Shown here: one piece after another, positions 1 to 64,000 of the stretch
Numbering within the stretch: position 1 is the stretch's first letter
Layout: each line of letters begins with the position of its first letter
Origin: Gammaproteobacteria bacterium
GTDB taxonomy: Bacteria > Pseudomonadota > Gammaproteobacteria > Pseudomonadales > Pseudohongiellaceae
NCBI GenBank assembly: GCA_002711845.1
Contig: PASF01000002.1
Span: 32,001 to 96,000 of the forward strand
DNA length: 64,000 nucleotides
Direction of reading: 5' to 3'
The notes under the pieces: generated by a model
What the model was told of the DNA's origin: nothing
The model's input: the letters and a program-made list of their open reading frames with translations, nothing else
The model's database searches: none
Translations under genes and position numbers: made by a program

Positions 1-1540
1 CATTGATCGCGTTTTGCAAATCCAGATCCAGTGATTTCACCACCAGAATACGCAGCACACCCAGCGCCGCGCGACGCAGCGCAAACGGATCCTTGGAGCC
101 TGTCGGTGGTTGCCCAATGGCAAACAGGCCACAAATGGTATCGAGTTTCTCTGCCACGGCCAGTACCGCGCCGGTGGCACTCGCCGGGACGGCATCGCCA
201 GCAAAGCGAGGCTGATACTGTTCAGTGATGGCCTGCGCAACTTCAGGGGATTCGTTGTCGTGCAGGGCGTAATAGTGACCCATGATGCCTTGCAGTTCCG
301 GGAACTCGGCCACCATGTGGCTGACCAGGTCGCACTTGCCCAGCAGTGCCGCGCGTTCACAATGCGCCGGCTCAATCGATAATGATTTTGCAATACTGGC
401 GGCGAGTGCGGCAACGCGTCGCGACTTCTGCTCGACAGTACCCAGTTGTTGCTGAAATACGATCGTACCCAGCTGCTCGAGCCGTGACGCCAGCGTCTGT
501 TTGCGGTCACTTTCAAAAAAGAACGCGGCATCGGCCAGGCGTGGGCGAATCACCCGCTCATTGCCGGCGATGACCTGCGCTGGATCCTTGCTATCGAGAT
601 TGGCGACGGCTACAAAATACGGCAGCATCTGAGCGTCTTTGTCGAGCACATAAAACGTTTTCTGATGATTCTTCATCGATGAGATCAGCGCTTCAGGAGG
701 CACTGACAGGAAGTGATCATCAAAGCGTCCGGTCAACGCTACCGGCCATTCCACCATGCTGGTGACTTCTTCGAGCAGGTCTTCATCAATGCGGACCTCG
801 GCATTCAGCGCGACGCCCTGCGCTTCAACAAGCTCGCGCACCTTGCGTTTGCGGGCGTCGTAGTCAGCGATGACATACCCCGGATTGAGCAGCTGGCCTT
901 CGTATTGAGCCGGCGACGTCAGCGTGATGTCCTTGCCACAATGGAAACGGTGACCATGGGTAGTACGGCCACTCTTGATGCCAAACAGTTCGGTGTCGAT
1001 GACGTCATCACCGAACAGCATCACCAGCCAGTAGACCGGTCGTACAAATTCGTCGCGTGTGCTGCCCCAGCGCATTTTGCGCGGAATTGGCAGTTTCGCC
1101 AGCGCCGAAGCGACAATACCGGGCAGCAATGTTGCGGTTTCTTCGCCGGCTTTGTCGGCACGGAAAACCAGTTTTTCCACGCCGTCTTTTTCAACGGTCG
1201 CCAGCGCAGCAATATCGACGCCACAGGAGCGCGCGAAACCTGACGCAGCGGGCGTGGGGTTGCCATCCTTGTCATAGGCCGCTTTAACGGCCGGCCCGAA
1301 GCGTTCAATGTTGGTATCAGCCTGTTTTGCGGACAAACCCTCAACACGGGCGGCGAGTCGACGCGGACTGGTGAACGGCCTGATGGCAGCGTAGCTGAGA
1401 CCGGCGCCATCCAGACCCGATTGCAGGCCGGTGATAAACGCTTCCGACAACCCGCGCAAGGCTTTGGGCGGAAGCTCCGCACAACCAATTTCAACTAAAA
1501 AATCTTTGTCCGTCGTTTTATTTTCTTGGGTATGGGTCAT
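1..1540 (-). CDS. glyS: glycyl-tRNA synthetase beta subunit, partial (C-terminus cut)
   Basis: This is the beta subunit of the tetrameric (alpha2-beta2) bacterial glycyl-tRNA synthetase, which charges tRNA-Gly in the cytoplasm. Translation from the ATG at 1540 gives MTHTQENKTTDKDFLVEIG followed by CAELPPKALRGL, the usual GlyS N-terminus. The frame then stays open to the window edge through MRWGS, EFVRPVYWL and a GRTTHGHRFH segment. About 513 codons are present. The family is usually near 690 residues, so roughly the last quarter lies outside the window. It follows glyQ after 44 bases on the same strand, the standard glyQS operon. Confidence 0.95.
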   Translation of the reverse strand, partial: MTHTQENKTTDKDFLVEIGCAELPPKALRGLSEAFITGLQSGLDGAGLSYAAIRPFTSPRRLAARVEGLSAKQADTNIERFGPAVKAAYDKDGNPTPAASGFARSCGVDIAALATVEKDGVEKLVFRADKAGEETATLLPGIVASALAKLPIPRKMRWGSTRDEFVRPVYWLVMLFGDDVIDTELFGIKSGRTTHGHRFHCGKDITLTSPAQYEGQLLNPGYVIADYDARKRKVRELVEAQGVALNAEVRIDEDLLEEVTSMVEWPVALTGRFDDHFLSVPPEALISSMKNHQKTFYVLDKDAQMLPYFVAVANLDSKDPAQVIAGNERVIRPRLADAAFFFESDRKQTLASRLEQLGTIVFQQQLGTVEQKSRRVAALAASIAKSLSIEPAHCERAALLGKCDLVSHMVAEFPELQGIMGHYYALHDNESPEVAQAITEQYQPRFAGDAVPASATGAVLAVAEKLDTICGLFAIGQPPTGSKDPFALRRAALGVLRILVVKSLDLDLQNAIN

Positions 1541-1584
1541 GGTGTCAGTTGGCAACGCTGTCCGTGAAATAAGTGAAGGATGAT

Positions 1585-2526
1585 TCAGCCTTTCAGGGCT
1601 GCTTCGCGCAGGGCGGCAGGCGCCAGCGGGAAACCGAGCTTACGGCGGCTTTCGTAGTAGGCCTCGGCCACCTGTCGCGACAGAGTGCGCACTCGCAGAA
1701 TAAAGCGTTGACGCTCTGTCACCGAGATTGCCTGGCGTGCGTCCAACAGGTTGAAATAATGCGACGCCTTCAAAACCTGTTCATAGGCTGGCAGTGCCAG
1801 GCCTTTTTCAATCAAGGTGGTGCACTGCGATTCGCACTCATCGAAACTGGCAAACAGCGCATCGACATTGGCATGTTCAAAATTGTAGGCGGACATTTCC
1901 ACTTCGTTCTGATGAAAGACATCGCCATAGGTCACCACGCCATCGGGGCCCTTGGTCCAGACCAGGTCATACAGGCTGTCCACGCCCTGCAGGTACATCG
2001 CGATTCGCTCAAGTCCGTAGGTAATTTCGCCACTGACCGGGAAGCATTCAATACCGCCAACCTGCTGGAAGTAGGTGAACTGTGTCACCTCCATGCCGTT
2101 CAGCCAGACTTCCCAGCCCAGGCCCCAGGCGCCCAGTGTCGGTGATTCCCAGTTGTCTTCGACAAAACGGATATCGTGCACCGTCGGATCAATGCCCAGA
2201 TGTCGCAGTGATTCAATATACAGATCCTGAATATCCGGCGGTGAAGGCTTGAGGATGACCTGGAACTGATAATAATGTTGCAGGCGATTGGGGTTCTCGC
2301 CATAGCGACCATCGGTGGGACGACGGCTGGGCTGCACATAGGCAGTGCGCCAGCTTTCCGGGCCGATGGAGCGCAGGAAGGTGGCCGGGTGAAACGTGCC
2401 GGCGCCGACTTCCAGATCCAGTGGCTGCAACACAACACACCCCTGCCTGGCCCAGAACTCCTGGAGCGCCAGGATCAGACCCTGAAAGGTTTTTACATCG
2501 GCAATAGCCGGACTCTGCGCGGACAA
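1585..2526 (-). CDS. glyQ: glycyl-tRNA synthetase alpha subunit
   Basis: GlyQ is the catalytic alpha subunit of glycyl-tRNA synthetase and forms the enzyme with GlyS, encoded just downstream. The protein is almost colinear with E. coli Gly[20 protein letters not shown] near the start, then [34 protein letters not shown] and [16 protein letters not shown]. There is no ATG upstream of the conserved core. The frame offers only TTG starts, at 2562, 2544, 2538 and 2526. I chose TTG 2526 because GGGG lies six bases upstream and the length (313 residues) is near the family's usual 300. The identity is certain and the exact start is not. Confidence 0.93.
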
Positions 2527-2573
2527 GACACACCCCAAATTCAATCGATTGAAAAGCCGCAATTATGCGGGAT

Positions 2574-2602
2574 TAGGCAGTTAATATCTACTGCGCTAAA
2601 AT
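2574..2602 (+). promoter_or_regulatory. candidate sigma-70 promoter for the lipid A acyltransferase gene
   Basis: TAGGCA (2574-2579), a 17-base spacer and TAAAAT (2597-2602) lie in the gap between the divergent glyQ and acyltransferase genes. Both boxes differ from the consensus but the spacing is ideal. This is inference from sequence only. Confidence 0.4.
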
Positions 2603-2637
2603 GGCGCCTGTCATTCAAATCGCCATTCTGCGAGGCA

Positions 2638-3531
2638 TTGCTCATCAATACCGTCAAAACAATCGTGGTCAAAAGTCTGTTACGCCTGATGTCGTGGATT
2701 CCCCTGCCGCTGCTGCACAGGCTCGCCGAATTTATCGGCACGCTGGTGTATGCGCTACCCACGGAAACCCGCCGGGTCACATTGATCAATCTGCAGCGTA
2801 CCATGCCAGAGCTGGATGACGCCGAGCGGCGCCGTCTGGCCAGACGCAGCGTCCAGGAAACCCTGAAGGCTGGCTTTGAGCTGGGCCATATGTGGTATGG
2901 CAGTGTTGATCATGTCATGGGCATGATCAGGAACGTTCAGGGCAAGGAACACATTGATGCCGCCCTGGCCAGCGGCCGCAGTATCATTTATTGCTCACCG
3001 CATCTGGGCAACTGGGAATTGATGGGCTTGTATGTGTCGACGCTGGCCCCGCTGACCACATTGTACAAACGTCCCAAACTCACGGGCCTGAATGACCTGA
3101 TTGCCGGGGCCCGGGCGCGTGCCGGCGCGGAACTGGTGGCCACCGATCGGGCCGGCGTGGTTAAACTGACCCGTGCTCTGCAGCAAGGCGCATCCACCGG
3201 CATACTGCCTGATCAGCAGCCGCGTGAAGGCGGCGTATTTGCACCCTTTTTCGGCCATCAGGCCTATACCATGACTCTGGTGTCCAAACTGGCCGCACGC
3301 ACCAACGCGGTGGTGTTGTTTACCTTTGCCAAACGCCTGCCAGACGGCTCCGGCTTTGACCTGATCTGCATGCCGGCGGACGCAGACATCGCCAGCGCGG
3401 ACACCACACAGGCGGCGGCGGCCCTCAACCGTTCGGTAGAAGCCTGTGTCAGGCTGGCGCCCGAGCAGTATCAATGGGAATACAAGCGGTTTCGCAAACG
3501 GCCGGCTGACGAGACCGAGCGCTTCTACTGA
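2638..3531 (+). CDS. lpxL: lipid A biosynthesis lauroyl-type acyltransferase (LpxL/HtrB family)
   Basis: This inner-membrane-associated enzyme transfers a secondary acyl chain from acyl-ACP onto lipid A. The family's HX4E catalytic motif is visible as HLGNWE in the segment YCSPHLGNWELMG. The later GILPDQQPREGGVFAPFFG block and a C-terminal YQWEYKRFRKRP segment are also typical. A hydrophobic N-terminal stretch (LLRLMSWIPLPLLHRL) fits membrane anchoring. No good ATG precedes the conserved region. TTG 2638 has GAGG just upstream and gives 297 residues; GTG 2665 is the alternative. The gene sits divergently from glyQ, as the PA0011 homologue sits beside glyQS in Pseudomonas. Confidence 0.85.
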   Translation: MLINTVKTIVVKSLLRLMSWIPLPLLHRLAEFIGTLVYALPTETRRVTLINLQRTMPELDDAERRRLARRSVQETLKAGFELGHMWYGSVDHVMGMIRNVQGKEHIDAALASGRSIIYCSPHLGNWELMGLYVSTLAPLTTLYKRPKLTGLNDLIAGARARAGAELVATDRAGVVKLTRALQQGASTGILPDQQPREGGVFAPFFGHQAYTMTLVSKLAARTNAVVLFTFAKRLPDGSGFDLICMPADADIASADTTQAAAALNRSVEACVRLAPEQYQWEYKRFRKRPADETERFY

Positions 3532-3569
3532 GCGCGTGAATCAGCCCTTGCCGAATTGTTAGCGGCCGG

Positions 3570-5021
3570 TCACCGGCGCCAGAACATGGGCATGAACAGC
3601 ACCAGCAGGGTGAAGATTTCCAGTCGCCCCAGCAGCATGGCCAGACACAACACCCATTTGGCGGTATTGCCGATGTCTGCGTAGTTGCTGGCCACCCCCT
3701 CCAGGCCGGGGCCCAGATTATTCAGGCTGGCCCCCACGGCGCTGAATGCCGTGACCACATCCAGGTCCAGCGCCAGCAGAATGATCAGCAGCACCAGGTA
3801 TACCAGGACGTAAACCGCAAAGAACCCCCACACCGATTCGATGACACGATCCGGTACCATGGTGCGGCCCAGCTTGACGGTGATGACCGCATTGGGGTGA
3901 ATCAAGCGTTTGATCTCCCGAAAGCCCTGTTTGAAGATCAGCAGGATCCGGATCACTTTCATGCCACCACCGGTTGAACCGGCGCACGCCCCAATGATGG
4001 ATGCGTAAATCAGCAGATACGGCAAGGCCAGCGGCCAGGCGTTGAAGTCGGCGGTGGTAAAACCGGTGGTGGTGGCCACCGAGACGGTCTGGAACAGACC
4101 GTGGACAAAGGCATTCTGGATGTCATAGGTCTCGGTCAGGTACAGCACCAGCACGGTAAATACAGCAATCGAGAGCAGAATTGAGGCATAGAACTTGGTT
4201 TCCGGGTCGCGCAGGTAATGCACAAGTTTGCGCCGCTGCCACGCCGTGAAATGCAGCGCAAAGTTGATACCGGCTATAAACATGAAAAACACCGCAATCA
4301 GATTGATGGTGTGACTGTCAAAGTACCCCATGCTGGCATCATGCGTGGAGAAACCCCCAATGGCGATGGTGGAAAAACTGTGGCAGATGGCGTCGAACAG
4401 GGTCATGCCGGCGGCCCAGTATGCCAGCGCACAGATCACGGTAAGTCCCATATAGATGTACCAGAGCGCCTTGGCAGTTTCTGCCAGGCGCGGCACCAGA
4501 TTGTCGTTCTTGACAGGCCCCGGGCTTTCGGCGCGATACAATTGCATACCCCCGATACCCAGCATCGGCAGCACAGCAACGGCCAGTGCGACGATACCCA
4601 TGCCGCCCAGCCACTGCAGCTGCTGCCGGTAGAACAGGATAGACTTGGGCAGCAAGTCCAGTCCGGTAATCACGGTGGCACCAGTCGTGGTGAGGCCGGA
4701 GAATGACTCGAATACTGCATCGGTAACCGAAAGAGGTGTATTGGTGGAGAACAGGAAGGGTAATGCGCCGAACGTGCTGAGTACGGTCCAGAACAGCGTC
4801 ACCACCAGGAAGCCATCGCGCGTGCGCATTTCCTCGCGGCTGCGAAAGGTGAAGACCCACAGGCTGAAACCCACACCAAAGGTTATCAGTAGCGAGGTCA
4901 GGAACGACGACGCCTCCCCATCCGCGTAGATAAAGGACACGAGAATGGACGGCAGGTTGGCCAGCATGCTGAACAGCATCAGCAAAACACCGACGATTTT
5001 CGCAACAACACCTATATGCAT
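3570..5021 (-). CDS. trkH: Trk system potassium uptake channel TrkH
   Basis: TrkH is the inner-membrane K+-translocating subunit of the Trk system and works with the cytoplasmic regulator TrkA, encoded 22 bases upstream. The four pore-loop repeats are visible: SGLTTTGATV, FSTIAIGGFSTHD, VSVATTTGFTTADFN and SAVGASLNNLGPGL. The conserved GACAGSTGGGMKVIR segment is also present. The frame is open further upstream to 5081, but ATG 5021 gives the family-like start MHIGVVAKIVGVLL and has an AGGT box five bases ahead. The 5081 start would overlap trkA. The resulting 483 residues match the family length. Confidence 0.93.
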   Translation of the reverse strand: MHIGVVAKIVGVLLMLFSMLANLPSILVSFIYADGEASSFLTSLLITFGVGFSLWVFTFRSREEMRTRDGFLVVTLFWTVLSTFGALPFLFSTNTPLSVTDAVFESFSGLTTTGATVITGLDLLPKSILFYRQQLQWLGGMGIVALAVAVLPMLGIGGMQLYRAESPGPVKNDNLVPRLAETAKALWYIYMGLTVICALAYWAAGMTLFDAICHSFSTIAIGGFSTHDASMGYFDSHTINLIAVFFMFIAGINFALHFTAWQRRKLVHYLRDPETKFYASILLSIAVFTVLVLYLTETYDIQNAFVHGLFQTVSVATTTGFTTADFNAWPLALPYLLIYASIIGACAGSTGGGMKVIRILLIFKQGFREIKRLIHPNAVITVKLGRTMVPDRVIESVWGFFAVYVLVYLVLLIILLALDLDVVTAFSAVGASLNNLGPGLEGVASNYADIGNTAKWVLCLAMLLGRLEIFTLLVLFMPMFWRR

Positions 5022-5043
5022 GAGTACCTGTAGGCTTTCCGTA

Positions 5044-6417
5044 TCAGAAGAAGCTGAACCCGACGGCGAATAGCCGTTCAACTTCAGGAATGCGTTTTTT
5101 ATCGGTCAGGAACAGGATAACGTGATCACCAGACTCGATGACGATGTCGTCGTGGGCAATCAATACCTCTTCGTCACGAACGATTGCGCCGATGGTGGTA
5201 CCTGCCGGCAGTTCGATGTCCTCGATGGCGCGCCCTACAACCTTGGACGAATGACTGTCGCCGTGCGCAATCGCCTCCAGTGCCTCTGCGGCTCCGCGGC
5301 GAAGTGAATGCACATTAACGATATCACCTCTGCGGACATGCGTAAGCAGACTGCCGATGGATGCCTGTTGCGGAGAGATGGCGATATCGATTTCGCCACC
5401 CTGCACCAGATCAACGTACGCAGGGTTGTTGATCAGGCACATCACCTTGCGAGCGCCCAGGCGTTTGGCCAGCATGGAGGACATGATATTGGCTTCGTCG
5501 TCGTTGGTCAGCGCCAGAAAGACGTCGGTATCCTCAATGCCCTCTTCCAGCAACAGCTGTTTGTCCGAGGACTCGCCATTTAACACAATGGCCTTGTTCA
5601 GGTACTCAGCCAGATACTCGCAACGGGTCGCATTGCGTTCGATGACTTTGATCTGGTAGCGCTTCTCCAGCGCTTCCGCGAGCCGGATGCCGATATTGCC
5701 GCCACCGGCGATAATGATACGTTTGTAGGGTTTGTCCAGACGGCGCAGCTCCCCGATGACCGCCCGGATGTTTTTGGGCGCGGCAATAAAAAACACTTCA
5801 TCATCGGCTTCAATGACGGTGGAGCCTTCCGGCGTGATGGCACGATTGCGACGGAAAATGGCCGCCACCCGGGCATCCACATTGGGCATGTGCTCGCGTA
5901 GAAAGCGGATTTCCTGACCGACCAAAGGACCGCCATAGTAGGCGCGCACCGCGACCAGCTGGGCATTGCCATCCGCAAAGTCCAGGACCTGCAAGGAGCC
6001 CGGCAGCTCTATCAGTCGGGCGATGTAATTGGACACTAACAGCTCGGGGCTGATGACCACGTCAAGGGGGATGGACTCGGGGCGGAACAGGCCTTCCTGC
6101 GCCATATAGGAAGCAGAGCGCAGGCGGCATATCTTTTTCGGGGTCTTGAAGATGGAGAAGGCAATCTGACAGGCAACCATGTTGACTTCGTCGTTCTCGG
6201 TTACCGCGATGATCATGTCAGCATCTTCCGCGCCGGCCATGCGCAGTACGTCGGGATGTGAGGGCCAGCCCTGGGCGATACCGACGTCCAGGCGGTCTTT
6301 GAGTTCGCGCAAGGCGTCAACGTCAGGATCGACCAGGGTGATGTCGTTGGCTTCGCTGGCCAGATTTTCTGCCAGGGAAATCGCAACTTGATTACATCCC
6401 AGTATTATTATCTTCAT
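5044..6417 (-). CDS. trkA: Trk potassium uptake regulator TrkA (two RCK units)
   Basis: TrkA is the peripheral, NAD(H)/nucleotide-binding regulatory subunit of Trk K+ uptake. It has the usual duplicated layout: RCK-N/RCK-C at about residues 1-220 and again at about 230-457. The second Rossmann loop is intact ([17 protein letters not shown]). The first reads [19 protein letters not shown], where E. coli has GAGQVG, so two of the three glycines of GxGxxG are replaced. I checked this directly from the DNA. The length (457) is normal. The gene is followed by trkH with a 22-base gap and preceded by rsmB in the same orientation. Confidence 0.93.
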
Positions 6418-6524
6418 GCAATCGCAGACTCCTGCACAATGCCCGCCGGATATTGAGGCCCTTGGGGCGTTGCCGGCAAATTATCCGCCCCTGTGCGCTG
6501 GCTTACAAGTCTGGCGGACAAGAT

Positions 6525-7865
6525 TCATGAGGGGTTTTTTCGCAAAACGGCAAAATAAAATCCATCCGGCCCCTGATCGGTGGGCAGAAGTTGACGTCCG
6601 GCGCCGGTGCTGACGCCCCAACCGGCGTTTATTGGTATTTCTTCAGCATCCGCCGTCTCTTCGAGAAAGCGCATAATCTGGCGGTCATTCTCATCGCGCA
6701 GCACCGAACAGGTGGAGTAGAGCATCATGCCGCCGGGCGCCAGGCATGGCCACAGGCTGGCCAGTAGCTTGTGCTGTAAGGCCGCCAGCCGGGAGACATC
6801 ATCTGCCTGACGCAACACTTTGATGTCGGGCTGGCGCCGGATAATGCCGGTGGCAGAACAGGGTGCGTCCAGCAGAATTCGGTCAAAGGGCGTGGCATCC
6901 CACCAGCTTGCCGGTTCACTGCTGTCGGCGGCCTGCAGGTGCACGGCAGGCGAGGCCAGCATCAGCCGCTGCAGGTTTTCCTCAATACGGCCGAGTCGGC
7001 GAGCCTCGATATCCAGCGCCAGCATCGTGTGCGGTGCATCGCCGTGGCGCGCCAGGGTCTCCAGCACGTGACAGGTTTTGCCGCCCGGCGCCGCGCAGGC
7101 ATCCAGGATGCGTTGCCCGCCGCCCGCAGCCAGCAACCCGGGGATCAGTTGTGACGCTTCGTCCTGTACGCTGACCAGAGCATCACTGAACCCGGGCAGC
7201 GTATTGACTGCCCGGCCCTGCGTCAGGTAAATCGCCGACTCTGCCAGGTTGCCGGGTGTTGCCTCAATGCCCTCGATTGCCAATTGATCGAGGTACGCGG
7301 CCCGGCTGACTCGTGCCAGATTGACGCGCAGGGTCATCGGCGGGTGCTGGTTGCCAGCCGACAGAATCTGGTCCGACTGTTGCGGCCAGTCTGTCCGAAT
7401 GGCATCCACCAGCCAGTCAGCATACGTCAGTGCCGTGGTGACGGTGGGGTCGATGTTGCCGTGGTCGGTGCTTGCCCGCTTGCGCTGGTACTGCCGTAGC
7501 ACGCCATTGACCAGCGACTTGGCCCAGCCTTTCTTCAGTATCACGGTGGCGTTGACGGTTTCACTGACGGCCGCATGATCGGCCAGGCGCATATGTTCCA
7601 GCTGGTACATACCCACCAGCAGCAGGCAGTGAATATCAAGGTCCTTGTTCTTGAGGGGTTTGTCGATCAGGGAGCTAAGCTCGAGGTTGAGTTTGTGGTA
7701 CCAGCGACAGGTGCCAAAACATAATTCACGCAGCAGGGACATCTGGTTCTGATCCTGGGCAGCCACATCGCTGGCGCGGGGCAACAGACTGGCCAGTGAG
7801 CCCTGCTGCCGGAGCAGCCGGGCCAGTATTTGCGCCGCCGTGGCCCTGACCTTAGCGGGTTTCAT
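6525..7865 (-). CDS. rsmB: 16S rRNA (cytosine-967-C5)-methyltransferase RsmB
   Basis: RsmB methylates C967 of 16S rRNA using S-adenosylmethionine. The N-terminal NusB-like RNA-binding domain covers about residues 1-140. The methyltransferase domain follows, with LDACAAPGGKTCH (SAM binding), LLDAPCSATGIIRRQPDIK (motif IV cysteine) and LYSTCSVLRDEN (catalytic cysteine). ATG 7865 gives MKPAKVRATAAQILARLL. It overlaps the end of fmt by 14 bases, indicating translational coupling. An upstream start at 7901 would overlap fmt further and seems less likely. The def-fmt-rsmB-trkA order is standard in gammaproteobacteria. Confidence 0.94.
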   Translation of the reverse strand: MKPAKVRATAAQILARLLRQQGSLASLLPRASDVAAQDQNQMSLLRELCFGTCRWYHKLNLELSSLIDKPLKNKDLDIHCLLLVGMYQLEHMRLADHAAVSETVNATVILKKGWAKSLVNGVLRQYQRKRASTDHGNIDPTVTTALTYADWLVDAIRTDWPQQSDQILSAGNQHPPMTLRVNLARVSRAAYLDQLAIEGIEATPGNLAESAIYLTQGRAVNTLPGFSDALVSVQDEASQLIPGLLAAGGGQRILDACAAPGGKTCHVLETLARHGDAPHTMLALDIEARRLGRIEENLQRLMLASPAVHLQAADSSEPASWWDATPFDRILLDAPCSATGIIRRQPDIKVLRQADDVSRLAALQHKLLASLWPCLAPGGMMLYSTCSVLRDENDRQIMRFLEETADAEEIPINAGWGVSTGAGRQLLPTDQGPDGFYFAVLRKNPS

Positions 7866-8820
7866 CGCAGGCGTCGTTGCTGAACTGCTTGCCTGCGGCA
7901 AACAGTGCCGGGCGTGAATTCATGATGTCGCGCACTGCGACCGGGTTTTTGCCGGGCAGTTGTATCTCGGTCACTTGCAGCACCCCATCCGGACCGGCGA
8001 TGGCGAAACAGTGACGGTCGGTATTGGGCAGAATAGTGCCGGGTACCACGTTAGCGGGCAGCTCATACTGCGTGGCGCTGGCGTGCAGCAGGCGCAGGCG
8101 TTCGCCGTCAAGAAAAGAGAAGGCGGGCTGCCGCCCGATACCGGCACGAACCGTGCGGGCAATATCAATGACACTTGCCTGCCAGTTGATCTGCGATTCT
8201 GCCTTGTCCAGTTTGCGGGCGTAGGTGCTCAGCGAGTCATCCTGCTGTTGTGCCTGCCCGCGCAGCGATGCAAAGTTCGCCAGGGTATGCAGCAGTGCCT
8301 CACAGCCCAGTGTGGCCAGGCGGTCTTCCAGTTGCTGGCGGTCATCGTTGTCACGCAGCGGCGTACTCAGTTTGTAGAGCATGTCGCCGGTGTCCAGGCC
8401 CACATCCATTTGCATGATGGTGATGCCGGTTTCACAGTCGCCGGCCAGCAGCGCCCGCTCGATCGGGGCGGCGCCTCGCCAGCGCGGCAACAGTGACGCG
8501 TGGACGTTGATACACCCCAGGCGCGGAATATCCAGCACGGCCTGGGGCAACAACAGGCCATAGGCCACCACAATCATCAAATCCGGCTCTAGTGCTGCCA
8601 ACGCGCTCTGCGCCTCAGGGTCTTTCAGCGTCGCAGGCTGCACAACAGGCAACTGATGTTCGACAGCGAGCGCCTTGACGGGGCTGGCCTGCAGTTTCTT
8701 GCCCCGGCCGGCGGCCCTGTCGGGCTGGGTGTACACCGCGACAATCTCATGGCCGTGCTCTATCAGGGCGGACAGGTGGGTGGCAGCAAACGCGGGCGTG
8801 CCGGCAAAAACCAGTTTCAT
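7852..8820 (-). CDS. fmt: methionyl-tRNA formyltransferase
   Basis: Fmt formylates initiator Met-tRNA using 10-formyltetrahydrofolate, preparing it for translation start. The protein opens with MKLVFAGTPAFAATHLSAL and carries the catalytic-domain signature INVHASLLPRWRGAAPIERA. It continues with GITIMQMDVGLDTGDML and a C-terminal tRNA-binding beta-barrel domain (NWQASVIDIARTVRAG onward). At 322 residues it has the usual length. It lies between def and rsmB, so the enzymes that add and later remove the formyl group are co-transcribed. Confidence 0.96.
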   Translation of the reverse strand: MKLVFAGTPAFAATHLSALIEHGHEIVAVYTQPDRAAGRGKKLQASPVKALAVEHQLPVVQPATLKDPEAQSALAALEPDLMIVVAYGLLLPQAVLDIPRLGCINVHASLLPRWRGAAPIERALLAGDCETGITIMQMDVGLDTGDMLYKLSTPLRDNDDRQQLEDRLATLGCEALLHTLANFASLRGQAQQQDDSLSTYARKLDKAESQINWQASVIDIARTVRAGIGRQPAFSFLDGERLRLLHASATQYELPANVVPGTILPNTDRHCFAIAGPDGVLQVTEIQLPGKNPVAVRDIMNSRPALFAAGKQFSNDACDETR

Positions 8821-8914
8821 TCAGTACCCAATATGGTGAGTGGTCGTGCAAAAAGCGTGTCTTGGTATCTGTGTCCATGCTGTGTCCGCTGCGGGTCACG
8901 ACAGGTGTTTGTGC

Positions 8915-9427
8915 TCAGGCCGTTGCCGCCTGCTTGTGGGCCTTTTCCAGTTTGCTGCGGATGCGCTGGCGCTTGATCGTGCTCAGGTAATCGACAAACA
9001 ATTTGCCATTCAGGTGGTCCATCTCGTGCTGAATGCAGGTCGCCAGCAAACCGTCGGCAATCATCTCGAATGCTTCACCGTCACGATCCAGCGCCTTCAC
9101 TTTAACCTGACGTGGTCGACTGACCGTCTCGTAAAAGCCGGGCACCGACAGGCAGCCTTCATCGTATTCCTCCAGGTCATCATCCAGCACTTCAAGCTGC
9201 GGGTTGATAAACACCAGTGGCGCACTGTTGTCATCTGAAATATCTATTACAATCAGCTGCTTGTGAACATTCACCTGCGTCGCCGCCAGACCAATGCCGG
9301 GTGCCTCATACATGGTCTCGAACATATCATCGATGACCTGCCGCAGGGCGTCATCCACCTGCTGTACCGGCTTGGCAATGGTGCGCAGTCGGGAATCTGG
9401 AAATTCCAGTATGTCCAGTTTTGCCAT
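8915..9427 (-). CDS. def: peptide deformylase
   Basis: Def removes the N-formyl group from nascent proteins. It is a metal-dependent hydrolase, and all three family motifs are present: GIGLAATQ (about residues 45-52), EGCLSVPG (metal-binding cysteine) and QHEMDHLNG (HExxH metal site). The 170 residues match type I deformylases. The start [15 protein letters not shown] is canonical. It is the first gene of the minus-strand def-fmt-rsmB-trkA-trkH group and is divergent from dprA. Confidence 0.97.
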
Positions 9428-9504
9428 GGTTCAACTCCAGTTGCGTGTTTCGATTCAGCAGGGCCGACACTTTTGTGCCATAACCCAAGTACGTGAATAA
9501 CCTC

Positions 9505-9510
9505 AGTATA
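9505..9510 (-). promoter_or_regulatory. candidate -10 box for the def operon
   Basis: Read on the minus strand, the 124-base gap between def and dprA holds TATACT, a close match to a sigma-70 -10 box. The -35 region 17 bases upstream (TTAGGT) is weak. On the plus strand the overlapping TATAAC (9507-9512) could serve dprA. The gap therefore probably contains overlapping divergent promoters, but this is tentative. Confidence 0.3.
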
Positions 9511-9551
9511 ACATAAGGCCCCCACAGACCTAATGGCGGAAGGAAGAGCCG

Positions 9552-10562
9552 ATGCGCAAAACAGACCGACAGAAGAGGGAAAAGGTTTCAGCCTGGCTGG
9601 CACAGCCCGGCAACCACCTGGTCACTGTCGATGATGCAGATTACCCCCCGTTGCTCAGGCAGATTGATGACCACCCGTCGTATCTCTATGTGCGTGGTGA
9701 TCCCGCCGTCCTGGCCAGGCCCATGATTGCCATTGTTGGCAGCCGCGACAGCACGGCGTATGGCCGGGAGGTGGCGTTCCGGCTGGGCGTGGAACTGGCA
9801 CAAAAAGGTTTCGTTGTGTGCAGCGGGCTGGCTGCCGGAATCGATACCGAGGCGCACAAAGCCGCCGTCAAGGCCGGCTGCCCGACTGTTGCAGTGCTGG
9901 GTAATGGTTTGCACGATATTTACCCCCCGGGCAACCGGACCCTTGCCGGGCAGATCGCGGCAGCCGGTCCGCCCCAGGGCGCACTGATCTCTGAACTGTC
10001 GTTGGATGCGCCGCCAGTTGCATCACATTTTCCCAGCCGAAACCGGATTATCAGTGGTCTGAGCCTGGGTGTGTGTGTTGTCGAAGCGACCCTGCGCAGT
10101 GGCTCACTGATCACGGCACGATTGGCGTTGCAACAAAACCGGGAGGTGTTCTCCGTGCCCGGGTCAGTCAACAGTCACCGCAGCCGGGGTTGTCACGACC
10201 TGCTTCGGCAGGGTGCCGTGCTGGTGGAGACAGCAGATGATATCCTCAGCCATGTCGAATCACTGTATCACGGCCAGATGGATCTGCTGGCGCAGCTCCG
10301 GCCAGCCACCGGTTCAGATGCTGTCTTGCCAGCCGCCGACAGCGCCGGCCATGGCGGCTCCGACCCTCACCGCAGCGTCCCGGGTGAAGGTGAAAACAGC
10401 GTGTTGGCCTGCATTGGCGAAGATCCGGTCAACATGGACGCGCTGGTGACGAGGACCGGGCTCACGGTCAGTGCATTGAGCCAACAGGTGCTGACGCTTG
10501 AGCTGTCTGGTGCTATCGTCAAACGCGGCGGTAGCTGGGTGCGGCGGCCGACTTGCAAGTAG
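9552..10562 (+). CDS. dprA: DNA-processing protein DprA
   Basis: DprA binds incoming single-stranded DNA in the cytoplasm and loads RecA during natural transformation. The Rossmann-like domain is recognisable from IAIVGSRDSTAYGREVAF, CSGLAAGIDTEAHKAA, TVAVLGNGLHDIYPPGN and the FPSRNRIISGLS block. A C-terminal winged-helix segment (about residues 270-330) follows a short variable linker. The length of 336 is slightly short for the family. AGGAAG lies just upstream of ATG 9552. The LysM-protein gene that often sits between def and dprA in related genomes is absent here. Confidence 0.93.
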   Translation: MRKTDRQKREKVSAWLAQPGNHLVTVDDADYPPLLRQIDDHPSYLYVRGDPAVLARPMIAIVGSRDSTAYGREVAFRLGVELAQKGFVVCSGLAAGIDTEAHKAAVKAGCPTVAVLGNGLHDIYPPGNRTLAGQIAAAGPPQGALISELSLDAPPVASHFPSRNRIISGLSLGVCVVEATLRSGSLITARLALQQNREVFSVPGSVNSHRSRGCHDLLRQGAVLVETADDILSHVESLYHGQMDLLAQLRPATGSDAVLPAADSAGHGGSDPHRSVPGEGENSVLACIGEDPVNMDALVTRTGLTVSALSQQVLTLELSGAIVKRGGSWVRRPTCK

Positions 10563-10652
10563 CCGGCGCATAGGCTAATTTTCGGCGCCGGTGCTGACAG
10601 TGGCAAGACCACAGGCCGGGCACGAACAGCTGACAATGGCCAGGGCCACGGA

Positions 10653-10676
10653 TTGAAAGGTTGGAAGGTTGAAAGG
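10653..10676 (+). repeat. three tandem 8-bp repeats (TTGRAAGG)
   Basis: TTGAAAGG, TTGGAAGG and TTGAAAGG follow one another directly in the dprA-tsaC gap, with TTCACAAGTTCAC immediately after. They end 40 bases before the tsaC start. No function can be assigned. Confidence 0.7.
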
Positions 10677-10715
10677 TTCACAAGTTCACTGATTCAGAGT
10701 CGGGAGCGACCAGAG

Positions 10716-11291
10716 ATGTTTGATCTTCACGTGAAAAAAGCCGTCAGAGTGATCGAGGCCGGCGGCGTTATCGCCTACCCTACCGAAGCAGTCTGGGGGG
10801 TGGGTTGCGACCCGGACAATCAGGATGCCTGCCTGGCCTTGTTACAGATCAAACAACGGCCGGTTGAAAAAGGTATGATACTGGTCGCGGCAACAGTGGC
10901 GCAATTCGCCTACTTGCTGGCCCCCCTGCCCCGAACACAACAGCAGCAACTACAACAAGCCTGGGCCAACCAGGCGACGACGGGGCCGGTGACATTTCTG
11001 GTGCCCGATACAGACCAGCAGGTGCCATGGTGGGTCAAGGGCAGCCACGATGCGGTGGCGTTAAGGGTCAGCCTGCACCCCAGAGTGCGGGACCTGTGTC
11101 AGGCGCTCGGCGCACCACTGGTATCCACGTCAGCCAATATCGCCGGGGCTGCGCCTGCCACCAGCAGGCTCATGGTGGAAAAAACGCTGGGCCGGCAACT
11201 CGACTATGTGTTGCCGGGCGCACTGGGCGGCGCCACCAGGCCATCGCAGATCATCGACCTGAATAGCGGTCGCGTGATCCGGACAGGATGA
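10716..11291 (+). CDS. tsaC: threonylcarbamoyl-AMP synthase (TsaC/YrdC)
   Basis: TsaC makes threonylcarbamoyl-AMP from threonine, bicarbonate and ATP, the first step of the t6A modification at position 37 of ANN-decoding tRNAs. The YrdC-type fold is indicated by GGVIAYPTEAVWGVGCDP, the KQRPVEKGMILV loop, GPVTFLVP, ALRVSLHP and PLVSTSANIAGAAP. ATG 10716 gives 191 residues, the normal length for the short (YrdC) form, and has GGGAG upstream. A 21-codon upstream extension is open but runs through the tandem repeat and is unlikely to be translated. Confidence 0.93.
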   Translation: MFDLHVKKAVRVIEAGGVIAYPTEAVWGVGCDPDNQDACLALLQIKQRPVEKGMILVAATVAQFAYLLAPLPRTQQQQLQQAWANQATTGPVTFLVPDTDQQVPWWVKGSHDAVALRVSLHPRVRDLCQALGAPLVSTSANIAGAAPATSRLMVEKTLGRQLDYVLPGALGGATRPSQIIDLNSGRVIRTG

Positions 11292-11319
11292 CTAACGCGG
11301 GATAACCCAGGCGGGATAA

Positions 11320-12330
<1,011 letters not shown>

Positions 12331-12334
12331 TACC

Positions 12335-13171
12335 ATGAGCGGCAATGATCGTTACGCGGTGGTGGGTTACCCGGTCGCGCACAGCAAGTCGCCGCTCATT
12401 CATGGTCTGTTTGCCGGGCAGACCGGCGAGGCGATCACCTATGAGCGCCTGGAAATTGCCCCGGAAGATTTCACGCACAGTGTGCGCGAATTTTTTGATC
12501 AGGGTGGCAAAGGCCTGAACATCACCCTGCCGCACAAGGAAGCCGCCTGGCATCTGGTGGATTGGCGAGCACCCAATGCCGACCGTGCTGGCGCGGTCAA
12601 CACCCTGTATCGACTTGAGGATGGGCGCCTGGCGGGCGACAACACCGATGGCGTGGGCATGGTGCGCGACATTGAGCAGAACCATGGTGGTAAACTGCAA
12701 GGCGCCCACATACTGGTGTTGGGCGCGGGCGGCGCCGTCCGCGGGGTATTGCCGCGGCTGATCGCCGCAACGCCGGCATCGCTGTGTATCGTCAATCGCA
12801 CGGTGGCAAAAGCCGAGGCGCTGGCCCGGCTGTTTGTCGACCAGTTCGATATCCGGGTGATGTCCTATGCTGACCTGCAGTCGCAGACGGTTGCGTTTGA
12901 CTGGATTATCAACGGCAGTGCCGGCGGACTCCAGGGCGAGCTGCCGCCCCTGCCTGATGGTATCGCCTCAACCGCAACATCTTGTTATGACATGGTGTAC
13001 GCGCCAGGAGGCACTGTTTTTCAGGGTTGGGCACGGGCGCGAGGCGCTGCCATGGCACTGGATGGTGCGGGTATGCTGGTGGAACAGGCGGCAGAATCGT
13101 TCCGATTGTGGCGCGGCGTCCGCCCGCAGACGGCGCCGGTCATCAAGGCACTGCGCGACGCGTTAAGCTGA
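12335..13171 (+). CDS. aroE: shikimate dehydrogenase
   Basis: AroE reduces 3-dehydroshikimate to shikimate with NADPH, step four of the shikimate pathway. Shikimate-binding residues lie in GYPVAHSKSPLIHGLF and NITLPHKEAAW. NTDGVGMVRD follows, and the NADP Rossmann loop is ILVLGAGGAVRGVLP. NRT (about residue 150) marks the NADP-specificity region. ATG 12335 gives 278 residues, the normal size. The longer open frame from 12254 overlaps hemF and is rejected. The 3' end overlaps the convergent carbonic anhydrase-like gene by nine bases. Confidence 0.96.
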   Translation: MSGNDRYAVVGYPVAHSKSPLIHGLFAGQTGEAITYERLEIAPEDFTHSVREFFDQGGKGLNITLPHKEAAWHLVDWRAPNADRAGAVNTLYRLEDGRLAGDNTDGVGMVRDIEQNHGGKLQGAHILVLGAGGAVRGVLPRLIAATPASLCIVNRTVAKAEALARLFVDQFDIRVMSYADLQSQTVAFDWIINGSAGGLQGELPPLPDGIASTATSCYDMVYAPGGTVFQGWARARGAAMALDGAGMLVEQAAESFRLWRGVRPQTAPVIKALRDALS

Positions 13172-13699
13172 CTGCTGCAAGTAGCGGTCTTTCAGCTCTT
13201 TGTACTTTTTGGCGCTGTACAGGAAAAACGATTTTTCGTCATCGTTCAGCGGCCGGGCCTGTTTGACCGGGGACCCGACATAAAGATAACCGCTTTCCAG
13301 CGTCTTGCCCGGTGGCACCAGGCTGCCGGCGCCGATGATGACATCCGCTTCAACGACGGCGCCGTCCATGACTGTGGCACCCATGCCGACCAGCACGCGA
13401 TCATGGATGGTGCAGCCATGCAGCATGACTTTGTGGCCCACGGTGACATCATTGCCCACCGTGCACGGGTAGCCATCAGGGTTGAACGGGCCGGCGTGTG
13501 TCACATGCATCACCGAGCCGTCCTGAATGCTGCTCCGCTCCCCGATACGGATGCGGTGAATGTCGCCGCGAATGACGGTCATCGGCCATACCGATGAATC
13601 TGCGCCGATCTCAACATCACCGATGACCAGGGCGCTGTCATCGACGAACACGCCGTCTGCCAGTCTGGGTGTATGCGTTTCGAATGCCTGAATGGTCAC
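13163..13699 (-). CDS. gamma-carbonic anhydrase-like hexapeptide-repeat protein (YrdA type)
   Basis: This is a left-handed beta-helix protein of the gamma-carbonic anhydrase/YrdA family, which assembles as trimers with metal sites between subunits. The hexapeptide repeats run through VIGDVEIGADSSVWPMTVIRG, then VTVGHKVMLHGCTIHDRVLVGMGATVMDGAVV. The candidate metal-binding histidines are in GSVMHVTH and GHKVMLHGC. Start GTG 13699 is chosen because a strong AGGGAGGA box lies eight bases upstream; it gives 178 residues, the family length. Whether it has carbonic anhydrase activity cannot be told from sequence. The prlC gene begins divergently 78 bases away. Confidence 0.88.
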   Translation of the reverse strand: MTIQAFETHTPRLADGVFVDDSALVIGDVEIGADSSVWPMTVIRGDIHRIRIGERSSIQDGSVMHVTHAGPFNPDGYPCTVGNDVTVGHKVMLHGCTIHDRVLVGMGATVMDGAVVEADVIIGAGSLVPPGKTLESGYLYVGSPVKQARPLNDDEKSFFLYSAKKYKELKDRYLQQSA

Positions 13700-13777
13700 G
13701 GTATGATCCTCCCTAATGATGTGGACAACAATGATATGATGCCTTATCGCATTCAAGTACGACAGGAGTTTTAGCCA

Positions 13778-15871
13778 ATGTCAACGCCGTCAGCCGCTGC
13801 CCGTAATCCCTTATTGGAATTTGATCGCCTGCCCGACTTTCCGGCGTTAAGCGCCGAACACATCCGCCCGGCTGTGGAGCAGGTGCTGGAGGAAAACCGG
13901 GCGGCGCTGCAGGCCATACTGGCCGATGAGCAGAACCAGACGGCACCGGACTGGCACAGTCTGATGGACGCGCTGGACGACCTGGACGACCGACTGACCA
14001 AGGTCTGGTCCACCGCCAGTCACCTGAACTCTGTCGCCAATACCCCGGCGATTCGCGAGGCGTATAATGACTGCCAGCCGCTGATCACCGAATACTATGC
14101 GGCACTGGGTCAGAATGAGCAGCTTTATACCTGTGTCGAGGCGCTGGGCGCGCGGGCCGATGCGCTCAACCTCGATGATTCACAGCGCAAGATCATTGCT
14201 GACACGCTGCTTGATTTCCGGCTTGCGGGTGTCAGCCTGCCGCCGTCAGAAAAAAAGCGGTTCGCCGACATCCAGACCCGACTCAGTCATCTTGCCAATG
14301 TCTTCAGCAACAACGTGCTGGATGCTACCCGCGCCTGGACCCGCCATCTGACCGATGACACCCTGCTGGGCGGCATTCCCGAGATGACGTTGCAGGCGGC
14401 AGCCAGGGCTGCGGCCAGTAAAGACCTTGAGGGGTATCTGCTGACGCTGGACTTCCCGTGCTACTACGCGGTGATGACGTATGCCGATAACGAAGGGTTG
14501 CGCGAGGAAATGTATCGGGCGTTTGCCACCCGCGCCTCTGATCAGGCGCTCGGAGCCGCCTCAGATAAACTGGACAACTATCCCATCATTCGCGAGATCC
14601 TGGCATTGCGACAGGAGATGGCCCGGATGCTGGGTTACGACAACTATGCCGCCCTGTCAGTGGCGCGCAAAATGGCCAAGTCGACAGATCAGGTCAACGC
14701 CTTTCTCGACGACCTGATCCGTTACAGCCGGCCGGCCGCTGAAAAGGAGTATCAGGCATTATGTGACTTCGCTCGCACCCGGCACGGTGTGGACACGCTC
14801 AATGCCTGGGACGTGGGGTACTACAGCGAGAAACTGCGCAAGCAGGATTATGATATTTCGCAGGAAGAGCTGCGGGCATGGTTTCCGCTGGACAAAGTGC
14901 GCAAGGGGCTGTTTGCCATCGTCGAAACCCTGTATGGCGTGCAGGTTGAAGAGGACAGCAGCATAGGCGTCTGGGACCCGTCCGTGGCCTTCTACAATAT
15001 CCGGCGGGATGGCGACATCGTCGCGCGATTCTATTTTGACCTGTTTACCCGTGAGGGAAAGCGCGGCGGCGCGTGGATGGCTGACTGTCGCAGCCGGCGG
15101 CTGATCACGGCCAGTGGTATGGCCGTCCAGCAGCAGATTCCGGTGGCCTACCTGGTGTGCAATTTTGCACCGCCGGCCGACGACCGGACGCCGGCATTGC
15201 TGACCCACAATGATGTCACCACCCTGTTCCATGAGTTTGGTCATGGTCTGCACCATATGCTGACCCGGGAAAACTACCTGCGCTGCTCCGGCATCACCGG
15301 TGTTGCCTGGGACGCCGTGGAGCTGCCCAGCCAGCTGATGGAAAACTGGTGCTGGGATCCTGAATCAATTGGCTTGATTTCCGGGCACTACCAGACGGGA
15401 GAGTCTTTACCCAAGGCTTTGCTGGACAAGATGCTGGCCGCCAAAAACTTTCAATCCGGCATGCGCAGTGTGCGCCAGCTGGAATTTGCGTTGTTCGATT
15501 TTGCCCTGCATCAGGCGCCGGTCGATATGTCGCACGACTTTGTCAGTGATATTTTGGCCAGGGCGCGAAGTAAAACCGCCGTCTATCCGGTCCCGAACTA
15601 TTATCGCTTTCAAAACAGCTTCTCTCACATCTTTGCCGGCGGCTACGCGGCCGGGTATTACAGCTACAAATGGGCCGAAGTGCTGTCCGCTGATGTATTC
15701 TCCCGATTTGAGGAGACCGGCGTGCTGAACCCTGACACGGGCAAAGCATTTCTTGACAAAATATTGTCAAGAGGCGGTGGCGCAGATGCCTTGACCCTGT
15801 TCCTGGATTTCATGGGTCGCGAGCCTGACCTGGCTGCCCTGTTGAAACAGGAAGGCCTGAAAATACAATAA
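13778..15871 (+). CDS. prlC: oligopeptidase A (M3 family zinc metallopeptidase)
   Basis: PrlC/OpdA is a cytoplasmic M3-family oligopeptidase that degrades short peptides, including cleaved signal peptides. The zinc site HEFGHGLHHM (HExxH, with a downstream glutamate in the GVAWDAVELPSQLMENW region) is present. So are the family segments GGAWMADCRSR, IPVAYLVCNFAPP and the C-terminal FSHIFAGGYAAGYYSYKWAE. The length of 697 is normal (E. coli PrlC is 680). The start MSTPSAAARNPLLEFDRLPDF is preceded by an ACAGGAG box. The gene stands alone, followed by a 391-base gap. Confidence 0.95.
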   Translation: MSTPSAAARNPLLEFDRLPDFPALSAEHIRPAVEQVLEENRAALQAILADEQNQTAPDWHSLMDALDDLDDRLTKVWSTASHLNSVANTPAIREAYNDCQPLITEYYAALGQNEQLYTCVEALGARADALNLDDSQRKIIADTLLDFRLAGVSLPPSEKKRFADIQTRLSHLANVFSNNVLDATRAWTRHLTDDTLLGGIPEMTLQAAARAAASKDLEGYLLTLDFPCYYAVMTYADNEGLREEMYRAFATRASDQALGAASDKLDNYPIIREILALRQEMARMLGYDNYAALSVARKMAKSTDQVNAFLDDLIRYSRPAAEKEYQALCDFARTRHGVDTLNAWDVGYYSEKLRKQDYDISQEELRAWFPLDKVRKGLFAIVETLYGVQVEEDSSIGVWDPSVAFYNIRRDGDIVARFYFDLFTREGKRGGAWMADCRSRRLITASGMAVQQQIPVAYLVCNFAPPADDRTPALLTHNDVTTLFHEFGHGLHHMLTRENYLRCSGITGVAWDAVELPSQLMENWCWDPESIGLISGHYQTGESLPKALLDKMLAAKNFQSGMRSVRQLEFALFDFALHQAPVDMSHDFVSDILARARSKTAVYPVPNYYRFQNSFSHIFAGGYAAGYYSYKWAEVLSADVFSRFEETGVLNPDTGKAFLDKILSRGGGADALTLFLDFMGREPDLAALLKQEGLKIQ

Positions 15872-16262
15872 ATAGCGGGAGAATTTGATCTGGCGCAGAG
15901 ATGCGCCGGAGCAATCGTATACAGTGCTTGCGGTTTGAATTGACAGCGTGGTGCCGTCTTTTGGCAAGAGAGTGACCGATTCTGGCCAGTTACGATGGCA
16001 TTATCGAAATAAGTTTTGCTATAATGCTCGGCGCTTTACATGTAACCCGAATGTCCTGCCAACAAAGCCCACTCCGGTAAGTCCCGGGCGGGCTGCAAGA
16101 TTTGCGCTGGTTTCAGCGTCCGGCCCGCCGGATTCGATACCCGCCACATCGGCACGGTGATTAAAGCTGCCCGCCCCTGCGATACTGCAGACGCCGGGCT
16201 AAAACAATAAAACCTGAAAACGTTTGTAACAGCCCTTTCTTACTATTACGGAGACACGGCGA
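15872..16262. other. 391-base intergenic region upstream of the first cytochrome oxidase operon
   Basis: No credible gene is visible. Near the prlC end is a small hairpin, GGCGCA-GAGA-TGCGCC (15892-15907), with a GNRA-type loop but no following T run. A perfect -10 box TATAAT stands at 16020-16025. From there a leader of about 230 bases would run to coxB, with CGGAGACACGGCG before the ATG. I could not recognise a riboswitch or small RNA in the leader. Confidence 0.6.
16020..16025 (+). promoter_or_regulatory. candidate -10 box of the coxBA operon
   Basis: TATAAT is a perfect sigma-70 -10 hexamer 238 bases before the coxB start. No good -35 is visible at 16-18 bases upstream (TGGCAT at 15996-16001), so an activator may be needed. 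This is inference from sequence. Confidence 0.45.
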
Positions 16263-17411
16263 ATGTTGTCCAAAGCAAAGCTGTGGTTAGGCCTTGCCCT
16301 CAGCACTCTGATGTTCTGGAGTGCGGGTCTGCATGCAGCCTGGGAATTGAACATGCCCAGGGGCGTAACCCAAATGAGTCGAGATACCTATGGCCTTCAT
16401 ATGACAATCTTCTGGTGGGTAGTTGCCATCGGGATTGTGGTATTTGGCGCCATGTTATGGTCCATCATCCATCATCGCAAATCCAAAGGCGCCAAACCGG
16501 CAACCTTCCACGAAAGCACCAAAGTGGAAATTGTCTGGACCCTGATTCCTTTCGCGATTCTGATCATGATGGCGATTCCGGCAACCCGTGTGCTGACCGA
16601 TGCGTACGACACCACCGGTTCCGAGCTGGATATTCAAATCACCGGCTACCAGTGGCGCTGGGAATATACCTATCTGCGTGAAAACATGGATGAAGAGGAA
16701 GTGTCCTTCTTCAGCATCCTGAGCACCTCCCGCGAAGAAATCAGCAACGCCATCGAAAAGTCAGAAAACTATCTGCTGGATGTTGACAAGCCACTGGTGA
16801 TTCCTACCGACACCCGCGTTCGCTTCCTGATGACATCTGCCGATGTGATTCACGCTTGGTGGGTGCCTGACTTTGCCATCAAGAAAGATACGATCCCCGG
16901 TTTCATCAACGAAACCTGGGTGGTGGTTGAGGAGCCTGGTATCTACCGCGGCCAGTGTGCCGAGCTGTGCGGCATAGAGCATGGCTTCATGCCCATCGTC
17001 GTGCACGCATTGCCGCCTGAAGAATATCAGGCCTGGTACGCCGAACAGCAGCAGGCCGCCGCCGAGATTCGTGAACTGGCCAGTGCCGAAATGAGCATGG
17101 AAGATGCCATGGCCCAGGGTGAGCAGATCTACAACCAGAACTGCGTGGCTTGCCACCAGGCCAACGGTCAGGGCATGCCGCCGGTATTCCCTGCTGTTGC
17201 CGGCAGCGACAAAGCCACGGGCGACCGCCTGATCACCATGGACACACTGGTGAATGGTGTTCCCGGCACGGCGATGGCGGCTTATGGCCGACAGCTGAAC
17301 CCGATTCAACTGGCTGCGGTTATCACCTATGTACGTAATGCCTTCGGCAACGACACAGGCGACCTGGTTCAGCCAACTGAAGTCAACGCATATATTCAAG
17401 AAGGACAGTAA
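16263..17411 (+). CDS. coxB: cytochrome c oxidase subunit II with C-terminal cytochrome c domain
   Basis: Subunit II receives electrons from cytochrome c through its CuA centre and passes them to subunit I. The layout is a signal peptide (about residues 1-25), two membrane helices (about 45-70 and 90-110), the CuA domain with [15 protein letters not shown], and a C-terminal fused cytochrome c domain with [14 protein letters not shown] (CxxCH). That makes it a caa3-like subunit II of 382 residues. The GYQWRWEY aromatic electron-entry segment is present. It is the first gene of coxB-coxA-cox11-cox3, with coxA five bases downstream. Confidence 0.96.
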
Positions 17412-17416
17412 AGACC

Positions 17417-19000
17417 ATGAGCGCTGCACACGATCATCATCACGGCCCCGCCAAAGGCATATCGCGATGGTTGTTTACTACCAACCATAAAGATATTGGC
17501 TCTATGTACTTGTGGTTCAGCTTCGCCATGTTTCTCTTGGGCGGCACGTTCGCCCTGGTGATTCGCGCTGAACTGTTCCAGCCGGGTCTGCAATTTGTAG
17601 AGCCCAACTTCTTCAACCAGATGACCACCATGCACGGCCTGATCATGGTTTTCGGTGCGGTCATGCCTGCGTTTGTGGGGCTGGCCAACTGGATGATTCC
17701 ACTGATGATTGGCGCGCCGGACATGGCGCTGCCACGCATGAACAACTGGAGTTTCTGGATTCTGCCCTTCGCGTTCGCGATGATGGTATCCACTCTGTTC
17801 ATGGAAGGCGGCGGGCCCAACTTTGGCTGGACCTTCTATGCTCCGCTGTCCACGACCTACGGACCGCCCTCCACCACGTTCTTCATCTTTGCCGTCCATA
17901 TTCTGGGTGCGTCATCCATCATGGGCGCGATCAACGTGATTGCCACCATCCTCAACATGCGTGCCCCCGGCATGACGCTGATGAAGATGCCGCTGTTCGT
18001 GTGGACCTGGCTGATCACAGCTTATCTGCTGATTGCGGTTATGCCGGTTCTGGCCGGTGTGGTCACCATGATGCTGTTTGATATCCACTTTGGCACCGCG
18101 TTCTTTGACGCCGCTGGTGGTGGTGATCCGGTTCTGTTCCAGCATCTGTTCTGGTTCTTCGGTCATCCGGAAGTGTACATCATGATTCTGCCGGCATTCG
18201 GTATCATCTCAGCCATCATCCCGACGTTCGCCCGCAAGCGTCTGTTCGGTTATGACTCCATGGTGTATGCAACGGCGTCGATTGCGTTCCTGTCCTTCAT
18301 CGTCTGGGCACACCACATGTTTACTGTGGGCATGCCATTGGCCGGTCAGCTGTTCTTCATGTACGCGACCATGCTGATTGCGGTGCCGACCGGTGTGAAG
18401 GTGTTCAACTGGGTGGCAACGATGTTCCGTGGCTCCATGACCTTTGAAACACCGATGCTGTTTGCGATCGCGTTTGTGGTGCTGTTCACCATCGGTGGTT
18501 TCACCGGCGTCATGCTGGCAATCACCCCGGTCGACTTCCAGTACCATGACACCTACTTCGTGGTCGCTCATTTCCACTACGTACTGGTGCCAGGTGCTGT
18601 GTTCTCCATTATGGCTGCCACCTACTACTGGTTGCCGAAGTGGACCGGCTACATGTATGACGAAACGCTGGGCAAGCTGCACTTCTGGCTGTCCTTCATC
18701 GGCGTCAACATCCTGTTCTTCCCACAGCACTTCCTGGGTCTGGCCGGCATGCCGCGTCGTATCCCGGACTATGCCCTGCAGTTTGCTGACTTCAACTGGA
18801 TCTCCAGTGTGGGCGGCTTCCTGTTCGGCTTCTCCCAGCTGATCCTGCTGTTTGTCATCATCAAGTGTGTACGCGGTGGCAAGAAAGCAACGGCTCAGGT
18901 CTGGGAAGGTGCTCAGGGTCTGGAGTGGACTGTGCCGTCACCGGCGCCGTACCACACGTTTGAAACACCGCCCGACCCGACCCTGATCAAGGCTCAGTAA
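17417..19000 (+). CDS. coxA: cytochrome c oxidase subunit I (A1 type)
   Basis: This is the catalytic membrane subunit with a low-spin haem and a haem-copper oxygen-reduction site. The histidine ligands lie in [25 protein letters not shown] (CuB histidine cross-linked to tyrosine, with the glutamate that defines type A1), [10 protein letters not shown] and [10 protein letters not shown]. The D-channel entrance [16 protein letters not shown] is intact. At 527 residues it has the normal length and about 12 helices. It lies between coxB and the assembly gene cox11. A strong hairpin follows the stop. Confidence 0.97.
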
Positions 19001-19010
19001 CCCTGAGTCC

Positions 19011-19037
19011 GTCCCACCCGGCGCGGCCGGGGGGGAC
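19011..19037 (+). other. strong intercistronic hairpin between coxA and cox11
   Basis: GTCCCACCCGGC (19011-19022) pairs with GCCGGGGGGGAC (19026-19037), 11 of 12 positions, with a GCG loop. It begins ten bases after the coxA stop and has no T run, so it looks more like an mRNA-stabilising or attenuating element than a Rho-independent terminator. Confidence 0.65.
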
Positions 19038-19114
19038 AGCACGCGATGAGTGGTAAATTGCGACAGGTTGTAAACAGTCAGCTTAATCGTCAACACGCTA
19101 TCGGAGTAATAACC

Positions 19115-19684
19115 ATGAAAACTGACAAAGCGCCATCTAAAAACAAGACACTGGTAACAAAGTTGTTGTTTTCTGTTGTAGGCATGTTTGCTTTCGGATT
19201 CGCTCTGGTACCGCTGTACGACGTGATCTGTGACATCACCGGGCTGAACGGCAATACCAATAACCTGGCTGCGCAAGCCGAGGCCGGCGAAATCATCGAC
19301 GAAACCCGCGAAGTGACGGTTCAGTTTATTGCCCGGGAAAACGGCGACATGGACTGGGGATTTGTGCCCAGTGCCACCCAAGTCAGGGTCATGCCCGGTG
19401 ACGTCAACATGATCAGTTACAAGGTCACCAACAATACTGATCAGGTAATGGTGGGACAGGCAATACCCAGCGTCGCGCCTAACGCGGCAGCCGGTCATCT
19501 GAACAAGGTTGAATGTTTCTGTTTTGAGGAGCAGATATTGCAGCCGGGCGAATCGGCCGATATGCCGTTGCGCTTTTTTGTCGATCCGGCACTGCCGGCA
19601 GAGATCAGCAAGCTGACCTTGTCCTATACGTTGTATGACATCACGGAAAAAAGTAGCAAACTGAAAGCGATAGCAGCACGATAA
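19115..19684 (+). CDS. ctaG: cytochrome c oxidase assembly protein Cox11/CtaG
   Basis: CtaG (Cox11) is a membrane-anchored periplasmic copper chaperone that delivers copper to the CuB site of subunit I. One N-terminal helix (LLFSVVGMFAFGFALVPLYDV) is followed by a periplasmic immunoglobulin-like domain. The conserved copper motif appears as KVECFCFEEQ (about residues 130-140). ATG 19115 has GGAG ten bases upstream and gives 189 residues, near the family size; the open frame from 19046 is less likely. It lies between coxA and cox3, as in many proteobacteria. Confidence 0.93.
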   Translation: MKTDKAPSKNKTLVTKLLFSVVGMFAFGFALVPLYDVICDITGLNGNTNNLAAQAEAGEIIDETREVTVQFIARENGDMDWGFVPSATQVRVMPGDVNMISYKVTNNTDQVMVGQAIPSVAPNAAAGHLNKVECFCFEEQILQPGESADMPLRFFVDPALPAEISKLTLSYTLYDITEKSSKLKAIAAR

Positions 19685-19718
19685 ACGACAATAATATTGT
19701 TTTTTTTGGAGAATAAAG

Positions 19719-20645
19719 ATGGCTAGCGAAAGCTCCCATGAAACCTATTATGTGCCGGAACAGAGCAAATTTCCGTTCTTTGCATCCATTGGTCTGTTTC
19801 TGACGGTATACGGTCTGGGCGGAGTACTGAACGATATCACCGCCGGCGTCAGCGTCACCGGCTCGACATGGACAGCCCTGATCGGCTTTACCATTCTGTC
19901 TTTCATTCTGTTCCAGTGGTTTGCCACCACGATCCGCGAAAACCATGCCGGACTGAACAGTGCCCAGCTCAAGCGCTCATACGTTTGGGGCATGAGCTGG
20001 TTCATATTCTCCGAAGTCATGTTCTTCGCTGCGTTTTTCGGCGCACTGTTTTATGTCCGCACCCTGTCGGTACCCTGGCTGGGTGGCGAAGGCGAAAAGG
20101 GCAGCGCAGGTGAGTTCCTGTGGCCGGAGTTCCAGGCGGCATGGCCGTTGCTCGTCAATCCGGACCCCTCAATTTATCAGAATCCTAACGACGGCCTGAA
20201 CGTTAAATCCTGGTCGCCCGCGTTCTTTGCCGGCTATCTGCCCTTCTGGAACACGGTGATCCTGATTACATCTTCGGTGACCCTGCACTTCGCGCACGTT
20301 GCCTTGAAAGCCGAAAACCGCAAGCGCCTGATTCAATGGATGTTTGTCACAGTCGGTCTGGGTGTGATCTTCCTGGGTCTACAGGCACTGGAATACGTTG
20401 AAGCCTATGGCCATTACGGCATCACGCTGGATTCCGGTATTTACGGTTCCACGTTCTTCCTGCTGACCGGCTTCCACGGTTTCCACGTGACGCTGGGTAC
20501 CTTTATCCTGCTGGTCATGCTGATCCGGTGTATCAAGGGTCACTTCAGACCCAACGACCACTTTGGGTTCGAGGCTGCAGCTTGGTACTGGCACTTTGTT
20601 GACGTGGTCTGGGTGGGCCTGTTCATCTTTGTCTATTGCATATAA
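19719..20645 (+). CDS. coxC: cytochrome c oxidase subunit III
   Basis: Subunit III is the seven-helix accessory subunit of the aa3-type oxidase. Family marks are WFIFSEVMFFAAFFGALFY, HVALKAENRK, LTGFHGFHVTLGTFIL and the C-terminal AAAWYWHFVDVVWVGLF. A polar insertion of about 45 residues (about 120-165) lies between early helices, which is usual for the gammaproteobacterial aa3 branch. TTTGGAG lies before ATG 19719. The gene ends the plus-strand structural operon and is followed by a Rho-independent terminator. Confidence 0.96.
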   Translation: MASESSHETYYVPEQSKFPFFASIGLFLTVYGLGGVLNDITAGVSVTGSTWTALIGFTILSFILFQWFATTIRENHAGLNSAQLKRSYVWGMSWFIFSEVMFFAAFFGALFYVRTLSVPWLGGEGEKGSAGEFLWPEFQAAWPLLVNPDPSIYQNPNDGLNVKSWSPAFFAGYLPFWNTVILITSSVTLHFAHVALKAENRKRLIQWMFVTVGLGVIFLGLQALEYVEAYGHYGITLDSGIYGSTFFLLTGFHGFHVTLGTFILLVMLIRCIKGHFRPNDHFGFEAAAWYWHFVDVVWVGLFIFVYCI

Positions 20646-20719
20646 AGCCTCAGCAGTAATAAAAAAATAACAAGAAAAGACGGCTCGCATGACGGGCCGT
20701 CTTTTTTTTCGCTGAGGCT
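20646..20719 (+). terminator. Rho-independent terminator after cox3, nested in an outer inverted repeat
   Basis: AGACGGC and GCCGTCT (within 20675-20701) form a hairpin followed directly by a run of T, preceded by AAAA, so it could work in both directions. It is enclosed by a perfect 9-bp outer inverted repeat, AGCCTCAGC (20646-20654) and GCTGAGGCT (20711-20719). The DUF2909 gene reads toward it from the other side. Confidence 0.85.
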
Positions 20720-20760
20720 CTTGATCGTCCTTCCGCAGCGCAGCGAGTGATCCGTGAAGC

Positions 20761-20967
20761 TCAGCTCCAGGGCGCGCCGAAACTCAGCTGCCCGGTACTG
20801 ATACCGTAAAAAACAAATATCATCAGTAAGATAGCAAGTGTGACTCGAACACCCAACGCGTACATGACACGTTTGGAGCGGCCCTGATCTTTATAGAAAA
20901 AGACGTAACCCACAACCAGACTGACCACAATCGCTATCAGCAAAAATACGATAATCGCTCTGAGCAT
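20761..20967 (-). CDS. small twin-transmembrane protein (DUF2909 type)
   Basis: This 68-residue protein has two hydrophobic helices (LRAIIVFLLIAIVVSLVVGY and VTLAILLMIFVFYGIS) separated by a short basic loop (YKDQGRSKRV). That matches the DUF2909 'twin transmembrane' family regularly found beside SURF1 in gammaproteobacterial oxidase clusters. ATG 20967 has AGGA six bases upstream; a longer frame to 21039 is less likely. It is divergent from the SURF1 gene and probably linked to oxidase assembly by position only. Its function is unknown. Confidence 0.75.
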   Translation of the reverse strand: MLRAIIVFLLIAIVVSLVVGYVFFYKDQGRSKRVMYALGVRVTLAILLMIFVFYGISTGQLSFGAPWS

Positions 20968-21070
20968 GCTTAATCCTGGTGACGAAATGAAAACGTATGG
21001 TAGCAGAACATGATTCACTGCAGAACCGATTCTGATCACCGATACCAGGTCTCACAAGACAGAGGTTTGT

Positions 21071-21778
21071 GTGTTCCACTTTAACTGGAAACTGACACTG
21101 TTTACCGCGCTGCTGCTGCCCTTTCTGGTTTACCTGGGGCTCTGGCAGCTGGCGCGTGAACAGGAAAAACGTGAGACCCAGGCCAGTTATGATCTGCGAG
21201 CCACACAAACGCCGGTGCAGATTGCCAGTATTGACTGGCAAGGCGCTGACGACATCGCCTGGCTGCGAGTAGCGGCGACCGGGCGCTATGACGCGTCACG
21301 GCAGTTTCTGCTAGACAACCGCATTAACCAGTCACGGGTAGGGTATGAGTTGATCACACCGTTCCGGACTGAGGCAGGGCTGTTACTGGTCAATCGCGGC
21401 TGGATTGTCCAGGGCGCAGATCGTCAGACCCTGCCCGATGTCAATGTCACCGGGCAGGAGACGGAAATTCTGGGCGCGGTGTACGTACCCAGCGGTGATA
21501 TCATGGTGTTGGGTGATGAAGAGCCTGCCGGCGAGAACCCGTGGCCACGCGTCATCCAGCGTCTTGATGTGGCGCAGATATCGGCCATACTGAACGAACC
21601 CGTGCTGCCTTACAGTGTGCGCCTTGAGCCCGGCGCAGTTGGACTTGAGCAGATAAACTGGCAACCGGTTACTTTGAGCCCGGAAACGCATCGTGTCTAT
21701 GCAGTGCAATGGTTCTTTATGGCCACCGTTCTTGTAATTCTCTATTTAATATTCAGTTTCAGACGTCCGGAGATCTGA
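21071..21778 (+). CDS. SURF1 family cytochrome oxidase assembly protein
   Basis: SURF1/Shy1 proteins are inner-membrane factors needed for haem insertion into subunit I. The sequence shows the two-helix layout: an N-terminal helix (LTLFTALLLPFLVYLGLWQLAR, with the conserved GxWQL-type motif) and a C-terminal one (WFFMATVLVILYLIFSF). Between them is a periplasmic domain with LLVNRGWIV. GTG 21071 is the start, preceded by AGAGG, giving 235 residues. The next gene begins immediately after the stop, so the two are co-transcribed. Confidence 0.92.
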   Translation: MFHFNWKLTLFTALLLPFLVYLGLWQLAREQEKRETQASYDLRATQTPVQIASIDWQGADDIAWLRVAATGRYDASRQFLLDNRINQSRVGYELITPFRTEAGLLLVNRGWIVQGADRQTLPDVNVTGQETEILGAVYVPSGDIMVLGDEEPAGENPWPRVIQRLDVAQISAILNEPVLPYSVRLEPGAVGLEQINWQPVTLSPETHRVYAVQWFFMATVLVILYLIFSFRRPEI

Positions 21779-21779
21779 T

Positions 21780-22433
21780 ATGAAAGACCTGACCCGCAGC
21801 AAACTAAAGCTGGCCTTCCTGTTGCTGATTACATTCGTGCCGATCACGATGGCGACGTTTGCGTTTCGCACCGCCACCGAGTCGGGTGGCTTTGGCAGTG
21901 GGACTGTTAACAAGGGGAATTTCATTCTGCCCCCTGCGGATATCACTGATCTGGGTATGTCTGATGCGACCGGCGCACCGATGTTCACATCGTTTGAAGA
22001 TTTGGTGGCAACGCTGGAAAGTGAGGAAGATTATGTCGCCCAGCCCTGGCTGATGATTTTCGTCAATGCCGGCACCTGCGATGCAGCCTGTGAAGAGCGC
22101 GTGTTTTACCTGCGTCAATTGCATATAACGCTGGGCAAGAACATCGAACGTGTACGCCGTTACTACCTGCACGCGGATGCTGCTCCGATTGCCGCGCAGA
22201 CTGCCAGTCATTTCCGTGAGCAGTATCCCAGCATGGGCATTGCCTACTCCTCAGCGCAGCAGTTACAGCAAAGCCTTGCTGCCAAAGGGGTGGATCTAGA
22301 TCTGACAGCTGAGGATTATGTGTTTTTTGTCGATCCGGTGGGTAATGTCATGATGTACTACGATGGCAGTCACACCATCGAGGACATCAAGACAGATCTG
22401 GACCGGCTGTTACGCCACTCCAGTCTGGGTTGA
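21780..22433 (+). CDS. membrane-anchored thioredoxin-like protein of the oxidase cluster (PA0111 type)
   Basis: One N-terminal helix (LAFLLLITFVPITMATFAF) is followed by a periplasmic domain that looks like a reduced SCO/thioredoxin fold. WLMIFVNAGTCDAACEERVFYLRQ places two cysteines as CDAAC, where SCO proteins have CxxxC, and VFFVDPVGNVMMYY resembles the SCO C-terminal strand. Proteins of this type sit between SURF1 and ctaA in related genomes and probably help with copper or redox maturation of the oxidase. That role is inferred. It begins one base after the SURF1 stop. The expected next gene, ctaA, is not here. Confidence 0.75.
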   Translation: MKDLTRSKLKLAFLLLITFVPITMATFAFRTATESGGFGSGTVNKGNFILPPADITDLGMSDATGAPMFTSFEDLVATLESEEDYVAQPWLMIFVNAGTCDAACEERVFYLRQLHITLGKNIERVRRYYLHADAAPIAAQTASHFREQYPSMGIAYSSAQQLQQSLAAKGVDLDLTAEDYVFFVDPVGNVMMYYDGSHTIEDIKTDLDRLLRHSSLG

Positions 22434-22468
22434 TGTCCCGCGCGATTTGTCTGCCAGGACCGGCACCA

Positions 22469-22825
22469 TCAGTGCTCGACATGCAGGGGGCTGCGGTCGG
22501 CGTCATGGCCGAAATACTGCACACGTGCGTCCTGCGTGTAATTGCCCTCAAACGCCATGAAGAATATCAGCAATAGCAGAATTAAAGGCGGACCAAGGAT
22601 GGTCAATGCCAATGCCATTCTCTCCCACACCACGTGCATAAAAATGGCTAGAATAAAGCCGGACTTCAGGACCATGAAGAACAGCACCAGCGTCCAACGC
22701 CAAAAGCCCTGTACATCATAATAATCTACCATGTAGCTGAACGCACTCAGCACAAACAGCAGAATCCATATTTTCAGGTATAGCCCCAGAGGGTGCTGTT
22801 GTTGTCCGCTTGCTGTTGATGCCAT
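22469..22825 (-). CDS. second oxidase: cytochrome c oxidase subunit IV-type protein
   Basis: This 118-residue protein has three predicted helices (about residues 17-38, 44-65 and 72-93). Segments such as ALVLFF- and IFMHVVWERM-like stretches match the prokaryotic subunit IV (COX4_pro) family of small oxidase subunits. It is the last gene of the five-gene minus-strand oxidase operon. The role of subunit IV is accessory, in stability or assembly. It starts 43 bases after the subunit III gene. Confidence 0.82.
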   Translation of the reverse strand: MASTASGQQQHPLGLYLKIWILLFVLSAFSYMVDYYDVQGFWRWTLVLFFMVLKSGFILAIFMHVVWERMALALTILGPPLILLLLIFFMAFEGNYTQDARVQYFGHDADRSPLHVEH

Positions 22826-22867
22826 GTGTTGTCTCCTTCAGCGGTAAATCCAGAAATCGAATAAGGG

Positions 22868-23569
22868 TTATAAAAGGTAGAAAAACGCAAAAATGAAGAC
22901 CCACACCAGGTCAACAAAGTGCCAGTACAGACCGGTGATCTCGACTATCTCGTAACCTTTCTTTTCGTAGTGCCCCAGCCAGACCTTGCGCGCTACTACA
23001 AGAAGGTAAATGACACCCCCGGTGACATGCAGCCCGTGAAAACCGGTAATCATGTAGAACACTGCGCCGAACTGCGCTGCGCCCCAGGGATTACTCCAGG
23101 GCCTGACCCCGTATTCGATCAATTTCGACCATTCGTACACCTGCATACCCACAAACATCGCACCCAGCGCAGCGGTGGCGCACATCAGAATCACGGTCTT
23201 TTTCTTGTCTTTGCGATAACCGTAATTCACCGCCAGTGCCATGGTGCCGCTACTGGTGATCAGCACAAAGGTCATGATGGCAATCAGAATCAGCGGAATC
23301 GGGTCGCTGCCAAAGAATGACAACGCAAATACCTCGGTTGCCAGCGGCCATGGGTCGGCCGTGGAAATACGAACCGTCATGTAGCCGACCAGAAAACAGG
23401 AAAAAATAAAGGTGTCGCTGACCAGGAAGATCCACATCATGGCCTTGCCCCAAGGCACATGATAGGTCTGTTTGTCCGATGACCAGTCCTTTATGAAACC
23501 AGGTACGCCAGCGGCCTCGGGGGCCGGACCGCCACTGACGCTTGCATCAACTGTGCTGCTGTGACTCAT
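22868..23569 (-). CDS. second oxidase: cytochrome c oxidase subunit III
   Basis: This is a second subunit III, distinct from the one at 19719. It shows WIFLVSDTFIFSCFLVGYMTVR, MYEWSKLI-like helix ends, YMITGFHGLHVTGGVIYLL and a C-terminal ITGLYWHFVDLVWVFIFAFFYLL. ATG 23569 gives 233 residues; the open frame further upstream has no support. In the coxMNOP-type alternative oxidases of rhizobia two subunit III-related genes follow subunit I, which is the arrangement here. Confidence 0.92.
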   Translation of the reverse strand: MSHSSTVDASVSGGPAPEAAGVPGFIKDWSSDKQTYHVPWGKAMMWIFLVSDTFIFSCFLVGYMTVRISTADPWPLATEVFALSFFGSDPIPLILIAIMTFVLITSSGTMALAVNYGYRKDKKKTVILMCATAALGAMFVGMQVYEWSKLIEYGVRPWSNPWGAAQFGAVFYMITGFHGLHVTGGVIYLLVVARKVWLGHYEKKGYEIVEITGLYWHFVDLVWVFIFAFFYLL

Positions 23570-23624
23570 GATAGATTCCTTTTTTTCTATTCTTGTATTC
23601 AATCGTGGCCCTGCCGTCGCTTGC

Positions 23625-24251
23625 TCAGGTAGAGAGCAGCAGATAAAACAGGCCTGCCCAGATGACCAGCAGGAAGTGCCAGTACCAGGCACACAGCTCC
23701 AGACTCAGGCGTGCATCCTTGGCAGTGTTGCCCAGCGCCAGCCGAAGCTGTGCTCTTGCCCACACCCATAATCCGCCCGCCAAATGCACCACATGAATAC
23801 CGGTGAGCAGGTAAAAAAACGAGTTGGCGGCGTTAACCCGCACGCCATGGCCGGTCGCAAGCAATTGCTCTGACACTGCATATTGCCCGGCAATAAACAG
23901 GACCGCCAGCAGGCCACCGGCCAGCGATAACAGACCGGCGCTGGAACGGAAGCGGACGGTACCGGTCCTGCGCGACTGCAGGACCGCAAAATGAAAACAG
24001 ACACTGCTCAGTGCCAGCATCCCGGTGTTTACCCACAACATTGATGGCGTCGCCAGTGGTACCCAGTCTCCGACTGACATGCGGATGAAGTACGACACGA
24101 CCAGCAGGGAAAACAGGACGCTGGCACAGATCGCAAACACGATCAGCGCCACTTTCTCATTGGGCATATTAAAGGCCGGGCGCGGTTCGATGCCTTCGGG
24201 CAGCCCTACAGTATTCCAGGGTTTATTGGTGACATCACGATAGAAGCTCAT
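23625..24251 (-). CDS. second oxidase: divergent subunit III-like protein
   Basis: This 208-residue membrane protein shares the subunit III pattern: a long helix pair, then NSFFYLLTGIHVVHLAGGLWVW and a final LELCAWYWHFLLVIWAGLFYLLLS. It lacks the extended loop of the classical subunit. Its start overlaps the end of the subunit I gene by four bases (ATGA), indicating translational coupling. Having both this protein and a fuller subunit III in one operon is typical of coxMNOP-type clusters. Whether both occur in one complex is unknown. Confidence 0.85.
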   Translation of the reverse strand: MSFYRDVTNKPWNTVGLPEGIEPRPAFNMPNEKVALIVFAICASVLFSLLVVSYFIRMSVGDWVPLATPSMLWVNTGMLALSSVCFHFAVLQSRRTGTVRFRSSAGLLSLAGGLLAVLFIAGQYAVSEQLLATGHGVRVNAANSFFYLLTGIHVVHLAGGLWVWARAQLRLALGNTAKDARLSLELCAWYWHFLLVIWAGLFYLLLST

Positions 24252-26017
24252 GACCGTTGTGCTCCCTTGTGATGGGCCGTTTTCTCATATTCCTCGCCCG
24301 GCTCGTTTTGCGGTACGAAGTCCTTGTCCATGCCAGGCACACTGTAATCATAGGCCCAACGATAGACAGTCGGTAAATCCTTGCCCCAGTTGCCATGTTT
24401 GGGCGGGGTATCGGGTGTCTGCCATTCCAGCGTGGTGGCGCCCCAGGGGTTGCCACAAGACTTTTCGCCGTGCCTCAAGCTCCAGAAAACATTGATGAAG
24501 AACAGCACCTGTACGGTCGCCACGAAGATGGCAGCCAAGGTGATATTGGCATTCAGTGCCTGCGCCGACGCCGGGATGAAGTCAGTGTTGCCCATTTCGT
24601 AATAACGCCGTGGCACCCCCAGGAAGCCGAGGTAATGCATGGGCAGGTAGATCGCATAAGTCCCCAGGAAGGTGCACCAGAAATGCACTTTGCCCATGGT
24701 TTCATTGAACATGCGTCCGGTCAGTTTCGGATACCAGTGATACAGCGCCGCGAACAGCACCAGCACCGGCGACACACCCATCACCATGTGGAAATGTGCG
24801 ACCACAAAGTAAGTGTCGGCCAGCGGTACGTCGATCACCACGTTGCCCAGGAACAGACCGGTCAGGCCCCCGTGAACAAATGTGAAGATAAAACCGATGG
24901 CAAACAGCATGGGTGTGTTCAGTCTGATATTGCCCTGCCACAGCGTAAGCACCCAGTTGTACACCTTGAGTGCGGTGGGTATCGCGATCACCAGTGTGGT
25001 GGTGGCGAAGAAGAAGCCGAAATACGGGTTCATGCCACTGACGTACATGTGGTGTGCCCATACCATGAAGCTCAGGCCGCCGATTGCGATGATGGCCCAC
25101 ACCATCATGCGGTAACCGAAAATATTCTTGCGGGCATGGGTACTGATGACATCAGACACCAGGCCAAACGCAGGCAGGGCCACGATGTACACTTCAGGGT
25201 GACCGAAGAACCAGAACAGGTGCTGGAACAGGATGGGGCTGCCGCCCTCATGATCATTCTGGCTGCCCAGCTCCATCATCGCAGGCATGAAGAAGCTGGT
25301 GCCCAGGATCAGGTCAAAGCCCATCATGATGGCACTGACCAGCAGGGCCGGGAACGCGAACAAACCCAGCACGGTTGCCGTGAAAATGCCCCAGATTGAC
25401 AGTGGCAGGCGCATGAGGGTCAGACCGCGGGTACGAGCCTGCAGGATGGTGGTGACATAGTTAAGGCCGCCCATGGTGAAGGCGATAATGAACACCGCCA
25501 ATGAAATCAGCATCAACAGGATGCCGCCTTCGCTGCCGGGGGTGCCATGGCTCACGGATTGGGGGGCATACAGCGTCCACCCGGCCCCGGTGGGGCCGCC
25601 CGGCACAAAAAAGCTGGCCAGTAGAATGATCACTGATAATAGGTAAAGCCAGAAGCTCAACATGTTGAGAAAGGGAAATACCATGTCTCTGGCGCCAACC
25701 ATCAGCGGAATCAGATAATTACCGAAACCGCCAAGAAAAAGCGCGGTGAGCAGGTAAACCACCATGATCATGCCGTGCATGGTCACAGCCTGGTAGTAGA
25801 AAGCCGGATTAATCCAGCTGATGGTATCCGGGAAGCCGAGCTGCAGGCGCATCAGAATGGAAAGCCCGAGTGCAATCAGGCCCACAAAAATGGCCGTGGC
25901 ACCATACTGGATCGCAATCACCTTGTGATCCTGACTCCAGATGTATTTGGTCACGAAACTCTGCGGGTCGTGCATTGCGTGAGCATCATCCTGGTCCGCT
26001 AATGGAACATATGCCAT
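24248..26017 (-). CDS. second oxidase: cytochrome c oxidase subunit I (A1 type)
   Basis: This is a full catalytic subunit of 589 residues. Ligand segments are [29 protein letters not shown] (CuB histidine, tyrosine and glutamate), WAHHMYVSGM and VAHFHMVMGVSP. It differs clearly from coxA at 17417. The D-channel region reads GARDMVFPFLNMLSFW, and there is a polar C-terminal extension past residue 530 ending in a His/Lys-rich tail. GGGAGGA lies eight bases before ATG 26017. It resembles coxN of the rhizobial alternative oxidase cluster in organisation. Confidence 0.95.
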   Translation of the reverse strand: MAYVPLADQDDAHAMHDPQSFVTKYIWSQDHKVIAIQYGATAIFVGLIALGLSILMRLQLGFPDTISWINPAFYYQAVTMHGMIMVVYLLTALFLGGFGNYLIPLMVGARDMVFPFLNMLSFWLYLLSVIILLASFFVPGGPTGAGWTLYAPQSVSHGTPGSEGGILLMLISLAVFIIAFTMGGLNYVTTILQARTRGLTLMRLPLSIWGIFTATVLGLFAFPALLVSAIMMGFDLILGTSFFMPAMMELGSQNDHEGGSPILFQHLFWFFGHPEVYIVALPAFGLVSDVISTHARKNIFGYRMMVWAIIAIGGLSFMVWAHHMYVSGMNPYFGFFFATTTLVIAIPTALKVYNWVLTLWQGNIRLNTPMLFAIGFIFTFVHGGLTGLFLGNVVIDVPLADTYFVVAHFHMVMGVSPVLVLFAALYHWYPKLTGRMFNETMGKVHFWCTFLGTYAIYLPMHYLGFLGVPRRYYEMGNTDFIPASAQALNANITLAAIFVATVQVLFFINVFWSLRHGEKSCGNPWGATTLEWQTPDTPPKHGNWGKDLPTVYRWAYDYSVPGMDKDFVPQNEPGEEYEKTAHHKGAQRS

Positions 26018-26094
26018 GAAAACGTCCTCCCGGTATCAACCGAACCTGCGGTTATCTGTATTTTGTATCTCGAATGTCGTTTTGTTGCTCACCA

Positions 26095-27462
26095 TTAACG
26101 CAGGGTATTGATGTAGCTGAGCACATCGTTCTGCTGCTGTTGCGTGCGCATTGCTTTCACCATGGATGTCATCTGATACCCGTAATCATCGTCTCGATGA
26201 TTGCCACGAATGCCATCCCGGTAGTTCTGCAGCTGAATCGCCATGTACCAGTCATCCATGCCCGCCAGTGCCGGGGCGTCGGTTGCCCAGCTGCCTCCGG
26301 CGTCATCACCGTGACAGGACGCACAGTTGGCCTGGTAAATGCGCATGCCGCGCGCGGGATCACCCTCGGTCAATGTGTTGGCCGCCGGCGTGTCCTCCAG
26401 CGAAGCGATGTAGGCGGAGACGTTGGCGCGCGCTTCAGGCGACGCCACGGTATTGGCCATCGGCGCCATCATGCGGCCGAACGAATCATCTTCGTGAGTG
26501 CCGCGTACACCCGTCTGGTAGTAACGGAGCTGGCGATCGACATACCAGGGCTGCAGGCCGGCAAGTTTGGGCGCATTCATGGCGCGGTTGCCTTCGCCCT
26601 GCTGGCCATGACAGCTGGCGCAAACGGTGTATGCCTGCTGACCTGCGGCCAGATCGGCATCAGGCTGCGCCTGGGTTTCCGCGAACGTGGGCTGTGCCTG
26701 CAACCAGGCGGCGTATTCATCTGCCTCGGCCACTTCAATACGCGCACGCATGATATGGTGTCCCAGGCCACAATATTGTTCACACAGGATATCGAAGACG
26801 CCAGTTCGGGTGGGCGTCAGCCACAGGTATGACACCATACCGGGAACCATGTCCATCTTGATGCGGAACTGCGGCACGGTGTAGTTGTGCAGCACATCGC
26901 GCGAGCGCAGCAGGGCTTTCACCGGCTGGTCGATGGGCAGCATCATGTAAGGTTTTTTGACGACCCGGTCATCCTGGCCATTGGGGTCGTCGGGGTTGAT
27001 GCCCCAGGGATTGGTCTCGGTGATGTACTGGATGTCAGCGGTACCCAGCACGCCATCGTCACCCGGGTAGCGGAACGCCCATTGCCACTGCGAACCGAAG
27101 GCTTCGAACTCTGTCGCTTCTTCCGGTACGGACACAAACTGTGCCCACACGAAGAGTCCGGGTGCCAGCATGGCGGCCACACCAAGCGTGGTCAGCACGG
27201 TCAGGCCGGTTTCAAGCCTGGCGTTTTCCGGTTCGTAAACCGCCTTGCTGGCCTCGCCTTTGCGCTGACGGAAACGATACACGCTGTATGCCAGGAACAG
27301 GTTCACAGCAACAAAAACGAACCCGGTCACCCAGAATGTCAGGTTGATGGTGAAATCGACATTCGTCCAGTGCGACGCGATTTCAGTAAACCACCAGGGG
27401 CTGACAAAATGGAAGACAACGGAGCCGACGACCAACAGGACGATAACAACAGCAATAGCCAT
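26095..27462 (-). CDS. second oxidase: subunit II fused to two cytochrome c domains
   Basis: This is a CuA-bearing subunit II of 455 residues with two membrane helices near the N-terminus. The FGSQWQWAFRYPG aromatic segment is followed by the CuA site CEQYCGLGHHIM (about residue 225). Two separate cytochrome c domains then follow, each with a haem motif: CASCHGQQGEG (about residue 281) and CASCHGDDAGG (about residue 379). Methionine ligand candidates lie in FGRMMAPMAN and YGYQMTSMVK. ATG 27462 has AAGGA about ten bases upstream; the open frame beyond it is cysteine-rich and not protein-like. It is the first gene of the minus-strand operon. Confidence 0.93.
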   Translation of the reverse strand: MAIAVVIVLLVVGSVVFHFVSPWWFTEIASHWTNVDFTINLTFWVTGFVFVAVNLFLAYSVYRFRQRKGEASKAVYEPENARLETGLTVLTTLGVAAMLAPGLFVWAQFVSVPEEATEFEAFGSQWQWAFRYPGDDGVLGTADIQYITETNPWGINPDDPNGQDDRVVKKPYMMLPIDQPVKALLRSRDVLHNYTVPQFRIKMDMVPGMVSYLWLTPTRTGVFDILCEQYCGLGHHIMRARIEVAEADEYAAWLQAQPTFAETQAQPDADLAAGQQAYTVCASCHGQQGEGNRAMNAPKLAGLQPWYVDRQLRYYQTGVRGTHEDDSFGRMMAPMANTVASPEARANVSAYIASLEDTPAANTLTEGDPARGMRIYQANCASCHGDDAGGSWATDAPALAGMDDWYMAIQLQNYRDGIRGNHRDDDYGYQMTSMVKAMRTQQQQNDVLSYINTLR

Positions 27463-27785
27463 ACGCGGGATATCCTTGTGAAGGTGCGAGCACGGACAAC
27501 AGTGGATAAGGCAACTGTATAGCGAAAGATAATAAAAGACCGCGAACCCCGGCACAGCGGGATTGATCGGGTATGAGTGTTGCAGTCACGCAGTTGACTA
27601 CGAACGGTACAGGCAAGTACGTTCACAACGTCGCTCCCTCCTTTTATTTTTATCTTTCGGATGGGTACTCAACGTGTAACATGGATCAGTGGAGCGGAGC
27701 AGGCGGTGTCAGACACCGCCCACATCTCAGGATCGTATAGTAATGTTTAAATCAGTGCAACAGCCCTGGCAGCCTTGCGCCGCAA
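27463..27785. other. 323-base intergenic region upstream of the second oxidase operon
   Basis: No gene is visible. Reading on the minus strand, TTGCAC and TACGAT separated by 17 bases (about 27722-27760) could be a promoter. The 19-bp palindrome at 27702-27720 would then lie just downstream of its start point. The remaining leader of about 240 bases before subunit II shows nothing I recognise. Confidence 0.55.
27702..27720. promoter_or_regulatory. 19-bp palindrome, possible operator of the second oxidase operon
   Basis: GGCGGTGTCAGACACCGCC is a perfect 9+1+9 inverted repeat. The one-base centre makes it a poor RNA hairpin, there is no T run, and its position fits an operator for a dimeric regulator. 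It matches no regulator site I know well enough to name. Confidence 0.5.
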
Positions 27786-28325
27786 TTAGGCACGAACCAT
27801 CTGCAGATCTGCAAACGGGTTGAGAAAGTGAGGATCAACCGCAGCAAAAGTGGCCTCGGCATGCTTCTGTGACATCATTTCCTGAATCTTGCTGACCTGG
27901 TGCTCTTTGGCGTAGATCAGGATCAGGTATTTGCCGGATTGTATGTCGCCCTTGAAGCGGGCAATCTTTTTGTTGGTCTGCATGGTGCCGGTCAGACCTC
28001 CAACCCACGCGCCAAAACAGGTCACCAGGAACACAATACCGATGAACCCGATCAACGGGATCGGCATGGCAAACGGTTCAGTGACGTAAGCCAGGCCGGC
28101 CATCGCCAGGCCGGCAACAAAACCGATGGACGCACCGATAAAGCCTTCGCGGATAAAATCCAGGGACTCAAGGTAATTGCTGGAATGCAGGTGCTCTTTG
28201 ACCAGTCCGCTTTCATCCTTGCTGTGGATGTGCAGGAACCAGTCATCGATACCGATGGCATGCAGATCGTCAGAGATCTGATGGGTGCTTTTAAGGGTTG
28301 GTGACAGATAATAGATACATTTCAT
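27786..28325 (-). CDS. unknown membrane protein with glycine-rich helices
   Basis: I do not recognise a named family with confidence. The 179 residues begin with a soluble, ferredoxin-like stretch (MKCIYYLSPTLKSTHQI). Two glycine-rich hydrophobic segments follow (IGASIGFVAGLAMAGLAYV and IPLIGFIGIVFLVTCFGAWVGG), then a cytoplasmic-looking tail (GKYLILIYAKEHQVSKIQEMM). This resembles small stress-associated membrane proteins with glycine-zipper helices. It sits just upstream of the second oxidase operon on the same strand and divergent from cyoE. A role with the oxidase would be inference from position only. Confidence 0.7.
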   Translation of the reverse strand: MKCIYYLSPTLKSTHQISDDLHAIGIDDWFLHIHSKDESGLVKEHLHSSNYLESLDFIREGFIGASIGFVAGLAMAGLAYVTEPFAMPIPLIGFIGIVFLVTCFGAWVGGLTGTMQTNKKIARFKGDIQSGKYLILIYAKEHQVSKIQEMMSQKHAEATFAAVDPHFLNPFADLQMVRA

Positions 28326-28418
28326 CTAGCTTCTCCTTTTTTATTCATGAGATCGCTGGTCGAACGTCTATCGGTCCAAATGACAACGCTTGAAATCAGA
28401 CTAATCGGGCACAGCGTT

Positions 28419-28448
28419 ATTGTATTTGTAGACCGTGCATGGCACCAA
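28419..28448 (-). promoter_or_regulatory. candidate promoter for the unknown membrane protein gene
   Basis: Read on the minus strand, TTGGTG (28448-28443), an 18-base spacer and TACAAT (28424-28419) lie about 95 bases upstream of the gene at 28325. The match is moderate. Confidence 0.35.
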
Positions 28449-28591
28449 TTTAACGCGGATAGAATAAATTGTCCTCATTTTTTTCGCTAAAATGGTGTTT
28501 TGCGGTACAATTACCAACCCTCATTGACAAACTCAGCATGGATAACGCCTGAAGCTCAGCCCGGGCGCTTCCAGGCAAAAGAGAGAGCCTT

Positions 28592-29479
28592 GTGACAGAG
28601 CTTACGCAGAAACAGTCAGCCAGCTGGCGCGATTATTACGAGATGTGCAAGCCTCGAGTGGTCATGCTGATGATTCTGACCTCGATGGTCGGCATGTTCC
28701 TGGCTGTACCCGGCATGGTGCCGCTGGACGTGCTGATCCTGGGTAATCTGGGCATCGCGCTGGTAGCCGGCTCAGGCGCCGTGGTTAACCATCTGATTGA
28801 CCGCAAAGTTGACGCGGTCATGCGGCGCACCCATAACCGGCCCATGCCGCAGGGGCGAGTGGAGCCCAGGCAGGCGGCGGCCTTTGCTGCAGCCATCGGG
28901 GTGGCCGGCATGGCCATCATGCTGTTCTGGGTCAACGCGCTGAGTGCCTGGCTGACGCTGGCGTCTTTTATCGGATACGCTTTCATCTATACCGGCTACC
29001 TGAAAAGAGCCACGCCGCAGAACATCGTCATTGGTGGTCTGTCCGGCGCCATGCCGCCTCTGCTGGGCTGGTCGGCGGTCACCGGCACCATCGAACCGGG
29101 TGCCCTGATACTGGTACTGATCATTTTCGCATGGACGCCGCCGCACTTCTGGGCGCTGGCCATTCACCGCAAGGATGAATACGCCAAGACCGGTATCCCC
29201 ATGCTGCCGGTGACTCACGGCGAGCACCTGACCAAGATCCACATTATTCTGTACACCGTAATAATGATTCTGGTCAGTGTGCTGCCCTGGCTGATCGGCA
29301 TGAGCGGCCCGCTGTACCTGGCTGCCGCACTGATTCTGGGCGGCGGATTCCTGTGGTGGTCACTGATGCTGATGTACCGTCCCAAGCCATCAACGGCCAT
29401 GGACACCTTCAAATATTCCATCATCTATCTGATGGTGCTGTTCCCAGTGCTGCTGGTTGATCACTATCTGTTTACCTGA
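28592..29479 (+). CDS. cyoE: protohaem IX farnesyltransferase (haem O synthase)
   Basis: CyoE/CtaB adds a farnesyl chain to haem B to give haem O, the precursor of haem A. It is a UbiA-type membrane prenyltransferase. The first Asp-rich motif is NHLIDRKVDAVMRRTHNRPMP, followed by the FIYTGYLKRATPQNIVIGG segment and the second motif in WTPPHFWALAIHRKDEYAKTGIPMLPV. The length of 295 and about eight helices are normal. GTG 28592 is preceded by GAGAGAG. In relatives it directly follows ctaA in the plus-strand oxidase cluster. Here 6.2 kb containing the second oxidase separates it from the upstream genes. Confidence 0.95.
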   Translation: MTELTQKQSASWRDYYEMCKPRVVMLMILTSMVGMFLAVPGMVPLDVLILGNLGIALVAGSGAVVNHLIDRKVDAVMRRTHNRPMPQGRVEPRQAAAFAAAIGVAGMAIMLFWVNALSAWLTLASFIGYAFIYTGYLKRATPQNIVIGGLSGAMPPLLGWSAVTGTIEPGALILVLIIFAWTPPHFWALAIHRKDEYAKTGIPMLPVTHGEHLTKIHIILYTVIMILVSVLPWLIGMSGPLYLAAALILGGGFLWWSLMLMYRPKPSTAMDTFKYSIIYLMVLFPVLLVDHYLFT

Positions 29480-29515
29480 CTGTTTTCCTGACAATTGTTT
29501 TACAGGCGTCAAATT

Positions 29516-30175
29516 ATGAAGAGAAATATCAAGATCACCCTGATTGTGTGTCTGCTGTGGGTAGCGCTGGTGCTGGTCGTGACATTCTATCGTTATGCCG
29601 GCAACAATACGGCTGACGTGTCCCGCGAAGAATTGCGCGAAATTGGCGCCATGGTGTATGAAGAACCTGTGGCATTCGAGCCCTTCAGTCTGGTTGATCA
29701 TCACGGCGAACCCTTCACTGAGCAGACCCTGCAAGGCAAATGGAGCCTGATATTTTTTGGTTTTACCAACTGCCCCGATATCTGTCCGCTGACCATGAAC
29801 GAGCTGACCGGTTTTTACCGTGATCTGGACGCCGGCCCCTATCAGGCTGATACGCAGGTGGTGATGATCAGCGTTGATCCGTTCCGTGATGACACGGCCC
29901 AGATCGCGCAGTATATGGAGGGTTACCACCCAGACTTTTTGGGCGTGAACGGGGAGTACTCTGAGGTATCGCGCCTGGCTCGGGACCTGTATATCTCTCA
30001 CGGGGTGATGCCGGTGCCCACGCAGGACGGCAGCGACAGCAATGAGTTCATGGTCGACCACAGCGGCAATATTCTGCTGATCGATCCGCAGGGCCAGTAT
30101 CGCGGCTTTCTTGAGCCCAACATTCGCCGAGCCAGTATTCTGGAAGCCTACCAGATCATCCGGCAGACCATCTGA
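29516..30175 (+). CDS. SCO1/SenC copper chaperone
   Basis: SCO proteins are membrane-anchored, thioredoxin-like copper chaperones for the CuA site of oxidase subunit II. One N-terminal helix (ITLIVCLLWVALVLVVTFY) anchors a periplasmic domain with the copper motif FGFTNCPDICPLTMNEL (CxxxC) and the downstream histidine in MVDHSGNILLIDPQGQ. ATG 29516 gives 219 residues; the open frame starts seven codons earlier at a TTG with no clear ribosome site. It follows cyoE by 36 bases, the usual order. Confidence 0.93.
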   Translation: MKRNIKITLIVCLLWVALVLVVTFYRYAGNNTADVSREELREIGAMVYEEPVAFEPFSLVDHHGEPFTEQTLQGKWSLIFFGFTNCPDICPLTMNELTGFYRDLDAGPYQADTQVVMISVDPFRDDTAQIAQYMEGYHPDFLGVNGEYSEVSRLARDLYISHGVMPVPTQDGSDSNEFMVDHSGNILLIDPQGQYRGFLEPNIRRASILEAYQIIRQTI

Positions 30176-30216
30176 TCAAGATGCAGGGGGCCAGAGCCGA
30201 GGTAGTTTGAAAAACG

Positions 30217-31002
30217 TTAGCGAGGCGCCGGCTTCAGGTATAGCAGGATAAACAGACAACACGCCGTGGCCACAATGGATGGCCCCGCTGGTGTATCCCA
30301 GAAGTACGACATCGACATCCCGCCCAGCACTGACAGGCAACCGGCGATGGCAGCCCCGACGGCCATCTGCTCCGGCGTGTTTGCCACCCGGCGTGCTGCG
30401 GCCGCCGGTATGATCAGCAATGAGGTGATCAGCAACACGCCGACGATTTTCATGGCAACCGCAATCAGCAGTGCAATCAGCATCACCAGCAGCGCGTACA
30501 GCCGGTCAACGGCAATGCCTTCAATCTGCGCCAGCTCCCGATGGACCGTCAGTGCCAGGAACTGGTCCCAGAAGTGAAACAGCAGGCCGGCGGTAAGCAC
30601 ACAACTGCCTATGATCCATATCAGGTCGTTGCCGGTAACGGTGAGCAGGTCGCCGAACAGAAACGCCATCAGATTGACCTGCACCATGTCTGACAGCGAC
30701 AGCACCAGCAGGCCGAAAGCCAGCGTGCTGTGCGCGATAATGCCCAGCAGCGTATCGGTGGCCAACAGTTGCCGTCGTTCCAGCAACAGCAGGACGCCGG
30801 CAAACACGGCGCAACTGGTCAGGATGGCCAGTTGCAGATTGATGCTGAACAAAATGGCCAGTGCCACGCCCAGCAGCGATGAGTGGGCCAGTGTGTCGCC
30901 AAAATACGACATGCGTCGCCACACCACAAAACACCCGAGCGGGCCAGCGACCATGGCGATGAACAGGCCGGCAATTAATGCATAAACCATGAAATCAGCC
31001 AT
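30217..31002 (-). CDS. znuB: zinc ABC transporter permease ZnuB
   Basis: ZnuB is the membrane permease of the high-affinity zinc importer. It is an ABC-3 family protein with about eight helices. Typical segments are [31 protein letters not shown] and [26 protein letters not shown] 31002 ([17 protein letters not shown]) gives 261 residues and overlaps the end of znuC by eight bases, so the pair is translationally coupled. The longer open frame to 31035 lies inside znuC. It shares the Zur-controlled intergenic region with znuA. Confidence 0.94.
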
Positions 31003-31771
31003 GACCGTGATCCTTGTCGTGGTTGCACGCATCATGGCTGATATCGCCGGTCAGATCGTGACTGTGGTTATGATGGTGGGTATAGACCGCCAGCGTCTCA
31101 GCTTCGCGGCGGCCAAACAGTGCCAGGTAAGCCGGATCATTGCTGACGTGCTCGGGTTTGCCGTGGCAGCAGATATGCTGATTCAGGCAGATCACCTCAT
31201 CCGTGGTGGCCATTACCAGGTGCAGGTCATGCGAGACCATCAGTACCCCGCAGCCATGCCGGTCGCGAATGGCGTTGATCAGCTGATACAGTTCGACCTG
31301 CCCGGTGACATCCACGCCCTGGGCAGGTTCATCGAGCACCAGTAATTGCGGCGACTGGCTCAGGGCCCGGGCCAGCAACACCCGCTGCAGCTCGCCACCG
31401 GACAACGCCGACACCTGCTGGTCCATCAGGTGGGCAATACGGACCTCTTCCAACAGGGGTTTGACCGGTTGCCGTCGCCCGGGCGCGGCCAGTTGCAAAA
31501 AACGTCGGACTGTCAGCGGCAGAGTCGGCTCGATAAAAAGCTTTTGCGGCATGTAACCGATGCGCAATCCGGCCGCGCGATTCAATGTCCCGGTGTGCGG
31601 TTGTAACAGTCCCAGGACAATCCGCACCAGTGTGGTCTTGCCCGCGCCATTGGGGCCGATCAGGGTCAGCAGCTGGCCTTGCTGCACTTCCAGACTCACC
31701 TGATGCAGGATGTGGCGGTCAGCAACGTCGAAACCGATGTTGTCGGCCTGGATAAGTGCGTGTTTGTTCAT
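30995..31771 (-). CDS. znuC: zinc ABC transporter ATP-binding protein ZnuC
   Basis: ZnuC is the ATPase of the zinc importer. It shows Walker A ([13 protein letters not shown]), the signature [15 protein letters not shown], Walker B ([12 protein letters not shown]) and the H-loop (VSHDLHLVM). The C-terminus is histidine-rich (THHHNHSHD and later HDKDHGHG), a common ZnuC trait that may buffer or sense zinc. ATG 31771 gives 258 residues. An upstream 19-codon open stretch lacks conserved sequence. The start lies about 70 bases from the Zur-type operator shared with znuA. Confidence 0.95.
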
Positions 31772-31842
31772 TGGTCCCCGTCCATGCGCTGGCCATGTGA
31801 CACAGAAAATTGTGACGTGATGTGGCAAATACTAAACTGTTT

Positions 31843-31873
31843 CATAGAAATGGTATATCATAGCATTTCTATG
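31843..31873. promoter_or_regulatory. Zur-type operator between znuCB and znuA
   Basis: CATAGAAATG (31843-31852) and CATTTCTATG (31864-31873) are perfect 10-bp inverted repeats around an AT-rich centre. The core GAAATG...CATTTC with a 23-bp span fits the known gammaproteobacterial Zur box. It lies between the divergent znuC and znuA starts, so zinc-bound Zur would repress both directions. No zur gene is present beside it. Confidence 0.88.
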
Positions 31874-31888
31874 AGGCCCTGGATTTTC

Positions 31889-32929
31889 ATGAAAACCAAA
31901 CCCGGCATCACCAGTCTGCGTCCGTATCTGCAACTCAGACTGAAACAACGCGCAGCGTATTGTACTACGTTTGCGTCAGCCATATTGGCGCCGCGCTTTG
32001 CGGTGTCCTTATTGCTGGCGCTGGTGGTCGCATTATGCAGTCCCGCTGTGCTGGCGCAGGCAAAGGTGGTTACCAGCATCAAGCCGTTACAGATGATCGC
32101 CAGCGCCATCACCGATGGCATCAGTGAACCCGAGGTGCTGATTCCATCCGATCAGTCCTATCACCATTTCACGCTGCGCCCGTCCATGTTGCGTACTCTG
32201 CGCCAGGCAGATCTGTTTGTGTGGGTCGGACCTGAGCTGGAAACCTATCTCACGGATGCCGTGGTGCAGGCTGGCGCTTACGGCCGGCAACTGCAGGTGC
32301 TGGCACTGCCTGAGCTACAGGTGCATCATGCCGGCCTTGATGGCGAGGACAGCCGCGAAGTGCTGATTCCCGATGAAGGACTGCACGCCGGCCACAAACA
32401 CAAGCTGGCAGATACCATTGATCCGCACGTCTGGCTGAACACCGGCAATGCCTGGCTGATTGCGCATGCCATGGCGTCGGCACTGCGCGAGCTGGACCCG
32501 GCCAATGCCGGCGTTTATGACGCCAATCTTGAACTGTTCCAGCAGCGCCTGACGGCACTTGAACAGGGTATTGATGCGCAGAGTCTGCTGCCTGCTGACT
32601 CCCAATACGCGGTGTATCACAATGCCTTTCAGTACTTTGAGCGCCAGTTCGGCCTGCAGCATGAACTGGTGTTTGTCGCCAGCGAAGAGCTGCAACCGGG
32701 CGTCAGACACATGATGACAGTGCGCCGCGCCGTGGAAAATACGCCACTCAATTGTCTGCTGGAAGATGTCACGACACAGGCCGCAACGGTGGAAACCCTG
32801 TTGGGCGACAAGGATCTGCGCCGCATCCGGGTTGATACCGTCGGGCAGAGCCTGGTTTCCGGGCCGACGGCGTACATCCAACTGATGGACAATGTGGCCA
32901 ATGCCTTCAGACAGTGCGGGGCGCGCTGA
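31889..32929 (+). CDS. znuA: zinc-binding periplasmic protein ZnuA
   Basis: ZnuA captures zinc in the periplasm for ZnuBC. The zinc-ligand positions of the family are visible: the histidine in YHHFTLRPSML, DPHVWLN, YAVYHNAFQYFERQFGL, and the acidic CLLEDVTTQAATV near the end. The His-rich loop is short (HHAGLDGED and HAGHKHKL). ATG 31889 gives 346 residues with a long basic N-terminus before a hydrophobic signal (FAVSLLLALVVALCSPAVLAQA). ATG 31871 is an alternative but lies inside the Zur box. Confidence 0.93.
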   Translation: MKTKPGITSLRPYLQLRLKQRAAYCTTFASAILAPRFAVSLLLALVVALCSPAVLAQAKVVTSIKPLQMIASAITDGISEPEVLIPSDQSYHHFTLRPSMLRTLRQADLFVWVGPELETYLTDAVVQAGAYGRQLQVLALPELQVHHAGLDGEDSREVLIPDEGLHAGHKHKLADTIDPHVWLNTGNAWLIAHAMASALRELDPANAGVYDANLELFQQRLTALEQGIDAQSLLPADSQYAVYHNAFQYFERQFGLQHELVFVASEELQPGVRHMMTVRRAVENTPLNCLLEDVTTQAATVETLLGDKDLRRIRVDTVGQSLVSGPTAYIQLMDNVANAFRQCGAR

Positions 32930-33002
32930 AACGTTCCCGGCTTGTTGTCCGGGTCTGATACCATAGGGATACCGTTACCCCTATCACATCGGACGTTTGC
33001 AT

Positions 33003-35774
33003 ATGCCATCCGCCAGCCCCCTGATCCTGATTGATGGATCCTCCTACCTGTTTCGTGCCTTTCATGCTCTGCCGCCACTGGTCAGCAGCCGGGGTCAGCC
33101 GACCGGTGCCATCAAGGGCGTGATCAGCATGATCCGCAGCCTGAAAAAGGAATACCCGGACAGTCCGGTGGCGGTGGTGTTTGACGCCAAGGGCAGCACC
33201 TTTCGCAATGACATTTACCCGGACTATAAAGCGCATCGCCCGCCCATGCCCGATGAGCTGCGTAGCCAGATAGACCCCATCCACCAGATTATCCGGGCCA
33301 TGGGCCTGCCTCTGCTGGTCGTCCCCGACGTCGAAGCGGATGATGTCATTGGCACGCTGGCTGCCCAGGCCAGCAAACAGCAGCGTGACACGCTGGTTTC
33401 CACTGGCGATAAGGACCTCGCCCAGTTAGTGACCGATCACGTCACACTGATCAACACCATGACTGGAGAGCGCCTGGACCCTGAGGGCGTGGTCAACAAA
33501 TTTGGCCTGCCACCGGCACGCATAGTGGATTTTCTGGCGCTGACCGGCGACAAGGTCGACAACATCCCCGGTGTCCCCAGTGTTGGCCCCAAAACCGCGC
33601 TCAAATGGCTGCAGACCTATGACTCTGTCGAGAACCTGATTGCGCATGCTGACGACATCGCTGGCAAGGTGGGTGAGAAGCTGCGCGACAACATTGAACA
33701 GCTGCGGCTGTCCTATGAGCTGGCGACCATCAAACTGGACGTGACGCTGGCGTTATCGTTGGACGAACTGATCCCCGGTGAGGAAGACCAGACCCAATTG
33801 ATGGCCCTGTTCACTGAGCTGGAGTTCAAGACCTGGGTCAAGGAACTGGACAAAGCTGGCGTTGCCGTTTCCGCCACTGCCCTGGCGGCCGTGCAGGAAG
33901 AACTGGGCAGCACGCCGGCGCCCGAAGGCGAAGACGCGTTGGGTGATGAACAACTCGATACTGACGAGGAACATTACGAACTCATCAACGATGAAACGGG
34001 GCTGCGGCGCTGTGTGGGCGCGATCAAGGCGGCAAAACAGACCGCGATCGCGTTGCTGATGACTGACGAGCACTATATGTTGTCACAGGTCATTGGCCTG
34101 GCATTCAGCTGGCAACCCGGGCAGGCCGTCTATATTCCACTGGCGCATGACAGCCTGGAAGCGCCGTCAACCCTGGATAGACGCACCACCCTTGCCGCGC
34201 TCAAACCGATCCTGGAAGATCCGCTGGTGCGCAAGGTGGCACATGACACCAAGCGGCTGAGCCATATTCTGCAAAATCATGACATCCAGGTCGGGCGCTG
34301 GCATTTTGATACCCACCTGGCGGCTTATGTGCTCAATTCGGTAGCGACCAATCACAGCGTAGAAGATGTCAGCGCTTACTATCTCCATAGGCGTCTGGAT
34401 TCAAGGGATGTGCTGACCGGTAGTGGTCGCAACAAACTGGCACTGAGTCAGTCAGACCCGGCGGCAGCATTGGCCTGGCTCGGGCCGCAGGTCGATTCGG
34501 TGCTGCGACTGAGTCATCTGCTGGCCTCCCAGCTGCGCAAAACCGGTGAGCTGGACGGCCTTTATCGTTATTACGAACTGGCGCTGGCACCCGTGTTGCA
34601 GCGTATGGAGCGCCATGGCATTGCGGTCGACCCGGAACTGCTGCACAAACAGTCACAGGCGCTGGCGGCGCGTCTGGGCGAGGTCGAGGAAGCAGTCTAT
34701 GCGCTTGCCGGTGAAACCTTCAATCTTGGGTCGCCCAAACAACTGCAGGTTATCCTGTACGAAAAAATGCAATTGCCAATCCTCAAGAAGACACCCAAAG
34801 GCCAGCCTTCCACGGCGGAACCGATTCTGCAGGAACTGGCGCTGGAGTATGAGCTGCCCAGCATGATCATGGAGCATCGGGGCCTGAGCAAGCTCAAATC
34901 CACCTACACAGACAAGTTGCCGGCCCAGCTCAATCGCAGCACCCAGCGTATCCACTCAACCTTCCAGCAGGCCGTGGCGGCCACCGGACGTCTGTCATCG
35001 ACCGAGCCCAATCTGCAGAACATCCCTATCCGCAGTACCGAGGGGCGCAAGATCCGCCAGGCCTTTGTGGCAGCCCGCGGTTACAAACTGGTGGCCGCCG
35101 ACTATTCACAGGTTGAATTGCGGATCATGGCGCACCTGTCGCAGGACAAGGGATTGCTCAATGCCTTTGCCAACGCTCTGGATGTTCATAAAGCCACCGC
35201 CGCAGAAGTGTTTGGCGTGGCCCTTGACGAGGTCACCGGCGAGCAGCGCCGCCGCGCCAAGGCCATCAATTTTGGCCTGATCTACGGCATGTCGGCGTTT
35301 GGTCTGGCCAAGCAGCTGGGCATTGACCGTCATGACGCGCAGCAATACGTTGATCGTTATTTTGAGAAATACCCCGGTGTGCTTGAGTATATGGAGCGGA
35401 CCCGCGAGCTGGCTGAAACGCAGGGTTATATCGAAACGCTGTTCGGACGCCGGCTTTACCTGCCTGATATCAAGGCTGGCAATGGCATGTTGCGCAAGGC
35501 CGCGCAGCGCACGGCCATCAACGCCCCGATGCAGGGGACGGCAGCGGATATCATCAAGCAGGCGATGGTGGACATAGACCACTGGCTGGGCACCGGCGTG
35601 CTGGATGCAAGGCTGATCCTGCAGGTGCACGACGAACTGGTGTTTGAGGTGGCCGACGCGGATGTCGCGTTGCTCAGCGATGGCGTGCGTTTCCGCATGG
35701 CCACCGCTGCGGCGCTGGATGTGCCGCTAGTCGTTGACGTCGGCGTCGGGGACAACTGGGATGAAGCCCACTGA
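33003..35774 (+). CDS. polA: DNA polymerase I with a degenerate proofreading domain
   Basis: PolA fills gaps and removes RNA primers. Domains are the 5' nuclease (about residues 1-290), the 3'-5' exonuclease fold (about 315-515) and the polymerase (about 515-923). The polymerase motifs are intact: [55 protein letters not shown] and [10 protein letters not shown]. The exonuclease metal ligands are not. Where E. coli has FAFDTETD, QNLKYD and YAAED, this protein has IALLMTDEH (about 347), HDTKRL (about 414) and WLGPQ (about 492). ATG 33003 gives [21 protein letters not shown]. The end overlaps convergent engB by 48 bases. Confidence 0.96.
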
Positions 35775-36395
35775 CGGCTCGGCCACGGAGGGCTCGCCCA
35801 GCGGCATCGCTTCGCCCAGCCAGCCGTCAAGCCGCTGTGCCAGCACATCGACACCGTGGCGCTTGAGCGACGAAAACGCCTGGGCGCTGGCATCCGGCAT
35901 GCCTGCCAGGGCCTGCCTGGCCTTCGTCAACGCATCCTGGACACCCCCGCGCTTGAGCTTGTCAGCTTTGGTCAGCAGGATATGCAAGGGCAGTTGTCGC
36001 TTGCGCGCCCAGTCAATCATCATCAGGTCAAAATCCTTGAACACATGCCGGATGTCGGTCACCAGCACCAAACCGGTCAGGGCATCGCGCTTGTTCAGGT
36101 AGTGCTCGAGATGGACCTGCCAGTCATTTTTCACTGACAACGGTACTTTGGCATAACCGTAACCGGGCAGGTCGACCAGATAACGTCCTTCGTCAATGGC
36201 AAAGTAGTTGATCAGCTGGGTGCGTCCCGGCGTTTTACTGGTCCGGGCCAGCTGGCCGTTACGGGTCAGGGTATTGATGGCGCTTGATTTGCCGGCGTTG
36301 GAGCGCCCGGCAAAGGCAACCTCACAGAGGCTGTCGGGCGGGCAATCGCGCAGTTTGGCGGCGCTGATGACAAATTTGGCGGCTTGATAGTTCAT
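35727..36395 (-). CDS. engB: ribosome biogenesis GTPase EngB/YsxC (YihA)
   Basis: EngB is a small GTPase needed for 50S subunit assembly. The G motifs are G1 [16 protein letters not shown]2 [15 protein letters not shown]3 [12 protein letters not shown] and G4 [12 protein letters not shown], with G5 near FSSLKRHGV. The C-terminal tail (after about residue 195) is acidic and Pro/Val-rich and is encoded antisense to the last 48 bases of polA. The length is 222, slightly long for the family. The polA-engB pair with cytochrome c4 and dsbA next is the Pseudomonas order. Confidence 0.95.
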
Positions 36396-36426
36396 GGGCA
36401 GGCATTCTACACATCATAGGCAGCTG

Positions 36427-36435
36427 TGGTATACT
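36427..36435 (+). promoter_or_regulatory. extended -10 promoter element upstream of cytochrome c4
   Basis: TGGTATACT is an extended -10 (TGn plus TATACT) about 94 bases before the cytochrome c4 start, in the divergent gap with engB. No good -35 is visible, which extended -10 promoters can tolerate. Confidence 0.45.
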
Positions 36436-36528
36436 CCCGGGTCGCTGCGCTGCGTCGAAAATACGCCCCGTGCACCTAAAGCGATATCACGGCTGTTCAG
36501 GAACCAATTTTAGGAACTACGATTATCC

Positions 36529-37140
36529 ATGAATAAATTATTTTTCTCCCTGGCGACAATTCTCATGGCTGCTGCCAGCCTAACTGCGACTGCCCAAGGT
36601 GATGCTGCCGCGGGTGAAGGCAAAGTTCAGGTATGTGCCGCGTGCCATGGTGCCGATGGCAACAGCCAGCTTGGCAGCAACCCCAAACTGGCCGGTCAAG
36701 GTGAGCGCTACACGCTCAAGCAGTTGCGTGACATCAAGTCAGGCGCTCGCGAAATAGCGCTGATGACCGGTCTGCTCGATAACATGGATGATCAGGACCT
36801 GATGGATATTGCGGCATTCTATGCCTCTCAGGAAATCACCCTGCAGGGCGCAGACCCCGAGCTGGTGCCGCTGGGCGAGCAGATCTACCGTGCAGGTATT
36901 TCCGACCTGGGCATTGCCGCCTGTTCTGCGTGTCACTCGCCCACCGGCAGTGGCGTTGCACAGGCCGGTTTCCCGGCACTGGGTGGTCAGCACGCCGAGT
37001 ACATTGAAAGCCAGATGAAGGCGTTCCGTTCCGGCGCGCGTGATAACGACGGGGATGCAGCGCCCATGCGTATCGTCTCCGAGCGACTGACGGATGCTGA
37101 AATCGAAGCGCTGGCCAGCTATATTTCCGGCCTCAACTAA
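36529..37140 (+). CDS. dihaem cytochrome c4
   Basis: Cytochrome c4 is a periplasmic two-haem electron carrier between the bc1 complex and terminal oxidases. A signal peptide (about residues 1-23, MNKLFFSLATILMAAASLTA) precedes two homologous class I domains with CAACHGADGNSQLGS and CSACHSPTGSGVAQAGFPAL. Each also has a downstream methionine-ligand region (ALMTGLL and APMRIVSERLTD). The length of 203 is typical. It is a natural electron donor for the oxidases encoded earlier in the window, though that link is inferred. Confidence 0.94.
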   Translation: MNKLFFSLATILMAAASLTATAQGDAAAGEGKVQVCAACHGADGNSQLGSNPKLAGQGERYTLKQLRDIKSGAREIALMTGLLDNMDDQDLMDIAAFYASQEITLQGADPELVPLGEQIYRAGISDLGIAACSACHSPTGSGVAQAGFPALGGQHAEYIESQMKAFRSGARDNDGDAAPMRIVSERLTDAEIEALASYISGLN

Positions 37141-37302
37141 GCCGGACAGCCTGTTTCTTGCGAAGCAATGGCAACGCACGACTGCATGGATGCAGGAGGT
37201 AGAGCGACGCAGGAAGGCAAAGCCGAGATAGTGTTAGTTAAGCAATTATTCAGCCGTCTTGCGGTCTACTAAACGGCACAAGAACCAACGTGGAGTAGCA
37301 AC

Positions 37303-37944
37303 ATGATCAAGCAAGCAATAAAACTGGGCGCCGTGGCGCTGTTGAGCGCACTGGCATTCTCGGTATGGGCGCAGCCTTCTTTGTATGTCGCCGGCACCCA
37401 CTATCAGGAACTGCCGGCACCGGTCCGCACCAATGATGCGGACAAAATCGAAGTGCTGGAAGTGTTCTGGTACGGTTGTGGCCACTGTTTCCGGTTTCAG
37501 CCGCTGGTTGACGACTGGGCGCACAATGCCCCCGACGATGTTGACTATGTCCGTTATCCGGCGATCTGGAATGAGCTGATGAAGGTTCATGCGCAGGCTT
37601 ACTACACGGCTGAGAGCCTTGATGTCGTGGCCGCCGTCCATGATCCGATTTTTGAAGCCATCAACTTGCAGGGCAATCGCCTGCAGAATGAGCGCCAGTT
37701 GGCCGCGCTGTTCACGGAACACGGTGTGGATGCAGATGCGTTTTCACGCGCATTCAATTCCTTCCCGGTGCGCACCAAGGTCAACCAGGCTGAAAGCCGC
37801 ATGCAGGACTATCAGATCCGCAGCACACCCAATGTCATCGTCAATGGCAAGTATCTGGTAACGACCAATGAGGCCGTGCGCACACAACAGGATATGCTGG
37901 ACATCGTCGACTTCCTGGTAGCACAGGAACGCGCCGCCCTCTGA
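37303..37944 (+). CDS. dsbA: thiol:disulfide interchange protein DsbA
   Basis: DsbA introduces disulfide bonds into exported proteins. A signal peptide (about residues 1-23, ending SVWAQ) precedes a thioredoxin fold with an inserted helical domain. The active site is FWYGCGHCFRF, that is CGHC instead of the CPHC of E. coli and Pseudomonas. The cis-proline loop is STPNVIVNGKY. The length of 213 is normal. Genes of the type II secretion system downstream depend on disulfide formation in their substrates in other bacteria, a possible but unproven link. Confidence 0.94.
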   Translation: MIKQAIKLGAVALLSALAFSVWAQPSLYVAGTHYQELPAPVRTNDADKIEVLEVFWYGCGHCFRFQPLVDDWAHNAPDDVDYVRYPAIWNELMKVHAQAYYTAESLDVVAAVHDPIFEAINLQGNRLQNERQLAALFTEHGVDADAFSRAFNSFPVRTKVNQAESRMQDYQIRSTPNVIVNGKYLVTTNEAVRTQQDMLDIVDFLVAQERAAL

Positions 37945-38009
37945 CGCGATGGGGGTGGTATTGCCGCGGTCAACAATAAGGCGCTGAAAAAGCGTCAGGA
38001 TACGGGCCT

Positions 38010-40112
38010 ATGGTTCACCGGATGCAAGAGGGCGAAGAAGCGCTGCGCTGGAAACGCAAGTTTCTTGATGCACTGGAAGACCACGAGCAGCGCGAGAAGT
38101 CACTCAGCAACCGCATACGCTTGCTACGCCGGGGTCTGCTCGGCGTCAGTCTTGCCGGCGACGGCAGCGACCCGGTCCTCGACAAACAGCTGACCCAGCT
38201 GCGCAGCACGCTGCGCAACGATGATCGGGAGACCGGTCTGGAAGCGTTGCTGGAGCAGATCGAAAAATCCATTATCCGTCTGGATACAGAAAAAAACGCC
38301 AGTACCTGGGCACTGAAACAGGCTTTTGAAAGCAGCCTCAGGGAACTCGAGCAGGTTCCCCTCCCCGGCCCTTCACGGCGCCAACTAAAAAAATTCTCTC
38401 GCAGCCTGTCGACCCGCCTGGAAGATCCGCAGCAGCACACCGGGTTAATTCGTCAATTTATCGAACTGCTCAGCGAGTCAGTGCAGGCTCTGCGTTTGCA
38501 GGAACAGGAACACATGGGTGCGGGTCAGGCCAGCACCGGTCTCTGGCAACGCCTGTTCGGCAGCAGCGACACCGCCCCGGCCGCACCCCCGGCGGGTAAA
38601 GAGCCCTCAGCGGGTAAAGAACCCTCAGCGGGTAGAGAGCCCTCAGCGCACAAAGAGCCCTCAGCGGGTGGAGAGCCCTCAGCGCACAAAGAGCCCTCAG
38701 CGGATAAAGAGCCCTCAGCGCATAAAGAGCCCCCCGCCCCCCACCAAGACCACGCCCTCACCGGCGAGCTCATGGACCGCGACGACGCGCCGGCCGCTGA
38801 CCACCTCAAAGTCCGTCTCGAGAACGAGCAGGAAACCGACGAAGAACCCCGTTTCGACAACGACCAGAATGCCCTCAATGCAGCGGCAGCCGTCCATAAA
38901 ATCAGTGGTCGCGCCACTGACCTGCAGGATAGCGCCCTGCGTCAGCAGCATGCCAAGCTCGACCCCGAGGACAGCGAGGATATTGAGGGCGAACTGATAC
39001 GTGATGGCTCCGGCCTGGCCGAGCCGGCGTTCTCTTTCATCGCGGGCCATGTAGAACCACTGCTGCTCAGAATTCTGGAATCCATTCACATCACCGGCGA
39101 ATCCGTGAAACTGGCCGACTCCATTCGGCGTCACATTCTTAAAGGGCTCAACTGGTATGAATTTGTCGCTGTCCTGGAAGAAATTCTGCTGATCCTGCGC
39201 AGTGCTGCCGATGATCAGCGACTGGAATTCCAGGACTTTCTGACGGAAGTTAATGAAAGCCTGGCGCAGGTCTCGGCCTTTGTTGACACCTCTCGCAAAC
39301 ATGCCGATCAAAGCGCTGCCAACGAAGCGGCGATGGACGCCAGGGTGCGTGAACAGATACGGGGCATTGGCAATGCCGTCGCGAACGCCGATGCCGATCT
39401 GGACACGCTGAAAGTGAGTGTCCAGTCACAGATCGGTGCTATCATAAACTCGCTGGACAGCTTCAAGAACCAGCGTCAGCAGCAGGACGATGGCATGACC
39501 CAGGACATGCGCCTGCTGATTGAGCGCATCGGTGCCCTGGAGACCGAATCCAGGGAATTACGCCTGCACCTTTCACAGCAACAGCAAAAAGCGCAAACTG
39601 ACACCTTGACCGATCTGCCCAACCGGGACGCTTACAACCAGCGCCTGCGCAGTGTCCTGGATGACTGGCGCGACGGCGCCAGCCATGAACGACGCGACGA
39701 CGACCGGGCCTTGTGTCTGGCAGTGGCCGATGTCGACCACTTCAAGCATATCAACGATACCTATGGTCACCTGGCGGGCGACAAGGTGTTAAAAATTATC
39801 AGCAAAGAACTGGTGTCACGATTACGGGACAGCGATTTTGTGGCGCGCTACGGCGGTGAAGAATTTGTGTTGATCATGCCCAATACACGGCCTGCCGACG
39901 CCGAACACGTGCTTAACAAGGTACGTGAGGCCATAGCCAACATACCCTTTCATTTCAAGGAGCAGCAGTTGAAAATCACCGTGTCGTTTGGCGTCACGGA
40001 TGCGCTGCATGACGATGGACCGGAGTCACTGTTCCACCGGGCTGACAGCGCACTGTACAAAGCCAAGGCTGACGGCCGGAACCGTGTGTGCAGGCACCGG
40101 CATGATGACTAG
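38010..40112 (+). CDS. DgcH-like diguanylate cyclase with hexapeptide-repeat linker
   Basis: This protein makes cyclic di-GMP from two GTP. The C-terminal GGDEF domain begins at about residue 530 with DTLTDLPNRDAYNQRL. It has the active loop RYGGEEFVLIMPNT and an intact inhibitory RxxD site (RDSD) five residues before GGEEF. The long N-terminal part is helical and probably cytoplasmic, with no membrane segment. A low-complexity linker (about residues 195-242) holds eight AxKEPS-type hexapeptides. Position beside dsbA, cytochrome c4, engB and polA matches dgcH (PA5487). ATG 38010 or 38022 could be the start. Confidence 0.9.
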   Translation: MVHRMQEGEEALRWKRKFLDALEDHEQREKSLSNRIRLLRRGLLGVSLAGDGSDPVLDKQLTQLRSTLRNDDRETGLEALLEQIEKSIIRLDTEKNASTWALKQAFESSLRELEQVPLPGPSRRQLKKFSRSLSTRLEDPQQHTGLIRQFIELLSESVQALRLQEQEHMGAGQASTGLWQRLFGSSDTAPAAPPAGKEPSAGKEPSAGREPSAHKEPSAGGEPSAHKEPSADKEPSAHKEPPAPHQDHALTGELMDRDDAPAADHLKVRLENEQETDEEPRFDNDQNALNAAAAVHKISGRATDLQDSALRQQHAKLDPEDSEDIEGELIRDGSGLAEPAFSFIAGHVEPLLLRILESIHITGESVKLADSIRRHILKGLNWYEFVAVLEEILLILRSAADDQRLEFQDFLTEVNESLAQVSAFVDTSRKHADQSAANEAAMDARVREQIRGIGNAVANADADLDTLKVSVQSQIGAIINSLDSFKNQRQQQDDGMTQDMRLLIERIGALETESRELRLHLSQQQQKAQTDTLTDLPNRDAYNQRLRSVLDDWRDGASHERRDDDRALCLAVADVDHFKHINDTYGHLAGDKVLKIISKELVSRLRDSDFVARYGGEEFVLIMPNTRPADAEHVLNKVREAIANIPFHFKEQQLKITVSFGVTDALHDDGPESLFHRADSALYKAKADGRNRVCRHRHDD
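38592..38735 (+). repeat. eight tandem 18-bp repeats inside the diguanylate cyclase gene
   Basis: Eight in-frame copies of an 18-base unit (first copy GCGGGTAAAGAGCCCTCA) encode AGKEPS, AGKEPS, AGREPS, AHKEPS, AGGEPS, AHKEPS, ADKEPS and AHKEPP. The variation is concentrated in codons two and three of each unit, while the GAGCCCTCA part is nearly invariant. Copy number changes would keep the frame. Confidence 0.92.
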
Positions 40113-40192
40113 ACCGTCGATACAAACTTTATGACGGTGACAAACGTCACAGGAAGTTCACGCAGCAAGCAACAACAACAGGGATTTACCAC

Positions 40193-41554
40193 ATGGGTTT
40201 GAGCGATATCGGCGAACAGGTCCGCCAGCTGCTGTCGACCGCAGGGCGCTCGCTGAACACGACTGATCCGGGCGCCGCGATCGTGCGCCGCGTCAATGCT
40301 GTCCTGATGGTATTTGACGACCGCCTTTATCACCTTGAATCAGGCTGCTGGGCCACACTTGCCGAGCGGGACAGCACTGCCGACAGTATCGCCGATGCTG
40401 CGGCCGCTGTGCTCGCCAACGCCGACGCGCCAGGCAGTGCCGAAACCGGTGGCAGAGCCGACTCACGCAAAATCCTGCAACACAATGTGCTGCTGTTATT
40501 GCCGCCGTCCGATTTCCTGGCCACGCCGGTTGATTTGCCGGGTGTGGCGCCCGGCGCCGTGCGCCCGGCACTGCAATTACAGGCAGACAGTCTGCTGCCC
40601 GGTTTCGATGACCCCCTCAGTCTGGCTGTCAATGTCGAGGAAAACGCACAAGCGGCTGATCCGCTGACGGCTTTCTGGTTGCCAACGACCACCCTGAATG
40701 CCCTGCACCATGCTTTTGCCGACCAGTCCCTGTTCCTTGCTGCGGTCATGCCCCGGCCGGCGTTGCTGGCAAGTCAGCAGGAGGCGGTGACGGTTGATGA
40801 CCGTGACAGTGGCTACCAGGTGCTTCTGTCCTGCCGCGACGGCATCGTCCGGCATTGCCTGCAAACCAGCCTGGCAGATCTCTCGGTCCCGGCATTTGAC
40901 GAGCAATGGCAAGCAGAAACGGCGGTTGTGACGGCTTCTGCACAGCAAGTATTGACGCTACGCAGTGCGGAGGATTATCGGCAGGCCTGGCAGCAACACA
41001 TCAGCGACGCGCGTCACCCGAGCGGGCGCGGCTATGCCATGGTCCCGGATGCAGCGCTGGCTGCGCGTCACCAGTTCGACAAAGGCAAGCGCCTGTGGCT
41101 GGCAGCGGCAATGCTTGCTGCTGTTGCCGTTCTTGGCGCCCTGCCGTTTGTGGTGCAGAGCTTGCAGCTGCGCAGTCTGGAGCGGTCGCTGGCCGAACAA
41201 CAACAATTGGCAGCGCCTGCCCGTGAAGATCAATTGGCGGTGCGTGACTTCGAATCCCGCTGGGGAGTTCTCACGGAGTTTCCCGACCAGGATGTATCTG
41301 CCATGCTGTTGGCCCTGCAGGCGGAAATGCGTCCGAACGTGCTGACGTCGCTGGAACTGGATGAGGGTTATATCAGTATCGAGGGCGAGAGTAATGACCC
41401 GCAGGGCCTGCTTCAGCAGCTCGAGATGAATCCGCTGTTTACCGAAGTGGATTTCGCCCGTGCGACCAGCAATAACCGTTTCTACATTGATCTGCGACTG
41501 ACGACAGTCAACTTCCCTGTCTACCAGGAATGGTACTTCCCGGAGGACGACTGA
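40193..41554 (+). CDS. gspL: type II secretion protein GspL-like
   Basis: GspL anchors the GspE ATPase to the inner-membrane platform. The 453-residue protein has a cytoplasmic part (about 1-300) with an actin-like look (VNAVLMVFDDRLYHLE and HNVLLLLPPSDFLATPVDLP). One membrane helix follows (LWLAAAMLAAVAVLGALPFVV, about residues 302-322), then a coiled segment and a small periplasmic ferredoxin-like domain. That layout is GspL's, though identity is weak and no single signature motif is present. It is the first gene of the operon, and the next gene starts on its stop codon (TGATG). Confidence 0.75.
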   Translation: MGLSDIGEQVRQLLSTAGRSLNTTDPGAAIVRRVNAVLMVFDDRLYHLESGCWATLAERDSTADSIADAAAAVLANADAPGSAETGGRADSRKILQHNVLLLLPPSDFLATPVDLPGVAPGAVRPALQLQADSLLPGFDDPLSLAVNVEENAQAADPLTAFWLPTTTLNALHHAFADQSLFLAAVMPRPALLASQQEAVTVDDRDSGYQVLLSCRDGIVRHCLQTSLADLSVPAFDEQWQAETAVVTASAQQVLTLRSAEDYRQAWQQHISDARHPSGRGYAMVPDAALAARHQFDKGKRLWLAAAMLAAVAVLGALPFVVQSLQLRSLERSLAEQQQLAAPAREDQLAVRDFESRWGVLTEFPDQDVSAMLLALQAEMRPNVLTSLELDEGYISIEGESNDPQGLLQQLEMNPLFTEVDFARATSNNRFYIDLRLTTVNFPVYQEWYFPEDD

Positions 41555-42153
41555 TGCCTGCGGGATTGCGATCGCTGACCTCACGCGAAAAAAATATTCT
41601 GCGCCTGGCGCTGGTGCTGGCGCTGATCATCGGGCTGTCCAATGGCATTCCGCTGATCCGCGAGGTTTATCAGGAGCGGGCGGAGCGTATAGAGCGCCTG
41701 CGGCTGGATATCGCCCGCGAACAACGCCTGCTGGAAGACACAGCGTTATGGCAGCAACGCCGTCAGGATATAGACCGGCAATTGCAGACGCTCGACGCCA
41801 GGCTATTTACCGGCAATGACAACGCACCGGGCGCCAGACCGACGGTGCCGGTGCTGGCGGCCAATATTCAGAGGCGGGTGCGGCAAATCGCACAAGAGAC
41901 AGGTGTCACTATTACTTCAACCAGCCTCGCCGAATCACGGGAAACCGATGACTGGCTGCTGGTCGAGCAAACCCTGGCGTTTAATCTGGACAACCAGAAC
42001 AATACCCTGGACTTCCTGGCGCGACTGGATGAGTCCCGGCCCTGGCTGGCAGTGAGCTATTTCAGTATGCGTCGAACCCGTAATATGTACAGCGGTGAAA
42101 TCACTGTGGTTGGTTTCAGCCGCGACAACGCTGCAACGTCGGCAGGAGACTGA
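41554..42153 (+). CDS. gspM: type II secretion protein GspM-like
   Basis: This 199-residue bitopic protein has an N-terminal helix (LRLALVLALIIGLSNGIPL). A coiled-coil stretch (REVYQERAERIERLRLDIAREQR) and a periplasmic domain (VLAANIQRRVRQIAQETGVTI onward) follow. That is the architecture of GspM, which pairs with GspL in the inner-membrane platform. Assignment rests on size, topology and its place between gspL and gspE. ATG 41554 shares bases with the gspL stop, indicating coupled translation. Confidence 0.75.
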   Translation: MPAGLRSLTSREKNILRLALVLALIIGLSNGIPLIREVYQERAERIERLRLDIAREQRLLEDTALWQQRRQDIDRQLQTLDARLFTGNDNAPGARPTVPVLAANIQRRVRQIAQETGVTITSTSLAESRETDDWLLVEQTLAFNLDNQNNTLDFLARLDESRPWLAVSYFSMRRTRNMYSGEITVVGFSRDNAATSAGD

Positions 42154-42156
42154 CCC

Positions 42157-43653
42157 ATGTCCAATGCCATCAGCCTGCCCGTGTTCACGCAACTGCTGGA
42201 ACCTGCCGGCATTGCGCCCGCGCAGGATTTCACCAACAGTCGCGAACTGGTCTGCGACAACCTGCCGGACAGCCAGCAGCGCGCGCGTATCAGGTTTGTG
42301 TTGAACCATGCCGGCCCCGGCGACAGCAATCTGCCGCTGCGTTTTCGACCGGGTAAAGCGGATGAAGTCAGGCGGCTGATCAAGCACTGGCGCGCCGAAT
42401 TGTCGCCCACCATCGACACCGCTGGCACTGATGATCTGTTCGTGTCGGGCTTTGAGGACGATGAGGAACTCAAGGACCTGGCCTCGGAAGCGCCGATTAT
42501 TCGCCTGGTGAACCACCTGTTTGCGCGCGCACTGGATCTGAATGCCAGCGATATACATTTTGAACCCAATGAAGAACACCTCGATGTGCGCTGTCGGGTG
42601 GACGGCATCATGCATCGCATTGAAAGACTCCCGGCACGCATCAACACTGCGGTGGCCTCACGCCTGAAACTGATGGCACGCATGGATATCGGTGAAAAGC
42701 GCCTGCCGCAGGATGGCCGTATCGATTTTCGTACCGGCGGCAAGCAGCTGGACATGAGGGTCTCCACCCTGCCCGGTGTCCACGGTGAGTCTATCGTCTT
42801 GCGCATACTCGATCGTGGCGATACCGCTGTCAGTCTGCAACAGCTGGGCATGCCGGACAATATTCTGGGCACCTATCAAAGTCTGATCAACCAGCCCCAC
42901 GGGATGATTCTGATTACCGGGCCTACGGGCAGTGGTAAAACCACGACGCTGTACGCCACGCTGGAGAAGATCAACAGTCAGAAAACCAAGATCATCACGG
43001 TGGAAGACCCGGTGGAATATCAGCTGGAGGGCATCACCCAGATTCAGGCGAATCCGGCGATCGGCCTCACCTTCGCCGCAGGCCTGCGCTCCATTGTGCG
43101 TCAGGACCCTGATGTCATCATGGTGGGTGAGATACGTGACCATGAAACCGCCGAGATCGCCATTGAATCAGCACTGACCGGTCACCTGGTGTTCTCCACA
43201 TTGCATACCAACGATGCCGCCGGCGCCATCACCCGGCTGCAGGACATGGGTGTGGAAGGTTACCTGATCAGCTCCAGCCTGCTGTGTGTGCAGGCCCAGC
43301 GACTGGTGCGACGTATCTGCACTGACTGTGGTGAGCCGCATACCATTACCCCCGATGAGGAACAGGTGCTGCAGATCCGGGCCGGGGATTATCCCCATGT
43401 GCGTCGCGGCAAGGGCTGCGAGCGCTGCGGTGAAACCGGCTACCGCGGACGTATCGGCCTGTATGAACTGCTGGTGATGTCTGATGCGATTCGTCACGAA
43501 ATAGCCACCGGCGCGGATGCCAATATCATTCGCAGTCAGGCCATCCGGGAAGGCATGAAAACGCTGCGTGAAGATGCGCTGGAAAAACTCGCCGCCGGGA
43601 TGACCACGCCCGAAGAAGTGGTCCGTGTCACCCGCGCCGGAGCGGCATCATGA
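42157..43653 (+). CDS. gspE: type II secretion ATPase GspE
   Basis: GspE is the cytoplasmic hexameric ATPase that powers the pseudopilus. Walker A is ITGPTGSGKTTTLYATLE. The Asp box and Walker B regions are TVEDPVEYQLEGITQIQ and RQDPDVIMVGEIRDHET, and the His box is STLHTNDAAGAITRL. The tetracysteine zinc motif is present as CTDC and CERCGETGYRGRIGLYE. The SEAPIIRLVNHLFARALDLNASDIHFEP-type N2 segment is also clear. The length of 498 is normal. gspF overlaps its end by four bases. Confidence 0.96.
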   Translation: MSNAISLPVFTQLLEPAGIAPAQDFTNSRELVCDNLPDSQQRARIRFVLNHAGPGDSNLPLRFRPGKADEVRRLIKHWRAELSPTIDTAGTDDLFVSGFEDDEELKDLASEAPIIRLVNHLFARALDLNASDIHFEPNEEHLDVRCRVDGIMHRIERLPARINTAVASRLKLMARMDIGEKRLPQDGRIDFRTGGKQLDMRVSTLPGVHGESIVLRILDRGDTAVSLQQLGMPDNILGTYQSLINQPHGMILITGPTGSGKTTTLYATLEKINSQKTKIITVEDPVEYQLEGITQIQANPAIGLTFAAGLRSIVRQDPDVIMVGEIRDHETAEIAIESALTGHLVFSTLHTNDAAGAITRLQDMGVEGYLISSSLLCVQAQRLVRRICTDCGEPHTITPDEEQVLQIRAGDYPHVRRGKGCERCGETGYRGRIGLYELLVMSDAIRHEIATGADANIIRSQAIREGMKTLREDALEKLAAGMTTPEEVVRVTRAGAAS

Positions 43654-44858
43654 GCACCCATCAGTTCAACTACCAGGCCTATGATGCGGGCGGCAAGATA
43701 CAAAGGGGTCACATTGCCGCGGACTCGGAGCGCGAGGCCGTCAAGCTGCTGACAGGCCGTAAGCTCGTGCCCGTAAAAATCAGCCGCGCCAGCCACAGTG
43801 AAAAACGCGTCCGTACCGGCAAAAAAATCCGCCAAAGCGATCTGCTGGATTTTACCACCGGGCTTCGCACCCTGGTCGATGCCCGGGTACCGCTGGACAA
43901 GGCGCTGCGGTTGCTGGAAGGTATTACCGAGTCCAGCGCCATGCGCGAACTGGTGGTGACCATGCGCCGCGATGTCAAGGAAGGCAAAAGTCTGGCCGAG
44001 GCCATGGAAACCCGCCCCGATGTATTCTCGCGTATGTACATCAATATAGTCCGCGCTGGGGAGGAAGGCGGCATTCTGCACCAGTTGTTGCCAGACCTGG
44101 CGGACTTTCTGGAAACCAGTGCGAAAAACCGCCAGGCGATCATATCTGCCATGGTCTACCCGATTGTACTGCTGATCACCGGGGTGATCTCGGTGTTCCT
44201 GTTGCTGGTGTTTGTCATACCGCAGTTTGCTGTGATGTTTCAGGACGCCGGCACGGATGTGCCCGCATCGGCTGCCTTTCTGCTGGCCCTGAGTGATGGC
44301 GTCAAACAATACGGCTATCTGGTCGTATTGCTGATGTTGGCGCTGGTGTTCTGGTGGCGCTGGCAGGACCGCGATGCCGCCACCAAACGGCGCAAGCACG
44401 CCTTTCTGCTGCGCATTCCGTTGTTGGGGCATCTGCTGCTGTACCGGGACTGTGCCGTGTTTGCCCGCACGCTGGGCGCGTTGCTGGGTGCCGGCATTCC
44501 GCTGATCCGGGCCCTGCGGGTGGCACGGGAAGTCGTCAGTAACACCGAACTCGTCCGCCTGCTGGCCCGAGTCGAAGAAGATGTGCGCGGTGGCGCCGGG
44601 CTGGGAATCTCGCTGGAGAAAGCCGGTGTGTTCCCGACCCTGCTGCATCAGCTGGTCGCTGTCGGTGAAGAGTCCGGCCGTACCGGCAGTATTTTGCTGA
44701 AAACGGCGGAGACCTTCGATCAGAATGTAAAAAACCAAATGGCCAGTCTGGTGTCTGCATTGCAGCCCGGACTGATTCTGTTACTGGGTATCGCCGTGGG
44801 CGGTATCACCATCACCATGCTGTCCGCGGTGTTCAGTATGAATGCAGTACAATTTTAA
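43650..44858 (+). CDS. gspF: type II secretion inner-membrane protein GspF
   Basis: GspF is the polytopic inner-membrane core of the secretion platform. Two homologous cytoplasmic domains alternate with three helices. Marks include FTTGLRTLVDARVPLDKALRLLE, the MYINIVRAGEEGGILHQLL segment and the helix IVLLITGVISVFLLLVFVIPQF. The second copy reads FARTLGALLGAGIPLIRALR and LLHQLVAVGEESGRTGSILLK. At 402 residues it has the usual length. It starts inside the last codons of gspE. Confidence 0.95.
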   Translation: MSTHQFNYQAYDAGGKIQRGHIAADSEREAVKLLTGRKLVPVKISRASHSEKRVRTGKKIRQSDLLDFTTGLRTLVDARVPLDKALRLLEGITESSAMRELVVTMRRDVKEGKSLAEAMETRPDVFSRMYINIVRAGEEGGILHQLLPDLADFLETSAKNRQAIISAMVYPIVLLITGVISVFLLLVFVIPQFAVMFQDAGTDVPASAAFLLALSDGVKQYGYLVVLLMLALVFWWRWQDRDAATKRRKHAFLLRIPLLGHLLLYRDCAVFARTLGALLGAGIPLIRALRVAREVVSNTELVRLLARVEEDVRGGAGLGISLEKAGVFPTLLHQLVAVGEESGRTGSILLKTAETFDQNVKNQMASLVSALQPGLILLLGIAVGGITITMLSAVFSMNAVQF

Positions 44859-44913
44859 TGACAGGCAAGTATCGTTGTCGGAACAAGGGCAACAGCTACC
44901 GGGAGTACCGAAC

Positions 44914-47073
44914 GTGAGAGGAAACATCAGGCCTATCGCCTTGCTCGGCTTGGCAATTGCGCTGACGTCATGCGCATCCATGCAGCCTGGCGCGGGCAGC
45001 CGCAATGGCAGCACCTCGGCGCCGGTCGCGCCAGCCTCGTCTGCCGCTGCCGGGCGCGATACGACACAGTCAGCAGCTGGCATGTCAGCGCAACAGATGG
45101 CAGAGGCAGCCGATGCAGCCGAGCGCCAGCAGCTGATCAGTGAGATCAATCGCGACGGACGACGTCCCGGTGCCGATGGCTACCGCGAAGCTGTGCCCCA
45201 GCCAACGCAGACACCCGAACCAGACATCGTCGAGCTGAACTATGAACAGGCAGACCTGCGCGATGTGCTGAGCGAGCTCGCCGATGCGCTCGACATTACC
45301 ATGATCATCGATCCCACCATTGCCGATGTGGTCAGTATCCGCACGGCCGCTAACCGGCCGCTGTCCTACGATGACATCTGGCCACTGGTGCGGCTGTTGA
45401 CGCGTCAAAACGGGGTCCTGCTGGAGCGAGAAGGCGATATCTACTACGCCCGCCAAGGCGAATCCAATTTGCCGGTGGAAATCGCCACGCCGGACAACCT
45501 GCAGGCCGGCACTGCCAGCCGGATCATGCAGATTACCCCGCTGACCTATGTTTCCGTGCAATCGGCGCTGGAAATACTCACGCCGCTGGTGGAGCCCGAC
45601 GGCACAGTGGTACGAATCTCCAACAGTAATACGCTGGCAGTATCCGCCAGTCGCACACAACTGTCGCGGGTCAATGAACTGCTCGACCTCATTGATGATG
45701 ACCCGTTCCTGAATCAGGGCATTCAACTGTACCCGCTGAGCAATGCCAGCGCCGGCGATGTCGCGCAGGAGCTGGAAGATATCCTGCTGTTGATCGAGGG
45801 CGGTTCACCGGCGTTTCAGGTACAGGCATTGGCACGCATCAATTCGCTGCTGGTGACCGCGCCGGCCAGCCGCGGCTTTGATGAGATCAGTCGCTGGATC
45901 CGCATTCTGGATGCCGACCGTCAGGAGCAGGCCGAGCAACTGTTTCAGTACCAGGTGAAGAACCTGAACGCCACTGAGCTGGCGACAACGTTGACCGAGG
46001 TTTTCCGCCGCGAAGACGACAACGAAGAGGTTCGCAGCAGCAACGACCAGAATCCCGACGCGGCCGACAGTACTGTGATCGAGTTGAATGATCAGGGCGA
46101 GCCGGTGGTACGCAGCCAGCCAGGCACTGTCAATGCCAGCCCGATGGTCGCGTCGTTTGCGGTATCGGCTGACCTGCGCGTCACCATTGTCGCTGACGAG
46201 GCCACCAATACCCTGCTGATTCGCAGCAACCCGCGTGACTACCGGCAATTGCTTTCCATTATCAGTCAACTGGACGCGGCGCCATTGCAGGTCATGCTGA
46301 ACGCGGCCATTGCACAGGTCGTGTTGACCGACGACACTGCCTTTGGCGTGGACTGGTCCCGGGTGCTGGAAACGGCCAGTGGGTCCTCTCGGGTTGCCAC
46401 CGGCTTCCTGCCCACCGGTGCCGAGGGTGCGTCGGGCCTGGGCGGTCTGCTGTTCAATCGTGCTTTTCTGGACGGTTCGGCCCGTGTCGAGGCCACGCTC
46501 GAGGCCATCGCCATCAATAATGATGTCAGGCTGCTGGCACGCCCGTCATTGACGGTGGTCAACAATATGGAGGGGCAGATCCGGATCGGCGCCGAAGTAC
46601 CGGTGCGGCTTGGCGAAACCAATACCAATATTGGCACCACGGAGAATATCCAATATCGTGATACTGGTATCGAGTTGAACATCACCCCGCGTATCAATGG
46701 CGAGGGCGTGGTCAACCTGGTAATCCGGCAGTCGCTGTCGTCGGTATCGGAGAGCTCCGGCGTCGGCGGCAACCCGATCTTTGAAAATCAGGAAATCGAA
46801 ACCACGGTGGTGGTGCGCAATGGCGAGAATGTGGTGCTGGGTGGTTTGATCCAGAACAACAACGATGCCCTGAATACCGGCGTACCCATCCTCAATCAGG
46901 TACCGGGCCTGGGCCGGCTGTTCAGCTACCAGCGTGACAACAATGAGCGCCGCGAGCTGTTCATTGTCATCCGGCCAGAGATTATCAACGTCAACGAACA
47001 GAACAACGCCAGCTATCAGGAAATCCTTAACCGATTCGAGCTGGCTGCGGAAATGCTCTCGGAAGAGAATTAA
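44914..47073 (+). CDS. gspD: type II secretion secretin GspD, probable lipoprotein
   Basis: GspD forms the outer-membrane secretin pore. N0 and N domains run from about residue 85 (IVELNYEQADLRDVLSELADA). The secretin domain begins near VVLTDDTAFGVDW and contains LLARPSLTVVNNMEGQIRIG, EVPVRLGE, YRDTGIELNITPRI and the closing VPGLGRLFSYQRDNNERRELFIVI. GTG 44914, with GGGAG eight bases upstream, gives the lipobox-type start LLGLAIALTSC, so it may be lipidated. The frame is open to ATG 44842, which overlaps gspF and would bury this signal. The length from the GTG is 719. Confidence 0.93.
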   Translation: MRGNIRPIALLGLAIALTSCASMQPGAGSRNGSTSAPVAPASSAAAGRDTTQSAAGMSAQQMAEAADAAERQQLISEINRDGRRPGADGYREAVPQPTQTPEPDIVELNYEQADLRDVLSELADALDITMIIDPTIADVVSIRTAANRPLSYDDIWPLVRLLTRQNGVLLEREGDIYYARQGESNLPVEIATPDNLQAGTASRIMQITPLTYVSVQSALEILTPLVEPDGTVVRISNSNTLAVSASRTQLSRVNELLDLIDDDPFLNQGIQLYPLSNASAGDVAQELEDILLLIEGGSPAFQVQALARINSLLVTAPASRGFDEISRWIRILDADRQEQAEQLFQYQVKNLNATELATTLTEVFRREDDNEEVRSSNDQNPDAADSTVIELNDQGEPVVRSQPGTVNASPMVASFAVSADLRVTIVADEATNTLLIRSNPRDYRQLLSIISQLDAAPLQVMLNAAIAQVVLTDDTAFGVDWSRVLETASGSSRVATGFLPTGAEGASGLGGLLFNRAFLDGSARVEATLEAIAINNDVRLLARPSLTVVNNMEGQIRIGAEVPVRLGETNTNIGTTENIQYRDTGIELNITPRINGEGVVNLVIRQSLSSVSESSGVGGNPIFENQEIETTVVVRNGENVVLGGLIQNNNDALNTGVPILNQVPGLGRLFSYQRDNNERRELFIVIRPEIINVNEQNNASYQEILNRFELAAEMLSEEN

Positions 47074-47089
47074 CAGTGAGGAAGCAGAT

Positions 47090-47509
47090 ATGAAGTTACG
47101 CAGAGACATGGCACCTGGTGCGACCCGGATGCGCGGTTTCACCATCATCGAACTGCTTATTGTCATGGCCATTCTGGGCATGCTGGCAGTGATGGTGGCG
47201 CCCAACCTGTTTAACCAGGCTGACAGCGCGCGCCGCGATGCCGTGCTGTCGCAAATCTCATCGCTGGGCAGCGCGCTGGATGCCTACCGCCTGGACGTTG
47301 GTCAGTACCCCGACTCACTGGACGGCCTGGTGCGCGACACCAGCAGCCGTTCCACCTGGAACGGCCCCTATATTCGCGGCGAGTTGCCCGTGGATCCCTG
47401 GGGCAATGAGTATCAGTATGAGTCCGACGGCCGTGACTATACCCTGATGTCCTACGGCGCCGACGGCCGCGACGGTGGCGAGGGCAATGACGCCGATATC
47501 AGTATTTGA
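47090..47509 (+). CDS. gspG: type II secretion major pseudopilin GspG
   Basis: GspG is the main pseudopilus subunit. The prepilin cleavage site is MRGFTIIELLIVMAILGMLA, with the glycine before the methylated phenylalanine and Glu+5. The conserved body has QISSLGSALDAYRLDVGQYP, the PVDPWGNEYQYES segment and a C-terminal calcium-site loop (YGADGRDGGEGNDADI). ATG 47090 follows GAGGAAG and gives 139 residues with a 14-residue leader before the cleavage site. The prepilin peptidase that would process it is not in this window. Confidence 0.95.
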   Translation: MKLRRDMAPGATRMRGFTIIELLIVMAILGMLAVMVAPNLFNQADSARRDAVLSQISSLGSALDAYRLDVGQYPDSLDGLVRDTSSRSTWNGPYIRGELPVDPWGNEYQYESDGRDYTLMSYGADGRDGGEGNDADISI

Positions 47510-48017
47510 CAGATCGATCCATTGTCGGCCGGACGCCGGCCCGCCGGTCACGGCCCAGCAGGGCTTCACGCTGCTCGAGCTGTTACTGGTACTGGGCATA
47601 CTGGGCATGGCGGCGATGCTGCTGGGCCCGGGCCTGGCCACGCTGGACTCGCCTGGCTTTAATGCGCAGACCCGGGAAGCGACCGGGCTGCTGAATTACG
47701 CCCGCCGCATGGCGGTGGTGCAAGGCACCCCGGCCACCATCGAATTCCTGAGCAGCGCTGACGAGGCCGATATCGGTGCCCGTGAGCCCGAAAAGGCACC
47801 GACCGATGTTGTCGGTCGCTGGCGCGGAGAGAACATCACCCTCAGTTATCGTGACAGCGCCGGGCAGGATATGCCCACCGACCGCGGCATTCAGGTGACC
47901 TTCTACCCGGAGGGCGGCAGCACCGGCGGCGAGCTAACCATGCGCCAGGACAATCGACGACAGACCATCAGTGTGGATCCGTTCTCGGGTCGGGTACAGG
48001 TGCTGGATGAGGACTAG
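47487..48017 (+). CDS. gspH: type II secretion minor pseudopilin GspH
   Basis: GspH is a minor pseudopilin. The prepilin motif is QQGFTLLELLLVLGILGMAA with Glu+5. A long leader of about 26 residues precedes it, and the body has the GspH pattern (NYARRMAVVQGTPATIEFL, then a variable loop and VTFYPEGGSTGGEL). ATG 47487 overlaps the gspG end by 23 bases and has GAGG just upstream; GTG 47475 is possible too. The protein has 176 residues. Confidence 0.88.
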   Translation: MTPISVFDRSIHCRPDAGPPVTAQQGFTLLELLLVLGILGMAAMLLGPGLATLDSPGFNAQTREATGLLNYARRMAVVQGTPATIEFLSSADEADIGAREPEKAPTDVVGRWRGENITLSYRDSAGQDMPTDRGIQVTFYPEGGSTGGELTMRQDNRRQTISVDPFSGRVQVLDED

Positions 48018-48408
48018 ACATGGCGCCTTGTTGAAGACGGCAAACCACCGGGGTTTTACGTTGCTGGAAGTCATGGTGGCGTTGACCATCACCAGCCTGG
48101 TGCTCGGCGGCCTGTTCAGTCTGGCGGCAGGCAGCAAACAGCTGGCGGTGCGCACGCAGACCACGCTGCAGGAAACCATGGCAGCCCGTGCGCACATCAA
48201 TTTTGCCTTGCTTGACAATGAATACCGGGACATCGAACCGATCATCGACAATGACCGCTATCAGAGCGAGGCGGTGGAGATTCTGCCAGATGTGCTGCGC
48301 CGGACGTCGCCGATGAATGATCTGCTGCAGTCCTTTCAAATCATCGACAGCGAGACTGAAGAAGTCATAGAAGGTGTGCGCTGGATACGCCTGGACCTGC
48401 CGCAATGA
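48007..48408 (+). CDS. gspI: type II secretion minor pseudopilin GspI
   Basis: GspI is a minor pseudopilin that nucleates the pseudopilus tip with GspJ and GspK. The prepilin motif is HRGFTLLEVMVALTITSLVL with Glu+5. The remaining 100 or so residues are a short pseudopilin body (LQETMAARAHINFALLDNEYR). ATG 48007 overlaps the gspH end by 11 bases and gives 133 residues, the family size. Confidence 0.88.
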   Translation: MRTRHGALLKTANHRGFTLLEVMVALTITSLVLGGLFSLAAGSKQLAVRTQTTLQETMAARAHINFALLDNEYRDIEPIIDNDRYQSEAVEILPDVLRRTSPMNDLLQSFQIIDSETEEVIEGVRWIRLDLPQ

Positions 48409-49076
48409 TGCCTGCGCCTCCCCTGTCAATGCCAGGCCGCATGCGTGGTTTTACGCTGCTCGAAATCATGATCGCCCTGTCACTGACGGCCATGCTGCTG
48501 ACCATGCTCACCGCTGGCATGTATGGCGTGATTCGAGACTGGGACAACAATGCGCAAGGCCTGGAAGAAACCCTGGATGAAACGGTTGCCATCCTGCAAC
48601 TGGAACGCGCCCTGCAGGGCGCCTTTCCACACAGTTACCGGGACCCGGAAACACTCGCCCGGCATATATTTTTTGCCGGCGAACCGACCGCGCTGAGCTG
48701 GGTGTCCACGGTATCGCCGCAACGTAATGCCGGTCTCACCGCGTGGCGCCTGTACGACGAACCGGGCACCGGCGTCTTTCTGCACCTGGCACCGGCGCTC
48801 AGCGACAATCCCCAGCAACGACTGGCGGACGCGGAGCCACGTTTGCTGCTGGCTGACTACACGCTGGAATTCCGCTACCTGTTTGAAGATCTGGACTTCG
48901 AGCGCCGCTGGCGCGACAACTGGGACGGTACCGAGCTGCTGGCCCTGCCCATGGCCGTGCATATTCTGCTGCGGCCCACGCGTGACAGCGGTCTGACCGA
49001 TGCACTGGATGTCGTTGCGCCGATCAGGACCGTCGAGCATCGCAATCTGACGCCGAATACGGGAATGCTGCAATGA
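48405..49076 (+). CDS. gspJ: type II secretion minor pseudopilin GspJ
   Basis: GspJ belongs to the pseudopilus tip complex. The prepilin motif is MRGFTLLEIMIALSLTAMLL with Glu+5. The body has GVIRDWDNNAQGLEETLDE and LQLERALQGAFP, then a beta-rich C-terminal half with LLLADYTLEFRYL and AVHILLRPTR. It has 223 residues and overlaps gspI by four bases and gspK by four bases, so gspH-K are translated as a coupled set. Confidence 0.88.
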   Translation: MMPAPPLSMPGRMRGFTLLEIMIALSLTAMLLTMLTAGMYGVIRDWDNNAQGLEETLDETVAILQLERALQGAFPHSYRDPETLARHIFFAGEPTALSWVSTVSPQRNAGLTAWRLYDEPGTGVFLHLAPALSDNPQQRLADAEPRLLLADYTLEFRYLFEDLDFERRWRDNWDGTELLALPMAVHILLRPTRDSGLTDALDVVAPIRTVEHRNLTPNTGMLQ

Positions 49077-50131
49077 ACCGACAACAGCACGGTGCCGTGA
49101 TGATCATGGTGTTGTGGACCGCTGTGGTGATGACCATTCTGGTCACTGTACTGGCGGCCAACATCCGTCTGTCGGCAACCACGGCCTTTCACAACAAGGC
49201 GGGCAATCAGGATTACGCGGCCGTGATGGCGACCCTGCACAAGGCGGAAATGGAGCTGATGATGGAGCGTATGCAGGTGCCTGTCGGCCAGGAGCTGACG
49301 CTCAACGATGACGGTGAATTCCGCATCCCGGCCTACCGTTTTAATGGCCAGCCACTGACCCTGAACTATGCCGCTGACGACGATATGGTGGTGCGTATCT
49401 ACGACCACGCCGGCAAGATAAATCTCAACCGGATGGAGCGCGACCGTATGCAGCGGATTATCGAAAAACGCCTGGGTGAAGGGTTTGATCCGCGCGAGGT
49501 TCAGGCGTTGCTGGCGGCCTGGGAAGACTGGACCGACCTTAATTCCCTGCTCACGCCAGGTGGTGCGGAAGACGACTATTACCAGTCTCTGGAGACACCC
49601 TACACGGCGCGCAACGTGCCCGAGTTTGACACGGTGGAAGAGCTGCGCCTGATACGCGGGTTTGATGAGCTGTTTGCCGATGTGAATCTTGAGGCGGCAT
49701 TTACCATTTACGGGACCGGATCCGCGGTCAACCCCAACCTGGCCAGTCGGGAGGCTCTGCGGCTGTTGCCCGGGCTGGATGACGACCTGGTTGAGGAGAT
49801 CATTGCCCACCGTGAGCAGACGGACTTCCGCGCGATCCGGGAGGTGGGTGAGATTGTGCCGCTGGAGGGCATGGTGGAACTGTCGCCCTGGCTGGGCTTC
49901 AATACCTCCAGTTTCTATTCGGTGTACGCCTATCCGGCGCGGGACAACAACAACGACGGTGATGCAGGAGACAATGCCGTCCAATCGCAGGATCCGGTTG
50001 CCGCTGATCCGGTGCAGCAGGCAATGATGCAGATCATGGAGGTGCGCTCATTCAACAACCGCGCACGCATCTACCAGGTCAACCCCTACGCGCGTTTGCC
50101 CGACACCACACCCGCCCGCATCGACCGATAG
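49073..50131 (+). CDS. gspK: type II secretion minor pseudopilin GspK
   Basis: GspK caps the pseudopilus tip. It has the atypical prepilin start of the family (QQHGAVMIMVLWTAVVMTIL) without the usual Glu+5. A large alpha domain follows the first strand: VRIYDHAGKINLNRMERDRMQRII, then LLAAWEDWTDLNSLLTPGGAEDDYY and the VNPNLASREALRLLPGLDDDLVEEII helix-hairpin-helix-like segment. The length of 352 is normal. It is the last gene of the operon, and its stop codon lies in the first copy of a tandem repeat. Confidence 0.9.
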   Translation: MNRQQHGAVMIMVLWTAVVMTILVTVLAANIRLSATTAFHNKAGNQDYAAVMATLHKAEMELMMERMQVPVGQELTLNDDGEFRIPAYRFNGQPLTLNYAADDDMVVRIYDHAGKINLNRMERDRMQRIIEKRLGEGFDPREVQALLAAWEDWTDLNSLLTPGGAEDDYYQSLETPYTARNVPEFDTVEELRLIRGFDELFADVNLEAAFTIYGTGSAVNPNLASREALRLLPGLDDDLVEEIIAHREQTDFRAIREVGEIVPLEGMVELSPWLGFNTSSFYSVYAYPARDNNNDGDAGDNAVQSQDPVAADPVQQAMMQIMEVRSFNNRARIYQVNPYARLPDTTPARIDR

Positions 50132-50201
50132 CCCTAAGCGCATTTGAAATAGCCCTAAGCGCATTTGAAATAGCCCTAAGCGCATATAGATAGCCCTAAG
50201 A
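50128..50201 (+). repeat. tandem 21-bp repeat at the 3' end of the gsp operon
   Basis: ATAGCCCTAAGCGCATTTGAA occurs at 50128 and 50149, then a variant copy at 50170 (20 bases) and a truncated one at 50190. The first copy includes the gspK stop codon. The array fills most of the gap between the convergent gspK and ABC transporter genes. No open frame or terminator is visible in it. Confidence 0.9.
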
Positions 50202-50207
50202 CGGCTG

Positions 50208-51413
50208 TCAGTCGCGCTGCATGGTCCAGGATGAGCGCATCACCAGGGTGCCCCAGCCCTTGCCCGGATTGATACTGATTTCCTTGCTCAGGCGTGTGTC
50301 GTACCACAACAAACCGCTTTCGTCCGCGACACCACTGAGAACGTGGAACTTGCCGACACGCAGGGCCATGGCCTGTACCTTTACCTGCACGGTAATGCGC
50401 TCGCCCTTTTTAAAGGGGCCATGTTCCACGTCCGGGCGGTCGATCGCGAGATAGGAAGACATCACCTCCTCCAGGTCTTTCATCAGGGCGAAACCGAAGT
50501 AGCAGATCACATCATCGTTCAGTATTTCCGCCTGCAGCTCCATGACAAAATCCTGCAAAGGATCAATGGTGTCTATCAGCTCGCCGTCCACATTACGCAC
50601 CAACGTCTGCAGGATGCGACAATCCTTGACGGCCTCGGGTTTTTCCTGCTGGTGGCTGTTGGCCTGCTCTTCGCCCCGGGTGTAGACGCGACGGCTGTTG
50701 CTGTAGTCTTCGTAGTGCGCGACCACTTCAGCACTTTTACCCATTTCGCGAATTTTGCCATTCTCCAGCCAGATCGCGGTGTCACACAGTTCCTGCACGT
50801 GGTACATGGAATGACTGCAGAACACCATGGTCTTGTGCTGGGCACGGAACTCATTCATGCGTTGCACACACTTTTTCTGGAAGGCAATGTCCCCCACAGA
50901 CAGGGCTTCGTCGATGACCAGCACATCCGGGCGCACCATGGTGGCAATGGAAAAAGCCAGGCGGACATACATGCCCGACGAATAGGTTTTTACCGGGCGA
51001 TCGATAAAATCCTGCAGTTCCGAGAACTCGATTATGTCGTTTTCCAGCGCGTCGATGTCATCGTCCGGCACGCCCAGCAGACTGGCGTTAAGGTGGATAT
51101 TGCGCCGGCCGCTGAATTCCGGATGAAAGCCTGCACCCAGTTCCAGCAGTGCCGCTACCTGGCCGCGGATCTCGAGGGTGCCGCCGCTGGGTTCCAGCGT
51201 ACCGACCAGCAGTTTCATCAAGGTGGACTTGCCGGCGCCATTGTCGCCAACAATGCCCAGGCTTTTGCCTTCCATGACATTGAAGGAAATATCCTGCAGT
51301 ACATGAAACATGCGATGCCGAGGCTGGCGCAGCAACAGTTCCAGTAGGCGGTCCTGGGGCCTGTCGTAAATGCGAAAATCCTTGAACACGTTGTCAACCA
51401 GAATACTGTGCAT
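50208..51413 (-). CDS. Wzt-type polysaccharide ABC exporter ATPase with C-terminal glycan-binding domain
   Basis: This is the ATPase of an O-antigen or capsule ABC exporter. The nucleotide-binding domain covers about residues 1-245: Walker A GIVGDNGAGKSTLM, AALLELGAGFHPEFSGRRNI, signature TYSSGMYVRLAFSIA, Walker B VLVIDEALSVGD and the switch VFCSHSM. The remaining 150 residues form a beta-rich domain like the Wzt C-terminus, which recognises the capped end of the glycan. Its start overlaps the permease stop by one base (TAATG). Gene names vary between systems, so no symbol is given. Confidence 0.88.
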   Translation of the reverse strand: MHSILVDNVFKDFRIYDRPQDRLLELLLRQPRHRMFHVLQDISFNVMEGKSLGIVGDNGAGKSTLMKLLVGTLEPSGGTLEIRGQVAALLELGAGFHPEFSGRRNIHLNASLLGVPDDDIDALENDIIEFSELQDFIDRPVKTYSSGMYVRLAFSIATMVRPDVLVIDEALSVGDIAFQKKCVQRMNEFRAQHKTMVFCSHSMYHVQELCDTAIWLENGKIREMGKSAEVVAHYEDYSNSRRVYTRGEEQANSHQQEKPEAVKDCRILQTLVRNVDGELIDTIDPLQDFVMELQAEILNDDVICYFGFALMKDLEEVMSSYLAIDRPDVEHGPFKKGERITVQVKVQAMALRVGKFHVLSGVADESGLLWYDTRLSKEISINPGKGWGTLVMRSSWTMQRD

Positions 51414-52216
51414 TACAACACATCCCCGAACGCGTGCTTGATACGCATGAACAGCCAGCCGCCAAGCAGGAAACTGACCACGGCAGCCAGCACCATGACC
51501 TGGAAATGCGGCACGGAGAAATCACCCAGCAGGATGATTTCGCGATAAAACTGCACAAAACTGTGCATGGGGTTCAGCATCATCAGCGGTCGCAGGTCTT
51601 CAGGCAGCAGCGACAGTGGATAAATGATGGGAGTCAGGAAGAACCAGGCGGTCAGCATCAGCGTCACCATCTGCTGGATATCGCGCAGAAACACACAGAA
51701 GGCGGACAGAATGGCCACCAGGCCCATGGTAAACAGAAACTGCAGCCCCAGTGCGACCGGCAGCCACAGCCACATCAGGTCGAAATACCCCTGGGTAGCC
51801 AGGTACAGCAGGAATACAAAAATCGCGATGCCGTGCACCAGGTAGGGCACCAGCGTCCCCACCATGGGGATCAGCTGCACCGGGAACATGACCTTGGTGA
51901 TCAGCGGCGCTTTTTCCAGCAGCAGGCCACTGGCCCGGCCCATGGCATCAGCAAAAGCAAACCATGGCAGGTAACCGATCATCAGGAATATCACAAACGG
52001 CACATCGCCGAAATTTTCCGGCATCGGTGCGCGGAACACCACGCTGAACACAAAGGAGTAAATGATGATATTGACGATCGGCGTGACAAACAGCCACAGG
52101 AAGCCGCCCAGTGACCCGGCGAACTGGCCGCTGAACTCCTGACGGACAAACTGGTGGAACAGCCGGAAGTGACGGACCGGCGACAGCACCCACTGACGCA
52201 TTAAGCTGAAAAACAT
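51413..52216 (-). CDS. Wzm-type polysaccharide ABC exporter permease
   Basis: This is the ABC-2 family membrane partner of the ATPase at 50208. It has about six helices and typical segments: FVRQEFSGQFAGSLGGFLWLF, IVNIIIYSFVFSVVF, LLLEKAPLITKVMFPVQLIP and the C-terminal LMMLNPMHSFVQFYREIIL. ATG 52216 (MFFSLMRQWVLSPVRHF) has AGGGAT five bases upstream and gives 267 residues. The open frame continues to 52279 but that extra part looks unlike the family. Together the two genes would flip a lipid-linked glycan to the periplasm. Confidence 0.88.
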   Translation of the reverse strand: MFFSLMRQWVLSPVRHFRLFHQFVRQEFSGQFAGSLGGFLWLFVTPIVNIIIYSFVFSVVFRAPMPENFGDVPFVIFLMIGYLPWFAFADAMGRASGLLLEKAPLITKVMFPVQLIPMVGTLVPYLVHGIAIFVFLLYLATQGYFDLMWLWLPVALGLQFLFTMGLVAILSAFCVFLRDIQQMVTLMLTAWFFLTPIIYPLSLLPEDLRPLMMLNPMHSFVQFYREIILLGDFSVPHFQVMVLAAVVSFLLGGWLFMRIKHAFGDVL

Positions 52217-52343
52217 AGTATCCCTGACAATTCCGGGTGCGGGAGACAACCCGTCCGGTAAGATCGCGAATTTAAGCATAAATAGCCGCCCAATCGCCAG
52301 AAAACGCTAAAAAAAACCGCTGAAAACGCCTACAATTCATGTC

Positions 52344-53117
52344 ATGAATCCAGAACATGTCCTTGTGCCTTACCAATGCGCCGATCTGCCGTCCGGCCCC
52401 TGGCTGGTATTTGCCCCACACGCTGACGACGAAACCTTTGGCATGGGGGGCGCCTTGCGGCTGGCTGCAGATCAGGGCATCAGCACCCATGTGATTGTGC
52501 TGACCGACGGGGCGTTGGGCGGAGAGGCAACGAATGCTGCCGAGACGGCTGCCCTGGTAAAAGCCCGGCAGCAGGAACTGGCAGCGGCCTGTGCTCTGCT
52601 GGGAGTCGCGCACGCGGAGACCTGGGATCAGCCTGACCGGGGGCTGACGCTGACAGCAGGGCTGATTGAGCGCATGGCCACTGTTATTGCGGACACCGCG
52701 GCGGCCACGGTGTTTTTCCCCGGCGCACTGGAGTTGCACCCCGATCACCGGATGACCGCGCAACTGGTATGGCAGGCTGCCCAACAGCTGCAGCGTCGTG
52801 CCTGGCGCGGTCCGCTGCCGCAGTTCTGGTCCTATGAAATCAGCGTGCAGAGTCCGGTCAATTGTCTGCTCGACATCACGCCCGTGCTGCCCGTGAAAAA
52901 GCAGGCTATGGCGGTGTATGCCAGTCAGAACGCACAGAACAACTACCCCGAACTGATCATGGCGCTGAACAAAGCACGCACCTTTTCTTTGCCCGCCACG
53001 GTCAGCCATGCCGAAGCTTTCTACCGATTCACTGACGCCGAACTGAGTGGCACATTGCAAGCGGCCGTGGCGACGACTGTGCAGCAGTACTTTGCCGTGC
53101 CGGAAACTAAACGCTAA
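52344..53117 (+). CDS. PIG-L family zinc-dependent deacetylase
   Basis: PIG-L (LmbE-like) enzymes remove N-acetyl groups from GlcNAc-containing molecules. The zinc and catalytic motif is LVFAPHADDETFGMGGAL (AHxDDE type), and the downstream histidine pair is ELHPDHRMTAQLVW. The 257 residues match a single-domain enzyme. It is divergent from the Wzm permease and opens the plus-strand sugar cluster, so an action on a cell-surface glycan or a precursor is likely. The exact substrate cannot be told. Confidence 0.88.
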   Translation: MNPEHVLVPYQCADLPSGPWLVFAPHADDETFGMGGALRLAADQGISTHVIVLTDGALGGEATNAAETAALVKARQQELAAACALLGVAHAETWDQPDRGLTLTAGLIERMATVIADTAAATVFFPGALELHPDHRMTAQLVWQAAQQLQRRAWRGPLPQFWSYEISVQSPVNCLLDITPVLPVKKQAMAVYASQNAQNNYPELIMALNKARTFSLPATVSHAEAFYRFTDAELSGTLQAAVATTVQQYFAVPETKR

Positions 53118-53169
53118 GATGGTGCGTCTAACCCGTTATCGGCACATTCAACCAGCCCTGGGCGGAGCC

Positions 53170-53904
53170 ATGAACACAGTCATCAGCAATCGCACCACCC
53201 GTATCGCGGTCCCGGTCTGCGCCGCGCTGGCATTTTGCGTGTCAGCGGCCGTGCAGGCCCAGCCCGCTGACAGCCTGACGCTGTTTGAGTCCATCGAACA
53301 GGGCGCCGGTAACGACCAGAATCAGGCTTCCGGTCCGCGAAATCCGGCGGTTGTGGCAGGCGGCGGCCCACAGTTTTCCCTAATCGGCACCTCACGTTTC
53401 GGTGATCGCTATCGCGTCAGTGTGCGCGACAGCAGCGGCGAGGTCATTACAATTGATGCCGGTGCTGGCGGCAGCGCGGCCATCCCCGGTCACCCGGGCT
53501 TTGCCGTCACCCAGGTGGCGGCACGCCACGTGCTGCTGCAACATCCCGGCAGTGCGCCTTGCTTCAACGATCGTGACCAGGGTGTGACCTGTGAGGGCGA
53601 CAATACTGCCAGACTGGCGTTGACGACGGCCGAGCCGGTGGCACCGCCTCCGGAACCGGAGCGACGACGCGACCGGCGCGCTGAAGACCGCGCTGCTGAC
53701 GCAAGCGACGAGAATGCCGAAGAGCGACCGGAGAATCCCTTTGCCGCGGCGCTGCGTGCCGCGCGCGAGCGCGGTGAACCCGATGCCGCCGCCAGCCGCG
53801 CTGAAGAACAGCGTTTTCGTCCGCGTCGCATTGATCCGGCCGACGTGCCCGAAGGTTATCGCCTGATCCGCACCCCGTTCGGAGATCGGGTGGTCCCTCG
53901 TTAA
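53170..53904 (+). CDS. unknown secreted protein with charged C-terminal half
   Basis: I do not recognise a family with confidence. A signal peptide is clear (RIAVPVCAALAFCVSAAVQAQ). The first mature part (about residues 60-150) looks like a small beta domain (FSLIGTSRFGDRYRVSVRDS, then HVLLQHPGSAPC with a possible disulfide to GVTC). The second half is proline-, arginine- and glutamate-rich and probably disordered, ending in PEGYRLIRTPFGDRVVPR. The FSLIGT stretch recalls GspC/PilP-type periplasmic domains, but only loosely. ATG 53170 is chosen for the signal peptide; ATG 53119 is possible. The glycosyltransferase gene starts directly after its stop. Confidence 0.6.
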   Translation: MNTVISNRTTRIAVPVCAALAFCVSAAVQAQPADSLTLFESIEQGAGNDQNQASGPRNPAVVAGGGPQFSLIGTSRFGDRYRVSVRDSSGEVITIDAGAGGSAAIPGHPGFAVTQVAARHVLLQHPGSAPCFNDRDQGVTCEGDNTARLALTTAEPVAPPPEPERRRDRRAEDRAADASDENAEERPENPFAAALRAARERGEPDAAASRAEEQRFRPRRIDPADVPEGYRLIRTPFGDRVVPR

Positions 53905-54732
53905 ATGTCTGTGCAACTCACGGTATCACTGGTTGTTTACGGGTTTGATGAGGGGGTGCTCAGCGATACCCTGACGTCTCTGCGCCAGGCCATCAGGATC
54001 GCCCGGGATGACGGGGTGCTGGATGGCGCCAACATCAGCCTGGTCGACAACGCGGACCACGCCGATACCCTTGAACCTCTGTTGCGTCAATGCATGCACG
54101 GTATCGGTGATGCCGTCCAGGTGGATGTGATCTCCGGCCACGGCAATATTGGTTTTGGCCAGGCACATAATCTGGTCATTCACCGTGGCGACAGCGAATA
54201 TCACCTGATTCTGAATCCCGATGTCATCGTTGATGCCCAGGCGCTCAGTGCGGGTATCCGTTATCTCCAGGAGACCCCTGGAGCTGTGGCGGCCTCACCG
54301 GCGATCGTCGATGGCCAGGGGCAGCCTGAATCCGGCTGCAAACGTTACCCCAGCGTGTTCGACTTTATGTTGCGCGGATTTGCCCCCAGCTGGCTCCGGC
54401 AGCGGTTCCGCCGGCGTCTGCAGCACTATGAAATGCGCGACCTGACCAGTGACCGGATCCAGGCTGACGTGCCCATCATCAGCGGCTGTTTTATGCTGTT
54501 CCGGCATGATGCGCTGCGTCAGCTGGGTGGTTTCGATCCACGCTATTTTCTCTATTTCGAAGACTTCGATCTGTCCATCCGCGCCCGCACGGTGGGTCAC
54601 TTAAGTTACCTGCCGCAGATGTGCATTACTCACCTGGGCGGCAACAGCGCCAAAAAGGGCCTTCACCATATCCTCATGTTTGGCCGCTCGGCATACCGTT
54701 TCTTTTCCAGCCATGGCTGGCGCTGGTTATGA
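53905..54732 (+). CDS. family 2 glycosyltransferase, rhamnosyltransferase-like
   Basis: This is a cytoplasmic GT-A glycosyltransferase of 275 residues. It opens with LTVSLVVYGFDEGVLSDTL, and has GNIGFGQAHN and the metal/nucleotide-binding LILNPDVIVD. SGCFMLFRHDALRQLGGFDPRYFLYFEDFDLSIR follows, with the acidic ED typical of rhamnosyltransferase-like GT2 enzymes. The dTDP-rhamnose genes rmlA, rmlC and rmlD follow, so rhamnose transfer is a sensible guess but not shown. Its ATG abuts the previous stop, and the next gene overlaps it by four bases. Confidence 0.85.
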   Translation: MSVQLTVSLVVYGFDEGVLSDTLTSLRQAIRIARDDGVLDGANISLVDNADHADTLEPLLRQCMHGIGDAVQVDVISGHGNIGFGQAHNLVIHRGDSEYHLILNPDVIVDAQALSAGIRYLQETPGAVAASPAIVDGQGQPESGCKRYPSVFDFMLRGFAPSWLRQRFRRRLQHYEMRDLTSDRIQADVPIISGCFMLFRHDALRQLGGFDPRYFLYFEDFDLSIRARTVGHLSYLPQMCITHLGGNSAKKGLHHILMFGRSAYRFFSSHGWRWL

Positions 54733-55703
54733 GCACCGACGCCGGCCAGGCCGCCGACAAGTCAGATCCGGGCCCACCCGCGGTGCTGCTGACCGGCGCC
54801 AGCGGCTTTGTCGGTCGCCATCTGCAGCAGCGTCTTAACGCTGACGCGGTGGGGGTGGTGACCTTGACCCGGCCGCAGCACGACCTGTTGCAGCCGGCCA
54901 CACTCACCCGGCTGTTTCAGCAAGCCGGGCAGACCATCGACACGGTGTACCACCTGGCGGCCTATGCCCATGTCAATCAGGCACAGATCAAGGCCCTGTA
55001 TGCCACCAATGTTGACGGCACGGCCAATCTGCTGAACGCCGCCATCGCAGCCGGGGTCAGACGGCTGGTGTACGTCAGCAGCATTCTGGCAGACCCGGTT
55101 TATGACCAGCCGCGAACCGCCTATGGCGATGCCAAGCAGCGCGCCGAAGCCCTGTTGCAGGCAGCGCATGCGGCCGGCGACATCGAGGTCGTGATCCTGC
55201 GCCCGGTCAACGTCTACGGCCCCGGCATGAAAGGCAATCTGATGACCCTGTTGCGGCTGCTGGACCGGGGGCTGATGCCGCCATTGCCCCGCTTTACCCG
55301 GGCATTTTCCCTGATCGGTGTGCAGGACCTGTGTCAGGCTGTGGTGCTGGCCTCGCAGTGCGCTGTGGGTGGCAAGGCGCCGGTGTATGTGCTGAGCGAT
55401 GGTCAGCGCTATGATATCAAGGCGCTCGAGCAGGCCATGCGCAACGAACTGGGCAAACCGCAGCCGGCCTGGGCCACACCCAAAGCCGTGTTTTACCTGG
55501 GCGCGCTGACCCTGGAGATACTGGGGCGTCTGCTGCCCATCAATAATTCACCCGGGCTGCGCAGCTATCGGGCCCTGGCCCGCAATTACACAGTGGACAG
55601 CACGGCAAGTCAGCGTGATCTGGGCTATACTCCGCAACTGACTTTCTACCAGGCGTTGCCCGCCATCGTGGCGGCACTCAACCAAGCACAGCATCCACAG
55701 TAA
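54729..55703 (+). CDS. NAD-dependent nucleotide-sugar epimerase/dehydratase
   Basis: This is an extended short-chain dehydrogenase of 324 residues. The NAD loop is [15 protein letters not shown], the catalytic pair is AYGDAKQ (YxxxK), preceded by the serine region [11 protein letters not shown], and [10 protein letters not shown] follows. It resembles UDP-GlcNAc or UDP-glucose 4-epimerase/4-reductase-like enzymes of O-antigen clusters. It lacks the length and signature of RmlB, so it does not fill that gap. ATG 54729 overlaps the glycosyltransferase stop (ATGA). The substrate is uncertain. Confidence 0.82.
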
Positions 55704-55707
55704 AGGA

Positions 55708-56640
55708 ATGACGGGGCCCATGGAGCACACACCAGCGCAACAATCACCGGGACGGCAAACGGCCAACAAGACCACCAAAGGCATCATTCTCGCCGGCGGC
55801 ACCGGCACCCGCCTGCATCCGATGACCATTTCGGTGAGCAAGCAATTGATGCCGGTCTATGACAAACCCATGATCTATTACCCGCTCAGCACCCTGATGC
55901 AGGCCGGTATCCGCGATATCCTGATCATCACCACGCCTGCTGATCTGCCGCTATACCGCCACCTGCTGGGCGACGGCAGCAAGTGGGGCATCAATCTGCA
56001 ATATGCGGAGCAGCCCAGTCCGGACGGGCTGGCGCAGGCGTTTTTGATCGGCGAAGACTTTATCGGCAACGACAGCGTGTGTCTGATTCTGGGCGACAAC
56101 ATTTTTTACGGCAATTCGCTGGAAGACAAACTGCAGAATGCCATGCAGCAGGAAAGCGGTGCGACTGTGTTCGCCTACTACGTCAATGATCCCGAACGTT
56201 ATGGTGTCGTGGCGCTGGACGACAACAATACGGCCATTGACCTGGAAGAAAAGCCGGCGCAGCCCAAGTCCAATTACGCGGTCACCGGCCTGTATCTGTA
56301 CGACAACGACGTCATCGAGATTGCCAAGTCCATCAAGCCATCACCGCGCGGCGAGCTGGAAATCACCGACGTCAACAAGACCTATCTGGCACGCGGTGCG
56401 CTGCAGGTGGAACTGTTCAGCCGTGGCACGGCCTGGCTGGACACCGGCACGGTGCAGTCATTGCTGGACGCCGCCAACTTCATTCGCGTCCTGGAAGAGC
56501 GGCAGGGTCTGAAAATCGCCTGCCCCGAGGAAATCGCGTTCACGAATGGCTACATCAATGCCGATCAGTTACGCGCACTGGCGGCACCGCTGGCAAAAAA
56601 TGGCTACGGGCAATATCTGTTGCGCCTGATCAGGGATTGA
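55708..56640 (+). CDS. rmlA: glucose-1-phosphate thymidylyltransferase
   Basis: RmlA makes dTDP-glucose from dTTP and glucose-1-phosphate, the first step to dTDP-rhamnose. The nucleotide-binding start [17 protein letters not shown] is followed by [30 protein letters not shown] and [17 protein letters not shown]. The TAWLDTGT segment is also present. There is an unusual polar extension of about 22 residues before the core, so the true start may be ATG 55720 or later. With 310 residues it is slightly longer than average for that reason. Confidence 0.95.
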
Positions 56641-56779
56641 GCTGGCGCAGCTCTGCGGACAAAGTGTCAGGGGACAAATCGGTGTTGTTTGGCCAGCGGA
56701 CTCCTTTTGCTGCCTATGTATTGCACGGATGTAAATGTGCCTGACGAGTTATAGTTGAAATCTGGAGTAGTTGCTTAAA

Positions 56780-57355
56780 ATGAAAATCACTGCCACCGAG
56801 ATCCCTGATGTTTTGCTGCTCGAGCCGACTGTGCACGGCGACCATCGTGGCTTTTTTATGGAGACCTTTCGCCAGTCGCTGTTTGATGAGCACGTGCCTG
56901 GCATCCGGTTCGTGCAGGACAATCACAGCAAATCGGCACAGGGTATTCTGCGTGGCCTGCATTACCAGTTAAAACAGCCGCAGGGCAAACTGGTGCGGGT
57001 GGTGGCGGGCGAGATCTATGATGTGGCGGTGGACATGCGGCAGCACTCACCCACCTTCGGGCAAAGTGTCGGTGCCCTGCTGTCGGCAGACAATCACCAT
57101 CAGCTTTGGGTGCCGCCTGGTTTTGCGCACGGCTTTTATGTCACCAGCGACAGTGCCGAAATGGTCTACAAATGTTCCGACTATTATGCGCCGGACGACG
57201 AATACAGCCTGTTATGGAACGACCCAGCGTTGAATATCGACTGGCCGCTGGTGGCCGGTGTGGCCGAACCCGTGCTGTCTGACAAGGACCGTCATGGTCT
57301 GCTGTTGCGTGACGCGCCAGTTTTCAACGCGACTGAACAGGGGCCTTCAGCATGA
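56780..57355 (+). CDS. rmlC: dTDP-4-dehydrorhamnose 3,5-epimerase
   Basis: RmlC epimerises dTDP-4-keto-6-deoxyglucose at C3 and C5. It is a cupin-fold dimer. The signature includes PTVHGDHRGFFMETF, FVQDNHSKSAQGILRGLHYQ (catalytic histidine), GEIYDVAVDMR and the aromatic PPGFAHGFYVTSD loop. YKCSDYYAPDDEYSLLWND follows. ATG 56780 gives 191 residues; TTG 56771 with GGAG close by is an alternative. A gap of 139 bases separates it from rmlA, and rmlD overlaps it by four bases. Confidence 0.95.
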   Translation: MKITATEIPDVLLLEPTVHGDHRGFFMETFRQSLFDEHVPGIRFVQDNHSKSAQGILRGLHYQLKQPQGKLVRVVAGEIYDVAVDMRQHSPTFGQSVGALLSADNHHQLWVPPGFAHGFYVTSDSAEMVYKCSDYYAPDDEYSLLWNDPALNIDWPLVAGVAEPVLSDKDRHGLLLRDAPVFNATEQGPSA

Positions 57356-58224
57356 GCCAAAAAATTGTATTGCTGGGGGCCAATGGCCAGCTCGGTCTGA
57401 CCCTGACGCGGCACTTCAAAACCCTGGATCACGATCTGATCGCGCTGGACCGTGCTGCCCTAGATATCAGCGACGAAACCGCACTGCGCAAAAAACTGGG
57501 CGAACTGGCGCCGGATATCATCATCAACGCCGCCGCGTACACCGCGGTAGACCAGGCGGAGACCGACGATCTGGACGCCCGTGCGGCCAACGCCGCCGGC
57601 CCCAAACATCTGGCAAGATGGGTCAAGGAAAACAATCGCTGGCTGCTGCACATCTCCACCGACTTTGTGTTCAGTGGGCGCAGCCACCGACCCTACACGC
57701 CGGACGACCAGACCGATCCGCTGAGTATCTATGGCCGCACCAAGCTTGAAGGCGAATTGCATGTCCGTTATCTGGCGCGCGACCACAGTCTGGTCCTGAG
57801 AACGTCCTGGGTGTATTCACCCTATGGGCATAATTTCCTGAAAACCATGTTGCGGCTGATGGCAGAAAAGGAGAGCCTGAACGTGGTGGATGATCAGATC
57901 GGCACCCCGACATCAACGCTGGGCCTGGCCCGTTGCGTCGCTGCCGCGGTGGAAAAACGCCCGACGGGCATTCTGCACTGGACTGATGCCGGCCTTGCCA
58001 GCTGGTATGATTTTGCGGTGGCCATTCAGGATGAAGCCATCACCCAGGGGTTATTGACGCGCGCTATTCCCATCAACCCGATCCCGACCAGCGCTTACCC
58101 GACACCGGCCAGGCGGCCGTCTTTCAGTGTGCTGGACAAGGCCGATACGATCGCCGCGCTGGGTTGCCATCCGCAGCACTGGCGCCGTGAACTGGTGCAT
58201 GTCATGCAGAACCTGAGCCGGTAA
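57352..58224 (+). CDS. rmlD: dTDP-4-dehydrorhamnose reductase
   Basis: RmlD performs the final NAD(P)H reduction to dTDP-L-rhamnose. The Rossmann loop is IVLLGANGQLGLTLTRHF. The body has INAAAYTAVDQAETD, LLHISTDFVFSG, the catalytic YGRTKLEGE (YxxxK) and VLRTSWVYSPYGHNFLKTM. The C-terminal RPSFSVLDK segment is also typical. The length of 290 is normal. It overlaps rmlC by four bases and ends the sugar operon. Confidence 0.95.
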   Translation: MSQKIVLLGANGQLGLTLTRHFKTLDHDLIALDRAALDISDETALRKKLGELAPDIIINAAAYTAVDQAETDDLDARAANAAGPKHLARWVKENNRWLLHISTDFVFSGRSHRPYTPDDQTDPLSIYGRTKLEGELHVRYLARDHSLVLRTSWVYSPYGHNFLKTMLRLMAEKESLNVVDDQIGTPTSTLGLARCVAAAVEKRPTGILHWTDAGLASWYDFAVAIQDEAITQGLLTRAIPINPIPTSAYPTPARRPSFSVLDKADTIAALGCHPQHWRRELVHVMQNLSR

Positions 58225-58261
58225 TTAACAGAAAAATCCGCGCGGCCGACAATAAATTTGT

Positions 58262-58295
58262 GTTGGCACGGGTCCAGTCCTTCGTGCCTGCCAAC
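58262..58295 (+). other. imperfect hairpin after rmlD
   Basis: GTTGGCACG (58262-58270) can pair with CGTGCC...GCCAAC (to 58295) with a small bulge. It lies between rmlD and the next gene, without a T run, so a terminator role is uncertain. Confidence 0.35.
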
Positions 58296-58331
58296 ATAAT
58301 CCGGGCAGTTCCGCCTGGAGGGAGTAACCGT

Positions 58332-58943
58332 ATGACATGCATTGGCCGAGTTGCCTTGATCCTGTTTCTGCTGAGTGCAGCCCCCGCCGCGCTGGCCACC
58401 ACCGTCGCGCAATTGTCGTTCGATGACGTGGTTGCCAATGCCGAATTCGTTTTTGAGGGTCGTGTACTGGCTGTTGAGGCACGCGAAACCGGGCCGCGCA
58501 GCATACATACCTTTGTTGAATTCCAGATCCTGGATGTCATCAAGGGCAGCTACACAGGCGCCACCATCGAACTCAGTTACCTGGGTGGCCGCGTCGGCAA
58601 TCGCCAGCTTGAGGTCAGTGAAATGCAGCTGCCTGAGGCGGGCGAAACCGGTGTCTATTTTGTCGAATCACTGCAGGAGCAGCAGCTACACCCATTGGTG
58701 GGCTGGTCGCAGGGGCACTATCTGATCGTCGAGGACAGCAATGGCCGCGCCCATGTACAAAGCGCCGGTCATCAACCCATCCGGGCAGTCAGCATAGCCC
58801 CGTTTGCGTCGGCCCAGATCCTCAATGAGGAGGGCGTTGCCAGCGGTGTGCAGATTCAGGCTATTGCCGATGAGCGTTCTGCGATGAGCGCGGCCGGCTT
58901 CAAGGCGCTGGTGCGTGAACGTGTGCAGGAGCTGGCACCATGA
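58332..58943 (+). CDS. secreted protein of unknown function, partner of the matrixin
   Basis: No named family is certain. A signal peptide is clear (VALILFLLSAAPAALA, cleavage near residue 20). The mature part of about 180 residues starts TTVAQLSFDDVVANAEFVFEGRVL and contains strand-rich segments such as FVEFQILDVIKGSYTGATIELSYLGG. A GETGVYFVESL stretch follows, which resembles proteins encoded beside bacterial matrixin-type proteases. A strong GGAGGGAG box precedes ATG 58332. The stop overlaps the metalloprotease start by four bases (ATGA), so the two are made together; a chaperone, inhibitor or co-secreted role is possible. Confidence 0.75.
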   Translation: MTCIGRVALILFLLSAAPAALATTVAQLSFDDVVANAEFVFEGRVLAVEARETGPRSIHTFVEFQILDVIKGSYTGATIELSYLGGRVGNRQLEVSEMQLPEAGETGVYFVESLQEQQLHPLVGWSQGHYLIVEDSNGRAHVQSAGHQPIRAVSIAPFASAQILNEEGVASGVQIQAIADERSAMSAAGFKALVRERVQELAP

Positions 58944-60418
58944 CGTGTTATCGCAGCCTGTTGGCCGTCCCTGTTCTGATCATGTCAATGTTCGGCGCCT
59001 CAGCACACGCCTTTGATATCAGCGCCAACGCCAACAAGTGGCCGGGCGCGCAGGCGCTGATCTTTACCGGCGTGCCGGGCACCTCACGCAGCGGCACCCC
59101 CTGGTCGGTGGCCCTGCAGCGCGCCGCCGGGGAATGGACAGAAAAAACCCGCTTCAATTTCGACGTCAGCCCGCTGTACCGCGACCCGTGCGCGGGCACC
59201 GGCCCGGGCAGTCTTCCTGAACTCCTTAACGGCATTGATTTCCGCAACACGGTTTGTGGCAATGCGTTTAATGCTTCGACGCTGGCCGTCACGGTGTTTT
59301 TCACCGAATTCAATATCCTGGGCACCGCCGATATCGTCGAGGCAGACATCATTTTTAATAACAACCTGAACTTTGATGTGTACGACGGCCCGCAGCGGCC
59401 GGGCAGCAACGCCACACGTGAATACGACTTCCAGCGCATCGCCCTGCATGAACTCGGGCACGTGCTGGGTCTTGGTCATGATGACAGCCAGCCGGCGATC
59501 ATGAACTCCACCATCGGCAATTTGTCCCGTCTGCAGGCTGACGACATCAACGGAGCCGATACCCTGTATGCCGGCATCGAAAACTGTGACTACCGGCCGG
59601 CGCGCTTCGGCTGGGTTTTTGGCAGTCTGGAAAGCGGTGACTGTCGGGTTCAGCAGTTACTCAGCGGTGGATCCGACAACAGTTTTGTGGATGTTTATAC
59701 GCTGGACTTGACCGAAGAACTGTTTGTTACGGTTGATCTGATTACCGATGGCCAGCTGGACGGCGTGCTGTTTGTCGGTAATGCCAGCCTGGGTGCGTTG
59801 CGGGTTGACGAGGACAGCGCCGGCAACTGCAACCCGCGTCTGACCGGCACCCTGCCTGCGGGCCGGCACACGATCCTGGTCAATACCTACAGCAGCAATG
59901 TTGCCCCACCCTGCGGGGTTACCAATACCGGCAACTACCGGATGTCCGTGGTGCTGCAAAGTGGCGACCTGCTCACCCTGAGTGGCCAGCAGAGTTTTCA
60001 GGGAGGCACAGCCAATGCCCGCTTTTTTGGGGGTGTGACCCGCAATGGCGGCCAGAGTTATACCAACCGGGTGTCATCAATACAGGCCTTTGATGTGCGC
60101 GGTCGTATCGAGATTGATCCCCAGCACCAGGGTCAGCCCGGGTTTCTGGCCGTTGCCCTGATCACGCCTCAAGGCGAAATTCTGGTGAAGAATACGGCCG
60201 GCGAGCTGGTGGCTTATCAACCTGACGTGCAACTGGTGCCGGTCAGTGAGCGCAAGGTGCTGGATGCCGTGGAGGATCTGGATATACTGACGCAGTTCCG
60301 TGCCGCGGAAGCTGGCATCAGTGAGATCGATGTGGATTTTTATATCGGCTATGGTGTCGACAGCAACCCGGGCGAACTCTATTTCAATGGCCAGCCTATC
60401 AACGTCCTGATCGAGTGA
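58940..60418 (+). CDS. secreted matrixin-like (M10) zinc metalloprotease
   Basis: A signal peptide (about residues 1-24, ending SAHA) leads into a catalytic domain. Its zinc site is HELGHVLGLGHDD (HExxHxxGxxH, about residues 170-180), and the Met-turn is AIMNSTIG. There is no obvious propeptide. A beta-rich domain like the pre-peptidase C-terminal (PPC) fold follows (about 220-345; VDVYTLDLTEELFVTVDL and GRHTILVNTYSS). A further domain of about 140 residues is unrecognised. No RTX glycine-rich repeats are seen. Export by Sec and then type II secretion is plausible. Confidence 0.85.
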   Translation: MTCYRSLLAVPVLIMSMFGASAHAFDISANANKWPGAQALIFTGVPGTSRSGTPWSVALQRAAGEWTEKTRFNFDVSPLYRDPCAGTGPGSLPELLNGIDFRNTVCGNAFNASTLAVTVFFTEFNILGTADIVEADIIFNNNLNFDVYDGPQRPGSNATREYDFQRIALHELGHVLGLGHDDSQPAIMNSTIGNLSRLQADDINGADTLYAGIENCDYRPARFGWVFGSLESGDCRVQQLLSGGSDNSFVDVYTLDLTEELFVTVDLITDGQLDGVLFVGNASLGALRVDEDSAGNCNPRLTGTLPAGRHTILVNTYSSNVAPPCGVTNTGNYRMSVVLQSGDLLTLSGQQSFQGGTANARFFGGVTRNGGQSYTNRVSSIQAFDVRGRIEIDPQHQGQPGFLAVALITPQGEILVKNTAGELVAYQPDVQLVPVSERKVLDAVEDLDILTQFRAAEAGISEIDVDFYIGYGVDSNPGELYFNGQPINVLIE

Positions 60419-60419
60419 C

Positions 60420-60505
60420 AGGCCATTGAAAAACTATCTGCGTTGTCATTGCGTCGTTAAAAGCAGGCTCGCACTGACTGCCTCGAAAACGTTTTTCAAC
60501 AGCCT
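60420..60505. repeat. inverted-repeat element between convergent genes
   Basis: AGGCCATTGAAAAAC (60420-60434) and GTTTTTCAACAGCCT (60491-60505) are 15-bp inverted repeats matching at 13 positions, bounding an 86-base element. It lies between the convergent matrixin and TolC-type genes. A 20-base stretch of it recurs imperfectly near 30205. It looks like a small non-coding intergenic repeat; no coding frame is seen. Confidence 0.6.
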
Positions 60506-60525
60506 GCCGTCTGTCGTTGCTGTCG

Positions 60526-61944
60526 TCAGTCTGCTGCCGGCGCTTGCAGGCTGACACTGATATCAACCAGGTCGTCGGCGGTCAGCGTGCCGGAATCGCG
60601 GCGCAGGTACAGGCCCATCTTGATGTGTTCATAACGGACGGCCTGCAGGTCGCGCTCGGCGACAAATTCGTCGCGCACTGCGTCCAGGACATCCACACTG
60701 GTGACCGTGCCCAGTTCAAATCCGCGCTGTCTGGCCCGGCTGGCGATGCGGCGTGCTTCCAGCAATTTCTCCGCTGCCGCGATCTGCTGTTCGGTTGACT
60801 GTAAGCGCAGATACGCCAGGCGCGTGCGCTCACTGACATCCAGGTTCAACTGCCGCAGTTCGTTGCGGGCGATGCTTTCCTGGCTGCGCGCCTCGCTGAC
60901 CGCGGCGCGGTTGCTGCCGCCGGCAAACAACGGGATGGTGACATCCAGCGCCAGGTAGCCGGTATCAGTGCGGCTGTTGAGCAATTGATTGTCAAAACCC
61001 AGGTTGGACTGCTGCTGTTGTGCAATCAGGCTGACTCTGGGCATATAGGCGCCGCGTCGCTCAGATACCCGACGTTCAGCCGCTTTCACGGCGTACTCGC
61101 GTGCCAGGATCATGTGGTTGTCTTCGCGTGCCCGTGCCACCCACTCACCCACCGAACCCTCAATCCGGGGCAACTGCGCGTCGTCACCCAGGGTGTACAG
61201 ATCGCCGACACCCAGGCCCGACGCCGAACGCAGCGCCTCGCGTGCCAGTGTCACCTCCGTCGCCAGATTCAGGCGCTCAGCCTCCACGGCCGCCAGCCGC
61301 GCCTGAGCATCGTACAGATCGGTAATCTGTACCATCTGCAGGCCGTGCATGCGCTCAATCTGCTGCAGCTGGGTTTGTGTCGCCTCCAGTTCGCTGTCGA
61401 TGGAACGCAACGCATCTTCCGCCTGCAGGACTTCGAAATACATCTCTGCCACTTCGGTCAGCAGTGCCGACAGTTCGGCGAAGTATTGAGCCTCGAATTG
61501 TTCCTCTTCCATGGAGGCCGAGCGCCGGCGGGCGAACGCCTGCCAGTCAAACAGCACCTGGCGCAGCTGCAGGGCGTAGCGCTCGCCCTGATAACGATTA
61601 ACCCGATCCAGCGCTTCCTGACGGTTCTCCGACACATTGGCACTGGCGCTGATCTGCGGTAACAGTTGTCTGCTGGCTGCACGCTTGCGCGCCGTGCCAA
61701 TGCTGCGCCGGGCTTCGGCAATACGAATACGGGGGCTGTATTCCATGGCGGAAACGAAGAAGTCTTCCAGCGTGCGGCCGGCGCCGCTTTGTGTCATCGC
61801 CGCCTCGGCCGCCGCTTCGGCGGCCATCGCGTCATTCTCAGCGGCGTGACCGACCGGTGCCCAGATCAGCACAGCCAGCGCGGCGCTGCCAAGCAAACGG
61901 ATGAGTGACAATGGTGCGCGGGGATGTTGATCAATCTGCGTCAT
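60526..61944 (-). CDS. TolC-family outer membrane protein of a type I secretion system
   Basis: This is an outer-membrane channel with a long periplasmic alpha-barrel. A signal sequence (SAALAVLIWAPVGHAA) is followed by TLEDFFVSAMEYSPRIRIAEARR and heptad-rich helices. Two OEP repeats are visible, the second at DVTIPLFAGGSNRAAVSEARSQ, a classic TolC-family stretch; the C-terminal helix pair ends GTVTSVDVLDAVRDEF. The length of 472 is typical. It follows the HlyD-type gene by four bases, the order of PrtDEF-like and LapBCE-like systems. Confidence 0.9.
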   Translation of the reverse strand: MTQIDQHPRAPLSLIRLLGSAALAVLIWAPVGHAAENDAMAAEAAAEAAMTQSGAGRTLEDFFVSAMEYSPRIRIAEARRSIGTARKRAASRQLLPQISASANVSENRQEALDRVNRYQGERYALQLRQVLFDWQAFARRRSASMEEEQFEAQYFAELSALLTEVAEMYFEVLQAEDALRSIDSELEATQTQLQQIERMHGLQMVQITDLYDAQARLAAVEAERLNLATEVTLAREALRSASGLGVGDLYTLGDDAQLPRIEGSVGEWVARAREDNHMILAREYAVKAAERRVSERRGAYMPRVSLIAQQQQSNLGFDNQLLNSRTDTGYLALDVTIPLFAGGSNRAAVSEARSQESIARNELRQLNLDVSERTRLAYLRLQSTEQQIAAAEKLLEARRIASRARQRGFELGTVTSVDVLDAVRDEFVAERDLQAVRYEHIKMGLYLRRDSGTLTADDLVDISVSLQAPAAD

Positions 61945-61948
61945 AGCG

Positions 61949-63265
61949 TCAATCTTCCCGGAAGCTACGCGCCAGCGCGTTGGTGACGGGTTTCATCAGG
62001 TATTGCAGGAAGGTGCGTGAGCCGGTGGCAATAAATACCTCGACCGGCATGCCCGGCACCAGTGCCAGGCCATCCAGATTGGCACGGCCTTCCGGTGTGA
62101 CTTCCACGCGTGCAGTGTAATAGGACGCACCGGTGTTCTCGTCAGTAAACGCATCGGCCGATACGTTGATGACCACACCCTGTATGCTCGGCACGGAGCT
62201 GTTGAAAGCGGAGAAACGAATATTGGCTTCCTGACCCACGGCCACCCGGTCGATATCAATGGGTGACACACGTGCCTCGACGATCAGTTCGTCAGACTGC
62301 GGTACAATGTCGGCGATTCGATAACCGGGGCCAATCACGCCGCCTTCGGTATGCACCTGCAGGCCATTCACCACGCCGGCCACCGGTGCTTTCACGACAG
62401 TGCGGCTGACAATGTCACGCAGGGCATTGCGGCGCTCGGAGACATCACGCAGGTTGGTCTGTACTTCGCTGAGCCGGTTGGCCACTTCGTTCTGAAACTC
62501 GCGTTCGGCCTGAATGATTTCAAGGCGGGTTTCACCGATCTGCATTTCTGTCGATGAAATATTGGCAGTCAGTTCAGCCGCTTCGCCGCGCAGGGACGAT
62601 GCATTACGCTCCAGTTCGCGCAATCGGTTTTTGTCGGAAAAGCCTTCTTCCAGCAACGCGCGAACATCGTTAAGCTCTTCGCTGAATGACGCTGCCAGCT
62701 CTTCTTTGCTTTCGCGCAGGGCGCGCAGACCCTGTAGTCGTGACTGAAGTTGTTCAATGCGCTGCTGCAGGACATCAACGCCACCTTCCAGCTGACTCTT
62801 GCGAGTACGGAATATCTGCTCCTGTGATGCCATTTCTACCACAGCGTTAGCTTCCAGCGCAGACAGCGCCAGAGGGAATTGCACCTGTTCGAGCCCATCA
62901 CGCTCGGCGATCAGGCGCGCTTCCAGTGCGCTCAGCGCCACAAACTGGGCATTGGCCATTTCCAGCTGAGCCGTCTGTTGCGTGCTGTCCAGCACCAGCA
63001 ACGGCTCACCGGCATCAACGACATCACCGCTGCGCACCAGTATCTGTTGCACAATGCCGCCCTCTAGATGTTGCACTACCTGGCGATTGGAACGCACGAT
63101 CACGGTTCCGGGTGCGTTCGCGGCGCCGTCAATGGGCGCCACGGCGGCCCACACGCCGAAGACACCAAACACCAGGAAAAATATCAGCAGGCCGACGCGC
63201 TTGGGCGACTCCATACTGGTTTCCACGTCCGGGGCTGTCGTGTTCTGTTCGTTGTTATCTGCCAC
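61949..63265 (-). CDS. HlyD-family periplasmic adaptor of a type I secretion system
   Basis: This membrane-fusion protein bridges the ABC exporter and the TolC-type channel. It has one N-terminal helix (VGLLIFFLVFGVFGVWAAVAP), then a lipoyl half-motif (GTVIVRSNRQVVQHLEGG). A long coiled coil spans about residues 100-290, followed by the second lipoyl half (VVKAPVAGVVNGLQVHTEG) and a beta domain ending LVPGMPVEVFIATGSRTF. The length of 438 matches PrtE/LapC-type adaptors. It lies 54 bases after the ABC gene. Confidence 0.93.
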   Translation of the reverse strand: MADNNEQNTTAPDVETSMESPKRVGLLIFFLVFGVFGVWAAVAPIDGAANAPGTVIVRSNRQVVQHLEGGIVQQILVRSGDVVDAGEPLLVLDSTQQTAQLEMANAQFVALSALEARLIAERDGLEQVQFPLALSALEANAVVEMASQEQIFRTRKSQLEGGVDVLQQRIEQLQSRLQGLRALRESKEELAASFSEELNDVRALLEEGFSDKNRLRELERNASSLRGEAAELTANISSTEMQIGETRLEIIQAEREFQNEVANRLSEVQTNLRDVSERRNALRDIVSRTVVKAPVAGVVNGLQVHTEGGVIGPGYRIADIVPQSDELIVEARVSPIDIDRVAVGQEANIRFSAFNSSVPSIQGVVINVSADAFTDENTGASYYTARVEVTPEGRANLDGLALVPGMPVEVFIATGSRTFLQYLMKPVTNALARSFRED

Positions 63266-63319
63266 AATCGGTTTCCGTTAAGTCTGTCAAATAAGTTAAA
63301 GGTGCGACTTTGTTGTCAA

Positions 63320-64000
63320 TCACGCGCGTTTTCCGGTCAGGTTGGCCAGCACTTCATCTGTGGGGCCGAAACTGACGGCCTGGCCGTCTTTCATCACCAG
63401 CAGTTTATCCATGCCGTGCAGCACCATGGTGCGGTGAGTGATGACAATAACCGTGGCACCCTGTTCTTTCACGCGTTGCAATGCTGAAACCAGTTCGCGC
63501 TCGCCAGCATCATCCAGATTCGAGTTGGGTTCATCCAGTACCAGCAGGCGCGGGTTGCCATAGACCGCCCGTGCCAGGCCAATGCGTTGCCGCTGGCCGC
63601 CAGATAGCGCCCCACTGGCACCGCCGATGACGGTGTCGTAACCGTCTGGCAAACGCAAAATCATCTCGTGGACGCCGGCCATTCTGGCAGCGGCGACAAT
63701 CTGCTCGGCATCAGGCTCACCAAAACGGCAGATGTTGTCAGAGATGGAGCCCGTGAACAGCTCGATATCCTGGGGCAGGTATCCCACATAGGGGCCGAGC
63801 TCGCCGCGGTCCCAGGCCGCTATGTCTGCGCCGTCCAGGCGCACTTTGCCGTTCAGCGTCGGCCAGATACCCAGAATGGCGCGCGCCAGTGTGGATTTGC
63901 CGGAGGCGCTGGGCCCGACTATGCCCAGCGCTTCACCGGCCGGTAGCTCCAGTGACACACCCTTGACCACCGCATTGCGTGTGCCCGGCGGTGCCACCAT
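63320..64000 (-). CDS. type I secretion ABC exporter, partial (N-terminus cut)
   Basis: Only the nucleotide-binding domain (226 codons) is inside the window; the membrane domain lies beyond the right edge. Walker A is GIVGPSASGKSTLARAIL, followed by PYVGYLPQDIELFTGSISDNI, the signature GGASGALSGGQRQRIGLARA and Walker B LLVLDEPNSNLDDAGE. The H-loop is VIVITHRTM. These match PrtD/AprD-type exporters that secrete proteins with C-terminal signals. The methionine at the edge is internal, not a start. No substrate gene is visible next to it. Confidence 0.93.
   Translation of the reverse strand: MVAPPGTRNAVVKGVSLELPAGEALGIVGPSASGKSTLARAILGIWPTLNGKVRLDGADIAAWDRGELGPYVGYLPQDIELFTGSISDNICRFGEPDAEQIVAAARMAGVHEMILRLPDGYDTVIGGASGALSGGQRQRIGLARAVYGNPRLLVLDEPNSNLDDAGERELVSALQRVKEQGATVIVITHRTMVLHGMDKLLVMKDGQAVSFGPTDEVLANLTGKRA

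Follow-up and report, generated by a model that had tools for sequence, protein, structure and literature searches.

The window, the whole stretch of 64,000 nucleotides that was analysed, comes from a genome (G000) that belongs to Pseudohongiella, and its forward strand carries polA, the gene for DNA polymerase I (Pol I). The open frame begins with an ATG at 33003, its stop codon ends at 35774 and it codes for 923 amino acids plus the stop; the frames on either side look putatively znuA-like and engB-like. Scores far above the cut-off were obtained for two NCBIfam Pol I equivalogs, and Pfam returned a complete Pol I, in agreement with the first-pass annotation, which had placed a Pol I gene at 33003–35774. 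In a genome-wide profile search this protein was the sole PF00476 match and is thus the only A-family polymerase of the genome. Elsewhere in the window, a tandem array of 18-base units at 38592–38732 (7.8 copies; a 36-base period was scored as well) lies inside a GGDEF-like frame and codes for a KEPSA-rich repeat, and a 21-base tandem repeat with 3.5 copies lies at 50128–50200.

Three domains are joined in one chain, which is the PolA1 architecture: a 5'-3' exonuclease/flap endonuclease domain (PF02739 and PF01367; 33021–33788, forward strand), a vestigial 3'-5' exonuclease domain equivalent to E. coli residues 324–517 (PF01612; 33957–34538, forward strand) and a polymerase domain (PF00476; 34635–35765, forward strand). 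The catalytic residues of the first and last are intact, with the polymerase carboxylates D705, D882 and E883 and the 5'-nuclease set of Asp residues in place. Nineteen positions that we take to be functional sites, nine in the polymerase and ten in the 5'-nuclease domain, are identical to E. coli, which bears out the earlier statement that these motifs are intact; the same 19 residues are identical to E. coli in 90 of 90 distinct exonuclease-altered sequences longer than 850 aa, including that of L048 and those of family f36 described below. The PF01612 match of the window protein is weak, at 33.9 (hmmscan) to 37.7 bits; intact relatives score 122.7–139.7 bits (n = 11) and one fragment (G045) scores 90.3.

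The exonuclease site of the window protein

A phmmer alignment of the window protein with the Klenow fragment is gap-free over residues 323–923. In exo I (34050–34058, forward strand), A350 stands in place of D355 of E. coli and L352 in place of E357. Exo II (34242–34271, forward strand) has H414, D415 and K417 at E. coli positions 419, 420 and 422, L419 in place of D424, and H421, a newly fixed histidine, at 426. Exo III (34476–34490, forward strand) runs from W492, where E. coli has Y497, to Q496, where it has D501. A second newly fixed histidine, H357 (34071–34073, forward strand), occupies E. coli position 362. The E. coli enzyme, with the same three domains in the same order and 52% identity over the Klenow part (Foldseek), keeps D355, E357, D424, Y497 and D501, whereas the window protein keeps none of them: the active DEDDy set (D355, E357, D424, D501 and Y497) reads A, L, L, Q and W. 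A DnaQ-like domain that is retained while its DEDDy ligands are replaced places the protein among Pol I enzymes with an inactivated 3'-5' exonuclease. The first-pass annotation had read the three motif changes correctly (FAFDTETD to IALLMTDEH, QNLKYD to HDTKRL and YAAED to WLGPQ), and the alignment to E. coli that it proposed upholds its claim that metal-binding positions are altered in all three. None of the four metal-ligand carboxylates is left, and, judged from the sequence, the proofreading site can no longer bind two metal ions.

An AlphaFold2 model built from 34 sequences (mean pLDDT 89.2, pTM 0.66; most ten-residue blocks of the exonuclease region at a pLDDT of at least 90) offers no structural rescue by other acidic residues. 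The strand at 346–353 of the model carries A350 and L352, and Foldseek ranked Klenow (1d8y) first, M. smegmatis Pol I fourth, Taq fifth and Bacillus Pol I ninth. Positions are given below in E. coli numbering.

Reach of the loss in the family and order

We searched 119 genomes of Pseudohongiellaceae (family f1), of which 112 matched at E 1e-80 and 111 were readable, meaning that at most one of the four ligand positions was missing; those with at least two missing, such as G003, were dropped. Counted over all four positions, no ligand is kept in 21 of the 111 genomes, one in 89 and two in one. E357, which the window protein lacks, is kept in 89, D355 in one and D424 in one, and position 501 has no Asp in 110 and is a gap in one. 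The survey of relatives suggested by the first-pass annotation thus found the site lost in 111 of 111 readable family genomes. Together with the gap-free alignment and the open frame in the window, this leaves next to no credence for the idea that a misalignment, frameshift or assembly error conceals an intact site.

The site is also lost in 22 of 22 genomes of family f6 and in 2 of 2 of family f7. Outside these three families, 92 of 100 readable genomes keep all four ligands. Family f36 is mixed, with 30 of its 37 genomes among these 92 and seven (genera g44, g115 and g114) having lost the site; the seven losses and one fragment that retains its three visible ligands make up the remaining eight. 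Among the other families of the order, 41 of 43 are intact in all genomes read (mostly one genome per family, with f45 outside the count); of the other two, one is the fragment and one the mixed family. The earlier remark that such a loss would be unusual in a gammaproteobacterium therefore fits the sampled families, with the amendment that the loss is family-wide. On the aligned residues, it is firmly assigned to the whole of Pseudohongiellaceae and is common to two further families, and hence is older than the genus. A named MAG, L048, has lost the ligands as well, and its neighbour in the tree, L068, has not.

The residues left behind vary between groups. The single carboxylate that is kept is E357 in most Pseudohongiellaceae and D424 in seven rows of f6 (genus g97; L242, L243, L245, L246, L248, L249 and L251), and the f36 losses (L195, L274, L276 and L341–L344) show a pattern that differs in part. 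In L147 (genome G028, Pseudohongiellaceae), the polA region aligns to that of its relative L028 at 93.5% DNA identity, but the alignment opens 23 gaps in 3603 columns and the polymerase half of the L147 gene is broken up into several frames; the probable cause is a faulty assembly, not a real pseudogene.

For the trees, residue mapping and pairwise distances, a site was scored as lost when it had no Asp at 355; L008, which keeps D355 and has lost the other three ligands, is thus filed as intact in the pairwise distances. A tree of 113 rows built without the exonuclease domain (G rows under 780 aa left out) needs four changes, in f1+f7, f6, L048 and the f36 subset, and still needs four when only its best supported branches are counted. 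A single f1+f6+f7 clade is not rejected (AU p 0.42, 88 rows), nor is that clade plus L048 at the 0.05 level (p 0.096). The trees point to at least two losses in the order, one in a possible f1+f6+f7 clade and one in the f36 subset, and perhaps to four. A tree of the exonuclease domain alone unites all dead rows and was set aside as attraction of fast-evolving rows.

Rates and constraint in the dead domain

Relative to the polymerase domain, the dead exonuclease domain evolves about twice as fast as the intact one. Among pairs whose polymerase domains are 75–95% identical, drawn from sequences longer than 850 aa, the median ratio of exonuclease to polymerase p-distance was 2.64 in 761 exonuclease-dead pairs and 1.35 in the 97 pairs that were filed as intact; the corresponding ratios of the 5'-nuclease domain were 1.36 and 1.26. 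Within the genus, where many dS values were saturated, dN/dS of the exonuclease domain was 0.04–0.16 for the pairs that allowed an estimate of dS; it was 0.03–0.19 in intact exonuclease domains of other groups, which overlaps the range of the dead domain. The relaxation is visible in the exonuclease/polymerase ratio of the same pairs. Values of 0.04–0.16 mean that most changes in the dead domain are still removed by selection, and its median length is 190 residues, compared with 192 for intact domains. These comparisons describe a domain that has been kept at full length, changing fast yet under purifying selection.

Over positions 355, 357, 420, 424 and 501 taken together, all 92 intact genomes have a formal charge of -4; in the 135 exonuclease-dead genomes it is -2 (18 genomes), -1 (94) or 0 (23). 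Leu361 and Phe473 are said, in the part of the source available (PMC9629493), to assist in seating the 3' end and in melting it. Position 361 is G, A, E, D or S in 123 of 135 exonuclease-dead genomes and L, I or V in 92 of 92 intact ones, and position 473 is L, I, P, R or V in 122 of 135 versus F or Y in 92 of 92.

Other positions have become fixed. We counted parsimony changes in 187 exonuclease columns over 38 dead and 71 intact rows, grouped by family and DEDD state. The columns most freed in dead rows include 424 (16 changes versus 0), 358, 486, 494, 355, 357 and 501. The most newly constrained column is 426, with no change in dead and 29 in intact rows (binomial 8e-7), followed by 362, with one change versus 29 (1e-5). 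Both survive correction for 187 tests; the two positions had first been spotted by eye, and the later scan took in all columns. H426 is present in 135 of 135 genomes of f1, f6 and f7, compared with 37 of 92 intact genomes, H362 in 127 of 135 compared with 1 of 92, and D420 in 125 of 135 compared with 0 of 92. D420 is not universal, being absent from both f7 genomes and carried among the f36 losses only by two g114 genomes, and K422 is invariant in all 135 dead and 92 intact genomes. Because H426 already occurs in 37 intact genomes, part of this "new" set is an old residue that has become fixed.

Neutral decay, in which the domain slides toward loss and its conserved residues are kept by chance, would agree with an exonuclease domain about 2.6 times as divergent as the polymerase domain and with ligand positions that vary freely. 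Purifying selection persists, however, the median length is that of a complete domain, and 362 and 426 vary less than they do in intact enzymes; we therefore hold decay alone to be very unlikely. The column counts show that constraint has moved: the dead site has not plainly decayed but carries a different set of residues that is now fixed.

Related polymerases, cell context and interpretation

Loss of Pol I proofreading is already known in other bacteria. Like the window protein, H. pylori Pol I lacks D355, D424 and D501 and retains the 5'-nuclease and polymerase, and the purified enzyme is reported to show no 3'-5' exonuclease, to extend mismatches and to bypass lesions (PMC3121766, seen in part). 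Because an enzyme lacking these residues had no proofreading activity, we strongly infer by analogy that it is absent from the window protein too. H. pylori belongs to another class of bacteria, and the same partial source describes it as having no translesion polymerases, whereas two DnaE matches and a single Y-family match were obtained in G000. In the accessible part of a reverse-transcriptase preprint (PMC12776460), the full DEDD set is noted for only five of the 22 bacterial Pol I enzymes that were shown to copy RNA.

Partial likenesses exist elsewhere. In Bst, Val319, Ala376 and Lys450 stand in place of metal ligands (PMC13207698, in part); we paired them with 355, 424 and 501 through the Anoxybacillus row. 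Bst has Asp at 420 and Lys at 422, as in the window protein, but its cleft is described there as deformed by a Pro438–Pro441 loop, a difference from the window protein. In a small hand-taken set of non-gammaproteobacterial rows, not a survey, five are from Bacillota: Asp420 occurs in Listeria, Anoxybacillus and Enterococcus and Asn in Limosilactobacillus and Acetoanaerobium, and Lys is found at 501 in all of these except Acetoanaerobium. The same four rows with Lys501 have Asn at 362 and Val at 426, where the window protein has His at both. The Prevotella row is intact at the site. M. smegmatis and Tsukamurella have His, Glu, Lys and His at 419, 420, 422 and 426, similar to the window protein, but their exo I and III are too diverged for stable pairing of residues, two alignments giving different results; Tsukamurella has Val at 362, not His. 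For Tsukamurella and Acetoanaerobium, the two alignments disagree outside exo II. An acid at 420 in exonuclease-dead Pol I of both Bacillota and Actinomycetota would mean that this feature arose more than once. Actinobacterial PolA2/APEX is likewise an A-family polymerase with a dead 3'-5' exonuclease domain, but, as its description goes in the portion available (PMC12926913), it lacks a 5'-nuclease domain and carries a clamp motif in the dead domain. The window protein has the 5'-nuclease, and a pattern search of its exonuclease domain found no QxxL[F]-like clamp motif, which sets it apart from PolA2/APEX.

These comparisons bear on whether the dead site has been repurposed, its fixed residues now serving as a non-nucleolytic site for the binding of a metal, a 3' end or a partner protein. 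That 426 and 362 are the two most newly constrained of 187 columns beside an invariant K422 would suit such a role, as would a report that Bst brings primer ends to its dead exonuclease site (PMC5990039, seen in part) and the clamp motif of PolA2/APEX. Structural compensation for the lost metals accounts for the same shift in constraint, however, the DNA-binding cleft residues 361, 423 and 473 are mostly lost, in contrast to Geobacillus Pol I, whose activity could be restored with the cleft left as it was (PMC5990039, same part), and the pattern search found no such motif in the exonuclease domain of the window protein. We regard repurposing as unlikely. A further version, in which loss of proofreading in Pol I leads in general to a rebuilt, fixed site with a new role, marked in this clade by His362, His426 and the acid at 420 beside K422 and holding or testing the primer 3' end uncut, is offered tentatively, as an unlikely proposal; if it were true, extension of mismatched or damaged ends would be a function and not a default.

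DnaQ scored above its cut-off in G000, and replicative proofreading is therefore expected to be intact. No substitute for the exonuclease domain was seen: the only other PF01612 match in G000 is a separate frame of 394 codons, which from its size we take to be RNase D. A stand-alone replacement exonuclease was rejected as a candidate, with PF01612 matching at most twice per genome in 37 genomes (not at all in G005); the second match of G036 shares its frame with the DnaQ match of that genome. Endonuclease V needs Pol I proofreading in E. coli, and we considered it as a partner lost together with proofreading. Its profile, PF04493, is absent from G000 but present in only 22 of 145 genomes of the order, and the exonuclease-dead genome G200 has a match of 75 bits; because most of the order lacks the enzyme, its absence from G000 is uninformative.

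We therefore favour, with a probability of about 0.93, the reading that the window encodes the only A-family polymerase of the cell, a proofreading-dead Pol I gap filler, like that of H. pylori, whose exonuclease domain has been kept structurally with swapped constraints. Such an enzyme would nick-translate and fill gaps without removing its own mismatches, and, by analogy with the H. pylori enzyme, would more readily extend ends that are mismatched or damaged; its error rate may plausibly be raised. Replication fidelity would rest on DnaQ. The dead domain may have been retained for its structural part in the Klenow fold, where His362, His426, Asp420 and mostly K, R, Q or N at 501 could hold the emptied metal pocket together without metals.

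In the literature searched, where subscription journals mostly fall outside, no title or opening of an abstract describes the loss in the Pseudohongiella lineage or a swapped constraint, although a published survey may list a Pseudohongiella. The loss marks all readable genomes of one gammaproteobacterial family and of two more, within an order in which 41 other families are intact in the genomes read, mostly one per family. This allows closely related active and inactive enzymes to be set side by side and joined in chimeras. The constraint swap names residues for testing what a dead nuclease domain still does, a question that extends to the many bacterial Pol I enzymes, about half by one account, in which the active motif is missing.
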